Shown piece after piece: positions 1-64,000 of a stretch of 64,000 nucleotides of DNA. The first letter of the stretch is position 1, and each line of letters opens with the position of its first letter. Position numbers and translations under genes: made by a program. The stretch lies in contig OY727095.1 of assembly GCA_963402885.1 (NCBI GenBank), positions 29,207,001 to 29,271,000 of the forward strand. The letters are read 5' to 3'. The notes under the pieces were generated by a model. The model had not been told where the DNA came from and ran no database searches. It was given only the letters and a program-made list of their open reading frames with translations. This DNA is from Antedon bifida (taxonomy: Eukaryota; Echinodermata; Crinoidea; Comatulida; Antedonidae).

Positions 1-3000
1 CCATCTAATAACAACACAATCTTGTTGTCATTTTGATCAATAAATCTTTGAATTAACAATGGATCATCTCCTGGAAGCTTTGTCTTTCTAGTAAAATCGT
101 TCATATCAAGTTGTGTTTCAATCAAATCAAAGATGTCTTGCCCTTTTTCTAAATCTTTAACATTCAAGAAAAACACAATTTTACCTTTAAATGCAATTGG
201 TTTTCCAAGAGTTGAACTGTATGCCAAGTACCTTAATAATGTTGTTTTACCAATCCCAGCATCACCAGATATAAGAACTCTACATGCTGGCATCGATTCG
301 ATATCAGCTAACATTGTTGGTAATGTAGTTGGTTGGCTGCCATTTATCTCATTTTCTTTCAATAATTTCAATTCAGTGAATATTTCAATGTTGAAATAAG
401 AATTGCTATTCATTATTGATGATGTAAATTTCTTATTGTTATTGCGGCACACCATTCTTTGTCTATCAAGCAGATAATCTTTGATTTTTTCTATAATATA
501 TAAACAAGACAATCAATCAAATAAATTCATGAAAAAGTATTAAACATGCCACTAAACGTTGCTTTTTTACACAAGGTCATATGTGCACTGACTTCTTGAA
601 TGTCCTATTTAAAATTACCATGTCTATTTGTTTTCAATTATAATATAAGAAAAAACAATTGTAATTATAAAAAGGTATTATTTAATATTATACGTTATTT
701 GAATAGAAATATTCTTTATTCTTGACTTGCTATGATACATTTGAAAAAATGTATCTGCCCAAAAATATGGTTTTACCTTCTCTCGAAACTATCTTCTTTC
801 TCTTCGATGCTCTATCTTCATCAACATTTTCTAGAAATCAATTAAAATGTATAAAGAGTAAACGATATTCACAACGATTTTAATTAATTAAACAAACTTT
901 ATATTAAAAGGGGTACAATGATTCACACTAGACTCATGCCATCTTGAGATTATGCAGACCTTCTTTTTTAAAAGGAAATGGAAAGTAAATTGAAGAAGAG
1001 AAGATACAGGTTGGTACAAGAGGTCGGTGTCCGAAAGCGACCAATGTGGACTATATACATGTAAGTGGAAGTTAATTATTGTTAAGAAGATGACTCAGTC
1101 CTTTAAAATAAATTGAAACATTCTAGACAAACATTTGTTGGAAATGCTTAAACTAAATTTTTAATCAATTTAGAGCACGTTTCAGGCCATATTGAACATT
1201 TCAAAAGTATTAAACTTTTTGCATCGCGCGTACCTTTTCTAAACTGTAAACGTGAAAATTAATATGAAAGCGAATAAATTTTAGATAGGATTAATTAATT
1301 TACAATTTTGGCTTATCAAAAATTATGTCATTTAAAAATAACATTATTAACGTTTTTAGATTTAGAGTATAGCGTATCCGTGCTGTAATTTCTTCCAAAT
1401 TAAACCTTGGTAAATAGGCCTACTCGCTTTGAGTCGCTGTGTCGCTACTTGATTCGAGAAAGTTCTATTCTGATCAATCAAGCACCTATAGAATTATTGA
1501 CGATACCTCCTGAATAAGCTTATAATGTGGAAACGAGGCTTTTGTGCAGATCCCTTAATTTCAATTATATAGTAATTGTCATCAATTGTACCTTTGTCAG
1601 ATTTGTCTTTTAGTCTTCTCTTTAGTTTATGGCCTGTATGAGCTGATGTAGATGCTTGGGCATTGATGTCGTCATCACTATAATAATCTTCATTTATTTT
1701 CCTTTTCTTTTGACAAGTTTGGTCACTTATCTCGTCGTCATCAATATTACTACCTAAAGAAATGTTTGTTGCACGAACCCTTTTATCTGAATAAAGAAAA
1801 AAAAGTGTGTTTATGTTTATTTATTTACTTTAAAGCATTTTTAGTCGCGTGGACGCGACTCAATAGTTCACTATGTCGGTCGGTCGGTCGGTCTGTCTGT
1901 CGGTCCGGTATCACTATGCGTTTTATCGCTTTTCTGTACTTTTTGAACTGTTTTGATGTACAGTACAGAAAAGTTTTAAAGTACATTACTTTTTGAAAGT
2001 TCATTTTTTTATGAGAGCACGCGACTTATGGCTATTGGCCTTGTTTATTGGAGCTATACTTACTGTAATATTTGCCATGCTTAATAAGTATTACGTTATA
2101 AGAACTATTGAGTAAATTTGTAGGTGAAAACCGTTTTGATGGCAGGTATATGGTGGAACGACATCGGAATGAGTTGGCACATCCATGTATGTGTTGTAAA
2201 TAAAGTACTGCTGAATTTAAATAAATTTTATGTAAGAAGCTTATTGATGTCGTCATTACTATACGAATCTTCAATTGTTTTCTTTTTTTTTACTTATATC
2301 GTCATCCTATTATTACAACCTTAAGGAAATGTTTGTTGCACGAACCCTTTTTGTTTTTTGACTAAATTTATCAAATATTTCCAATCTTTTGTTATGTTAT
2401 TGTAATATTATATTGATATTTAAATGTTGTGGTTGAGGATCTATGTGGTAATGTTGTGGTGTTCAGATAATGAAAAAAACGTTATTGTAACCATAATTAT
2501 GGCATTGACTTACAAATACGGCAAAGTTTAAAAATATAATAAGCATTCGATATTATATATTATATTATAAATAAATGTTATGAAATAAAAAATAAAATAT
2601 TTAATAAAATAATGTTCTTTTAGTAATTCATTTCAATGGACAGAAAAACGTCAATTTAGCATCTTTTACAATCCAATATAAACTAAATAAATGAAATAAT
2701 AATAATAATGTGTGCTTGCTGTTGGTTAAACCATTCATACGTATTACACGAATGTATGACTTAATGAAATCTGCTTGCGTGTGAGGGTAACAGTTTGGGT
2801 TACAGTATTGGCATCACTTAAGAAAACAACAATTAAATAGGCCTACCTGTACTTAGTAGATCTGTCTGTGTACGTTTTCGAAGTAGTCTTGTAAACTGGT
2901 CTACATTGGCTGGTAACGTTTCCTTCATCTCCAGATGCATTATTACATCCCAAAGATTGGTATACTCATGGTTTTCTACATTATACATAGCAGTAACCTT

Positions 3001-3363
3001 CTTTAACGCAGCTGGTTCAGCTTCTTTCACAGCTCTAAAGAGTTGTTTGCGATACAATGACAAATTATGTTTGTCTATATTTTGAATGTTGTTCTCTTCT
3101 ATATACTGATTGAGAAGCCGTTTCGCATCTTCCGGACCAGTAAGTGTTACAATCTCCAGTAGAAGGTTGACGTCATTAGCTGTGACTATCCCTTTGCTTT
3201 CAAGTTTATTAAATAAAGTATGTCCTATGGACTTTTCATCGGTAAGGTCTGATAGACTTAATTTATCAAATAGACAAAATTTCAACAACTTATAGTCTGT
3301 ACCGACATAATGGTCACTGAGTTTAGATTTTAAGTCATCAAACTCATCTGTAAGGTTTGCCAT
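1..3363 (-). CDS. DED-NACHT receptor-like gene, 5' part (runs off window start)
   Basis: This looks like a death-fold/NACHT intracellular sensor of the NLR type. I read four coding exons: 3363-2847, 1786-1592, 830-777 and 490 to beyond 1. All junctions are GT-AG and phase 1, so the frame stays open throughout. Exon 1 encodes a death-effector-like six-helix domain (residues about 20-85: hydrophobic FCLF, KGIV and LLLEI helices, ending near DAKRLL), then a second helical segment of uncertain family. Exons 2 and 3 encode an acidic then basic linker (DDDEIS, KRRLKDK, KRKK). Exon 4 contains the Walker A motif GDAGIGKTTLL (minus strand, about 266-235) and a Walker B-like KIVLLLDG at the window edge. 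A strong acceptor (TTTTTGCAG, about 3384) suggests an intron in the 5'UTR. NACHT ATPases oligomerise on ligand sensing and DED recruits caspase-type adaptors; ligand and effector cannot be inferred here. The C-terminal sensor region lies outside the window. Confidence 0.82.
1840..2040 (+). mobile_element. ~195-bp short-TIR element, copy 1 (intron of DED-NACHT gene)
   Basis: A nearly identical copy lies inverted at 18389-18579. The ends carry short inverted repeats (AGTCGCGTG at the left, CACGCGACT at the right). The interior contains a GGTC-rich microsatellite-like stretch (CGGTCGGTCGGTCGG) and a run around AAAGTACATTACTTTTTGA. It has no coding capacity and is probably a non-autonomous DNA element. 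It lies in the intron between coding exons 1 and 2, between exon 2 and its degenerate duplicate. Confidence 0.7.
2246..2350 (-). pseudogene. degenerate duplicate of DED-NACHT exon 2
   Basis: The minus strand from 2350 down to 2246 matches the first half of exon 2 (1786-1592). The shared start encodes the same basic, hydrophobic beginning (GTTCGTGCAACAAACATTTC) and the end has the same GATGACGACATCAAT-like acidic codons. The copy has frame-breaking changes and in-frame stops, and its acceptor is lost, so it is not expected to be spliced in. It indicates a local exon duplication. Confidence 0.65.
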
Positions 3364-3626
3364 TTTTCAAAATTATGTATTTAAGGCCTGCAAAAATAAA
3401 AATATAATATATAGATAAATCATTATGACAACTATCATTACAGCATAATGATAATGCCGATCCAACGTTTACTATTGTACCAACCAGTAATTGATTGTTT
3501 GGGTGGCTTGGCACTTTGCCCTTCTTGCAAATACAATACAGTAACGTTGCAGAGGGCGGCTCTGCAATAATGTAAATGAAGTGATTCAAGATGGGAAACA
3601 AAGAGTCAGCATTGGGTTAGTGAAAG

Positions 3627-4180
3627 AACCAGCACGAGTCATTTAATGAAATGCTGTACTTAGAGGAGGGTGATAAGACACCGCCGTATGGGGTGGTAGT
3701 AGGAGAACCAGCATGAGTCATATAATGAATGCTGTACTTGTGATAGTATTAAGGGGACCAGCATGAGTCATATAATGAATGCTGTACTTAAGAGCATGAG
3801 TGATAACACACCGCCGTATGTAGGGGTAGTTAATGAACCAGCATAATTAATGTATGTGGTGGTAGTAGGGGAACCAGCATGAGTCATATAATGAATGCTG
3901 TACTTGGGGAACCAGCATGAGTCATGTAATGAATGCTGTACTTAAGAGGATGAGTGATAAAACACCGCCGTATGAGGGGGAGGTTTATGAACCAGCATAA
4001 GTCATTTATGTGGTGGTGGTAGTAGGGGGACCAGCATGAGTCATAATGAATGCTGTACTTGGGGAACCAGCATGAGTCATAAGATGATTGCTCTACTTAG
4101 AGGAAGAGTGACTAGACACCATCAAATTTTGGGGTGTGCAAAGAAACCAGCATGAGTCATATAATGAATGCTGTACTAAC
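3627..4180 (+). repeat. minisatellite with repeated ACCAGCATGAGTCAT core, upstream of DED-NACHT gene
   Basis: About ten degenerate units share the core ACCAGCATGAGTCAT followed by ATAATGAATGCTGTACTT. They alternate with a longer spacer containing GATAACACACCGCCGTATG. Seven units contain an exact TGAGTCA (for example near 3715, 3764, 3880, 3910, 4039, 4073 and 4154), the consensus AP-1/bZIP site. The array begins about 260 bp upstream of the start codon of the minus-strand DED-NACHT gene, so it could be promoter-proximal. That role is inference. Confidence 0.85.
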
Positions 4181-4485
4181 TATAAACCATTCAGATGCGT
4201 GCAATATATTTGCCAGTTTAGCGTAGTATATCAAAGAAAAAGAAACAACAAGTTATTATTTATTTCTCTTGAATGTAATTACAATGGTTAAATAGTTTCG
4301 ATTAAGCATGAATGGTGTCAACAATGTATTGCCTGGCAGCTTATACTAACCTTGATGAGAGGTTTTTGTTTTGTTTATTCGTTTTAATTATGTATTTATT
4401 TATTTTTTTTTTTTCCAAAATCTGGTTCCGGTTTGTCCACAGTGACTGCAGTAGGGAAAATAACAGATAATAATATTGTTGTTAT

Positions 4486-5626
4486 TTAATGGCATGAGTT
4501 AGCATAAGGGGCTCCGTGCATTAAAGCAGACCTTAGGGACGCCTTATATCTTTTTCGTCCATTTGTGGAGTTGGGATGGAGACCATCATTTGACCACAGA
4601 GAAATGAGGTTGGCCCAGAAGCCGGGATGGGTATGGTAGTGAAGGCCATGAGTTTTGCGGCAGAACTCGCGTAGGAAACCGTTGAAATCGTGAATGCGCT
4701 CGTTAAACAAGGGAGGGGGGAGGTGGCCAGTGTGAGATAATCGGAACGTCTGTGAGCAGAGGGTAGTCCGAATTGGTGTCCAGACGGGAAAAATATGGGT
4801 CAAAAGAATTTCGAAGAGATAGTTTGCCGCCGACCAAGCATCCGAATCAACGAGGTCATTTGATCCGAGGTCGATTATCAAGATATCTGGCTTGAATGTT
4901 GCCAATCGATTTACAAAATTAGTTAGGTCGTTTATCTTTAGGCCGGGCACACCCCAAAGAACAGTATTAGGGAGGTTTCGCAACCTTACGAATACGATAA
5001 CGAAAACGGATACGTCATACATTTGTGAAACTTTTGAGCTGATCCCCATTTCATATTCGTAAAGCGTATTCGTGTTGACGAATATCACCAGTCATATTCG
5101 TAACTACAAAACGAGTATAGTTTTTGATCTATTTTGCACATTTTGCATTTGAATTAGGAATGATTCATGATTATAATATAATTATAGCTTTATTGAAAGT
5201 AATTTACTAAAGTAATTTACTAAAATGCCAGGTCAATTTAGATAAATAGCAGTTTTTAAAGTCCTCACTCGCTTTGATGTTACGCTAGGCCTAGGCAGCC
5301 AAGCACCAAGCAACACGTACCTGCGCTTCGCTCAAATTTACCGCAGTCATATTTTGGACGCGCCTCGATATTTCGTTGCCATGCGAAACAGATTTTTTTA
5401 TGGCTTACGAAAACGAATACGTGTGCGTGACGTATCCGTTTTCGTTATCGTATTCGTAAGATTGCGAAACCTCTCTATTATCGTAGTGATGGCTGATTCG
5501 GAAGTCAGACAAAGGTCGATGTGGACCAAGTATGGAGCCGGAAGAATTACCCAAGCCGTGATGGAAAGCGAGGCTGTCGCTCAAACCGGAAACGAATGAG
5601 TGGCCTAGGACACACCCAGACAACAT
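4486..5626 (-). pseudogene. SGNH-hydrolase-like ORF split by a transposon
   Basis: Two minus-strand segments (5626-5481 and 4964-4486) form one SGNH/GDSL-type hydrolase fold. The first has block I with the nucleophile serine (LGHSFVSGLSD). The second has the oxyanion Asn block (DILIIDLGSNDL) and the C-terminal Asp/His block (SNDGLHPN). They are separated by a 506-bp inverted-repeat element with a TATTA target duplication. Removing the element and one TATTA copy would leave the reading frame intact, so the insertion alone broke it. SGNH esterase ORFs are known cargo of metazoan retroelements (for example Ngaro and CR1 ORF1). The minus-strand LTR fragment just upstream at 5945-5640 makes a retroelement origin likely. 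Its substrate is unknown. Confidence 0.75.
4970..5475. mobile_element. 506-bp inverted-repeat element inserted in SGNH ORF (TATTA TSD)
   Basis: The ends are about 50-bp inverted repeats beginning GAGGTTTCGCAA and continuing CTTACGAATACGATAACG. The left arm is about 4971-5023 and the right arm about 5424-5475. The element is flanked by TATTA at 4965-4969 and 5476-5480, consistent with a 5-bp target-site duplication. The interior encodes nothing recognisable. It is a MITE-type non-autonomous DNA element, superfamily not assigned. Confidence 0.8.
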
Positions 5627-5639
5627 AATTACAACAAAG

Positions 5640-5945
5640 TATTGTATTCACCCTGTTTAATAAAGTGCACCAGATACTCACCTATCTGGGAACTTCTTCC
5701 CGCTTGGGGCAAATCCAATTGATATATATATAAATCCTCTGGTAATACTGCTAAAAGCCGTAATATCCTTCTAACCACGGCAAACTCCGTGGCCAGCTAA
5801 CTGCCCCGATTCTTGGTCTGCTCCAACCGTCTGCGCATGACGCCCAGCCGTCCATACGTCACAAGCACTAGAACCAGGCGCCCGCAGACGGTTGGTAGGT
5901 TCGGGCCATTCATTCAGCGGCCACCCCCTTACGGTCGATACTACA
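5640..5945 (-). repeat. Gypsy-type LTR fragment (copy 1, 3'-truncated)
   Basis: On the minus strand it begins TGTAGTATCGACCG at 5945, the same boundary as the LTR at 16795. It matches that LTR until about 5640, where it breaks into the SGNH region. It contains the TATA-like run TTTATATATATATC. It differs by a 5-bp insertion near 5800 and lacks the last ~100 bp. It is the leading part of an LTR from the same family as the element at 13-17 kb. Confidence 0.8.
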
Positions 5946-5973
5946 CTCCCCCCGGTTTTGAAAAAGAGGTAGT

Positions 5974-6073
5974 CCCCGGGGCAGAGCCATATATAGAGAG
6001 AGTTACGGCATTGCGTTCACGGATTTTAGAAAGTCACGTGGTGTGCACGCCGGCCATGTTTGTGTCCAACTAT
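5974..6073 (+). repeat. ~100-bp repeat with TATA-like core (inverted partner at 10389-10466)
   Basis: It contains GCAGAGCCATATATAGAG and ends GGCCATGTTTGTGTCCAAC. Both blocks recur on the opposite strand at 10391-10466. The two copies flank the LINE and the foldback element in inverted orientation. The shared CATATATAGAGAG looks like a core promoter, but no transcript can be proven from sequence. Confidence 0.6.
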
Positions 6074-6425
6074 GCCTATGAATACGAATACGAATACGAA
6101 TAGAACTTTATTGCAATCAAACGAAAGATTGAAGTTTAACAAAAGCGTTTCACTCAAAAAAATAAAATGCAATATACAAATATAAAAGACATTCAGAAAT
6201 GTAGAACATACAATCAAAAAATTAAAACAAAATTACAATTAAAAATCACTTATTATAAAAACAATAAATATAAAATACAAATTGTTAAAGACATAGGCCT
6301 GCAGGATAAAAATTTAAAAGTATTAAAAATGTTTACAAATTTAAAAAATGTTTAAAACTTCAAAAATGTTCAATAATATTTACACACAAAGGTACGGAAA
6401 GTCGCGGAAACATAACACAAAATGT
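6074..6425 (-). other. LINE 3' untranslated region and microsatellite tail
   Basis: Downstream of the LINE stop the minus strand is AT-rich and ends GCAATAAAGTTC followed by TATTCG repeats (about 6076-6102). An AATAAA-type signal plus a short tandem tail is the usual 3' end of CR1/Jockey-like non-LTR elements. No gene is seen here. Confidence 0.7.
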
Positions 6426-9344
6426 TTACCATTTTTGGAATAATCCGTGATTAATAATAAACGTTTTTGAACGGTTAGTTTTAACTCTAGGGATACAGAA
6501 CTCACGGAGTCTTCTAAGATTATAAGCAGCAGAAGGAGCCTCCGGTAACAAATGATTCAATCTGTGACTGGGGTCTTTGATTTTAACAAAAAAATCCTTG
6601 CACAGTCGAACACGGCGGTCTTCTAAGGTAGAAAAACCAAGGAAGCTGCGGGCATCGGAATAAGTAGCATGCGGAAAAATACATTTAAAGGCCCTTCTCT
6701 GAATTTGTTCAAGTTGTTGATTCTGTTGCTTCGTAATATTTGATCCCCAAACTGGGGCCGCATATTCTAATATAGGTCTAATGATACTAGTATAAAATTG
6801 GACAAGTGCGGGGGCATCCAGGCCTGCCCTCCGCACCTGTTTGAGAAAGTACATTCTAGAATTACATTTACTAATCATTTGATCAATATGAGGTTGCCAT
6901 GACAAATTATGAGAAATAATTACACCAAGAAGTTTAAATTCGTCAACACGTTCCAGATTACAATCTCCAACATGGAGTGGCTCAAAAGCAGTCTTTGACC
7001 TTTTACAACTAATTCTCATCTCTTTCGTTTTCTTAATATTAAGGTACATATTGTTATCCTTAGCCCACTGGACAGTTTCGTCAAGAGTGGTTTGAAGTAC
7101 AGTTGCCCCATCGTTGCCGACGCGTTCATGGATGGAGGTGTCGTCCATGTATTTCATGCACGGCACCCCATCCAGAAGATCGTCGACAAAGATGATAAAC
7201 AACATGGGCCCCAACCAGGATCCTTGGGGGATACCACCCTTAACGACTGTCCAAGGGGACAATTCATCGCCTAGTTTAACACGTTGTTTTCTATCACATA
7301 GAAAAGCATAGATCCAAGAGATTAGATGGTCTTCGACCCCTAAATTATACAACTTATCAATTAATATATTATGGTCAATTAAATCATAAGCCTTTTTGAA
7401 ATCAAGCAATAATAATCTCATTTCATCTCCTTGGTCAGTAGCATTAAAGCATTCGGTTAACAAATGTATAAGAGCGTCAGTGGTAGACACACCCTTAGAG
7501 CAACCAAATTGATTCAACTTGATTTTATCTTTAATTTGGACCCAAATCATTTCCCCTACGATCCCTTCAATAACTTTCATGGTGGTGGAAGTCAGCGAAA
7601 TAGGACGCAAGTCATTCTCAAGAACCTTAGGTGGGTTAACCTTTGGAATGGGGATTATATCGGCTGACTTCCAAAGCATGGGGAGAACCCCTTCCCTTAA
7701 ACTGGAGTTAACTATTGCACTTATTGGCTTGGAAAGGACATTGGCAAAATCACGTAGTACCCACGGAGGGATTCCGTCCGGGCCTGGGGCTTTATTACAT
7801 TTCACAAGTTTAAGCTTAGACTCAATTGTCTCTGGCGTGATAATTAAATGGGGTGGTACTACAGTGTTACAATCATTGGTTTTTGGTTCAAGAGGTTTGA
7901 ACTCAGAAGTCAGGGACTGGAAAAAACCACTAATTTTCGTGGTAAGATCGTATACGTTCCCGTTACATAATTCATTAGCCATAGTTTTAAAGTACTTAGT
8001 ACCCTTTCCGAGATTAAGAAATTGTTTAATACCCCTCCACCAAGATTTAGAATCGGACGAGAATAACTGGGCAATACTATTACGATAAAAATCACCTCTC
8101 AAAGATTTAGCCATTCGGTTAGATACGTTTCTAAGTTTCTTATATTCGGCAGACATGGGGTCAATTGCAAAAGCTGCTTGCCGTCTAGAAACGATACCTT
8201 TAAACGCATTATTTACCCATGGCTTATCTTTAAGAAGTCTTTTAATCGTTACTTGGGGGAAGTGTAAATTTAAGAGTTCAGAAATGTTCTTATGATACAG
8301 TTCAAACTGGTTACAACATCCATCCATTCGATATAGATCTTGCCATCTAATGTTATTAATGTCGCGTTCGAAGTTTTCCTTGGCACCCGGTTTACAGCTA
8401 CGTTTTGTATGGTAAGCGAAGACGTTAGGCGATTTAAATGTTCCTACGATTGGGGTGCATACGATGACGTTGTGATCAGACAGTCCTAAAGGTGATTCTT
8501 TAGTAGGTGCATTAAAAACATCGCTCATATTAGTATATATTAAATCAAGTGATGCGCGATCTCTAGTTGATACTTTAACGATCTGTTTTAAGGGATACTT
8601 AACAATAAGGTTGTCTCTCATTCGGTTGAAGTCTCCTGTGACGATTATTCCTGATTCCGGATGTTTACTACAAATATAATCTAAACTCTGTGTAATGTGA
8701 GACGCCATTTCCCAATCATTATTTACAGAACTCTCCGGGTGATAGATAAGGCCGTAGGAGATGTTCGAATATTGTCGCGGCAAACGTTTTGGCCGGGTTG
8801 TTATCCACACACTTTCCAGTGATTCGTTATTAAGTTCAGACCAAACTCGATAAGATAGGTCTTCACGAACATACATGATGATACCTCCACCGCTGCGATT
8901 TTGCCTATCACGTCGCACCATCGAGTATCCCTCTAACTCTATCAACTTGTCAGGAAACGCGGGATTTAAGTGAGTCTCAGTAATTGCAATCACGACAGGT
9001 TTAGATTTCCTAACGCGTGTAGCCAGTTCATCCATTTTATTATTTAGAGATCGAGCATTTGTCATAAATAAAGAGGGAAGAGTCCATTTCCCATTAGAGA
9101 GTTCAACTAGATTATCTTGCTTAATCGTTCTACATTGACTTTTCGACGATCGGTGTTCCCCGTTTCTAGTTCTACGTGGTGTAATTCTAACCTTTATTTC
9201 TCTCTGTTTTCTTTTTCCGGCACGACATCCGCGGGGCTTGGTTGATGCTATTCCAAGCTCATTGATTCTCATAAAAACATCTTTGGTGGGAACTGCTAAG
9301 TTCAGTTGTCCAATTCTATAAAACTCGCTTCTAGTGAGACACAT
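6426..9344 (-). CDS. Non-LTR retrotransposon ORF2: endonuclease + reverse transcriptase (972 aa, intact)
   Basis: This is an uninterrupted APE-type LINE polyprotein. The N-terminus is a short basic region. Residues about 90-300 form the endonuclease/exonuclease/phosphatase fold, with TNARSLNNK, catalytic Glu in ITETHL (about residue 124), GDFN (about 235) and LSDHNV (about 290). The reverse transcriptase spans about 500-780, with LRPISLTS, FKKAYDLIDH, GGIPQGSWLGP and the active-site YMDD (about residue 732). A typical C-terminal region with LEQIQRRAFK follows. It nicks target DNA and primes reverse transcription from its own RNA. The architecture and microsatellite tail suggest the CR1/Jockey group; the exact clade needs a tree. 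No ORF1 was found upstream. The unbroken frame suggests recent activity. Confidence 0.95.
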   Translation of the reverse strand: MCLTRSEFYRIGQLNLAVPTKDVFMRINELGIASTKPRGCRAGKRKQREIKVRITPRRTRNGEHRSSKSQCRTIKQDNLVELSNGKWTLPSLFMTNARSLNNKMDELATRVRKSKPVVIAITETHLNPAFPDKLIELEGYSMVRRDRQNRSGGGIIMYVREDLSYRVWSELNNESLESVWITTRPKRLPRQYSNISYGLIYHPESSVNNDWEMASHITQSLDYICSKHPESGIIVTGDFNRMRDNLIVKYPLKQIVKVSTRDRASLDLIYTNMSDVFNAPTKESPLGLSDHNVIVCTPIVGTFKSPNVFAYHTKRSCKPGAKENFERDINNIRWQDLYRMDGCCNQFELYHKNISELLNLHFPQVTIKRLLKDKPWVNNAFKGIVSRRQAAFAIDPMSAEYKKLRNVSNRMAKSLRGDFYRNSIAQLFSSDSKSWWRGIKQFLNLGKGTKYFKTMANELCNGNVYDLTTKISGFFQSLTSEFKPLEPKTNDCNTVVPPHLIITPETIESKLKLVKCNKAPGPDGIPPWVLRDFANVLSKPISAIVNSSLREGVLPMLWKSADIIPIPKVNPPKVLENDLRPISLTSTTMKVIEGIVGEMIWVQIKDKIKLNQFGCSKGVSTTDALIHLLTECFNATDQGDEMRLLLLDFKKAYDLIDHNILIDKLYNLGVEDHLISWIYAFLCDRKQRVKLGDELSPWTVVKGGIPQGSWLGPMLFIIFVDDLLDGVPCMKYMDDTSIHERVGNDGATVLQTTLDETVQWAKDNNMYLNIKKTKEMRISCKRSKTAFEPLHVGDCNLERVDEFKLLGVIISHNLSWQPHIDQMISKCNSRMYFLKQVRRAGLDAPALVQFYTSIIRPILEYAAPVWGSNITKQQNQQLEQIQRRAFKCIFPHATYSDARSFLGFSTLEDRRVRLCKDFFVKIKDPSHRLNHLLPEAPSAAYNLRRLREFCIPRVKTNRSKTFIINHGLFQKW

Positions 9345-9966
9345 GTTGATAAACGCTATGTCGACTCAAAATTCCGTACCACAAATAATATCAATCAACG
9401 GAAAAAGACTGCAGTATAATCCAAAGAAACACACCAAGATTAATACAGTACTAATAATACAGACGATTCACCAAACACAGTCACGAAAACAATCACCAAA
9501 AAACACCGTACCGGGAACACTGACTACAATAGACTGGATACAGACAGTTCAGCACCGCATAATATAAACAGCAGATCCGCTCCGACATGCAAATTAGATG
9601 TTGCTGAATTACAATCGCTCTGGAATGTTGGTTACGCAATACCTCAGGCGAGTCGATGAGTGAACAGCTTAGGCCGAGTATGTGAATTTAGCTGGAACAA
9701 TACGGTACCGAGAACTGTTCTATTGTCCCCTGCTTTGCTGTTGAGCGGAGCGAGTCAGGGCTAGGTACCGGCTCGGGATAATTACACCAAAACGCCAATA
9801 ATAATTCAAAATTAACAACAATGGTACGCCACTATAAGAAAACAGGTAACACAGAAAAATCAACGCATATAAATTCAGAGTGGAAACACAATTCTAGAGG
9901 AAAACAAAACTTTCCTCAGCTGCCCGAGTTGCCACACACTCAGCGCGTCAATACATATGTGTATGT
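9345..9966 (-). other. LINE 5' flank, no recognisable ORF1
   Basis: The segment upstream of the LINE start contains no convincing coding frame on the minus strand. The plus-strand ORFs here are short and compositionally unremarkable. It probably holds the LINE 5'UTR or remains of a truncated ORF1, joined to the foldback element at about 9967. Confidence 0.4.
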
Positions 9967-10387
9967 AGCGTATGGAGTCGAGTCATTTGCTTCGAAAATG
10001 TATAACATTCACAAGGCTTTAAATATCGAATTTAATATCAAAACAATCAATTTGTTTAAAGGTTTTTGTTAAGATAATAACGAAATCATAAAGTTACTGC
10101 GAACATGATTTTAAACAACAAAATGTAAAAACAATGCATTACTATAGAGAATCGCTGTACAAACTAAACGCGCACGCGTAGAGCGTGCATGGAGCGCACA
10201 ACCAGAGCCGTTCCGAAATTGCTATTTTTGTTGTTTTAAATCATGTTCGCAGTAACTTTATAAATTTTTTATTATTTTAACAAAAACCTTTAATCAAATT
10301 GATTGTTTTGATATTAAATTCGATAATTAAAGCCTTTTGAACGTTATACATTTTCAAAACAAAAGACTCAACTCCATACGCTACATA
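9967..10387. mobile_element. ~420-bp foldback element with ~165-bp arms
   Basis: The left arm (9967 to about 10127) begins GTAGCGTATGGAGTC. It recurs inverted at about 10216-10387, ending GACTCAACTCCATACGCTAC with small differences. The loop (10128-10215) contains a CG-rich stretch (ACGCGCACGCGTAG). It has no coding potential and is a long-arm MITE or foldback transposon beside the LINE 5' flank. Confidence 0.8.
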
Positions 10388-10388
10388 G

Positions 10389-10466
10389 GAATAGTTGGAC
10401 ACAAACATGGCTTCTAATCCATTCGAAGTCGTAACTCTCTCTATATATGGCTCTGCCCCGGGGTCA
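10389..10466 (-). repeat. inverted partner of the 5974-6073 repeat
   Basis: On the minus strand it has GCAGAGCCATATATAGAG and then GCCATGTTTGTGTCCAAC, like the copy at 5974-6073, with a shorter divergent middle. After the shared end both copies continue with a CCTATG-like sequence into different mobile elements. Confidence 0.6.
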
Positions 10467-10670
10467 CCTGGCCAGCGTTGCAGCCCAGTCCCTGAGACTG
10501 GGTTCAATGAATCGCTAACTGGTGATCCGAAACGTAGCACCCGGCCGTGGGCCTGGTGCAAATTACAACTAAACGAGCTTCTGTTAACTGAACTAAAAAT
10601 AACCGTACTCTTCTTTTACTTTTATTAATAAACCAACAAAAACACTTCTGGGCCCCTTGGCGGAGCAAGA

Positions 10671-11190
10671 CTATTCCGGGATCAGATCCCGGCCATTCTT
10701 CCAGGTGAGGTCCAGGACCTCACTGGCCTCCATCCCCGTAACCTTCCCCAGGGCTTCGGCGGCGAAGCCGATGAAGTAGGGAGAGCCTACCCGGTGGCCC
10801 GCCGGACGAAAGTGAGGGGCGTCCGTCTCCAGTAGGACCCGGCGCTCCGACTGGTACATGAGGTATCTGCAGGCCTCCTGCACAGCTGGGCACGCTCGCC
10901 CTACCCCCAAATTGAAACTGAAATAGGTCATTGGGAAGAATCTCAGGAATTCCTCCACAATGAATACCGATGACGAGAAACTGTGCAAAATCAGTTTCTG
11001 TCCACGGGGTACCCCCACCAGCCGAAGAAGGTCCAGCCCCCGGAGGTAGCATTCCTCCCCCGTTGGGTCAGTCGCCGCACCCCGCAGGTGCAGGGTCAGC
11101 ACGTGATGACGCTGGGGGCAGAAACATTCCCGCAAGATCCGCTCCAGGAGCCGATCTTGTCGGGGCCAGTCGGTGATGGAACGGTTTGGG
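10671..11190 (-). pseudogene. TatD-family nuclease, C-terminal part (retroelement cargo)
   Basis: The minus strand encodes the C-terminal half of a TatD metal-dependent nuclease barrel. It starts at NRSITDWPRQ and includes the LTLHLRG histidine, the ILHSFSS segment (canonical HCFSG) and LLETDAPHF, the E-T-D metal-binding block, before the stop at 10671. The N-terminal half is on the opposite strand at 12590-13122. The first ~205 bp here (11190-10984) are also present there, inverted. Flipping 11190-12928 would place both halves in line on the minus strand. Related TATDN2-like domains are multiplied in marine-animal genomes; linking them to this LTR family is my inference from adjacency. Confidence 0.75.
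10984..11190. repeat. ~200-bp inverted repeat, left arm (right arm 12928-13124)
   Basis: This stretch appears identical, in reverse complement, to about 12928-13124; I compared base by base and saw no difference. Both encode the same internal TatD segment. The arms bound the 11191-12927 segment carrying the integrase end, PHD finger and TatD N-terminus, so recombination between them could invert it. Confidence 0.85.
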
Positions 11191-11194
11191 GGGG

Positions 11195-11850
11195 GGGGGA
11201 ATTGCAAGGAGATGGGCCGGATCCGGGGGTGGGGGTTTATGTCTCGGAGCTGGTCAACACCATCCGAGATGCACATGAGGTAGCCCGCACCACTCTCCGG
11301 CAAGCCCAGCGGCGTATGAAGAGGGACTATGACCGTCGGGTACTGAAACGTTCCTATGGGTTGGGGGACCGGGTGTATGCCTTGGATGACAGCACGCCCA
11401 AGGGCAAGAGTAAAAAGTTGTGTCCTCCATGGAAAGGACCGGCGGTTATCGTGGGGGTCCTGACTCCCTCACTTTTCCGGGTTCAGTTCCGGAACAAAGT
11501 TATGGTGCTAAATCACGATAAACTGAAGCCTTGCAGAGACAAGTTGCTACCCAAGTGGCTTCAGACCTTCCAGTTGCCCACTGCGTCAGCGAGTGGGGAC
11601 CGGGCAGACACCACCACGGGCGGCGAGTTGTATTGTTTTTGCCGACGGCCCTGGGGTGGGGCTTTTATGATCCAATGTGATTATTGTGACATCTGGTACC
11701 ACGGGGTGTGCAGGGAGATGTAAAATAAAATTTTACATCTCCCTGGGGTGTGTGTCAATATTTCGCAGCTAGATGCGCTCAATATTGACCGTTACAAATG
11801 TGCCGCTTGCCGAGAGCCAGCTATAGTCTCGGCGGTGCCTACTATCTAAT
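11195..11850 (+). pseudogene. Gypsy integrase C-terminal region followed by PHD finger
   Basis: The plus strand encodes the tail of a Ty3/Gypsy integrase. A helical segment (TLRQAQRRMKRDYDRR) is followed by a small beta-barrel (GDRVYALD, WKGPAVIVGVLTPSLFRVQ) and NHDKLKPC. This continues in frame into a C4HC3 PHD finger: CFC, CDYC, WYHGVC, then CAAC after an interruption. The PHD is broken by a 34-bp palindrome with flanking GGGGTGTG duplications (11703-11752), which adds stop codons. PHD fingers read histone H3 tails, so a role in targeting integration to chromatin is plausible but inferred. The catalytic integrase core and the reverse transcriptase are absent from the window. A G-run at about 11195 marks the junction with antisense TatD sequence. 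Confidence 0.75.
11711..11744. mobile_element. 34-bp palindromic insertion in PHD finger with 8-bp TSD
   Basis: The insert is AGGGAGATGTAAAAT, a 3-nt spacer (AAA) and its exact reverse complement, preceded by C. Identical 8-bp copies GGGGTGTG flank it at 11703-11710 and 11745-11752. The CAGGG-type end and 8-bp duplication recall hAT transposons; a 7-bp duplication is also possible because of sequence overlap. Insert plus one duplication is 42 bp, so the frame is kept but stops are introduced. A second copy lies at 19109-19142. Confidence 0.8.
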
Positions 11851-11901
11851 AATCAATTCAATTTTAATTGCTTGTATTTTTCTATCGTTTCAGAAATAAT
11901 A

Positions 11902-13122
11902 ATGAGTGACCCAAAACCAGAGGGGAAGACGGGCCGAGCCGATGATGCTTCGCTTTCCAGTGACCCGGGCACGAGGGAGGCGCCAGTGGAGGACCGAGGT
12001 GCTCCTAGCCGAGTGGTGGTGGTCATGGACGAAGAACCAGCACCATCGACCGAGGGGGTGTCGTGCAGCTTTCCTGGATGCGATGCTACGGGTATTCGTC
12101 ATCTAAGAGCACATATGCAGGCCCGGCATTTTCCACCTTGTTTCCGGCCACAATCCCGGAGTACGGGGCGCCGTGCGCAAGTTCAGGCCCAAGCCCTGAG
12201 CGAGCTGGCGCAACTTATTGTCCGACCTGGTGGACGACAAGGACCACACGATTTGTTGAGCAGCCTGCAAGAAATGAAACTTCTTCCCATGGATGTGTCC
12301 TGGGAAGCCTTGGACCCTAAAACCCAGGGAGCAATGCTCAAACTGAACGGGGTTTTTAAGGGGAGGGAGGAAGACCTGTGTACACGGGTTGATAATCACC
12401 CCGCTTTCCTAATACATTACCGAGCACTGGCCGCCATGGCCAAACTCGTGGGGGTGGTTATGTTTATGGCAGTTGCTGAACGGGCGGAGGCGAAGGTCCC
12501 AGTGCCTTCCCAGACGCCGGCTGACAGAAGGGGGAGGAAGCGGCGTGCGCCGACGGAGGGCTCTCGGGGTCCTGGCCCTGTGCCGGAAACCCCGCCTCCG
12601 CCGTGCGCTTTTGACGCACATTTTCACCCGGACCGTTTATTTTCGGCCCTAGGGCTGCCCCCAATCTATCAGATACGCCGTGCGAGGGATGCAGACCCTG
12701 TAAAGCCAGGAGACCCAAGGGTCACCGTTATAGGGGCAATCGCGGTTTTCCGCCCACTTATCTATCCCTCAGGGAGATAAACCTGATACAGTCGCCGCCG
12801 TACAACCATGTTTCCATTGGGCTGCACCCCACGCGCATGGTGTCGGCGCGGGAGTTTGCTACTTTTCGGGGGTTGGCCCAGAACCTGAGTGTTCGGGCGC
12901 TGGGAGAGGTGGGTCTGGACCACAACCGTTCCATCACCGACTGGCCCCGACAAGATCGGCTCCTGGAGCGGATCTTGCGGGAATGTTTCTGCCCCCAGCG
13001 TCATCACGTGCTGACCCTGCACCTGCGGGGTGCGGCGACTGACCCAACGGGGGAGGAATGCTACCTCCGGGGGCTGGACCTTCTTCGGCTGGTGGGGGTA
13101 CCCCGTGGACAGAAACTGATTT
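11902..13122 (+). pseudogene. C2H2-like plus TatD nuclease, N-terminal part (frameshifted)
   Basis: The best start is the ATG at 11902, preceded by AATAATA; an earlier in-frame ATG at 11872 also exists. Features in order: an acidic low-complexity region, a C2H2-like knuckle (CSFPGCDATGIRHLRAHMQARH), an alpha-helical region (about residues 95-200), a Pro/Arg-rich linker, then the TatD barrel start FDAHFHPDRL with the HxH metal site. A 1-nt frameshift near 12765 moves the frame to NLIQSPPYNHVSIGLHP. The glutamate block ALGEVGLD follows at about 12895-12918. The barrel is cut at 13122, where an LTR begins. The missing C-terminus lies inverted at 10671-11190. All TatD metal ligands survive across the two pieces. 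Confidence 0.75.
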
Positions 13123-13124
13123 TG
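12928..13124. repeat. ~200-bp inverted repeat, right arm
   Basis: This is the reverse complement of 10984-11190 (see left arm). It ends where LTR copy 2 begins. Confidence 0.85.
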
Positions 13125-13517
13125 CATAATATGCGGAACAAGTGTGTCTTTTATCGCACACACAAATTCCTTAGGAAAACAAGCAAAAATACAGGAATAA
13201 TTATCCTTTTTGCTCGCAGCGCCAATATTGTATTCACCCTGTTTAATAAAGTGCACCAGATACTCACCTATCTGGGAACTTCTTCCCGCTTGGGGCAAAT
13301 CCAATTGATATATATATAAATCCTCTGGTAATACTGCTAAAAGCCGTAATATCCTTCTAACCACGGCAAACTCCGTGGCTAACTGCCCCGATTCTTGGTC
13401 TGCTCCAACCGTCTGCGCATGACGCCCAGCCGTCCATACGTCACAAGCACTAGAACCAGGCGCCCGCAGACGGTTGGTAGGTTCGGGCCATTCATTCAGC
13501 GGCCACCCCCTTACGGC
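13123..13517 (-). repeat. Gypsy LTR copy 2 (probable 3' LTR, lacks first ~12 bp)
   Basis: On the minus strand it matches the LTR at 16795-16391 from CCGTAAGGGGG to the end TTATGCA. It lies directly downstream of the protease frame, which reads into it. The first ~12 bp including the TG start are missing, as expected if a deletion removed reverse transcriptase/integrase plus the extreme LTR start. It contains TTTATATATATATC (TATA-like) about 200 bp in. Confidence 0.75.
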
Positions 13518-14489
13518 TAACATTCCTTCCAGGTGTTGTGGTACCCCACCCTGGTCCGTGGAGGATTTCTCTGAAGCGTCAACCCCTACGGTGGACACCG
13601 ATCCCCCTTGAGAAGCATGATTACCCTCCCACTCAGTGGCATTCCCCACAACCTCTCCCTGTTTCAGTGTTACATATCTGCCCGTAAGATTCGCCACGCA
13701 AACTTTGGGAACAGTCCCACCCCGATGAATAGTGGCTGGAATTAAAACTTTCCCCTGATTATCGGGCTCAATGAAATAATCGGGGAGATGCTCCCCTGTT
13801 ACATCTAACCGGCACAGTATGTATCCCGCCGAAAACGGAGGAAGCACCCTGCGCTTGCCAACCGTCACCCGGGTAACCCTAGGGTTAACCTCCCCCACCT
13901 CTTTGCGAAGAGAAAGTGTACTTGTTCCCACAGATAGTAATAATTTCCCACAATCGATAAGAGCTCGATTGGGTATCAAAAAGTCCCCTCCCAGCAACAT
14001 ATCGTCATTAATCGGCGCCACGTACATATACTCAGTGTACACCTCGGAACCTAATGCGAACGTGACTGGGCCTACCCGGTATCCCGGCATAGAAGTCCCC
14101 CTACCTGCTAATTTAAAGGAAAGCTCTGCAATTATTGGTGGGGCAGGGTCCAGCTTGGCAAATACCCGGTCTGAAAGAATTGTATAATCAGCAGCGGTAT
14201 CTACTACAGCTACCGTGCGAAGCCCATTTACAAACACCATGGCATGCAATGCATTCGCTGACTCCACTCTATTTACCACTATGCATGGTTCCCTTTCCTT
14301 TAAGCTAACTATATCCACGGACACCGCCAGAGGATCCCCACCCGGGTACCCCTGTCCCTCTTCCTTTTTAGCGCACGAGCCTTCAGAACGCTGGCAGTCG
14401 GTGGTCAGGCCCCGACCCCCGACCCCTATTCGTTTAAAGGATCCTCCTGTTCCCCTACCTGCCTGGCTTGCCGCGCTAATTTCGGACAT
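13518..14489 (-). pseudogene. Gypsy-type aspartic protease (pol N-terminal part)
   Basis: A retropepsin-like fold is readable from about residue 70 of the open frame. VAVVDTAADYTILS carries the catalytic Asp in a DTA context instead of DTG/DSG, and MLLGGDFLIPN is the usual hydrophobic GxDFL block. The frame is entered most naturally by -1 frameshifting at 14438-14432 from the gag frame, rather than at the ATG at 14489. Downstream the frame runs into LTR copy 2 and then antisense TatD sequence, so everything after about 13518 is not genuine pol. Reverse transcriptase, RNase H and integrase are missing on this strand. It would process the Gag-Pol precursor. Confidence 0.75.
14397..14438 (-). 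promoter_or_regulatory. predicted -1 ribosomal frameshift signal between gag and protease
   Basis: On the minus strand the heptamer TTTAAAC (14438-14432) is phased T TTA AAC in the zinc-knuckle frame. That frame stops at TAG only 3 nt later (14428-14426). An 8-nt spacer is followed by a GC-rich hairpin: GTCGG (14423-14419) pairs with CCGAC (14401-14397), and GGTC (14417-14414) pairs with GACC (14406-14403) around a 7-nt loop. Slipping back one base enters the protease frame exactly. Heptamer, phase, spacer and stem all fit the established -1 frameshift model. Confidence 0.75.
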
Positions 14490-16305
14490 TCCCTTTTGAA
14501 ATGACCCACCTCATTACATTTAAAGCAGCGGTCCCAAAAAGTACCAATTTCCCCACCCCCGTGTTACGGCACCCAATACAGAACTTCATAGCTGAATGTC
14601 TCTGTATCTATTCATTGGAAAGTGGCTTGAAGGCTTTCCTAGTTAGGGTTAATACCCGATCGGCCCATTCCCCTACGGTTTCTGTCTCATGTTGGGATGC
14701 CGTCTCTAGCTTGGCCTGGAGGACCTCAGGAAGTTCATCCTCCGTAAACCGTTGGTCAAAGGCATGAATTATGTCCCAAAAGGAAATGTCCCCATCCATG
14801 GTTACTAAATTGGTGTAGAGGTCCGCCGCAGCCCCCTCCACGCACCAACAAAACGCCTCCTTCATTTCCCAGGGCGAAAGATGATGCTCTTCCGAAAAAG
14901 CCCTAAATCTACGTTTAAAGAAAGCCCAATTATCCTTCCCTCTATATACCAGGCTTCTCGGGACATCCTTAGATCGGAAAGGTTCCCATCTTGGCCTACC
15001 CCCTGACCTATTACCCCTAGTTCCGGCCCTTGGACCTCTATCCGTCCGGTCCTGGTATAATACTGGCCTCTCTTCGTATCTACCCCAGGGTTGTGGAACG
15101 ACCCATGAATAATCCCAGTCCTGACGACCTGGTCCCTCCCGTGGACGACCGGATGACCATCCATAAGGAGACTCGGACCCCTGGTATCCGTCCCACCTCC
15201 CGGATCGGTCCGAAGTCCAATCCGATTCCTGATGAGTAGGCCTGTGTGAGGGTTTTGGTCTTTCATCCCTTGGACGATATTCAGGACGGTCCCAAGTACC
15301 ATCCCCAGGGAACCCGTTCCCTGATCTATCTCCACCCCATGAGTTCCCCTCGCTCGTATTTGCCCATTGTCGGCCTGTACCAACTTCGTAATTTTGAGAT
15401 TCCCTCTGTGGAGCCGGATATCCCCCTTTAGATACCGGAGTCCCATATCCTTTATTTCCGCTAAACTCTTTCCCCCTTCCACATGAGGATATTTCCCCAG
15501 CCTTGTACCGGAGAGTCGCTGCGTAGTCTTCTGCGGAACCCACGTGAGCCTCCTCCCCACTAGAGTAACCCTCTTCCTGGTTCTCTGGAGAAAGAGAGAA
15601 TTCCCTAAAGGACATAAACTTAAGCTTTTGCTCAGTTTTCCGGGAACGAGTATCGTCATTCCCGGGACCCACCGCCTTCTTTAGGGCACTTTTAATTGTA
15701 TCGGCGCCCTTACTAACCCCAGCAGACCCAGACGATGCCGACCCCTGCCGCAGGACCATCGGAGACATAACACCTAATCTATGGTGAGCCTTATCAAATT
15801 CTACTCCCTTTACCCCAGAGCCTCCCCTTTCAGCTCCACCCTCAGATTCTAAATGTTGGGCTGGGGAATGAACACTAAAATCATTCCGATCATCTACCAA
15901 CGAAGACACAGAACCCAACATTCGACGAAAATCCTCGGGTGACAACCTAGGGTTAGGTGAAAAATCGAATCTGCTTAAGAATTCTGGCTTCTTACTCAGA
16001 CCCTTAATAGAACTTAAATCTATTACGGATGAAATATTACCCAATCTGGTCCTAAGGGACAAAATTTCGTCCGCCCGAACCACCCCTATTCCCGGAATAT
16101 CGCATAATTGCTCGAGTGTACAGAAATTCACTCGAATGCGATTCCCGTCTATGGGCATGGTAATCCAGACGCTACTATTCACTAAAGAAACCCCGTACTT
16201 TATTATCACCAAACCGGGAATTTTGAACCCCGCCACTGGAGATCGATTCTCGATTTCCAAAAGCGAAATAAATATTAATTTATAACAATCCCAATAGACA
16301 CACAA
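14426..16305 (-). pseudogene. Gypsy-type Gag with helix-hairpin-helix and CCHC knuckle (broken)
   Basis: The open frame 16305-14608 encodes a Gag-like protein. The more likely start is the internal ATG before PIDGNRIRVNFC (about 16158). Residues about 65-110 resemble a ComEA-type helix-hairpin-helix (LCDIPGIGVVRADEIL). A long Arg/Gly/Pro-rich central region follows (about 250-440). The C-terminal retrotransposon-gag helices (FFKRRFRAFSEEH, WCVEGAAADLY) end at a TAG stop (14610-14608). A CCHC zinc knuckle, CFKCNEVGHFKREC, lies further on at about 14527-14485 in a different frame. So there is one nonsense codon and a frame change, probably in the G-rich tract near 14555-14570. It packages element RNA; this copy looks inactive. 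Confidence 0.8.
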
Positions 16306-16390
16306 ATATATGTATCCAATTAAGTAATACTAACCCACCGTACCGCAATAACGCGGCAAATGCTTTTCCTACCGACCTTGGAAACTAATT

Positions 16391-16795
16391 TGCATAATAT
16401 GCGGAACAAGTGTGTCTTTTATCGCACACACAAATTCCTTAGGAAAACAAGCAAAAATACAGGAATAATTATCCTTTTTGCTCGCAGCGCCAATATTGTA
16501 TTCACCCTGTTTAATAAAGTGCACCAGATACTCACCTATCTGGGAACTTCTTCCCGCTTGGGGCAAATCCAATTGATATATATATAAATCCTCTGGTAAT
16601 ACTGCTAAAAGCCGTAATATCCTTCTAACCACGGCAAACTCCGTGGCTAACTGCCCCGATTCTTGGTCTGCTCCAACCGTCTGCGCATGACGCCCAGCCG
16701 TCCATACGTCACAAGCACTAGAACCAGGCGCCCGCAGACGGTTGGTAGGTTCGGGCCATTCATTCAGCGGCCACCCCCTTACGGTCGATACTACA
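16391..16795 (-). repeat. Gypsy LTR copy 3 (5' LTR, ~405 bp)
   Basis: On the minus strand it runs from TGTAGTATCG (16795) to TTATGCA (16391), so it has TG...CA termini. It contains a TATA-like TTTATATATATATC and lies just upstream of gag. Copies 1 and 3 share the same first base, which defines the LTR start. I could not identify a primer-binding site with confidence in the following AATTAGTTTCCAAGG. Confidence 0.8.
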
Positions 16796-18388
16796 AAAGT
16801 ACGAAAATTCGAAAAATGGGGGTAAGATAAGGTGTGAGATAAATTTCAGTCAAAGTATATTGTGTGATGACACAAATCCTATCAGTGTATGAGGATAAAA
16901 GGGACTGGTAAAATGTAAAAGTAAAAATTATTTTACTTAGCCAAAAACTGGCGTGGTAATCTGTTGACAGCGTGAGGTGAAGAGGATGAGATGCTCACGC
17001 TGTCAAAAGATGATTGCGAGGGCGCCCCGCAATCACGTGATATGTTAGTATTATGAAGACTCGACATTGAAAGAATTACTGTAACCTAACTATCTCGTAC
17101 TATTTGAACAACTTTTTATCAACAGTATACTAACAATTATCTCATCGTGTTTTAATATAATATAAACTAAATGCTACTCTTTTTATTGTTGTATGTACTG
17201 TAATTTATGAAATGATATTAAACTATAGTTTCTGTAATTCCATTCCATGAATTTTCAATCGAATAAGCGCGAAATGCCAAATATTGTTGAAATGATTTTG
17301 AGGAGTCTTCGCTATTTTTATTCTAAACTTAGACTACTAACCTTCTATGCTTGACGATTATGTAGAATAATAAATTAATTTAAACTCACCAGGGAAGAGT
17401 GAGACCTATCTCACTCTTCCCGGTCTTCCTTTTTTGCTGGTTGCCTGGAACACAATTTACTTCGAGGTTTAACCTGTGATGTAATTACAATATAACCTTT
17501 GCCCGATTGTAATAATAGATTTTGACAAATCAAACGTGACTATTATAATAGCAATTGTCGAATGATTAAATGCATGAATGATTAAATATAATAAACAACA
17601 AGCTCGCTACTGAGCTTCTGCCGTATTAAAATGGCGTCAGTTTGAGTTTTAGAGAGGAGCATATGTTATATATGGTGATTATATAAGTACCTCCTTCTTG
17701 GAACACTATAAGGATTGTTTTTCGTTGTACACAACAATAATATAATACATTAAATATAATAACATTTGTATTTGACTCAATATCTCTCGTTTGACGCTAT
17801 TTTTTACGGGAAAACTTGCCCAATATCATGGGAATGTCTGAATATAACAAAATGCACACATCATACTGCTGAGCTTTATTACTGATATAAATATATTAAA
17901 ACTAAACACGACACTTTGGTGAATGTATTGTGTACTGTAATTTCACCCCATTCTCGTAGGCCTACTGAATATAGATGTCTCCAGTATAGTGAAGTATTTG
18001 GAGACAGCTGAGTGGGCATGGTCACGATTTGAATGTACTAATATCCGAAACACATTTTACATGACAATAATGTAGAAATTGTGGGCAAAGAAAGTGTGTC
18101 AATAAAAGGCATAAAATCATCCAAGACCAAAAACGCAGACTCCTCACTTTTTGTTTGCCTTAAAACAGGTAAACATTATTTACACCGACGCAATTATTAC
18201 AGTTTTGTTATATAAAACCATATTGGCCTACCTGTAGAAAATAATTTCTGAGTTAGGTATAATATAATAACAATAGGCCTTCTACTAAACAATGAAAGAC
18301 TTGTAGTTGTAATAACTCTCTGTTGTTGCATTCATATGTATTTAAAGCGATGTTCAAGCAGTTTAAATTAGCGGATTGTTAAATAACA
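16796..18388. other. non-coding, with two perfect or near-perfect hairpins
   Basis: No convincing exon on either strand. Noted structures are GACAGCGTGAG...CTCACGCTGTC (about 16965-17005) and CAGGGAAGAGTGAGA/CCTA/TCTCACTCTTCCC (17390-17421). The second resembles the CAGGGA-ended 34-bp palindromes at 11711 and 19109. The remainder is AT-rich. Confidence 0.5.
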
Positions 18389-18579
18389 AGGCCAACAGCC
18401 ATAAGTTGCGTGCTCTAAAAAAAAATGAACTTTCAAAAAGTAATGTACTTTAAAACTTTTCTGTACATCAAAACAGTTAAAAAAGTACAGAAAGGCGATA
18501 AAACGAATGGTGATACCGGACCGACAGACAGACCGACCGACCGACATAGTGAACTATAGAGTCGTCCACGCGACTAAAA
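18389..18579 (-). mobile_element. ~195-bp short-TIR element, copy 2
   Basis: Reverse-complement copy of 1840-2040, with a few substitutions and one fewer GGTC-type repeat unit. The same terminal CACGCGACT/AGTCGCGTG repeats are present. Confidence 0.7.
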
Positions 18580-19108
18580 AGATTCATATTGTTTTGGGTA
18601 AATTTGTATGGCATTCCAGTGTTCTAAAATCGTTCCAATAACACAGAACCAAGTTTTTTCGCAATAAATAAATATATTGGTTTGTCGTTAAATTTGAAAT
18701 AATTATTATGTACAATAACCAGGTATCTAAGAGAGACAATTCTTCTAGAGTGGTGACTGGTGCCACGTAGGCTACAGTATGAACAAACTCCTAACTCCCC
18801 CGCTCCACACACCGCGGGCAGGTTCAATGAAGTTTGAAACATTTCCATTACCCTGGTTGACCTCATTAATCCAACTCCCGGCACGGGTTTAAAATGTACT
18901 CTAAACATAGTTGCCAACTAGGCCTCTTTAGGTATTTCAATTATACCTCTCACATTATAACTTAAGAAAACTTCACAGTTATTTCTCACATTAAAAACTT
19001 TACGTCCTGTTGATGATGTGCACGGGTCAAACTCTTTAAATTAATGGTTGAAATTAAAGTATATTTTGATTGTTTAACGACGGTAAAGGTAAATAAACGT
19101 GATTATAT
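18580..19108. other. non-coding, nothing recognised
   Basis: Short minus-strand frames here show no known motif and no splice context. Confidence 0.4.
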
Positions 19109-19142
19109 CAGGGAGATGTAAAATAAATTTTACATCTCCCTG
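19109..19142. mobile_element. 34-bp palindrome, second copy
   Basis: CAGGGAGATGTAAAAT, a 2-nt spacer and the exact reverse complement ending in CTCCCTG. It has the same arms as the palindrome at 11711-11744. No target duplication is visible; it abuts the 89-bp direct repeat of the following LTR remnant. Confidence 0.7.
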
Positions 19143-20701
19143 GTTCCAGTAGGCTTAGTGTCGATTGATATTATTTTGGTTTATTAAAAGTGTTCATATC
19201 TACGTGAAAGTGATTAGTCTTTATTGCCGTGGTGGCAGCGCATTACCCACTACCGCGAAATCGCTTCAACAAAAAGAAGACAGAGACTTTTCATACCTTT
19301 ACAAATCACTGAACATTTTTCGAGGCTCCCGGACTCGATCCCGAAGTCTAGCTCGCATAGGCTAGATAATCCGATATATCGATCGCACTCTGTCCTCAGC
19401 CGACACGTGAGTAAAGCCTTGCCTTGTTACGTTACCGTCAACTGCTCACAACATGGCTACTGCGAAAGCCCCAGAACAATGGCAACTTACCAAAAATGAA
19501 ACAGTTAACTCCTTTAAAAACTGGCGATATTATTTATTTTTTCTCTTGACGCTAATCTTTCACCATTCCTTGCTGACGCATTCACTTGGAAAATGAAAAC
19601 CGCAGGAAACCCCACAAGGGGAATACTTGACGATGAGGACACTGTCTCAGCCACATCGAGAAAAACCTCGCACCAAAAAAATATTCAACTGGAATATATG
19701 TTGAGCCAAATCGCCTACTTTTGTCCAGTTATATCCAGGAATACTATTATAAAGCGATCGACATCTCTTTCTGACATCTGGCAAAAAATTTGCCAGCATT
19801 TTGGTTTCCAGTCTTTGGGAGCGCACAACTTGGATCTCCCAAACATCACTACGCTACCAGCCAAAAAACCTCAGGCCGACTCCAAAGCATGTCCCACAGC
19901 TATTGTCAACAAAGCACACTGGCCACAGTATAACAATTTCTCCAAACAAATGGCTCCTAACCAAGCCTTTTGTGAATCGTGCATTATGTGCCAATCTTCT
20001 CAACGACCACACACTTCACACTCAACAAGTCAGTGCCGATTTCTTCCAGCAGCTGATAGAAATAGTCTCGGCAATTCACATTTCGTACTCGCAGGGAACG
20101 ACTATTTCACACTCCCTGACGACGCAGAGAACGACTATACTGCACTCCCTGACGAAGAACTTTGTATCGAAGACCTCACTCAAGGTCCACAACATGATCT
20201 GCCCACCGGCCTAATCGACAAACCAGCTTCAACCAGCCAAGTCAATGTTATTATTCAAGCACCATCTTTGAACACATCTTTTCATCATTTCCCAGTGAAG
20301 GCGACACTTGACATTGATGCCACTACCAATTTCATTCAAGCATCACTTAGTTTTTTTGATTTGCCTATGACACTAGCAACTCAGATTGCCCAATTCTCTA
20401 TACCATTGGACTTTTATGTCTGTGTTCCAGTTACTTGTCCACATTCTTTTATTTTGCTTTTATTGTGTTTTTTATTTTTTCAATTTTTGAAAGAAAGGTG
20501 GAAGGAAGTGGCGGTTGCGCCATCACACTCGCACGCCCTCGTGTGTTGTTGTTGCAGTGCGCCACCTTGCGCCCTATCGACCGACCTCGTGGTCGCCACA
20601 TTATGTGTTAGTTGGTTCCAGTAGACTTAGTGTCGATTGATATTATTTTGGTTTATTAAAAGTGTTCATATCTACGTGAAAGTGATTAGTCTTTATTGCC
20701 G
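19141..20701 (+). mobile_element. short LTR-retrotransposon remnant (89-bp direct repeats)
   Basis: Near-identical direct repeats of 89 bp (19141-19229 and 20613-20701) begin TGGTTCCAGTAG and end CTTTATTGCCG, with one visible mismatch. They enclose a gag-protease-like region and no reverse transcriptase or integrase. The true LTR may begin further upstream of the 3' copy (TGTGTTAGT at about 20603); the 5' copy is cut by the palindrome. This is an internally deleted, probably non-autonomous element. Confidence 0.65.
19453..20430 (+). pseudogene. Gag-protease remnant of the short LTR element
   Basis: Translation from the ATG at 19453 (MATAKAPEQWQLTKNE) shifts frame at a T-run near 19535-19542 into the long frame containing FTWKMKTAG and ISRNTIIKRSTSLSDIWQKI, a Gag helical signature seen in invertebrate LTR elements. 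A Cys/His cluster (CESCIMC...H...C) resembles a diverged zinc knuckle. VKATLDIDATTNFI near 20300-20340 aligns with the retropepsin active site but has DID where DTG/DSG is expected. A frameshift and a lost catalytic motif mark it as decayed. The hydrophobic tail encoded after about 20430 is probably 3' non-coding DNA. Confidence 0.6.
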
Positions 20702-20702
20702 C

Positions 20703-21290
20703 CGAGTAATATGTTTTGTGTGTGTGTTTTGTTTTGGTGTCTATCCTCGCTGTCAGAAGACTAACCAGGATGTTGCTATTAATCTACACAGATAGGTGCA
20801 TAAAAGATGCACGTCATTAGGCCTAATGTTATAGTTTTAAATTACAGTACAAGTCATATTTTGTGCGTGTGTTTAGTTTTGTTGTCTATCCTTGCTGTCA
20901 AAAGACTAACCAGGATGTTGCTACTAATCTACGCAGATAGGTGCATAAAAGATGTACGTCGTCATTAGGCCTAATTTTATAGTTTTAAATTAGGCCTACA
21001 GTACAAGTCATATTTTGTGTTTGTGTTTTGTTTTGGTGTCTATCCTCGCTGTCAAAAGACTAACCAGGATGATGCTATTAATATACACAGATAGGTGTAT
21101 AAAAGATGCACGTCATCATTAGGCCTATTTTATAGTTTTAAATTACAGTAGGCCTACAAGTCATATATTGTGTGTGTGTTTAGTTTTGTTGTCTATCCTT
21201 GCTGTCAAAAGACTAACCAGGATGTTGCTATTATCATACACAGTGAGGTGTATTAAAGATGTACGTCATCATTAGGCCTAAATTCTGAAC
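20703..21290 (+). repeat. four ~150-bp tandem repeats
   Basis: Units begin near 20707, 20858, 21008 and 21163. Each contains TGTGTTTTGTTTTGGTGTCTATCC (or a close variant), GACTAACCAGGATG, a CACAGATAGGTG-like block and a TTAGGCCTAA block. Divergence is modest. It starts immediately after the 3' direct repeat of the LTR remnant. No coding potential. Confidence 0.85.
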
Positions 21291-23115
21291 ATTATTATGA
21301 CATTAAAAATACCAAATGAAATTTTCTTCGGCTTACTTTCCCATTCATAATTTAAAAACTGGACATGACCTTATATTAGGTTTAGTTATTAACACGCTCG
21401 ATAATTTTGACCAATCATTTATTCGATACATGAACTTGAACTGTTATGACTCATGAAAGAGGGAATACCCGGATGATCATCATCAATGACGTGAGGTGTT
21501 GTGAAAAATTAAAGTTATTGAACCGGAAAAAATATGAAGTTTAATGTACAAGGATAAAAACAGAAAAGACAAAAACAAAACTTGCTATTGTATAATATTA
21601 TTCTATTCTATAAGCCTCTGGTTAGTTAAATGTTCAATATCAGATGTTTGTTTTTATTGACGATCAAATTAATCCTTACAGGAAGAATTAGTTCCCATTG
21701 GGGTCATTATCAATTGAAAGAAAATCGAAATACACAAAAAAAGTGTTGCTATCAATTTGTTGTTTTTTTTTTAAAGAGACAATGTAACTGATATTTAATT
21801 TAATAAGTGACCGTTATTATTCGTTGAGCTAACATTAACATTATAGCGCCCATTTCCATGAAAAGCTCATAATCAGCGGCTCTTCATTCATAACATTAGT
21901 TAAAATAAAAAGTCTTGTTGTTTATAGTCATTCAAATGTCTAATGTAACTAGTTAGTAAATTGTTCCAGATTCTTGGTCCAGTGACGGTAAACGAGCAGT
22001 CAGTAAATGTCTTTTGTTTAGTTTAGCTTAACATCGCTAGTACTAGCACGTGTACTGCCAGCTACATTCTGTGTAGGCCTATCCCTCTAGGAAGTAAGTC
22101 ATGACATCAGTTCGTACGTAAAACCACTCACCACCAAGGCTATGTGTGTTAAGTGGGCCTACCGCGTACTTTCACTTAAGTTTCATCATACCTTCAAGTA
22201 CATTAGGTAAGCCAATAGACGAACAAAATATGGCATAAAACCATTGTTTTAAATGTTTGGTAAGGTGTAGTAACATTGAAATTATTAGGCTAAATTTTAA
22301 TATTTTGTTAAAAGTGATGCGCCTCTTTCAGTATATCATGAGTAATAATGTCGTAATATAATAAGTTCCTTGAACATGATGAACGTTTATCCTTTAAAGT
22401 ACTGTTTGTGAAGGGCATATCGTGTGCGGTTGGATTTTTCGTGCACACCAGTGATCCACCGATTAATTCTATTTTCCGGTGTGGACATCTATAAAATGAT
22501 AGGGAAATGTTTTCGCAATTAATTAGTTCTTACAGTTTCGTGATTACGTGGGTCATTCGACTAAAACAAAAAACTATGCAATCAAAGTTCAACTTTTCTA
22601 ATTTGTAAAAACCGAAGTGTTATCATTTTTGCCTATCTGGTGAGTTGTTTGGATACAATATATTTATAAGTATTCTTTTTAATTTCTTCAGCTTTCACGA
22701 TATACTATCTAACTGACTATCGCAAGAACTGATGACGTTATCAACCACATGATGACGGAAATGCTTAGAAGTTGACGCGTTGTTCCGATGAAAACAACGC
22801 GTCAAAGTAAATACTTTGAATACATGTTATCAGGTAGATAGTATTTTATAACTGCAGAATGTAGCAGTTGTATTCTCAGACTTTTTTATGGCATTAAAGT
22901 ATAGTGTATGGTTTTTTTGATTGTTTTTCAATTATTACTAAAACATAAAAGTAGTAAACTAATGAATTGTGGGTTGCATTGCTTGAAGTAAACTAATGAA
23001 TGTTTTGTTACAGGCAATTGTGGGTTGCATTGCTGTATCAGTTTCTGTTTTTTTAATTATCATGTTTCGATCATCTATTTAGGCAAATTCAACAGGAAGA
23101 TAATTCGACAAGACG
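21291..23115. other. non-coding upstream of GPCR gene, contains a small MITE
   Basis: No exon recognised apart from the GPCR leader. A short duplication of AGTAAACTAATGAAT and TGTGGGTTGCATTGCT occurs at about 22950-23034. The second copy follows a plausible splice acceptor (TTTGTTACAG), so a non-coding 5' exon of the GPCR could begin about 23014. Confidence 0.4.
22702..22845. mobile_element. ~145-bp nested inverted repeat (MITE-like)
   Basis: The outer arms are ATACTATCTAACTGA and TCAGGTAGATAGTAT. At the centre is a perfect hairpin, TTGACGCGTTGTT...AACAACGCGTCAA. It lies about 270 bp upstream of the GPCR start codon. Confidence 0.6.
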
Positions 23116-24144
23116 ATGGATCCCACTGCTGTTATAAACTGCTCTGTGGAGCCTGTTGACATTATGGAATCTGGTGTCTTTGGTAGCAACACAGGCTTGG
23201 CAATCTTTTCAATTTATTTCTTCTTGATATGCATCTTATCTATCGTAGAAAATGCAATTATTCTTGCGGCAATCATCAAAGTAAAGCGGCTGCATAAACG
23301 CCGCAATATTCTCATCTTTAACTTAGCACTAACGGACTTAATGGCTGGTGTAATTTACCCCTGTATTGTGATTTTCAACAAAACCTATATGGAGAGCATC
23401 GGACTGATTGTCGGCATTGTCTCGGGTTTTACGATCCTCGCAATCGCTGCCGAACGATTTCTCAAGATCGTCGTATTCACCAACAGTAGCAAAACTCACA
23501 TCGGAACAACGCGTCAACTTCTAAGCATTTCCGTCATCATGTGGTTGATAACGTCATCAGTTCTTTTGCCAATTTCGTTCTATGACTATATCCTACATCG
23601 AGTTATATTTTTCACTCTTGGTCCTCTGTGCATTGTTGTAATAATGATTGGGATTTCAATACTTTACTTTTCAATATTTATAAAAATACATTCACATGAT
23701 AAACGAATGTCCGCTAGATTAAACCGAGGAGGTAACTATAAGTATACAAAACTTGTGTTAAGGGCGTATGTTGTAATAGTGGTGGTTTACGCTATTTGCT
23801 GGTTGCCATGGGCAATTGAATCTCTTCGAATTATGTTCACAATGTACTATGGCTTTGAGGAAGTGGATCGTTGTATAGTGTCAAGTTTGGTTTTCTACAT
23901 TGGCGTGGCAATGATATTGCTAAGCTCCGCGGTGAATCCGGTTATCTATTGGCGAAGGTTGCCGGATTTCCGAGAAGGAATTTCGGAATTGTTCGGGTGT
24001 TGCACGAATGAAAAATCATGTTGTTTCCGCCAAACAGTGGTCATAGAAGATTCTAGTGTTCAGGATACTGGGAATCGCTCTACTAACACTACAGACGAAT
24101 TAGTTTTACAAATAAATAATAAAACACACGATAGTAGGTGTTAG
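23116..24144 (+). CDS. class A rhodopsin-like GPCR, intronless (342 aa)
   Basis: This is a seven-helix receptor in one exon. Visible marks are a short N-terminus with an N-glycosylation site (NCS), TM1 ENAII (N1.50), TM2 NLALTDL (D2.50), TM3 ending AAERF in place of DRY, TM4 VIMWLI (W4.50), TM6 CWLPW and TM7 NPVIYW, then a Cys-rich tail (GCCTNEKSCCF) that may be palmitoylated. The usual TM3 cysteine is absent and the second extracellular loop is very short. That combination is typical of the melanocortin/EDG/cannabinoid/adenosine-like receptor cluster, so a ligand of that kind is possible but not established. The start is the first ATG after an upstream stop. An AATAAA follows at about 24226. 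Confidence 0.92.
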   Translation: MDPTAVINCSVEPVDIMESGVFGSNTGLAIFSIYFFLICILSIVENAIILAAIIKVKRLHKRRNILIFNLALTDLMAGVIYPCIVIFNKTYMESIGLIVGIVSGFTILAIAAERFLKIVVFTNSSKTHIGTTRQLLSISVIMWLITSSVLLPISFYDYILHRVIFFTLGPLCIVVIMIGISILYFSIFIKIHSHDKRMSARLNRGGNYKYTKLVLRAYVVIVVVYAICWLPWAIESLRIMFTMYYGFEEVDRCIVSSLVFYIGVAMILLSSAVNPVIYWRRLPDFREGISELFGCCTNEKSCCFRQTVVIEDSSVQDTGNRSTNTTDELVLQINNKTHDSRC

Positions 24145-25019
24145 ATATATATTATTTTAATGCACTTTAAAGTGATTTACAGTTTCATTTTAATCTTTTA
24201 AAGAATTAAGTGTTTTAATATTTATTAATAAAATGTGTTTATTTGTAATAGCATCAATATAATAATAATGGTAGAGTAAGGGAATTTTTTAAACAAGCAT
24301 GGCTATTAACTTTCTCCGGGTTGCAGTACAATAATTGCCGAGCAATTATTTATTCATTCATTATTTAAATATTAAACTACTATAAACGGCAGATCTTAGT
24401 AATAATGATAGTGCTAGATTTATATTCTTGTTTAAATTAACAAGTTAGGCCTAGGTTTAATAACATAAGTAATTCCTTATTCATAGTAACACATTGTACT
24501 AATATTAATGCAAACTACTACTGTATTTCATTTAAATAGTTATCTGAGATCTATTAGATACTCAATAAAGTAAAATGTTAAATGACGTTATTATTGCATT
24601 CTTCATGAATAGCATTTATACCAGTCGTTACAAAGGCCGCATGTCGAGAGATGTTCACCCCGCCATGATCTAATTTTAAGTTGTTGAAAGGGATGAAAGT
24701 TGACATCAAAATGTCCAGAGGATTCAATCCTTTTAAGCATCTAGCTAAAATACCTCAATTCTGAATTATCATCTTTCATTCTCTCACTTAGATCACCTAA
24801 ACGAACACATTCAAATGTTATAGATAACTAAATGTGCTCTTATATGCTTGATTGTACATGTTCTGGTGCTTCGGCCGATTGCCATTTAAAAAAGAATAAA
24901 AAAGTTTGTCATGTACAAAATGATGTACAATGTTGATTGTTGTTTTATTTTATATAATTTTTATACAAATTTTATTTGTATGTAAAACGCTTAGGCTAAT
25001 TCAACTAGGTAAAGTCAGA
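24145..25019. other. GPCR 3' flank, AT-rich, nothing recognised
   Basis: 3'UTR-like AT-rich DNA with AATAAA signals near 24226 and 24564. No exon on either strand could be supported. Confidence 0.4.
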
Positions 25020-27460
25020 CTTGAATTATAAAAAATGTAATGTCTTTACCTAAAATGTTGAAAAATGTTGCTAACATCATCATCATGTCGACGTCTTGTT
25101 GATAAGTCGTAGTATTAGTGCTCTCGCCAATTAATGAAAACAAGAAATCATAGAAGTTTTAAACATAACAAAATTAAACAATACAAATGTTGGTAGAACT
25201 TGTAATAGCTCGATCGAGACTCTAGCAACTTCAAGTGCCTTGGTTAGACTAGAGTCATACAAAGTGATTAAATGTTCATACCTAAGATGTTGATATTGAC
25301 TTGATTATGTCGAATCGCCATCAAAAGAAAAACAATAATTATTATACAGTTATAAACAAATAAATGTCACTTCTGTTAATGGTTTGGAGTTGTAAATAAC
25401 AATCGTGACTCTTCTTACCTAAAATGTTGATAACATCAGCTTGGTATCGATTATAAACAAAATTTAAAAAAATAAACACTTAGTTATTTATTGTAGCTAC
25501 ATGTATTAATACAGGCCACACAAATAATAATTACTGTATTACACAATTTAACGTGTTTTAATGTTTTGGTAGATAGAGTTTTAGATAACAATTGTGACTC
25601 CTCTTACATAATATATGTTGATAACATCAGCTTGATATCGATTGTTGATTTTAGTTTACTCGACAAGTATCAATGACAAAAGTAAAGAAAACACTTTATT
25701 ACTTAGCTATATTTACTTTAGATAAACTTAAAGTGGAGCTACACTCAGACTTTCTCAGCTTATATTATGTTTAAGTATGTTTAATTGAAAGTGATTACAT
25801 ACAAAAAACAGGGAAGATATGTCAATATTTTCCAAAAACTAATTTCTAAAAAATCGGTCAGAAAATAGTGTTTTTTACTACATTACACTTTTTCAGTAAC
25901 TTAGGGGTTATTAGTTTACAATACCTCGCAAAACGCGTTACACTTAGCGACTGACGCGTTTTAGTCGCCGGTGAACGCGTTGGTGAAATGTCTCCTCTTT
26001 GGTAAATTATGTGTTGGAAAATGGCGAATTTTACAACTCCCTGTTTATACACACAATTAATAATACGATTTGTTTAGGCCCAAGTAATATGTCCGATAAA
26101 AATGTCAGCATAACTTACATGAAACATCATGATTTGCAGTGTACAACAACAGCATAATAATCTTAATCAAATTGCTTATTAATTTTAAGCTAGGCCTAGC
26201 TAAATCGTCTGCTCAGCCTAGCTATCTAGGCTTGAATTCATGTCTAGGTAGGACTGTAGTCATGGGTTCGAAAATGCTTGGTCGTTTCGTCCCATTTATC
26301 GTTCCTGTGTTTTCTCGCACATTAAGAATTGTGAAACACAAAATTCTCTACAAAACAAGACTGGTATTGCTCAGAATAGTAAAGAATAGTAACGGATGTG
26401 GAAGCTTATGTCTGACTGAAAAGCAACTATTCAGGCACCCTATCATGGCCCATGGGTAGGCCGAGATTGGGTGCCAGAACAAACTTCACTGCTGTAAGGC
26501 TATCAGGCAGCCAGCTAGAGGCCAAGCAGCATCGTTACATACCTAGACTCTAGTAGGCCTAGGCCTAGCTTTATTGAATATATAGCCACGTCTTTCTCAA
26601 ATCTCGTTAAATTTGACATTTTAGTAATAATCTCATAATCACTTATTACACTGTGAAACATGATAGGGTCACATCCAGAATGTTTTAATATACTTTTCGC
26701 CAGTCAAAAATAACATCGCGACAATAACAGATCACCAGCTGCAGTGTGAAAAATGTCTTGAGAAATGTCACGTGATCATACTCCCTAGCAAAGTAAAAAA
26801 CCCAATTGGACCCAACGGGGGAAAGTGTCTATTTACGCGAAATTGCGCAATGTATACGCAATAACAATACCAGAAATAAAAAGATCTGGAAAAATTACAT
26901 ATAAAAACATTTTACATTTTTTTTTTAGTGAAGAAATTAATTTTTTAGGAATATTCAAATATACCCCCCTTTTGCATGTAAAAGAATAGGAAATTACAAG
27001 GTATCCCCCCAAAGCGCAAAAAGGCGTGATTTTCAAGAAAATCATACTCATTGAAAAAATGTTCAAAAAAATATGAAGTATGAGGGATTATATTTTTAAA
27101 GAATAGTTGAAATGTATGAAAAATAGCAATTTTCTGGGTGGAGCTCCACTTTAAATAAGATACACAGATTTTCCACACAAATATTTAAAGAAATACGATT
27201 TAATTAGCGGTATTAATTTAAATTTTGATTATTTTGTTTTACCTGAAATGATGATATATATCATCTCTTGATCATCATTTGATAATCGTGGTAGGTTTGC
27301 ATGAAAAGAAAAAAAAAGGTTAAGTTATACAATAATAAAATGTTATTTTGGTAGGGAAAACATTTTTATAATATTAAAAATATATAGATCGATTTATTAC
27401 TTAAATACAATACAGTAATGATTTACCTTTAATTGGTTAAATGATTGTCTTCAATAAACG
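25020..27460 (-). repeat. diverged tandem array of ~190-bp units with donor-like ends
   Basis: On the minus strand several units share GATGTTATCAACATTTTAG followed by GTAAG or a variant (clearest at about 25410-25455 and 25605-25650, weaker at 25045, 25280 and 27240). Between the clear units the flanking sequence also aligns, at a spacing of about 140-230 bp. If the inserted element at 25728-27154 is removed, the last unit falls about 210 bp from its neighbour. This could be an array of micro-exons of an unknown minus-strand gene or simply decayed repeats. I do not call a protein. Confidence 0.4.
25728..27154. mobile_element. ~1.4-kb non-autonomous element with TTAA target duplication
   Basis: TTAA at 25728-25731 and 27151-27154 flank 17-bp inverted termini: AGTGGAGCTACACTCAG at the left, and AGTGGAGCTCCACCCAG reading in from the right. 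TTAA targets are used by piggyBac and Kolobok elements. The interior has no long ORF and no recognisable transposase. It includes a CG-containing block with repeated GACGCGTT/AACGCGTT motifs near 25930-25985. Confidence 0.7.
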
Positions 27461-28112
27461 TCATGTAGTTCTTAGCAAGACTGTATCATGACAACCTAAA
27501 CCTAGAGGACAGAAATATATAGTTAATATAAGAAAAATTATGTTTTATAAACGCGAGAGCTCTTTGTATGTTTTTTATTATAATATATTGAAATAGACAA
27601 ATTATGATAAAGAATTATAATTAAAACTTATAGGACATCTAACCTTGTTTAAAAAATTACAAGAGTTTTTTGTTATTACTTTTATATACATATCTATTAA
27701 TGTTAAAAATATAAACTATAAGCCTTACATTGAAATACATTACAAAGAAAATGTTAAAATTAACAAATTGAGTATACTTACCTTTATACAATACTTACCA
27801 ATAGCAACTTAAAAAGTTTTTTTTTAAATAATGTTTTGTTAGTGTCGTCTTTTTTTGTAATTTTATTTAAAATGTTTAATTAAGAATAAACTTAACAAGA
27901 AACACATGTAAATAAGAGAGAGAAACACAAAAGGATTGTCATTTAAATATTATTAATTATCAATATTTTAAAATATTTATTCTTTTTATTACTGAAACTT
28001 ACATTATAATTACTATTAATTTATTTATACATTATAATTATGTCTGTGCTTTGTTTGTTTATATTCTTTATATATTAGGCCTAATAATTTAAAACTATAT
28101 TTTAAAAAAAAA
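27461..28112. other. AT-rich, nothing recognised
   Basis: Very AT-rich DNA between the repeat array and the kinase pseudogene stop codon. No supported exon; possibly the kinase 3'UTR. Confidence 0.4.
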
Positions 28113-30439
28113 CTAAGGGCCATTGATACCTCGGCATGTTGGATTGCTCTTTTCATTTTCTTTAATGATGTCCAAGATGTTCATTACCCAATCTAGAGAT
28201 GGTCGATCTTCTGCGTCGAAAGATGTACAAGACTTTCCAAGTTCAACCATCTCGCTGCTTCTAATTGCCACTCCTACAATACGTATACCATGACCGATGG
28301 AATACACGTCACCGTTAACAAAATCACAAGCACCGTCAAGGTATTTTTCTGGTGCTACCTCTGGATGATCCTGGTTGTATTGGATGAAAAGGTTAACTCT
28401 CTATGTCCTCTTGGATATTGTACTCTGCATGCCATCCCGAAGTCTGTAAGCTTCGCTCTGTAGCTGGTTCCATCGTGGTGGATCAGGATGTTTCTCGCAG
28501 CTACGTCGTTGTGGAGAATCCCGCGTTTGTGCATGTCGTTGAGCGCAATGACAACCTCTGATGTCATAGAGATACATTCAAGCGCGCTCAAGGACGGCTG
28601 CCTGGTTAGCAATACATCCAGGATGGTGGTGCTGGAAAGGGTGAAGGTATTTCCGATAAACTCCTGTATCATGCAGCATACGTCACCTTGGCGAAAGACG
28701 CCAAAGACTGAACAGATGAAAGATCGTCTAAAAATTTCATGACACGCGCTTCTACTACCATCTTGCCCCATGCTTCATCAGGATTGCTGTAACTGTTCAA
28801 AAAAGCCGTCTTGACGGCGACAAGGTGATAGTGGCCTGGGAAAAGATTGGATGACATCAGGTCAACACGACCAAAACTTCCCTGTCCAAGGCGTACAGGA
28901 TTACAAAGGTCGGTTACAGTTGAACTATCTAATAACCGAGCAGGCGGCAGAATTTCAGTAGGTTTTGTTGTAGCATCTCTATCGTTAAAGACGGATATGG
29001 GTGCTGAAGTGGTAGTGTTACTTTTCAAAGAACGGGAAGAACCATTGAAGCTACTGGCAGGTGACAATGGCCATTGTGACGACAACGATGATGGCACACT
29101 ACAAAGGCGTTTCCTTTCTGGTATCTCACCTGGTGATAACTCTGATATTGGTTTTCTGAAAATGCGCTGGACCGGAGCGGTAGATGATGAGGATGAGCTA
29201 CAAATATGTTGCCTTGGGATAATCACCTCCCCGGGTGATAGACCTGGTGTGGTAAGTATCTGGCTAGGAGAAGGCGCAAACTTTGAAGATGACGATGTGG
29301 ATGACATTGGCCACATAGACGAATGTGATCTTGATGACTTTGATAGAGACTTTGATGATACCTGTCGTACTGATACTTGTTGTACCCCTGACAGCGATGC
29401 CGACACTGTGCCCGCTGGTTGCAGTGATATAGATGGTGATGATGATAATGACGACGATGACGAACTTAAGTTGCTATCCGATGATTCGTCAATTCCTCTT
29501 ATGCAAAGAAGATGAAGCACAGCTGTCCAAATCCTTGTAAATACTGACTTTCTTCTTGGTTGCTGGGGTGCATCTTGTTGAGATCTACTTAATTGAAAAA
29601 ATATATAATTCATTATTTAATAATAATTTAAATAGGCTAGTAGTAGTAGTACCGATAATAGTTAATGGTTTAATAATGGTTTTAAATTAATATAGCGCAA
29701 AATACAAAATAGTCGCTATGCGCTGTTTAGCACAACTGTAAGAATAAGCTCCTGTGCTAGCTTGGTAGGTCTACAACTAAAGCTAGTCTTGTGTGTGGTA
29801 CTTAGTTAGAACTTACGTACGCTGTCTACCTACTAGTACTGATACTACTACTACTACTACTACTAATAGGCCTAGGCTTACTACTACTAGGCCTACTACA
29901 GGGAGAACCACTGACTCGAAGAGTTACTGTAGTCTAGGCCCTACGGCCATAGCTTACTGTAAATGCCTACCTATTTTAATAGAAGTAGCATTTAGCTAGC
30001 TTAAGGTAACTAGGCTATTGTTGTAGTAGTTCAGCCTAGGTAGGCCTAGGTAGGTCTGGTCCTAAATGAAAAGGATATGGTCTAACTAAAACTAAAATAA
30101 AAGGCTTAGCCTTAGGTTAGTTTATTAAGGCCTAGAGGCTAGAGTAGCCTAGCCTATCTATAGCCTCTATCTAGTCTAGGCCTACCTAAACTAAGCCTAG
30201 CCTAGGTAGGTCTCTCTCTCTGATGAGTCTAGAGCTAGCCTAGCCTCTCCTCTAGGTAGGCCTAAGCTGATTAGGCCTCCGAGTCCTAGATTAGGCCTAT
30301 GTATTATTGGTAAAACTCTTTGTTTTTGAGAAAGTCCTAAAAACATTAAAAAGCCTGCCTACTAGGAGGCCTACCCTTCTTCTTCGTGTGACTGGTCCAT
30401 GATGCCTTGTTGTTGAAGCTCAATCGATTTGTTGGCCAT
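28113..30439 (-). pseudogene. protein-kinase-like gene with two frameshifts
   Basis: I read a first exon 30439-30375 (MANKSIELQQQG..., donor GTAGGC, phase 2) joined to 29584-28113 (acceptor AAGTAG, phase matching). The N-terminal ~200 residues are Ser/Pro-rich and disordered, with repeated LSPGE motifs. A kinase domain follows: glycine loop LGQGSFGRV, VAVKTA lysine, an Arg/Glu-rich C-helix, catalytic loop HNDVAARNIL, LTDFGMA and APEKYL, then a C-lobe end SFDAEDRPSLDWV. The AARN catalytic loop is tyrosine-kinase-like, but HRD is HND. The frame changes near 28720 (before FGVFRQGD) and near 28385 (between TFSSN and QDHPE), so this allele cannot make a full domain unless these are assembly errors. 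It lies 2.3 kb upstream of SLC39A7, on the opposite strand. Confidence 0.72.
29860..30340. repeat. dense cluster of AGGCCTA/CCTAG-type short motifs
   Basis: TAGGCCTA and its fragments (AGGCCTA, GCCTAG, CCTAGG) are packed through the proposed kinase intron, with CTACTACTAC microsatellite runs around 29845-29890. No gene is evident inside it. Confidence 0.6.
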
Positions 30440-32758
30440 TGCTTGGTTAACAGAATCTTAGAATGTTTTCGAATTCGAAACTTGCTTAGCAATACGTTAT
30501 GTGAATACTATACAGCACGTTAAAAACAACTGGTAGAGAGAGAAATCTCAAGTTGTCGATTTTTAGGTGATCGATGCGCTGCTTATATAGATGATTTTGA
30601 GCGCGTGTGCGTTTACATGTTCGAAATGCATCTTTTTGTTCTATATACGCGGTCGAAATGTTCCATGGTTGCCAGGATACAGTATTCGAAATTCCATCGA
30701 TCATTTTATCAGTAGGCCTATGCAAAAAAAATAAGTAGGCCTACTACTACTAGTGTTTCATTTTTAAATTGTCAAAAAGGGCTTAAAGGTCTACCAAAAT
30801 GTCCTAACATGTACCTGCTAACAGTGGAATACATAATAAATATGGCAACAGGAGAGGAAACGGCAGGATCTAAATTTTAGGAAGGACTAGGTTTGACCCT
30901 TTCTCGGTAATTCTTCTTCCGATTCCGAATAAAAATCACACTCGGTTCCTATGCTTTCTTTAATACTAATAGAAGTAAGTAGGCCTAGTCTAGGCCCTGG
31001 ACCTAGTTTTAATCTTATGCCTATTTTAATGATCTACAAGAAGAACAATATTAATTAATATTTGGCTTTAGAAAGAAAATAATAAATTAAAAAGAAATAC
31101 TGTAATAACTCTAATAAAATAACATTTGCCTCGAAACTTAAATGAAAATACTCGGATCGGTATGGAAATGGTAGCAATGAGAATGTATGGTGTTAGTTAC
31201 ATTTTTTCTCCAACCACATTTAGAGTGAGTAAAGAAAGATAATGATATACCAGGGAAGAGAACCCTGGATAATACATGTTTTATTTTAGTTTACAACAGT
31301 TTTCTGAGTTGGTATTTTATTGTCTTATATTGTTGCTTAACTAAAATAGTAAGAACCGCTAAAGCGATATAAGCTTATTCGTGAAACTGCTATAGTTTTT
31401 AGCATAAGACGATTTCTTTTATGCTAAGCAAGTTCGATAAATCCGGCCTCTGCTCTTCGATGATAATGATAATGTTAAAACAGCTCCATTGTACTATAGC
31501 CTGAGTGTTGGTAATACAAAATACATTAAAATAGGTAAGTGTAGGAAATGAGATTTAGAGAGCGTGTGCTATAGTATCCAACAGGAGAACAATTGAAGTT
31601 TCAAACCCAATAAAACAATGTATAAGGTCAAATCAAATCATGCATACAAGTAAGTACAAGATCCATATTTTCTACTTTTTTATGACTTTTACTTTAGTTT
31701 ATTAATTATCATTTTCCACAAACTAGAAAATGAATATTTAACCTGTCTTACGTTTTTGCATGTCATTATTGGTTTTATAGCCTATATTCGACAATTAAAC
31801 TGACGATCAATCATGCAATTGTTTTTGATAATTAATTTGAACGATATTTTTCTTTAAATAATACAACACTTTCTTTAAATTGAATAGCCCTACTGTGTTT
31901 TTTTAAATTTTATTTACGTTATATATTCTCTCTTTTCTCTAAAAACATTCGACATACATAATTTGTATATGTTCTTGTATTATTAAAATTAAAAACAATA
32001 TTTATAAAAGACATCTCCATCTTTGCTTGCCACATGCAAGTAACACGTGAATATTTGTGATTATTTTTTAAATGCATTCTTGCAATTTTTAAGTGACATA
32101 CATTATATTTAAAAAAAATTATGTTAACGCACTACATCTAACAATAATTGTTGGATAAAGTGCTGTAGTGTCCTACTTTACATTGTACATTTCCGGGCTG
32201 ACTGAGCTCTTCGGTTGCATCCGCATGACATTAGTTTGTGTCTAAACATAGGGAACCAATACTCATGTTCACTGCCTTGTTTGTGATCATAGCAATACAC
32301 TGAGATATTTAAGTTTTTCAAGATTTGAGATAATATCGAGATTGAATGAAATTAGTGAAAATATAATTAATATCAAAAAGGTATTTAATTTACAAGGAAA
32401 TAAATAGATAGGTCAAACAAATTATGATTCAAAAACGGCCTCCAGTGATTGAGACATACTGGTACTATATCCGCGAAAGTTCATGTGAAAGATGATAGGC
32501 TACATACTTTTTATCAGCTGGGCTAACTAACTTTTCAAAACATATAATACATAATACGGTAAACCGGTAAGTCGTTTTGAAACACGTATGATTGATTTAA
32601 AATCCTGTCTGCCGCCCTCTATTTCATGCCACGTGTATTTACCACTTTTTTGTGCCGAGAGAGTGAGTGATTGATCGAGGGCTCTTGTTGAAATAACAAG
32701 TTGGGTGTTGACAGGATTATTAATTAACTAGGAATTTAAACAACCAGTTCATATTAAA
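30440..32758. other. intergenic between divergent kinase pseudogene and SLC39A7
   Basis: No supported exon. The region should hold both promoters. A short palindrome CCAGGG/AAGAGAA/CCCTGG occurs at about 31250-31268. Confidence 0.4.
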
Positions 32759-35700
32759 ATGCCGTCTGTTGGTAATTTATCTACCATTCGGTTCGTCAGT
32801 TTTGTTTTTATTGGACTTTGCGTTGCTAGTTTTGTGCTAGGCCATGGTCATTCTCACGGAGGCCACGGCGGACACGGTCACAGCCACGGAGGCGGGCACG
32901 CTCACAGCCACGGAGGCGGGCATGCTCACAGCCATGGCGAAGGCCACGGTCACAGTCACGGTGGGCACGGTCACAGTCACGGTGGACACGGCGGACATGG
33001 GCATGATGCAGACCCCAAACAAGCAACAAAAAATAGATATTCAAAAGAAGCTAATGCTCCCCCTCCAATTGCTGAACCACCTACACAACAACCAGAGCCA
33101 GCCGTTAAGCAGGACCCAGAAGAACACCATCACCATGAAGAGGAACCAAGAAAACCAGATAGAGACACTGCCACAATGTGGTGGCAGGCTATCGGCGCCA
33201 CTGTCTTGATAAGTGCTGCACCATTTGCCATACTCTTTGTGATTCCACTGGACCAGAGCAACGCACAAGGACCTCTTCTCAAAGTGCTGCTTGCCTTTGC
33301 TTCTGGAGGTCTTCTCGGAGATGCTTTTCTGCACCTCATTCCACACGCCGTCAATCCACATAGTCATGGTGGCGATGATCATGGACACAGCCATCATGAA
33401 CATTCGCATGATTCAGAGGGCCATGCGCATGACATGTCTGTAGGTCTTTGGGTCCTTGGCGGCATTGTTGCCTTCCTGGTCGTTGAGAAGTTTGTCCGCT
33501 TAGTCAAAGGTGGTCACGGTCATTCCCATGGTTCGCCACCAGTTAAAAAAGATTTGAACAAGTCAAAGAAAGATGAATCAAAAGAAGAGGTATCAAAAGA
33601 TGAGCTGGACAAAAAGGTGGAAGACAAAAAAGAGAAAAAAGGAGTAACAAAAAGTAAGTTCTATTATTAATTACCATCGTATATAACGTATAATCATGTG
33701 CGCGAGTATGTACAATTAATTCCATCTTCAAGTTCTAATTTCTAGTCTAAATTTGAACTTCTGTTTTTGGTTGGAACCATTGTATGCAATCCAAGTATAA
33801 TCCCACCCCCAATTTCATAAACAGGCCCCAGGGGCTTTACTTGGTCATGTAGGCTACAGTTATTATAAAATAATTTATTATTAAAACTGATTTATTTACA
33901 ATTCAATGATCAAATTACAGTACTACAATGTAGTGTTGAATATTCTCCAGGTTTGAAAGGGCTTGTAAAAAGCAAATTGAAGAAAGAAGCGGAAGTAACA
34001 AAACGCAAGTGTTTTGGGTGTTTGTTGGTTGTTTTTTTAACCCTTTGTGATACCTACTCTACCTTGTTAATATACTACTGTAATAAATGATAATACCAAC
34101 CCACCCAACACAAACAGATACGCTGAACTGATGATAAAATAATTGTAGCGTTTTATTATCTTTTATTCAAGTCATCACCTATAGCCCTATTATTTTAACA
34201 ATTTAATTACGAATCAAGCTTTTTGACCATACATACGATATATTCACAATAACTCAATAATTCCTCTGGACTTTTGGAGCCCATTGAAAATATAACCAGG
34301 ATTAATTTGGTTCATGCATTAAATAATTTTTTCTTCACTTTGTAATGTGTTTCCATTTATGTATCTTCTCTCTGTTTTGTTCTTTTTAAATTCAAAATCA
34401 AATCAAACTCAAATTTAAAGTGCTGTAACTCCCAAAAAGCCTTCCTAAAATCACAGGCAATTCCAAATGTGTTTACCGATAGCGTAACTATCTGTAAGTT
34501 CTCACGATAATTATGAAAAATAGACAGATTCCAAGAAATCTAAATTGATTTTTAACACTTCACCCAAATATATTAACACTGAAATTACACCAACAGAATA
34601 CACAATAGACCCAAAACAAAGGCCATATTTTGTCTATTATGTTACTGTATGTTGTTGTTATGTTAATAAATTGTATTAGTATCAAAGCACATTGTTATTT
34701 TGGTTTATGCATGCTTGGTGACGATAATATTTTGATACAGCATCAGCAGCTAATTGGTCCAAAAAATAACTAAAGCCAGGAAAGGATCCAGGGTTGTGCT
34801 CAATTAAATATGTTAAATATAAACACGCTTATTAAGGCCCATTTACACTAGGACGATAATGATCGGCGATAAACTTTTCATACATAAAAAAAAGAATAAC
34901 TATAGGATAACCCTGCTTACAGTACTTTGAAAATGATATTTTCACACGTGCAATCAATGATGTCATGGTTGGTAAGAGCACTAATATTGTGACAAACAAT
35001 TTTATTGTTTTTATTTATCATGACATCATTTGATTGGGTTTAAAAAAATAATATTTTTATCAAAAACAGCATAAATCCTATAGTTCTAGAATGAAAACCT
35101 TTCTTTTATTTTATGTATGAAAAATGCATGCTTATATATTTATCGTAGATCGTTATCAATATCATCCTAGTGTAAATGGGCCTTTAACCTATTCAAATTG
35201 CTGCTGTAGTTAACATTCTATTATTAGATTTCCATGGCCTGGATTCAACATTCATTTTCGTTTTTAATAAATTTGTTAATTTGTTTTTTAGTCTCTTACT
35301 TTTTTCATTGTTTTAATGTTTTTTATATTTAAATTGTTTAAATGTAGAAAGGATTTGCGAAAGCAGGAGAATTTGGGTGGGGTGGGTGGAGACACCAAAA
35401 AACTTGAATTAATTTGAGAAAATAGGTCATTAGGGATGGGTTGTTAAATTCTACTGTGACCTTATTCTTTAACTTTAAGCTCTGTCTACACTATCAAATT
35501 TTATGTGACAAAAAAATGTGATGTGCCCATATACTGTATGGACATGATGATGTCATAGCACTACCACTACCATATTTGGGCACGTCACACTTTTTTTGAC
35601 GAACTAGTTTGATAGTGTAGACAGACCTTAACTCTAACAATGACAACTAGTAGCCCATAGTAATACAGTAATTACTGTACAGTAATTGTATTTTTTTGTA

Positions 35701-36710
35701 AGGTTTATCAATATTGTTTTTTTGTTTTTAGAAGAAGAAAATCCTGAAGTGGAGATCAAAGTATCTGGCTATCTCAACCTGGCCGCAGATTGCACTCATA
35801 ATTTCACAGATGGTCTCGCCATTGGTGCGTCGTTCTTGATCAGTACTAATGTTGGCATAGTAACCACACTAACAATCCTTCTACATGAAGTACCGCATGA
35901 AATAGGCGATTTCGCAATTCTCGTCCAATCAGGATGCACTAAAAGAAAGGTAAGCACATTTATTATTTAAGTTTATGCCACCTCAGTCCGGACCATGCAT
36001 CTTTGTTTGTACCTGTAGCCTACCTATCGTAAGCAACTACTTGAATGTGGTAATTATGTGTTACATTTCCTTTTTTTTTCTAGTATTAACAGTTCAGAAA
36101 TGCTGCTATTATTTCCAAATAATGGCTAATAACCCTAGATTTAAGTGATAATGGTTTTAATACATACAATAAGGAGGTGTTTATACAACCCATTATGGCA
36201 AATTAGCTAGGAAGTGAATACTCTATGCAATGGAGTACTGGAATGTCATAGCTACAACACTGAAAGGACCCTGTTGAGAGCACTGTATGCATCCATGACT
36301 TGAACTCCTTCAATTGTTACCATATTAACTGTTAGCCAATACACAGTTGTCACTCGCATCTGAATGCACCCTAAGCTTACATTAATTGCCCAACAAGTAC
36401 AAAACGTACCTGAATTAAATGGTTTTTAACTTCAATTTGTATTTATTCTTTGCAGGCTATGATGCTACAACTTGTAACAGCGGTCGGTGCTCTCGCAGGA
36501 TGCGTCTGCGGACTACTTGCTGAAGGTGCAGGCGACGCGGGAACATTATGGATTCTACCATTCACAGCCGGGGGTTTCATTTACATAGCTACCGTCTCAG
36601 TCATTCCGGAATTGCTAGAAGAAGAGTCAACAATTATGCGCTCAATCATGGAAATTGTAGCTATTTTAACCGGAATCGCTCTTATGATCCTTATAGCAGA
36701 ATTTGAATGA
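32759..36710 (+). CDS. SLC39A7: Zinc transporter ZIP7 (SLC39A7/KE4/Catsup), 3 exons
   Basis: ZIP7 exports zinc from the ER/Golgi lumen to the cytosol. Exons are 32759-33653, 35732-35949 and 36456-36710. Phases (1 then 0) and GT-AG junctions agree, giving 455 residues against about 469 in human. After a signal-anchor-like N-terminus ([17 protein letters not shown]) comes a long His-rich luminal region of HGHSHGG repeats. TM segments follow, with [10 protein letters not shown], a second His-rich loop and a Lys/Glu-rich stretch. Exon 2 has the TM4-TM5 metal site: [12 protein letters not shown] and [13 protein letters not shown], the latter characteristic of ZIP7/ZIP13 (HEIGD where other LIV-1 members have HExPHE). 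Exon 3 supplies the last TMs ([14 protein letters not shown]). Intron 1 carries two inverted-repeat elements. Confidence 0.96.
34832..35187. mobile_element. MITE family B, copy 1 (~355 bp), SLC39A7 intron 1
   Basis: The ends are TTAAGGCCCATTTACACTAG and its inverse (CTAGTGTAAATGGGCCTTTAA), with further complementary blocks inside (ATGATGTCAT, ACAATTTTATTG). A second copy is at 38056-38409. Confidence 0.8.
35475..35630. mobile_element. MITE family A, copy 1 (SLC39A7 intron 1)
   Basis: Termini TAAGCTCTGTCTACACTATC and GATAGTGTAGACAGACCTTA, inverted. The interior is GTGATGTGCCCATATA...GGACATGATGATGTCAT...CCATATTTGGGCAC. Ends with TA suggest a TA target (Tc1/mariner-type). Confidence 0.85.
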
Positions 36711-37054
36711 GTTTGTGTTTAGTGTAGTTTACTGTAATTTATGTAACCTTGGTTACCATAAAAATAATACATACCTTTCTGACGCATCGGCAACAGTTAA
36801 GTTTGCTATCTTCGAATATGTATTGAAATATTGAATTTACCTACAGCACATAAATATTAGAACTGCTTCAATTCAAATGATGGCACTGGATTTAAAAACA
36901 AAAAAAAACAAGAAAACACTGTATAAACTATGTAGCTATTTTTCGCAATGAATCTTTAAATACAGATCCAGGTGTTAATAGTAAGTTCACACATTAGCAT
37001 ATATTTAAGGTGGTCACATTGAATGTTTAGGCCTACCATGAGAATTGGAAAACT

Positions 37055-37172
37055 AAAGCTGTCTACACTATCAAACTTTATGTGACAAAAAATGTGATGT
37101 GGGCATGATGGTGTCATATCACTACCATATTTGGGCACATTGTCAAACTAGTTTGATAATGTAGAGAGCTTA
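37055..37172. mobile_element. MITE family A, copy 2
   Basis: TAAAGCTGTCTACACTATC start; TAATGTAGAGAGCTTAA end. Shorter than copy 1, same interior. Confidence 0.8.
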
Positions 37173-37228
37173 AACTTAGCAACACATTTTTGTTTGAATT
37201 ATATAACAAAGCACAGCAATATTAACAC

Positions 37229-37331
37229 TAAAGCTTGGTTCCCACTATGATGTCATGTATCTCCCAAACTGAGGCCTGTGATTGGTCAACTCATTGCATT
37301 TCAATTGCATCCCAGTGGGAACCAAGCTTTA
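37229..37331. mobile_element. ~100-bp inverted repeat (family C)
   Basis: Ends AAAGCTTGGTTCCCACT and AGTGGGAACCAAGCTTT, perfectly inverted, flanked by CT/AA-type sequence. No coding potential. GTGGTTCCCACTAGTAA at about 49606 may be a fragment. Confidence 0.75.
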
Positions 37332-38055
37332 ACCATTTCTTTTTTTTTATTTTGCTGAATCTGAACACATTCGTACACCCTCTAGTTGTGCCTTTAACAT
37401 AATAACAAAATAATGTGTTGACATTATGGTGAGGAAAGTACTTTTCTTGCTGTGTGTAAACATCACTAATATTTGTTTACTTTTAAGTGTTATTATTGTT
37501 AGTAAACATATGTTGATGTTTTACTTTATAGGGCTATAAACAAACTGAGTGACTAATATTATATGTCTTTATTTTAAACTATTACTCATAATTGGTGGTA
37601 TATTTTTACACATATTTATAGATGAAATTTATAACACATTTTTGTTTTTTAAAGAATAGATAAAATAATTGTATTGCATATCGACTTTGTGCTTGTGCAA
37701 ATTATTATTTAGATAAATTTAGTTAATTTAACTTTGGACATTTTTACAAAATGATTCTATCATCTATATGGACATTTCAACACTTTTTTGTTTTTTAATT
37801 TTTGTTTTTTGAAGATACTTAAAAGTGAACATTAAAGTAATTAAAACATCAATGGTATTGAATTACCTTTTTTTTGTCAGTTTGGCTTTTGTTACAGTAC
37901 ATAAACTCTATTGTTTTTAACTATAGGCATAGGGTTTGTAATAATAAATACAGTATAAACTTTGGTTTTTGGAAAACCGCCCATCAGCACTGGATACCAT
38001 ACTGTTACAACAAATAAATATCGAGCAGCGGACAGTCAAAATTATATATACATTT

Positions 38056-38409
38056 AAATAAATGCCATTTACACTAGAATGAAAACGATAAAAAAATAAA
38101 CATACATTTACTTACATGAAATAAAAGAAATTAGAAAAATTGTATTCTAGAACTATAGGTCTTTGATAAAAATAATTTTTTTTTAAACCCAATCAAATGA
38201 CGTCATGATCAATAAGAACAATCGTTGTATTGTCACAATATTATTGCTCTCACTAATCATGCATGACCTCGTTTGGTTGGACATGTGAAAATATTTCATC
38301 AAAGGCAGCATAGATGTTATCCTAGGATGAAAACCTTTAAGATATCTTGTTTTATGTAGGAATAATCATAATATCGTCGATAGTTATCGTCCTAGGGTAA
38401 ATGGGCCTC
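38056..38409. mobile_element. MITE family B, copy 2 (TDRD5 promoter side)
   Basis: Ends GCCATTTACACTAGAATG and CGTCCTAGGGTAAATGGGCC. The internal blocks match copy 1 at 34832-35187. Confidence 0.75.
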
Positions 38410-38670
38410 AAATCAAGAGTGCAATTGGACGGATTCTCTTCGATATAATAGAAAATGACTATGTCGCCCTCTATATAAAACACGTGCCTGACCTGGTGTG
38501 CACTCGACCGTATCGTTTTAACCTTTTTTATGATTATAAAAAAGAATCCGTGTGACAATTTACATGTGCTTCTTGAAATGTTCCTCACAAGATTTGTTAT
38601 AAACATCCTTTATTCTTAGCGTAATTTTCATTTTTTTAAATCACAATTCTAAGACGAACATATCAGAATC

Positions 38671-41600
38671 ATGACTGATAAAGCGGCATTAAAAGAGGAT
38701 GTTAAGAAGTTAGTGCGAGCCCTACTCATTTCAGCACCTTTGGGCCTAACTGTCAGGCAAGTTGAGGAGGATTTTCAGGCGGTAATGGGCTACAGGTTGC
38801 CGTACCAGAAGTTAGGCTATGACAGTGCAAGTGAGCTATTTCGAGACATGAAGGACGTTGTAAAACCTGTATGGGATCGTGGCCAGATGAAAGTTATGGG
38901 CATATGTGACGACACGACTCGACACATACAGAAAATGGTGATGAGGCAGAAAATTGACACAAGAAAACGTGGCGGAACTTCTAAAATTACTGCACCGCCA
39001 AGAAACCGCAGCAGAAGGCCCGTACCAGTGTATAATAACTCAAGTTTTAGCACAACAAGACAAAATTCAAGTTATGACAGTAAACCGAAACAAGTTAAAC
39101 CGGTGAACAAACCTGTGGTACCTGCGCATTTACAATTTGAAATAAAAGAACTTCTCGCTTTGTTTACAAATGGAATTCACGGATCAAATTTTCCAACACT
39201 TTTCAACGATGAATATGGTTACATGATAGATTACAACAAATTGAGTTTTTCAAGTTTACAAGAATTGTTTAATTGTATACCTGGCATTGAAGTTGAGAGA
39301 TTAAGTTCGGGGGGTTACAAAATTTTTGAGAAAATTCAGCATAACCAGCCAGTATTGTCAAGAGCAAATGTGACGGAACAAAGTGAGTGAATTCACAAGC
39401 GCCACTAACGTCAATTAATTCATTGATCATGATCGATGACAGAGTTTTAGCGTTTACAAATCTTTATCTTCTCAATTTTTAAAAATCTATTCCATTGGGC
39501 CAAGTAAAATCAATTAATCATCAAATTAATCAAATCAATATTAATAGATCATTTCAGCTGTCCTGAACAAAAAAAAAACTTGATTTGCATAAAATTATCA
39601 TCCTTTTATATATTATATCAGTCCCAAATTACCAGTCTCTGTTCAAGCCTGCTAAATCCAGACAGAGAGCCATTAAAAATCCCATTTAATTACCCAGTTT
39701 TATCCTGAAAGCCTGTTTTCCACTAGGCGAATTTATTCACGCGAATATAAGGCCTAAGGGTTTGCAGAGAAAAAAATTGCTATAGAGCGAAAGCTGCTAT
39801 TTTCATGTCCATTAGATTTTCCGAATCACATGCTTGAGTGCTCATGAACGATGTCATTTCTGAGCTCTGATCGGTTGCGCAATTTTTTCCTTTGTAAACA
39901 GTTGAAACAATTCAAACTTCTGTACCAATTTTGCTAAAGCGCGAACTTTGAGTATAAGCTGATGCTTTCGATTCGCACAAACACATTCGCCACGTGGAAA
40001 ACCGGCTTAACAGACTCGGGCTGCCATGTACTTATAACCTATCGACCTTAAGAGGAAATCGTACACCAAGAGAGGTGTTTCTCCTGGCCTTGATAAAAGT
40101 CAGCCCTTTTCATTTTCCTCAAGATGCCAATAAGTTATTCAATGTTACTTCTTCTGATATTTCTTCTTGTTTTTTAAAATTATAATTCATGTTTATTCCA
40201 TGCTCTATAGTATACGGTCGTGAATGTAGCATGTTAAGTTATTTGTTCCTGCCACTTTCTAGACCCTCTTAACAGAGCTGTGTGTACACATACTTATTCA
40301 TTCAACAATGATTTTACAAATGAAAAAAAAAACATGAATACATATTCATTAATTTTTTGATATTATTATTTTTGATGTTGTAATATTTCAGAAGAGCCAG
40401 GTAAAAAACAAGATCCGGTATCGAACTCTAAAGTTGAAACTTGCAACAAGCAAAAACGATCAGACAACTTCGACGATGCCTTTGTTAAAAACATTAGAAC
40501 GGTGAGAACAATTTTAACCAAAAATTTTTAATTTAAATTGTATATTTTTATATTTTTATATATCTAAAATGCATTAATGTGAAAACAAAAATAAGATATA
40601 TTTCATGTAGTAGGACCTCCTACAAAGCGACCCCTATAGTGTTAAAACATATACCAAATCCCCCACAACCACAAAATAACAATCCATTAATGAAAACAGA
40701 AATGAAATATATTACACATAGTACAACCTCTACAAGTGTCCCCTCAATGAAGTTGTCCTCTGTCCCTTGATAGGTTTACAACAAATTTAACATCTTTTCT
40801 TCACAGATTTTGAGTAAAAACACCAATGGTTTATGGGCGAACAAATTACCATATACATACCGTGTAAGTAAAAACTTAACTAAATGATGGATATAATTAT
40901 TGTAATGTATTATGAATAAGAATGTAATAGAAATAATTAATGTAAAATTATAAATAATGTACTTTAAAGACGACTGTAAACTTTATGCATTTGTCCTATG
41001 TGCCTCATACGTTATGAATACCATGACACACCCCTGCGTCAAAAAAGTGACTTGCTTTCAGGTGACCATGACACACCCTTTTTGATGTACTGTGACCATG
41101 TTGTTCATGATATGATGGATGGTAAAGTGACAGACATTGACACACCATTGATGTGACGTACCATCAAGATTTTTTGACGCACCCCTGTGTCAATAATTAT
41201 TTGTAAATGACTCGTCCATTACGCACCTCTCCCGGGGTCGTATAGTGGGTCATACAATTGACAAGTGTATTATTCAGATAAACTTATATAACCTATTTTA
41301 TGCATATTGTTTATCTTTGACCAATACCATAGTTTATCTTTTATCTATAAACTAACAAAATGGTGGGCTTCACAGAAATTAACAGGCATTGAGCTCAAGT
41401 TGTCAAAGTATGGCTTCTTTAGTGTTATTGACCTGGTATCTGCTATGCCGGACGTCATCACGATTGAAAGACCAAATCCAACTGGTGATTGGCTGCTTTT
41501 TGATGCTCGTTTTCATACACCAGGTAAACAAAAGTGTCTGCTAATCAGAGAGCGTATTTAATCTTTATAGCCAATCACAGTCAAGGATTCTCATCAACCT

Positions 41601-44600
41601 AACACCTTATTAAAACCAATTTATATTGACTTGATTTTAAAAAATTCCTTAGTTTGTTAAAAATTAAGATTAAATAACAATAAAACAGATAGATACCAAA
41701 TAAAGAATGTCTATTTTTTAGTAAACACAAATACAATTTCTTAATAGTTTTTCAATGGAAACGACTTAAATAATTGTAAAATATACATAGTTATGATATT
41801 TTTACAGAGAGTTTGATTTGTCAAAGATAAGTGTTTATAGAATCATTTTTTATTGAAATCTCAAAATGGATAGAGTAGGCCATTTTTCACATTGTGAACT
41901 CAAGACTAAATATCTCAGAAGTTGGGGTTGCGACTCTGCGCCGCTTTTGTTATGTCAAGCCTCAAATGTTGAATATCAAAATAATTAAAAGCATATAATA
42001 TTTAATAATAGAAGTACAGTAGTACCAGTTTAAACCGAATTCTCTTAAAGAGCTAGATAAAAACAATCCCACCCAACATTGTGCCCCACTCCAGCAATGG
42101 TAGAGGTCATAAATAGGTGGTTATTGGGCCTGATGAATAAAATAATAAGGTACAATTGGCTGATAACATTCTTGTTACTTTAGAACCAAGGCCAAAAGAA
42201 CCGAGGCACAGACCAAATGAAATTGTGGTTCCCAACATGCCAAAGTTAACCTTTGACCAGTTAAAGGTAAAAATACGAGAAGTTCTTGTGAAGAAACCGG
42301 GGATTGTTGTACAACAGTTGGAAAGTGCATATCAGGTATTAAGACATTCCTTTGTTGGTCTTTTCTGCTACTTGTTTTCTTCATCTCTCCTATACTTTGA
42401 AATGGTCTTTCTTCAGATATAAGATACATTGTTCTTGGCAAGTTTTGAACATTTGAGAAAGTTTCTGTCAGAACAATTTACCTAAATCCTTCTTTTTCCA
42501 ACACTAAAGCCCTGTCTACACTATCAAACTTTATGTGACAAAAAAAATCTGATGTTCCCATATATATGGACATGATGATGTCATATCACTACCATATTTG
42601 GGCATATCACTACTATATTTAGATGTAGTCAGAGCTTAAGCTTGGAAATAAATTTGTCAGTATATCAATTTTTATTTTAAATGTTAATCAATATTTCTAT
42701 TTAAATTATTTTACATTGTATATCTATTTGTATTTAAAATGTCTTTATGCAGTGATTAAGTTCACTTTTGAAATACTTTCTATTCTGTATTTCTTGGTAA
42801 TTTTTGTTTTCATGCTAAAATTGAAGAAATCAAATCAAATATTCACTGTTATAAATTAGAAGTTTGTATGTGAAAATGAAATGTAATTAATAGTAAACAG
42901 ATTCAAACTGAAAACATTTCTGTTGGACATGTCATCCGCTGTAACAATTTTATTTTATTATTTGTATTTGTATACCATTATGCACTAGTATACAAGTATT
43001 ATTTTAACGTACTAACATTATTATTTATACTATTGTACAATTTTTTGGAATAATTTAATTAATTTTGTAGGAAATCTTTGGAGAGGAGTTAGCTTTGCAA
43101 GACCATGGTTTCATGGATGTTGACACTCTGATAGTGATGCTACCTGATGTACTGCATGTGGTCTACAAAGGAAGAGGTAAGTCCATGATTTTTTTAATGG
43201 CAACTTTTCCGGTACCCATAATTTTACAACGTATTAGAGACCTACATACATATGATATCAGAAAATTTGAAAAATTTAAAAACCAAGTTGGCTTCAACCT
43301 TGCTCGTCGACACAATCAAGGTAGTGGTGGCTTATCAATTTAAGAAAAGAGAAAAGTCTTCTAATTATTTTTCTTTTTTCATCTTCCATAAAGATTCTTA
43401 CATTGAATAAATATTGAATTCTGAACTAATAACAATTCAACTTTCTTTTCAGGTCGCCTTCACCTATACCCATCCAAAAATAAGTCTCTAGGCACGGTAC
43501 CTGAGGTAAACAAACATACTTTTTTTTATAAATAAATCTTTATTTGTGTAATGTGTGTAACATCATGTTCTGTCTAAGGCCTCCAGTTATTAACCATAAT
43601 ATAATGTTGTTATGAAATTTGCCAAATAAGTATTATTTTGAAATCCCCAGTATGCTTGTTGCACTTAATAATCTTTACCATTACCGTAGTTCCTCTGGTA
43701 AAGTCCCACCCCAAGTATAATCCCACCTCCGATTTTACGATCACCTTCGCATACAAGCATATCCCTAGGTAAAGTCCCAGTGTATGATTTAACATTTTAT
43801 TTAGACAGAGTAGGCCTAGCCTAGATGTCTAGACTATAAATTTTGTAAAAAAACAAATTCTCACCAAAAATAGAGTAATTTATCTGAATTCAGCTGACAT
43901 CAAATTGTTTAAACCAGGACATTGGTCATTGTAAAGTTAAAAATAAAAACAAGGGGGACGATCATCACGTTCTGCATGTTTAAGAAAACCATCGCCCTCT
44001 AACTTACTGACATATTGATATTTTTTTGTAATAGGTATACAAACCGTTATATAGTAAAGTACCAAGCGATGCAATAGGCAGTGGTGTTTGTTATAAGTAC
44101 AATGATTTACCACCCTTAGAAGAATACATTGAAGTCTATGTATCCAATGTCACCTCACCCGCTAACCTAACACTACAACTGAAAAATGATGAATTATTAC
44201 AACTCGAAACAGTAATGGATGAATTAGAGTAAGTTTTGTGCATTTTTGGCCTCCAGGGTCGTCCAATACGGTGTTGACTTCAGCTTGATTTGATTATTTA
44301 AAAAATGTAACATTTATATAGCACCCTCTAGTGTTTGGGGTAGTAGCAACTATTTCTTTTGTGTTGTTTGACAATGAAAAGATATTGTTTTCTTTCCAAG
44401 TGTAAATCTATTTGAATATAATTTATTTTCTTTTGCTACTACCAGAGAAGTGTATTGTTCAAATGTTGGAGAAAAATACAAAATGGCCGAATCTATGATT
44501 GCAATTAATCAAGTGTGTGCTGCCCTCTATCAGCAAGATCACAACTGGCATCGTGCCATTATTACAGGAATTACTAATATGGATTTTGTAGAGGTTGGAA

Positions 44601-47600
44601 AAGCTGTTTTAACACAATAACCAATAGATGCATTGATTATATGTTTAAATAAAAAAAAATGATAATATTAAAAGCCATGATTCAATGTTTTAATCATCAG
44701 GAATAACTGTAATTCCACAGGCAGACAATAATAAACATGAAAGTATGCAAATAAAGATTGATAAACAATTATAACATAGGGTGTAAAAACAAAGATAACT
44801 GATAAAATACAAACAAGGCATACACACTCTACACCCAAAAAAGTTCCCATTGAATATGGTTTTCCCTGAATTGAGGTTGGCTGTAGTATTAAAGATACTT
44901 TGTATCATTTGTTTCACAGGAAAGTGTCCACTGAATAAGCATGTCCCTGAATAGGCGTGTCCTTTAGTAGAGATGTCCCCTGAATAGGCTTTTCCCAAAG
45001 GAACACGTTCTACTATATAAACTTTTTTTTATATGTAACAATGTTAACTCTGTGTTATGACAGATATTTTTGATTTTTTTTATTGTTTTCTTTTTTACAG
45101 GTGAAATATGTCGATTATGGAACAGTAGCTAGCGTACCAAAAGGTCTTTTACGATACCTCAAGTATGTGAAATCATTCCACCATTTCTATCAAAACAGGA
45201 AAAGCAATAGATTTTTTTAAGTGTCCTTTAACCATTAACCTTAATCATTTGAAATTTGAATGTTATACCATTTCTACTTTTGAATCACATGCTCAATGTG
45301 AGGAGTGTTAAATGTATTCATTCTGGTCCTCAAGCTTAATTGGAAATTCCGATTAGGCCCTCCACGGACCCAAGGACGCCAGCAGTGCAGCGCCTACCAG
45401 TGCAGGAATATTGTATAGAGTAAATTATTGTATTGTTTATAATATTGTTTGGTGTCTATAGTTTTTTCCTACTGTATGTGCTGAAGTGTAATTTTAGTGT
45501 TATAAAATGCTTTAGTGTTTTTTTTATTGTTTAATTTTTTTCAGATCATCTATGTTTCACCTACCAGTTCAAGGCTATGATGCAAAGCTTTCATTCCTCA
45601 AACCTGTAACGGTAGGCTTAAGCTCGCTCTACACTATAAAACTTTGTGTGACAAAAAATGTGATGTGCCCATATATGGTAGTGATATGCTTAACATCATC
45701 ATGTCCATATATATGCACATCACATTTTTATGTCACATAAAATGTGATACTGTAGTGTAGACAGAGCTTTATTTTTTGCTTTATTTCAATATACCATACA
45801 AATTACATAGACAAACAAGTACTAACAACAGCGCTAATCATTGGCATGATACCAGGGATAGCACCCTAAATCCTCATTTTGCATTGTTTATTTGTAGATA
45901 AACAATGCAAAAAGCATTAGTTATTAGTCATATTCGGCTCCTTATTGAATATGCATTAGGTGTGAAATAAGAATTGACTACAATACAAACACTTTCCATC
46001 GATCCGTTTGTGTAGAATGGTATAGACTTGTATATGGTTCGATTCCCATGAGCAGCTTCTTTTTACTTTATAGTAAAAGAGAGATTATATAAAGGATTTG
46101 GTTAAGTGATAATTAGGAAGTACGTCGGCTATCTTGTAATTCTTTCACGGGTTAGGGTAATAACTAATAATTCATAATTTATGCATCGCTTACCTGCGAG
46201 AAAAAAATTCTTAACCAGAACATTTATTTGTATTGTTTTATACTGGAGTTTATTTTCAATATTTAAGAAGCAAAGTTTCCTACAATCATTTTACTTCGCA
46301 ATGCTGTTTACCACCCCATTTTTCACTTAACAAGAATCAGTAAACAATTATTATTATGGAAAATAAATTTATTTTCTTTCAGGAAACATGGACAAAGCCA
46401 GTACAAGATAGAATTCTACAACTTTGTCTTGACAAAGCTTTAGTTGCCTTGGTAACTGGTATTCAGGTAAAACAAATTACAGAAAACTTTTTTTTATTCA
46501 ATATTTTACACAGAGGCACATCACAGACAACTTTAATCTTCATTATTAACTTTTCGCCGAATAAGATTTTCCAATTGTAACTATTGGACTAATAAATTTA
46601 TCTTGCTTTCCTATGGCAATATGTTACAGCTAACTCCTATTTAGAGGACATAACACCCTATTAAAGGGATACTTTGTATGGTATCTTATTTGTCGTATTA
46701 GGACTTTAACGATGAGTATAGTTCTCTGTTCAGTACATATTTAATGGAGTATTTTGTGCATTGAGATTGTTCTTAACCAAAAAGATTGCGTTTTTTCTAT
46801 CCAAATGATTTTCTGTTGAGCAAAATCCGTTTACTATTCGAATGTAAAATGTTCCAAAGCCAATACGGCAATTGATAATACTGATATCCCAACAATCTAT
46901 CTACATTTCTGAGATCGCAATAGGAGCTTTCTTTCCAAAAAAAATGGTACACTATAAATGATAGTATAAATAAAATATTTGTCTACTTTAGGAAAGAGTT
47001 TTGTGTGTATGTTTAACAGACACGAGCACTGAAGAGGATATACACATCAATGATGTCCTGGTGAGCGAGAACTTTGCGACCTTTGACACGTTGATGGATA
47101 AAGACAAACCAGTATGTTGTTATATTCATTTTATTGAAATTTGATAAGAATTAATAGTATTCTAGTAGCTGCAATCATTAATTATTAAAACTAGAAAGAG
47201 TCAAGAAGTGACAACAGTAATACAAACAGGCAGCCTAAAACAGGACAGGGATCACTCCTCCAAATGGCCACTGTATCCATATATAAAATATAATCATTAT
47301 ATATATATAACAATTTGGGTAAAATTCTGGTTTTAAATTTGTGGATACGAGAATATGCTCAACGTACATGCATAGTGGCGCATGACTGCATAATGGGCGC
47401 AGTTTCAAACGAGCCTAACTGATTGGCTGAATGTGATGCATCTATATTCGATGGTCACTCTACAAAGGCAATCTCAGTGTCCTGTTGTTGGATTTCCTTG
47501 GTTGTATTGGCTATATGATTACTCTATAATTCACTAGCCAATGGAGGATGGCGTTAGATTAAGATTTTTTTTTCTGTCTTTTGCTATGGATATAATATTA

Positions 47601-50600
47601 TGTCACCATGATATTCCGAAATAAAAAGATAAATGAAAAAATGAAAAATATTCAACAAAACAACTGGCTATTCCAGATGATTACCAATTGATGAACACTA
47701 ATTGAAACAGTATAGAGTGTATCAGTATTTCAGTACATTATACCTCAATGTGTCGCCCAACACCATGCATACAACTAATGGAGTGTATATATTACTTTTG
47801 TATATTTATTACTTTTGTATATTTATTTTAATAGTTTTATTTAAATACCTTCACAGTATTCCGAGTACAGTTTGATGACTGGGTACGGCCTGGACATACC
47901 AACACTAGTGTATGACAATTCTACTACATTGCAAGAAGATGGTCAAGAGGTCGTTGGATCAAGCTCCTTAACCCCTCCTAGGCTAAGCTTAGCCTCTCCA
48001 ACCGGACTTGACACCCAGTTCAATAGCTTGAGCATTGGCCCACCAATGTTAGAAAAGGTTACAGGAACAGAGGAGTCTCCAGAGTTCGTTGAAGATGTTA
48101 GAATTTATCCGGTTGTCGAGGAGTTGGATGATGAAGAACTGATGGAACAGATGAATCGTGAAATGGGTGGTGATTTGGATGATCTTGAAAGCAATCGGTT
48201 TATTATGTAGTAAGTGCCTCATTCACATTGTTTTATTTTTTAAATTTTGTTTTATTTTATTTATCTTTAGGCACATGTCGCCAAGTATTATCATTAGTTA
48301 CATTACCATCAAATAGGTACTAATCCCCCTCGTACAGGACTATTTTGTGTACCAATTTATGGGGGTAATCCCCTACTCGTCTCGAATAATGATGAACTGG
48401 ATTCTAAGTACACAGGGGTAAACAGTGTCCACTAGACCTACAGTTTGTTGTTGCACCACAAGAACTAGGATAGACTCAGCCTTGCACCCATGCCAATATT
48501 GTTGGCTCTTTAGGTACAGTAAACGGTGCCCCTGCCTTAACCGTCTTAAAAAGTCTTTCGCATCTTTCACCTCATGAAATTTTGTACCATTGCACTCACA
48601 AACGATCATTATTTGTATATAATCATTTTGTATTGTTTTTAACAGTCTTGATCTTGGAAATGACCGTACAATTCACCTAGTCAATCACATCGGCGTTCCA
48701 TACTTGCCAAGTGCAAACCTAAGAACCTTGATTGATGTGGATGCTGTCACTCAAGTTGTAAGTATTTGCATAGACAAGAACTGAACGAAGGTGAATGCAA
48801 AGTGATGCCAACCAGACAGGGAATCCATATAAATATAATTATTTAACTAAAAATACTATAATGTACCCAGTGTTCTCCCGAAGCAGGTTTTGCCAGCAGG
48901 ATTTGCCGGACTAAATTGGCTCCAACCAGTATTAAAAATGGTACAAGAAAATTATACATAAAATAATCACTTATCTACTAGTGGTAGAGTTGGAGTTGGA
49001 TAGCCGAGTGGTTAGGACACTTGACTGTCATACAGATAGACCCGGGTTCAATTCCCGACAACTCCCAGTCCACACAGCTGTAAATCAGTACCTAGTTGAA
49101 AATACTAGGGAGAATAAAGGCGGCGTGGAAAGGAACTGGTCACCCTACCACATAATGCCGAGGCTTAGTACAATGAGCTCCTAACAGCTCATTCCCCTAC
49201 GTTCAGAATGAACACGGGACTCACCTTTACCTTTTTACTAGTGGTAGGTTAGGCCAAAACATTAAACACAAACAAGAACATTCAAAGGCTACAGTATATT
49301 TTGTCAATTTGCCAGACTTGATTTCTATTTTGGGAGAACAATGTGTACCACATGATTTTATTTAAAATTACACTTTTAACTCTATTTCCTTGTAGCATTA
49401 AAATTAATAAAGTTTTTGTTAAAAAATGTTTCCCATATGAGGATTGTATAGGAAAATGATATACTGTAATTGATGTAACCGATAGTGGTGGGTGTAGAGG
49501 TGTAGGCTTATCTAATTGTTTGCAACCATTTTGCGGAGCTCATTGTAAACTGCGAACTTTGGTTAGGATTTAATTGTCATTAGTCTTCTTATACTTAGGT
49601 CGTGGTTCCCACTAGTAACGCATCGTTACCTCAGCAATGTAAGAAAATGCCCTTCCAATAATTGTGTTGGCCTCGCCTGCATGAAATCAAACCTGCTATT
49701 TGCACGTCTATTAGTTGTTGTAGACTTTGACCTGGTTCAGCTTGCATACGTTTGACTATGTGCTGTATGTTTTCCAATGTTCTTGCATGAAATCAAACTG
49801 ATTCTCTTTCCTGTAGTGATGTTTGCAGTACTGTTGTTGTACATATGTGATACGTTGTTGCGTTAAGGAGGCCTCCTGAAGTTAGCAGACAATATATGGA
49901 CTGTACTATTACTGTAATTAATAAAAAATTATCTGTATTTGATTTTAGATGCAGATCAAACAACTTGGTATCCAATCCATTTCACTTTCACGAGAAGAAT
50001 ATCCAGATGTATTTGCAGAGCTAGATGAGTATGAATACTTTGTTACTACGATTTTTATACAATATCAATATATCATACACAAAGGTTTGCTTTATAGCAG
50101 AAGATTATTATTATTACTATTAAATTGCTTGACATGCAACAAGATTTAGACAGAGCTCAAGTGTGGGGAACCGCTGGAGAAATCATGCAAGTTCGTGTCG
50201 ATATTATTTAGGAAGCTATAGGCCTAGATCACATTTTAGGGTATTTTTTAAGTAGAAATCTGGGGGAAAGTCTATACGATAGGCATAGCACTGGTAAGAA
50301 CAATTAGGCCGTCTAGGCCTAGATGACCAGACCATTTAATTACTAGGCCTACATCGGAATATAGCTAGCTTAAATCGTAGCCACCTCCAAAATTTGGGCA
50401 AATTTCACTTACAAGGGTGGGTGGGATTATTCCCGGGGAACTACGGTAATTGTCTGTTGTTGGATAACAAGAAAAACTTTTCTCCAAGAAAATTGATAAT
50501 TTTTGAGAAAGTTTTTTTTATATATATAATTATGTCGAAATGGATCTCAACTGTGTTTACCTAAGCACTCCGAGCAACTGAATGCAACCCAATGTAAGAA

Positions 50601-53600
50601 ATTTGTCGACATATGCGCAGTTGCATTGGTTTCCGGAACTGAACACGACTGAAACTGTCAGTTGCCCCAATATGCGGTATAAGTAACGTATAATAATATA
50701 ATAAGTTTTCATAGAAGCGCTTATGCACACTTGTTTATATATACAAATACGTATACATCGCGCATGTGGTATGGTAACCGCGACGCCATGTCGACATAAG
50801 CTTCGCCTAAATATTTGAATATATATTAGTACAGTAGGTATTAAAATGTTTAATAGCGATCAATCTAAGCTACGGAAACAATAGAACCATTCACAAGACT
50901 TGGCACTGAGAGATATCACAATTGACGCAATACTATAGTAGTTGGGGCTAGCAAAATGCATCTATTCAGGCTAATGATTGTAGTATTGTGATAACTAAAT
51001 GAGTAACAGTATTTAACCCAATTGAGAAAAATAATGGAGTCCTATAAATAAACGATCTTTGGTGCTGATGGTATTTCTTTGAATTTAAAGGTATGAAGTC
51101 ACTAGAGGGCCAGCAGATGACCAATCGGATCCAAGCCCCTACATCACATTATATCCACTTGAAAAGTAAGTACTTCTTGTACTTATTTACAGAAGAATGC
51201 ATAATTAGGAATGTTTACAGTATCTATCTAAAGTAAGAAATAAAGATTGAAATCAATTGAATGCACTTAGCTATAAAGTTTGCGGTACACCATGTGTATT
51301 AGTTCTGAAAAGAACTGTTGAGTTTCTCGACGTTTCGATCAATATGCTTTGCTCGTCCTCAGGTGTATATATATATATATCTTGCACTGATGAAGGGCTA
51401 GTGTTGCCCGAAAGCTCAATGGAGATACAAAAAAAAAAATCGAAAAGCTAAATCAAAGCGATAAAGTAAAACAGGCAGAAAAGTTAGCAGAGCTTTCGGG
51501 CAACACTAGCCCTTCATCAGTGCAAGTGATACAGTATATATGTATCTTTTCACAGTTGTAGAGATATTTGTTTAATATTCCTCAAATTATTTTATTATAC
51601 TAAGTTGTTATTAATAGAATAATATTAATAGAATTTGAAATTAATGTGTTTTTAATGATTTTTTAAATAGAATTCCAAGTTTAGTAGCGGTATTTGAGGA
51701 TCAGTCATCTGACCTATCCTCAATACTAACACAAGTTTTTGAAGAATTTAGTGCGGAAGATCCTTACTGGAAGGTAGATATTCTGTCTAATTTATCAAAT
51801 AAACATCGTAACCATCACAGATTAGTTCTGTCCTGTCCTGTCAATTTTTCATCAAATGAAATATTCTCTTCATTAAACAAATAAAAAAAAACCTACTTTT
51901 TTTTAAATGTATCCATCGTAAATCATTTAAGAATGCTAGGCCGGGAATCTTTCCAACTTTAGTCGCGGAGTAGAACAGTTATGGCTCGCAAGTTGATCTT
52001 CAAACGCTATCAGTCAACAACGTCGCTTGGCAAAGTTATCTAAATGTTTACAAAAAGCTGAATGTGCATTAGAGCGTGTTAATTATCACCATTAGATATC
52101 ACTTTAGGTAAGGTTAATACGTGATCCGTAATTAACCAATCAAATTGCAAGAATACAATCAAGTGTGTTTTAAACAATGTTATCATATTATACTTTACCA
52201 TGTACAGAACTAACATTGAATGGCATGGGGTACACAATTATCCCATCAGGATGTGTTTTACTGCTATAGTAAATAATCTGTTGATTAATTTTTTTAGGGA
52301 GAAACATCACCTGTGGAGCCACATGATGAAACTGTTAGCGATGACTTGGATCTATTAAAAATAATGTTACAAGTATCGGAAAGAAAAAGGTTTGTAAAAT
52401 ATGTACTGTACCAAAATTCCCTCAAGTTAACAAATAGAACATAAGGAAGAAGAAAGCTCAATCAAACTAGTTTAAAACAAAGTTTGATGTGCCCAAATAT
52501 GGTAGTGATATGACATCATCATGTCCATATATTGGCACATCACATTTTTTGTCACATAAAGTTTGATAGTGTAGACAAGGCTTAAGGAGAAAGAATTTTG
52601 TTATGATATAAATATTTTTTTTACATACTCAACAATAGATAATATCAGTAACTATAACAACGTAACAATTGTTTTCCATCAACTCAAATGTGTTCACACT
52701 GCTGTTTCGCAGGCTTTCAACAGGTCACATATGGCACACCAATCGTGCATATATCCAAAAATTCTATTTAAAGAATTAAAAATAAAAAATTTAAAATAAA
52801 TATACAAAAACCAGTACAGAAAACTAATTTAAAGTTGATACAAAGCATGTCTTTAGAAATAGTTAATTGTTCTGTCTAAGAAAAAGCCAAAACATGAGGT
52901 GGTGTTTGAACCTAGTTATCATAATCACTGATTAAACTTGAATACAGATTTCCCTGTAGATAGGATCATTTTTTAATGTTAAGAGCATTTTCCTTAGCCT
53001 TAGTGTGAATTGTACCAAATAACTCTGAGATTGGTAGCCAAGCCTCATAGGTGCATACAAATTTCGGGAATTGCAATGCAAAAGATAGGACAGGTTATTA
53101 AATAAGTTTAACACTTAATTTCACAATTTTAGGCATTCGGGTCTGCTGGATCCTCCGCTAAGGTTCTTAATCGTCAAACTACAAATATGTACATCTGTAT
53201 TGTGATTATTTCAAAATGTTTGTTTTTCAGGCAAAAGATACTCATTGCAATGATGGAGGATGGTGGAAATGGCTTGGTGGATGAACTGACAGAAATTGAG
53301 CAGCAGATAGCGTTTGTCAAAGCTAAAGTGAAAAACATGCAGATTCAAACAGAAGAAATTGAAAGAGGTATACAATATCTTGTTAATAAGACTGACTTTG
53401 ATATGCCTACTTAAGCTGATGGGAAAAGGGTTGATATGCCTACTTAAGCTGATGAAAAAAATATATTGTTTTAGTGATTTTTTGAAATTTCAATTTAAGA
53501 ATGTTTAAAAAATTGAATTCCAATATTTCTTTTTAAACTAGGTAGTGACTTAAAATAGATTAATTTTTATACAGTAATTATAAAAAATGTAAAATGAGAT

Positions 53601-54794
53601 TTTTTTGTTAATTCAATCATTTAGTTGGTTTGGTTTTTGAAAATTGAAAAAATGATAATTTATTTTCTGGCCTAATTATAGCAATGTTTAATTTGTTATG
53701 TTTCTGTTTACGAATTGTTTGTACAGTAATTAGATTTATATGTTTTAAAGTGAAATATATTATAAATAACACACAGAAATCACTGTTTTTTTTTCTGTTA
53801 TTGTATGTATGTGTATACGTTTATCAATAAAACTACCTTTATTCGTAATACCACTTTCACAGGTGTAGTGAATGACCTGGTTTCCCAGGGGCATGCATCC
53901 ACAACGTCTATCCACACATCATCCACGTCAAGGCATGCATCAGTTCCCGACGATCAAATCTCCAATTCAGATACTAGAAAGAATTTAACAAGTCCCGTGT
54001 CGATCAAAAGTGAGAAAATACTGACTGTGGGCGACACCTGTAAGAAGATGAACGTTGTTGAACCGTTTAAGCCTTGCGAAGATTTGGAAAGTTTCAACGT
54101 TGCAGCGAGTACAGAATTCATCCCGTCTGCATCTGTCACTCAAAAAGGAGCCACGTATTATAATCTAGCTCCGCAATATCCGCCAAGTTCCCATGTAAAT
54201 TCAGCTACACAAATTTATACCCATCATTTCCGGCCTAGTCTCCCGCATCCTCAATCCTACGGGTCACAACCTCAACAGGTGTATGCAGCACAACCACAAA
54301 CAAATATGATTCGACCACCACCAGGACTGCCACCACCTCCACAAGGAATTCAACAGGCACCACAACATGGCATGCATAGACCAAGCTGGAATCAACCACA
54401 TATCCAGCCGACCTTTAACCCACACATGCAATCAAGAATGCCTCCACCACACATTCAACCGAACATGCAACCGAACGTTCAACCAAACATGCAACCAAAT
54501 GTGCGACCAAACATGCAACCAAATGTACGACCAAACATGCAACCGAATGTGCAACCAAACCTTCCATGTGTACAACCAGGGTTGCAGTATATGATGCAAT
54601 CTCAGATTAACCACTTACTGAATCAAAACATGTATAACTTCCCAGCAGGCCAATATTACGGCAATCAACACGGCCATAGCTACAATAATGCTTACATGGG
54701 CCAATCCAACCCTTCAACAAGTACACCGTTCATTGGACAGCCTACCGCTGGTGTACCATTTAATTATGGGAATAACTGGTCTACACAACACTGA
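38671..54794 (+). CDS. TDRD5: Tudor domain-containing protein 5 (TDRD5), 21 exons
   Basis: TDRD5 is a germline piRNA/nuage protein. I placed 21 coding exons with matching phases: 38671-39382, 40392-40501, 40807-40863, 41376-41523, 42184-42335, 43071-43176, 43453-43505, 44035-44228, 44446-44593, 45101-45162, 45545-45611, 46383-46466, 46992-47111, 47857-48209, 48646-48757, 49949-50028, 51091-51165, 51671-51773, 52298-52389, 53231-53367, 53863-54794. They total 3897 nt, 1298 residues plus stop. Four LOTUS/OST-HTH domains (about 5-80, 150-225, 270-345, 360-440) precede one extended Tudor domain (about 490-640; EEYIEVYVSN, NWHRAIITG, VKYVDYG). An acidic region and a coiled-coil-like exon 20 follow. 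The C-terminus is Pro/Gln/Met-rich with NMQPNV-type repeats. Human TDRD5 is about 981 residues with three LOTUS domains. A few donors (exons 9 and 16) are weak. Confidence 0.93.
39708..40009. mobile_element. ~300-bp inverted-repeat element (family D), TDRD5 intron 1
   Basis: Termini AGCCTGTTTTCCACTAGGCG and, inverted at the right, CGCCACGTGGAAAACCGGCT, followed inwards by GAAT. No ORF of note. Confidence 0.75.
41029..41193. repeat. tandem/inverted GACACACCCCTG motif region, TDRD5 intron 3
   Basis: Bounded by GACACACCCCTGCGTCAAAA and TTTTTTGACGCACCCCTGTG. Internal repeats of GACCATGACACACC. The outer blocks are inverted to each other except for the CCCC core, which keeps its orientation. Confidence 0.6.
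42505..42639. mobile_element. MITE family A, copy 3 (TDRD5 intron 5)
   Basis: TAAAGCCCTGTCTACACTATC start; GTAGTCAGAGCTTAAG end. Confidence 0.8.
43685..43790. repeat. dispersed GTAGTTCC...TAATCCCACC repeat (TDRD5 intron 7)
   Basis: Contains TTACCGTAGTTCCTCTGG and AAGTATAATCCCACC. Related sequence is inverted at about 50385-50450 (TTACCGTAGTTCC on the minus strand), with shorter matches at about 33790 and 62200. Probably a decayed mobile element. Confidence 0.5.
45618..45770. mobile_element. MITE family A, copy 4 (starts ~6 bp after TDRD5 exon 11 donor)
   Basis: Begins TTAAGCTCGCTCTACACTA right after the donor GTAGGC at 45612 and ends GTGTAGACAGAGCTTTA. Confidence 0.8.
48460..48640. repeat. 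dispersed repeat, partner at 58985-59110
   Basis: Shared block CATTGCACTCACAAACG then TTCATTATTTGTAT (or ATCATT here), with weaker similarity upstream. Located just before TDRD5 exon 15; the partner lies in a CDC73 intron. Confidence 0.5.
48992..49240 (+). mobile_element. tRNA-derived SINE (TDRD5 intron 15)
   Basis: The head (48992-49065) folds like a tRNA. Acceptor arms GGAGTTG and CAACTCC are perfectly complementary. The A-box-like TAGCCGAGTGG and B-box GGTTCAATTCC are both present. It is followed by a ~175-bp body ending CTTTACCTTTTT. Transcribed by RNA polymerase III if intact. Confidence 0.75.
50385..50450 (-). repeat. dispersed GTAGTTCC/TAATCCCACCC repeat, inverted copy
   Basis: Minus-strand match to the repeat at 43685-43790: TTACCGTAGTTCCCCGGGAA followed by TAATCCCACCC. 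Confidence 0.5.
51298..51527 (-). mobile_element. Penelope-like element terminal fragment with hammerhead-like motifs (TDRD5 intron 17)
   Basis: Two inverted copies of TTGCACTGATGAAGGGCTAG followed by TGTTGCCCGAAAGCTC lie at 51379-51417 (plus) and 51491-51525 (minus). They have the order CTGATGA, a GGGC/GCCC stem, GAAA, as in a hammerhead ribozyme core, but with one extra A before the stem. Next to them on the minus strand CTGAGGA, a 3-bp CGA/TCG stem and GAAACGTC (about 51363-51328) form a second such arrangement. Hammerhead motifs are known in the terminal repeats of Penelope-like elements; assignment here is inference. Confidence 0.5.
52450..52584. mobile_element. MITE family A, copy 5 (TDRD5 intron 19)
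   Basis: Degraded left end (GAAAGCTCAATCAAACTAG), then TTTGATGTGCCC...; right end TTTGATAGTGTAGACAAGGC. Confidence 0.75.
54460..54562 (+). repeat. 12-bp coding repeat within TDRD5 last exon
   Basis: About eight 4-residue units (NMQP, NVQP, NVRP) encoded by AACATGCAACCA-like 12-mers. It expands the disordered C-terminal tail. The repeat also opens alternative frames that I reject as genes. Confidence 0.85.
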
Positions 54795-56833
54795 AAGTGA
54801 CATTATAGAAATTGTATTGTATTGAAATTTATATTTTACATTCCAAAAGAACAGTGTATGTTCTTTGGAGAGACTTACACCAGTGTACAATTGAATATAA
54901 GATTTGCTGGTCTACACAACATGAATAATGACACATTATAATAGACATTTTGTACTAAATGAAAATGTAACATTCCAAATGCTAGGTCTGCCAGTGTATG
55001 TTCTGACTGAGTCTCTGGTGTACATAACATTGAATATGACATTTGCATTTTAAAAGCTTGTGTATAAGTCAGTATAAATTAGTCAGTGAAATTTACTTAC
55101 ATATATTGCTTATTAGGTCTGTAGACCTTTTGTCAATTCACATGCAATCTGATGCGGTCACCAGTTGAATTAAATGCAAATATTTTAAATTTTGAAGACA
55201 ATTTGGAGCTGATTTACAGTACAATTGAATTATGGGATTATTTGTTGAATTCAAAACTGTTTCCATTTCAAAATTGCATACTGGTCAATGATTAAAAGAT
55301 GAGATGTTACACAACCCAACAAAAAAATTAAAGAAATTTTAGTTCTGTCCATTACATCTGGAAATACAGATTATTTTTAGTGTTATTTTATGTACAAAAT
55401 TGATTTTTTTCACTACAGATTTTCAAACATTTTAAATGAAGAATATGTTAACAGACTGTTCATATTAGAAAGTAGTGATTATATAATTATTTATCACAGG
55501 TAGATTTTTTAACTATAAAATGTTACTGCTGCAATTTATTTGATTGTTTTTGTTAATATATATATATGGGGTTATAATAATGATGAAGAAGTATAACAAA
55601 GAAAGCATTTTACTATTTTACAACATTCAGTTATATTTCATTGTGAAAACATTTTCTTGTTTTAGTTTGTAAGAACAGATACTTTATTTTATTCTACATG
55701 TTACATAATGATTTAGAGATGTACCCATGCAAGAACTGTTAAAAATGTGTTTACCATTTTCTGATTTTAATGTATTTTGTGTTGTGTAAATATCTGGTTT
55801 TCATATTAAAAGAAAAATAATTTAACGTTATTAGTTTCTACCATTTCATTATATTATAATGTGTATTATGCGTGATTAGGAGCAGGGCCATAGGCAGACG
55901 TGGCCTTCATCTGAGATTTTCACCACTCACCCCAATTTCCCACCACAGATTGTCATATTTTATATTAATAATTCTATTTTAAGCATCTTTTTCTCGTCTG
56001 TTTTTAACCTCTCACTATGACCTTGGAGGCCATTTACAAGCCAGGGCCATGAATACAATGGCCTCTCTTTCCTAACTGTGAATGTTGAAGGCTCGAACTT
56101 AGGCCAATCATGGAGGAAAAAAAAATAAAAATTTATTTTTTCCTCCATGGGCCAATCCAAAAAATGATATTTTCCAAAAAAATTGGAATGTACCACCCTA
56201 ATCATGAGGATGGAACCAAGAAATGCATGTCATGTGAATATGTATCAACCAATCAAAAGGCAAGGTTATGCTTCAGTGTGTTAAACACAATAACTGCACT
56301 ACACAGAAAAATAAGTTATCAAGATATGGCTTTAATGTACACAATTTATCTATGTAAAACTACATATTCTATTGATATACACTCTAATATGTACCGTCAG
56401 CAAATCTTTGATAACATAACACATGATTTACATATCAGTGAATAAATTCTTAAATAATACAAAAAGCATTAATTATTACATAATAAAGAGAAGTTGATTG
56501 TTTTTTTAAAAAAAACACCTCAAACTTTTAGTATGCATGAGTTCATACATCTTGATTTCAACACATGGTTTATAGACATGCATTATACAATAATTTTAAT
56601 GTTTAGATGTCAATAAATATTCACAATATTGTAAAAGAAATTCAGAAATCATATTTAATATATATGACCACAGGCATTAACATTTTCATTGGGAACAGTG
56701 AAATAAATATCAAATTGAATACACCCATATCCCGTTTTACAATTTATTCTCCACCAACGATTCCATGTGAAAGTTCAGTCAGTTGCATTGTGGAATTAGA
56801 GTATGACAACCCCAAGATAGTTTACAGAGAACT

Positions 56834-57326
56834 GGGGTGGATTGCTATAAAACAGTCTTAATTGATAGTCTTAACTCTTGGATTAAAGTCGGCTTTATCA
56901 GATTAACGGTCGTCTTACTAAAGCCACCCTGTTAGACCATTGCTATAAAACAGTATTAGCTAAGACAGCGTACAGTAACAAATTAAGGGCGTACTTTACG
57001 CGTAGAATACCAAATAAGGTAATGTTTATCACACTTGCTCAATTCACAATCATAACAGTACGTACATTTCTACACAAAAAATCTATTTTAGATCCATACA
57101 AGAATAAGATCACCATTATTATTATTAAAACTTGTTTGCCTTTCACGATCAATAATATGTATAAGCAACAAAAAGAGAGGTTTACGTCTGATTTAATTTT
57201 AAAGACCGCTTACAGGTTAGACCGCGGTATAGCAATGGTCTATAATAAAGATATACTTGCTACGTCACGAATTATAGTCGGCTAAGCGCTAAGACCGTTT
57301 ATAGACCACTTATAGCAATCCGCCCC
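56834..57326. mobile_element. ~490-bp inverted-repeat element (family E)
   Basis: Termini GGGGTGGATTGCTATAA and TTATAGCAATCCGCCCC, inverted. Sub-terminal repeats of GACCATTGCTATAA recur at about 56935 and, inverted, about 57230. No transposase. Confidence 0.75.
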
Positions 57327-57464
57327 TGTAATTTTTCTAACATGCCCTTCTTATTTGAACACACACTACCAGAATTCTGAAACTGAAATTACAGGATTGG
57401 AAATGAAGTTACCTATTGGGCTTGGGTAGTGTTGCTGATTTTGGCCACGACAAAAATCTGGTAC

Positions 57465-57545
57465 TTAATGTGATAGCCAGGATTTGAATATAGGACCTCA
57501 CGATTGGTAACCAAGCATGCTGACCTTTTCACACTACTATTTTTG
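57465..57545 (-). repeat. tRNA-like SINE fragment
   Basis: On the minus strand GCATGCTTGGTTACCAATC then a B-box-like ATTCAAATCCTGGC. It resembles the fragment at 61585-61672, but the A box is weak. Confidence 0.5.
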
Positions 57546-57883
57546 TAGGTGGAGCTAATAATGTAATAACATAATAATTCTCACTGTTAACTATAGCCAT
57601 ATTGCGGTACAATGGGAAAATATGCCAGATCCTTGCATTGAAGGTTGGTGGTGCACAGATTATTAATTGGAGAATTGAAAGTCATGGAATTGCTATACCA
57701 AAATTATGTTTCAATGTTTTTTTTCATAAGGAAAGAAAAACCAAACCTTCATACTGTCTATACTGCATTAAGTAAATAACAGATGTTTGACAAGAGGCCT
57801 ATATCAAAATTATTATTGGGTGTAAGAAAAACAGATAAAGTCTTTTTGGTATTGTCAGTGATTGTCAGCATTGTGAGAGGTAT

Positions 57884-63142
<5,259 letters not shown>

Positions 63143-63565
63143 CTGCAAAATTAATAGAAGAGTATTATATTTTATTTCCATAAGCATTTAATCAATCTTA
63201 TCCGTGGAAACCACTGGTGGAATATGCTACTATATGTTTTGTTTAATGTGACGAAATCTATAGTACTGTGATACCCTAGATATTGGACCTGTACTGTAAT
63301 TAGACCTAATATTTTCCAACACACCCCTGATTCATGTTCACATAGTAATCAACATTTATCAAATCAAATTTATGTGTTCAAACTAAATTATATACATTAA
63401 AGTTGTTTAATGATATTAGGTTTTAATCAAAATCAATTATGTTAGGTTCCAAGGATATCAATAGTGAATGTTATCATTGCTCTAATATATTCTATAGGTG
63501 ACAATCCATTCACAAACAGACCAAAGTACACACCCAAGATGCTCTACATAGACAAAGCCTAACTT

Positions 63566-63703
63566 ATAAAGCTCTGTATGTACACTATCAAACTGTATGT
63601 GAAAAAAAAATGTGATGTGCCCATAATGACATCATATCTCTATCATATTTGGGCATATCACACACTTGTTTGTCAATTAGTTTGATAGTGTAGATAGGGC
63701 TTT
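63566..63703. mobile_element. MITE family A, copy 8
   Basis: ATAAAGCTCTGTATGTACAC start; TTTGATAGTGTAGATAGGGC end, with the family interior (ATGTGATGTGCCCATAAT). Confidence 0.8.
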
Positions 63704-63724
63704 ACAAGTCTTTTGGAGTGGAGT

Positions 63725-63910
63725 TGTTTTTAGCATGATAAAATAATCCAGACATCTGACAGGATTAAAACCTAGAACACTAGTGTCGGTAGTCCAATAT
63801 ATTAACCACCATGCAACAACTTCACTCAATGATACATATACATACATTGAGAGCTTGCTTATATGCGCTATATAAGAATGAACTATTATTATTATTATTA
63901 TTATTATATA
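63725..63910 (-). mobile_element. tRNA-like SINE fragment with (ATT)n microsatellite
   Basis: On the minus strand CATGGTGGTTAATATATTGG (A-box region) and AGGTTTTAATCCTGTC (B-box-like). At the plus-strand right end an ATT microsatellite follows GCTATATAAGAATGAAC (about 63866-63906), a common SINE/LINE tail. Confidence 0.45.
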
Positions 63911-64000
63911 CACAATTATAGCATTTGCCTAGATACACATACATATAGTAAACAATCTAAGCGATAACATTGTTGTGAGTACTAATGCGATTGAAATAAA

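Follow-up and report, generated by a model that had tools for sequence, protein, structure and literature searches.

A probable −1 frameshift signal at the gag–protease junction of a Ty3/Gypsy lineage in the crinoid Antedon bifida, preserved in a broken copy

Introduction

According to the parts of PMC5009743 used here, a 2003 survey found pol at −1 relative to gag in 28 of 51 animal LTR elements, many of them with classical slippery heptamers. The same parts count U_UUA_AAC as one of the heptamers most prone to shifting on mammalian cytoplasmic ribosomes, describe G_UU(A) of equine arteritis virus as a deviation from X_XX, and give the usual spacer range as 5–9 nt, into which many studied spacers fall. 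PEG10, a domesticated Ty3/Gypsy gene with a −1 frameshift and a pseudoknot, is likewise a case of Gypsy-derived gag/pro frameshifting (PMC5009743, in part).

The junction described here resembles the animal LTR retrotransposon sites of that source in its −1 relation, its classical heptamer at the end of gag, its 3' structure and its Gag/Gag-Pol logic. U_UUA_AAC of the coronaviral and retroviral studies (PMC5009743, same parts) is the heptamer of groups A, E, F and I of the copies defined below, and group B shows the same kind of X_XX deviation as equine arteritis virus. Unlike the surveyed sites, as far as the source presents them, the stem is here backed by compensatory changes that distinguish subfamilies within a single genome, and the distance from heptamer to stop is 0 or 3 nt.

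Results

A heptamer, a stop and a stem-loop at the end of gag

An earlier note, made from the sequence alone, had proposed a −1 frameshift cassette linking gag to protease in a Gypsy-type element within a 64,000-nt stretch of the Antedon bifida genome (contig OY727095.1, 29,207,001 to 29,271,000; hereafter the window). All of its parts were recovered (Table 1). The minus strand at 14440-14426 reads CC TTTAAAC GAA TAG, which the CCHC knuckle frame divides as CCT TTA AAC GAA TAG, so that the heptamer is in the correct phase for slippage. The zero-frame TAG (14428-14426) follows 3 nt past the heptamer as described, and spacer and hairpin agree exactly with the proposal (8 nt, then nine pairs with one G/A mismatch and a 7-nt loop). 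A slip by −1 does enter the protease frame, which is open from 14510 and carries an aspartic protease domain, with Pfam matches to gag-asp_proteas (E=8.3e-5) and Asp_protease_2 (E=9.6e-5) that both fall under the Pfam cut-offs. The site thus combines what is expected of a −1 frameshift site: an in-phase X_XXY_YYZ, a downstream extension in −1 and a 3' structure within 5–9 nt. A second TTTAAAC in the window gag is in the wrong phase. A search of 14300-14500 against Rfam gave no family at its gathering score (DUF805b sub-threshold, 15.2 vs 35.6 bits).

Table 1. Features of the element copy in the window (positions of the window)
Feature	Position	Strand	Remark
Slippery heptamer T_TTA_AAC	14432..14438	-	NNNAAAC in 18/18 visible junctions
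Zero-frame (gag) stop TAG, 3 nt past heptamer	14426..14428	-	
8-nt spacer GAATAGGG	14424..14431	-	
Proposed stimulatory stem-loop	14397..14423	-	27 nt; covariation supports
Stem-loop arms, 10 positions each, 9 pairs, one G/A mismatch	14423-14414 + 14406-14397	-	loop 14413-14407
Gag CCHC zinc knuckle CFKCNEVGHFKREC, zero frame	14486..14527	-	zf-CCHC E=3.7e-8
Aspartic protease domain, -1 frame (open from 14510)	13977..14237	-	gag-asp_proteas, Asp_protease_2
Main gag open frame, stop to stop	14608..16329	-	ended early by stop 14610-14608
HHH motif within gag	16143-15988	-	N-terminus of Gag
Capsid within gag	14853-14632	-	
Junction of 457-bp gag deletion vs full-length copies	14534..14536	-	2 bp common to both sides
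5' LTR, inner end approximate	16495..16795	-	matches L070 from 1022; LTR length from measured relative
Second LTR-plus-leader fragment, abutting protease region directly	13112..13516	-	
Inverted piece: integrase C-terminal part, PHD finger, most of ORF3 (TatD-like)	11193..13126	+	
ORF3 3' part and tail, original orientation	10456..11186	-	203-bp inverted repeat with 11193..13126 piece
TatD ORF3, first piece	11827-13126	+	
TatD ORF3, second piece	11186-10674	-	
3' LTR fragment, set apart from rest by LINE-bearing DNA	5640..5981	-	

The junction is conserved among diverged relatives

The genome searched comprises 315.6 Mb in 27 contigs, and all copies come from this one genome. The protease query gave 42 matches, 30 of which were taken up as loci; 28 of these were examined after the overlapping L020 and L033 had been dropped. 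The gag end is visible in 18 of the 28: group A (L009-L014, L009 being the window copy), B (L015, L016, L017, L025), C (L018, L019, L022, L023), E (L024), F (L026, L030) and I (L027), where these groups were set by inspection and not by a tree. Compared with that of the window, the protease is 98% identical in four close A copies and 84-89% identical in the broken C9 copy, which lies in two pieces (L014/L020); group B stands at 64-65%, group C at 59-62%, group E at 58%, group I at 40% and group F at 39%.

All 18 junctions end gag with NNNAAAC: TTTAAAC in ten (groups A, E, F and I), GTTAAAC in four (B) and GTCAAAC in four (C). Between heptamer and gag stop lie 3 nt in A, B, E, F and I and none in C; spacers measure 5-8 nt in A, B, C, E and F and 4 in I. 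Among A, B, F and I the slip/stop stretch is conserved at 68-84% identity, against 20-52% for its flanks compared without gaps; comparisons that involve group C give lower values, 47-58%. The junction is out of view in L021, L028, L029, L031 and L032, and L029 keeps its knuckle with no such motif ahead of the protease.

The protease lies at −1 to the knuckle in 15 of the 18, and the pol frames of L070, L071 and L073, open over 1320-1415 aa, are likewise at −1. A single continuous gag–protease frame in other copies would have spoken against a frameshift signal, and it is not the rule. Knuckle and protease nominally share one frame in three broken copies (L014, L024, L030), and that frame is uninterrupted in L014 alone, owing to an indel of one nucleotide that lies between knuckle and heptamer; in L024 and L030 the gag stop is still in place, and more stops follow before the protease is reached. 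The expectation that heptamer and stem would be conserved or co-vary was likewise borne out, with AAAC in 18/18, the full TTTAAAC in 10/18 and a stem covarying in one register across three groups.

Two kinds of similar site were set aside. In L034-L038 an in-phase GGGAAAC occurs 102-120 nt ahead of the gag stop and the protease is also at −1; with this distance to the stop and proteases only 25-28% identical, they were kept apart as other Gypsy lineages. The heptamer of PEG10 is GGGAAAC, and in this PEG10 resembles the L034-L038 lineages and not the lineage of the window. A junction-like TCTAAAC in L057 was rejected because it sits upstream of the capsid match.

Covariation supports one stem register

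Groups A, B and C could be read ungapped from the heptamer over 60 nt, at 43-52% identity. The stem of the earlier note falls on one diagonal in all three, with base i facing base 58-i. The pairs 16-42 to 23-35 form in 7/8 positions in A, 8/8 in B and 8/8 in C_C15, which makes 23 of 24 cells with a C row that is one choice of three (C_C13 7/8, C_C15b 6/8). Among 3400 possible 8-bp helices this stem is the joint best by cells paired, tied with itself slid by one pair, and the five helices with at least 21 cells paired all lie on its diagonal. Three pairs show double compensatory changes: 18-40 (C-G, T-A), 22-36 (G-C, T-A, A-T) and 23-35 (G-C, C-G, A-T). Within group A, L012 and L013 have G-T at 22-36 where the window has G-C. 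In groups F and I the 5' arm is shared, the loop is extended by 6 nt and there is one bulge; 8/8 pairs form in F_C8, 7/8 in I and 4/8 in F_C10, a decayed fragment. We treat this fit as weaker evidence, since the register was set from F's own fold.

The stimulator could be an H-type pseudoknot instead of a plain hairpin, a variant that is compatible with frameshifting and that we consider unlikely. In F the loop can pair with downstream sequence over 7 bp (p 0.020 and 0.023), and in C over 5-6 bp (p 0.040-0.093). For A (p 0.81-0.82), B (0.27-0.29), E (0.97) and I (0.87), shuffles pair as well as the real sequence. As a general feature of the family the pseudoknot is thus weakly supported, appearing only in C and F, and we did not retain it.

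Overlapping proteins do not account for the stem

Gag-Pol might instead arise by splicing, internal initiation, re-initiation at pol or readthrough of the stop, with the nucleotide conservation reflecting overlapping proteins only. Both overlapping frames are indeed conserved at the site (Gag tail LN[ED], −1 peptide [FV]KR), which would by itself be enough to slow nucleotide change. Readthrough, however, leads into the wrong frame, the pol frame of group B opens just three codons ahead of the heptamer, and the conserved −1 peptide starts right at the heptamer. Moreover, protein conservation leaves the compensatory changes in the stem unexplained, and we therefore regard these routes as very improbable.

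What the single sequence can and cannot tell

The earlier note had judged the coincidence of all parts unlikely by chance. This is true once relatives are compared, but it does not follow from the window sequence, because the hairpin there is no stabler than its dinucleotide shuffles: its fold energy is ordinary for its composition (z -0.15). In the 19 junction rows folded, z ranged from -0.29 to +0.10 in the six rows of group A, for which reason fold energy was ruled out as proof of the hairpin; it was -0.56 to -1.56 in B, -1.01 in E, -1.80 to -2.19 in C, -2.25 and -2.00 in F and -0.83 in I.

A position-constrained test, with the stem starting 4-10 nt past the heptamer and 300 shuffles per row, was applied to 11 of the 19 rows, near-identical rows being omitted. 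A stem as good as that of the window at the right distance was found in 1% of 300 shuffles; the fractions were 0.010 and 0.007 in A, 0.007 twice in B, 0.017 in E, 0/300 in three rows of C and 0.003 in F_C8, and fell short of significance in I_C10 (0.110) and F_C10 (0.103).

In-phase canonical heptamers number 11 in 6120 codons (the six gag and pol open frames of L070, L071 and L073), and two of the 11 are the junction sites of A and I. The junction is the sole such heptamer in the 787 codons of the A gag frame and one of two in the I gag. The B gag has its canonical heptamer, a GGGAAAC, away from the junction, since GTTAAAC at the B junction is non-canonical in the narrow sense. Chance alone, bringing together an in-phase heptamer and foldable sequence in a G-rich region of a decaying element, would agree with the ordinary hairpin energy and the further in-phase heptamers; it is hardly credible, as divergent groups keep the gag-end motif and the stem register and the covariation contradicts it. 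It is the comparison of relatives that is decisive for the frameshift signal, not single-sequence statistics.

The window copy is broken

Mapped on the full-length layout, the window copy runs from the 5' LTR into gag (16795-14535), then, past a deletion, from knuckle and protease to 13516. The gag frame stops ahead of the knuckle because of this 457-bp deletion, whose length is not a multiple of three; the earlier note does not mention the interruption. Because gag is broken upstream, the cassette is unusable in this copy. The RT/RNase H part of L070 is without a match in the window. With most of pol gone or inverted the copy is dead; the cassette is preserved yet disconnected, and other places in the genome carry copies whose frames are open.

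Several other repeats were seen in the window. ORF3 sequence forms a perfect 203-bp inverted repeat (10984-11186 / 12924-13126), which records the rearrangement by which a part of the element came to be inverted. A LINE with a 979-aa open frame carrying endonuclease and reverse transcriptase domains (6426-9365, minus strand) sits between the element body and the 3' LTR piece. Further away, direct repeats of 89 bp, 99% identical (19141-19229 / 20613-20701), flank a 368-aa open frame without a Pfam match (19518-20624), and a 153-bp tandem array (20714-21281) adjoins them.

A Gypsy element with a PHD finger and a TatD-type third ORF

The assignment to the Gypsy type is supported by the domain order PR-RT-RH-IN in the pol of L070, L071 and L073; this order is not present in the window copy. 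Full-length relatives in groups A and B have Pol open frames of 1413-1415 aa with the order PR-RT-RH-IN-PHD, and a Gag made of an N-terminal helix-hairpin-helix (HHH), a capsid domain and one CCHC knuckle. The HHH motif scores above the Pfam cut-off in A (E=4e-7) and below it in B (2e-5), C (4e-4) and F (0.003); none is listed by Pfam for group I. One measured A copy is about 9.1 kb long, with LTRs of about 300 bp, read as TG...TA, that differ by one mismatch, and a 4-bp flanking repeat, CCTG, so that LTRs and a target site duplication were both found in this one relative. Troyka LTR elements are defined by 5'-CG..CG-3' ends and a 3-bp duplication (PMC12440569, in the part used); the LTR reading and 4-bp repeat of this one copy do not fit that definition.

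Pol closes, at the end of the integrase, with a PHD finger (L070 pol aa 1357-1401; window 11193-11723, plus strand) that is closest in the PDB to those of PHF8, BPTF and PHF2. This finger could be a chromatin-targeting module, to which the chromodomain of chromoviruses is comparable. No relatives of the Pol end were matched in viral contigs.

The third ORF of these full-length relatives (L070:7983-9599, plus strand) encodes a TatD-type nuclease domain (Pfam E=4e-22). Its best solved chain is 1j6o, with which the motifs GE-GLD, H-R, H-FS and ETD-P align, and an HxH start (DAHFHPD) is also present; we take all of these to be the catalytic motifs. TatD matches adjoin group A and group B copies and, in group C, the C13 copy; none among the matches listed lies beside the group I copy.

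In titles and the beginnings of abstracts of the open-access literature we found no precedent for Gypsy elements that carry a TatD ORF or a PHD finger. One paper returned by this search (PMC3286476) concerns, in the part used, a nearby host gene.

Discussion

We propose that the cassette in the window is very probably the fossil of a −1 programmed frameshift signal of a Ty3/Gypsy lineage, by which full-length relatives would make a minor Gag-Pol product. Frameshifting of this kind between gag and pol is a standard, well-known mechanism, and its conservation across distant relatives is clear here. The cassette linking gag to protease that the earlier note had read from one copy stands on a conserved gag-end motif, the −1 relation in 15 of 18 junctions and a covarying stem; phase, frames, conservation and covariation were all observed directly.

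In the full-length relatives, most ribosomes would pass the heptamer and end at the TAG, yielding Gag. Some would pause at the stem-loop while T_TTA_AAC fills their P and A sites, and the Leu and Asn tRNAs would slip in tandem one base back, from TTA AAC to TTT AAA. Now in the −1 frame, the shifted ribosomes would go on to translate protease, RT, RNase H, integrase and PHD finger, giving the minor Gag-Pol. We infer that slippage occurs, and likewise its efficiency and the ratio of Gag to Gag-Pol.

Group C has the junction G_UCA_AAC_UAG in L018, L019, L022 and L023 and in a fifth locus, L049, with the strong stem conserved. It would have lost most P-site re-pairing, and the P-site tRNA could hardly re-pair. 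In E. coli and wheat germ systems, the E. coli tRNA-Asn promoted only double slippage (PMC5009743, in the parts used), and group C may therefore be weakly active, active by way of the adjacent stop codon, or carry a decayed heptamer. G_UCA_AAC_UAG is absent among the deviations that those parts of PMC5009743 list. None of the group C loci fetched has full-length gag and pol together.

Taken as a whole, the copies may represent a Gypsy lineage that is undescribed as far as our literature search extends, a reading we offer tentatively and hold to be doubtful in its full form. Its Pol would end in a histone-reader-like PHD finger and its third ORF encode a TatD nuclease with catalytic motifs. The slip site would vary by branch as T_TTA_AAC, G_TTA_AAC or, immediately ahead of the UAG, G_TCA_AAC while AAAC and the covarying stem stay constant, and one branch would shift with essentially Asn-tRNA re-pairing alone, at the stop codon.

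The comparison illustrates that a guess about a recoding signal made from a single sequence can be settled by diverged copies within one genome. The lineage also offers naturally occurring slip-site variants, T_TTA, G_TTA and G_TCA before AAC on one conserved stem, with which one can ask how much loss of P-site re-pairing is tolerated. A Pol that ends in a PHD finger, together with a TatD third ORF, may interest work on retroelement targeting and on captured nucleases.
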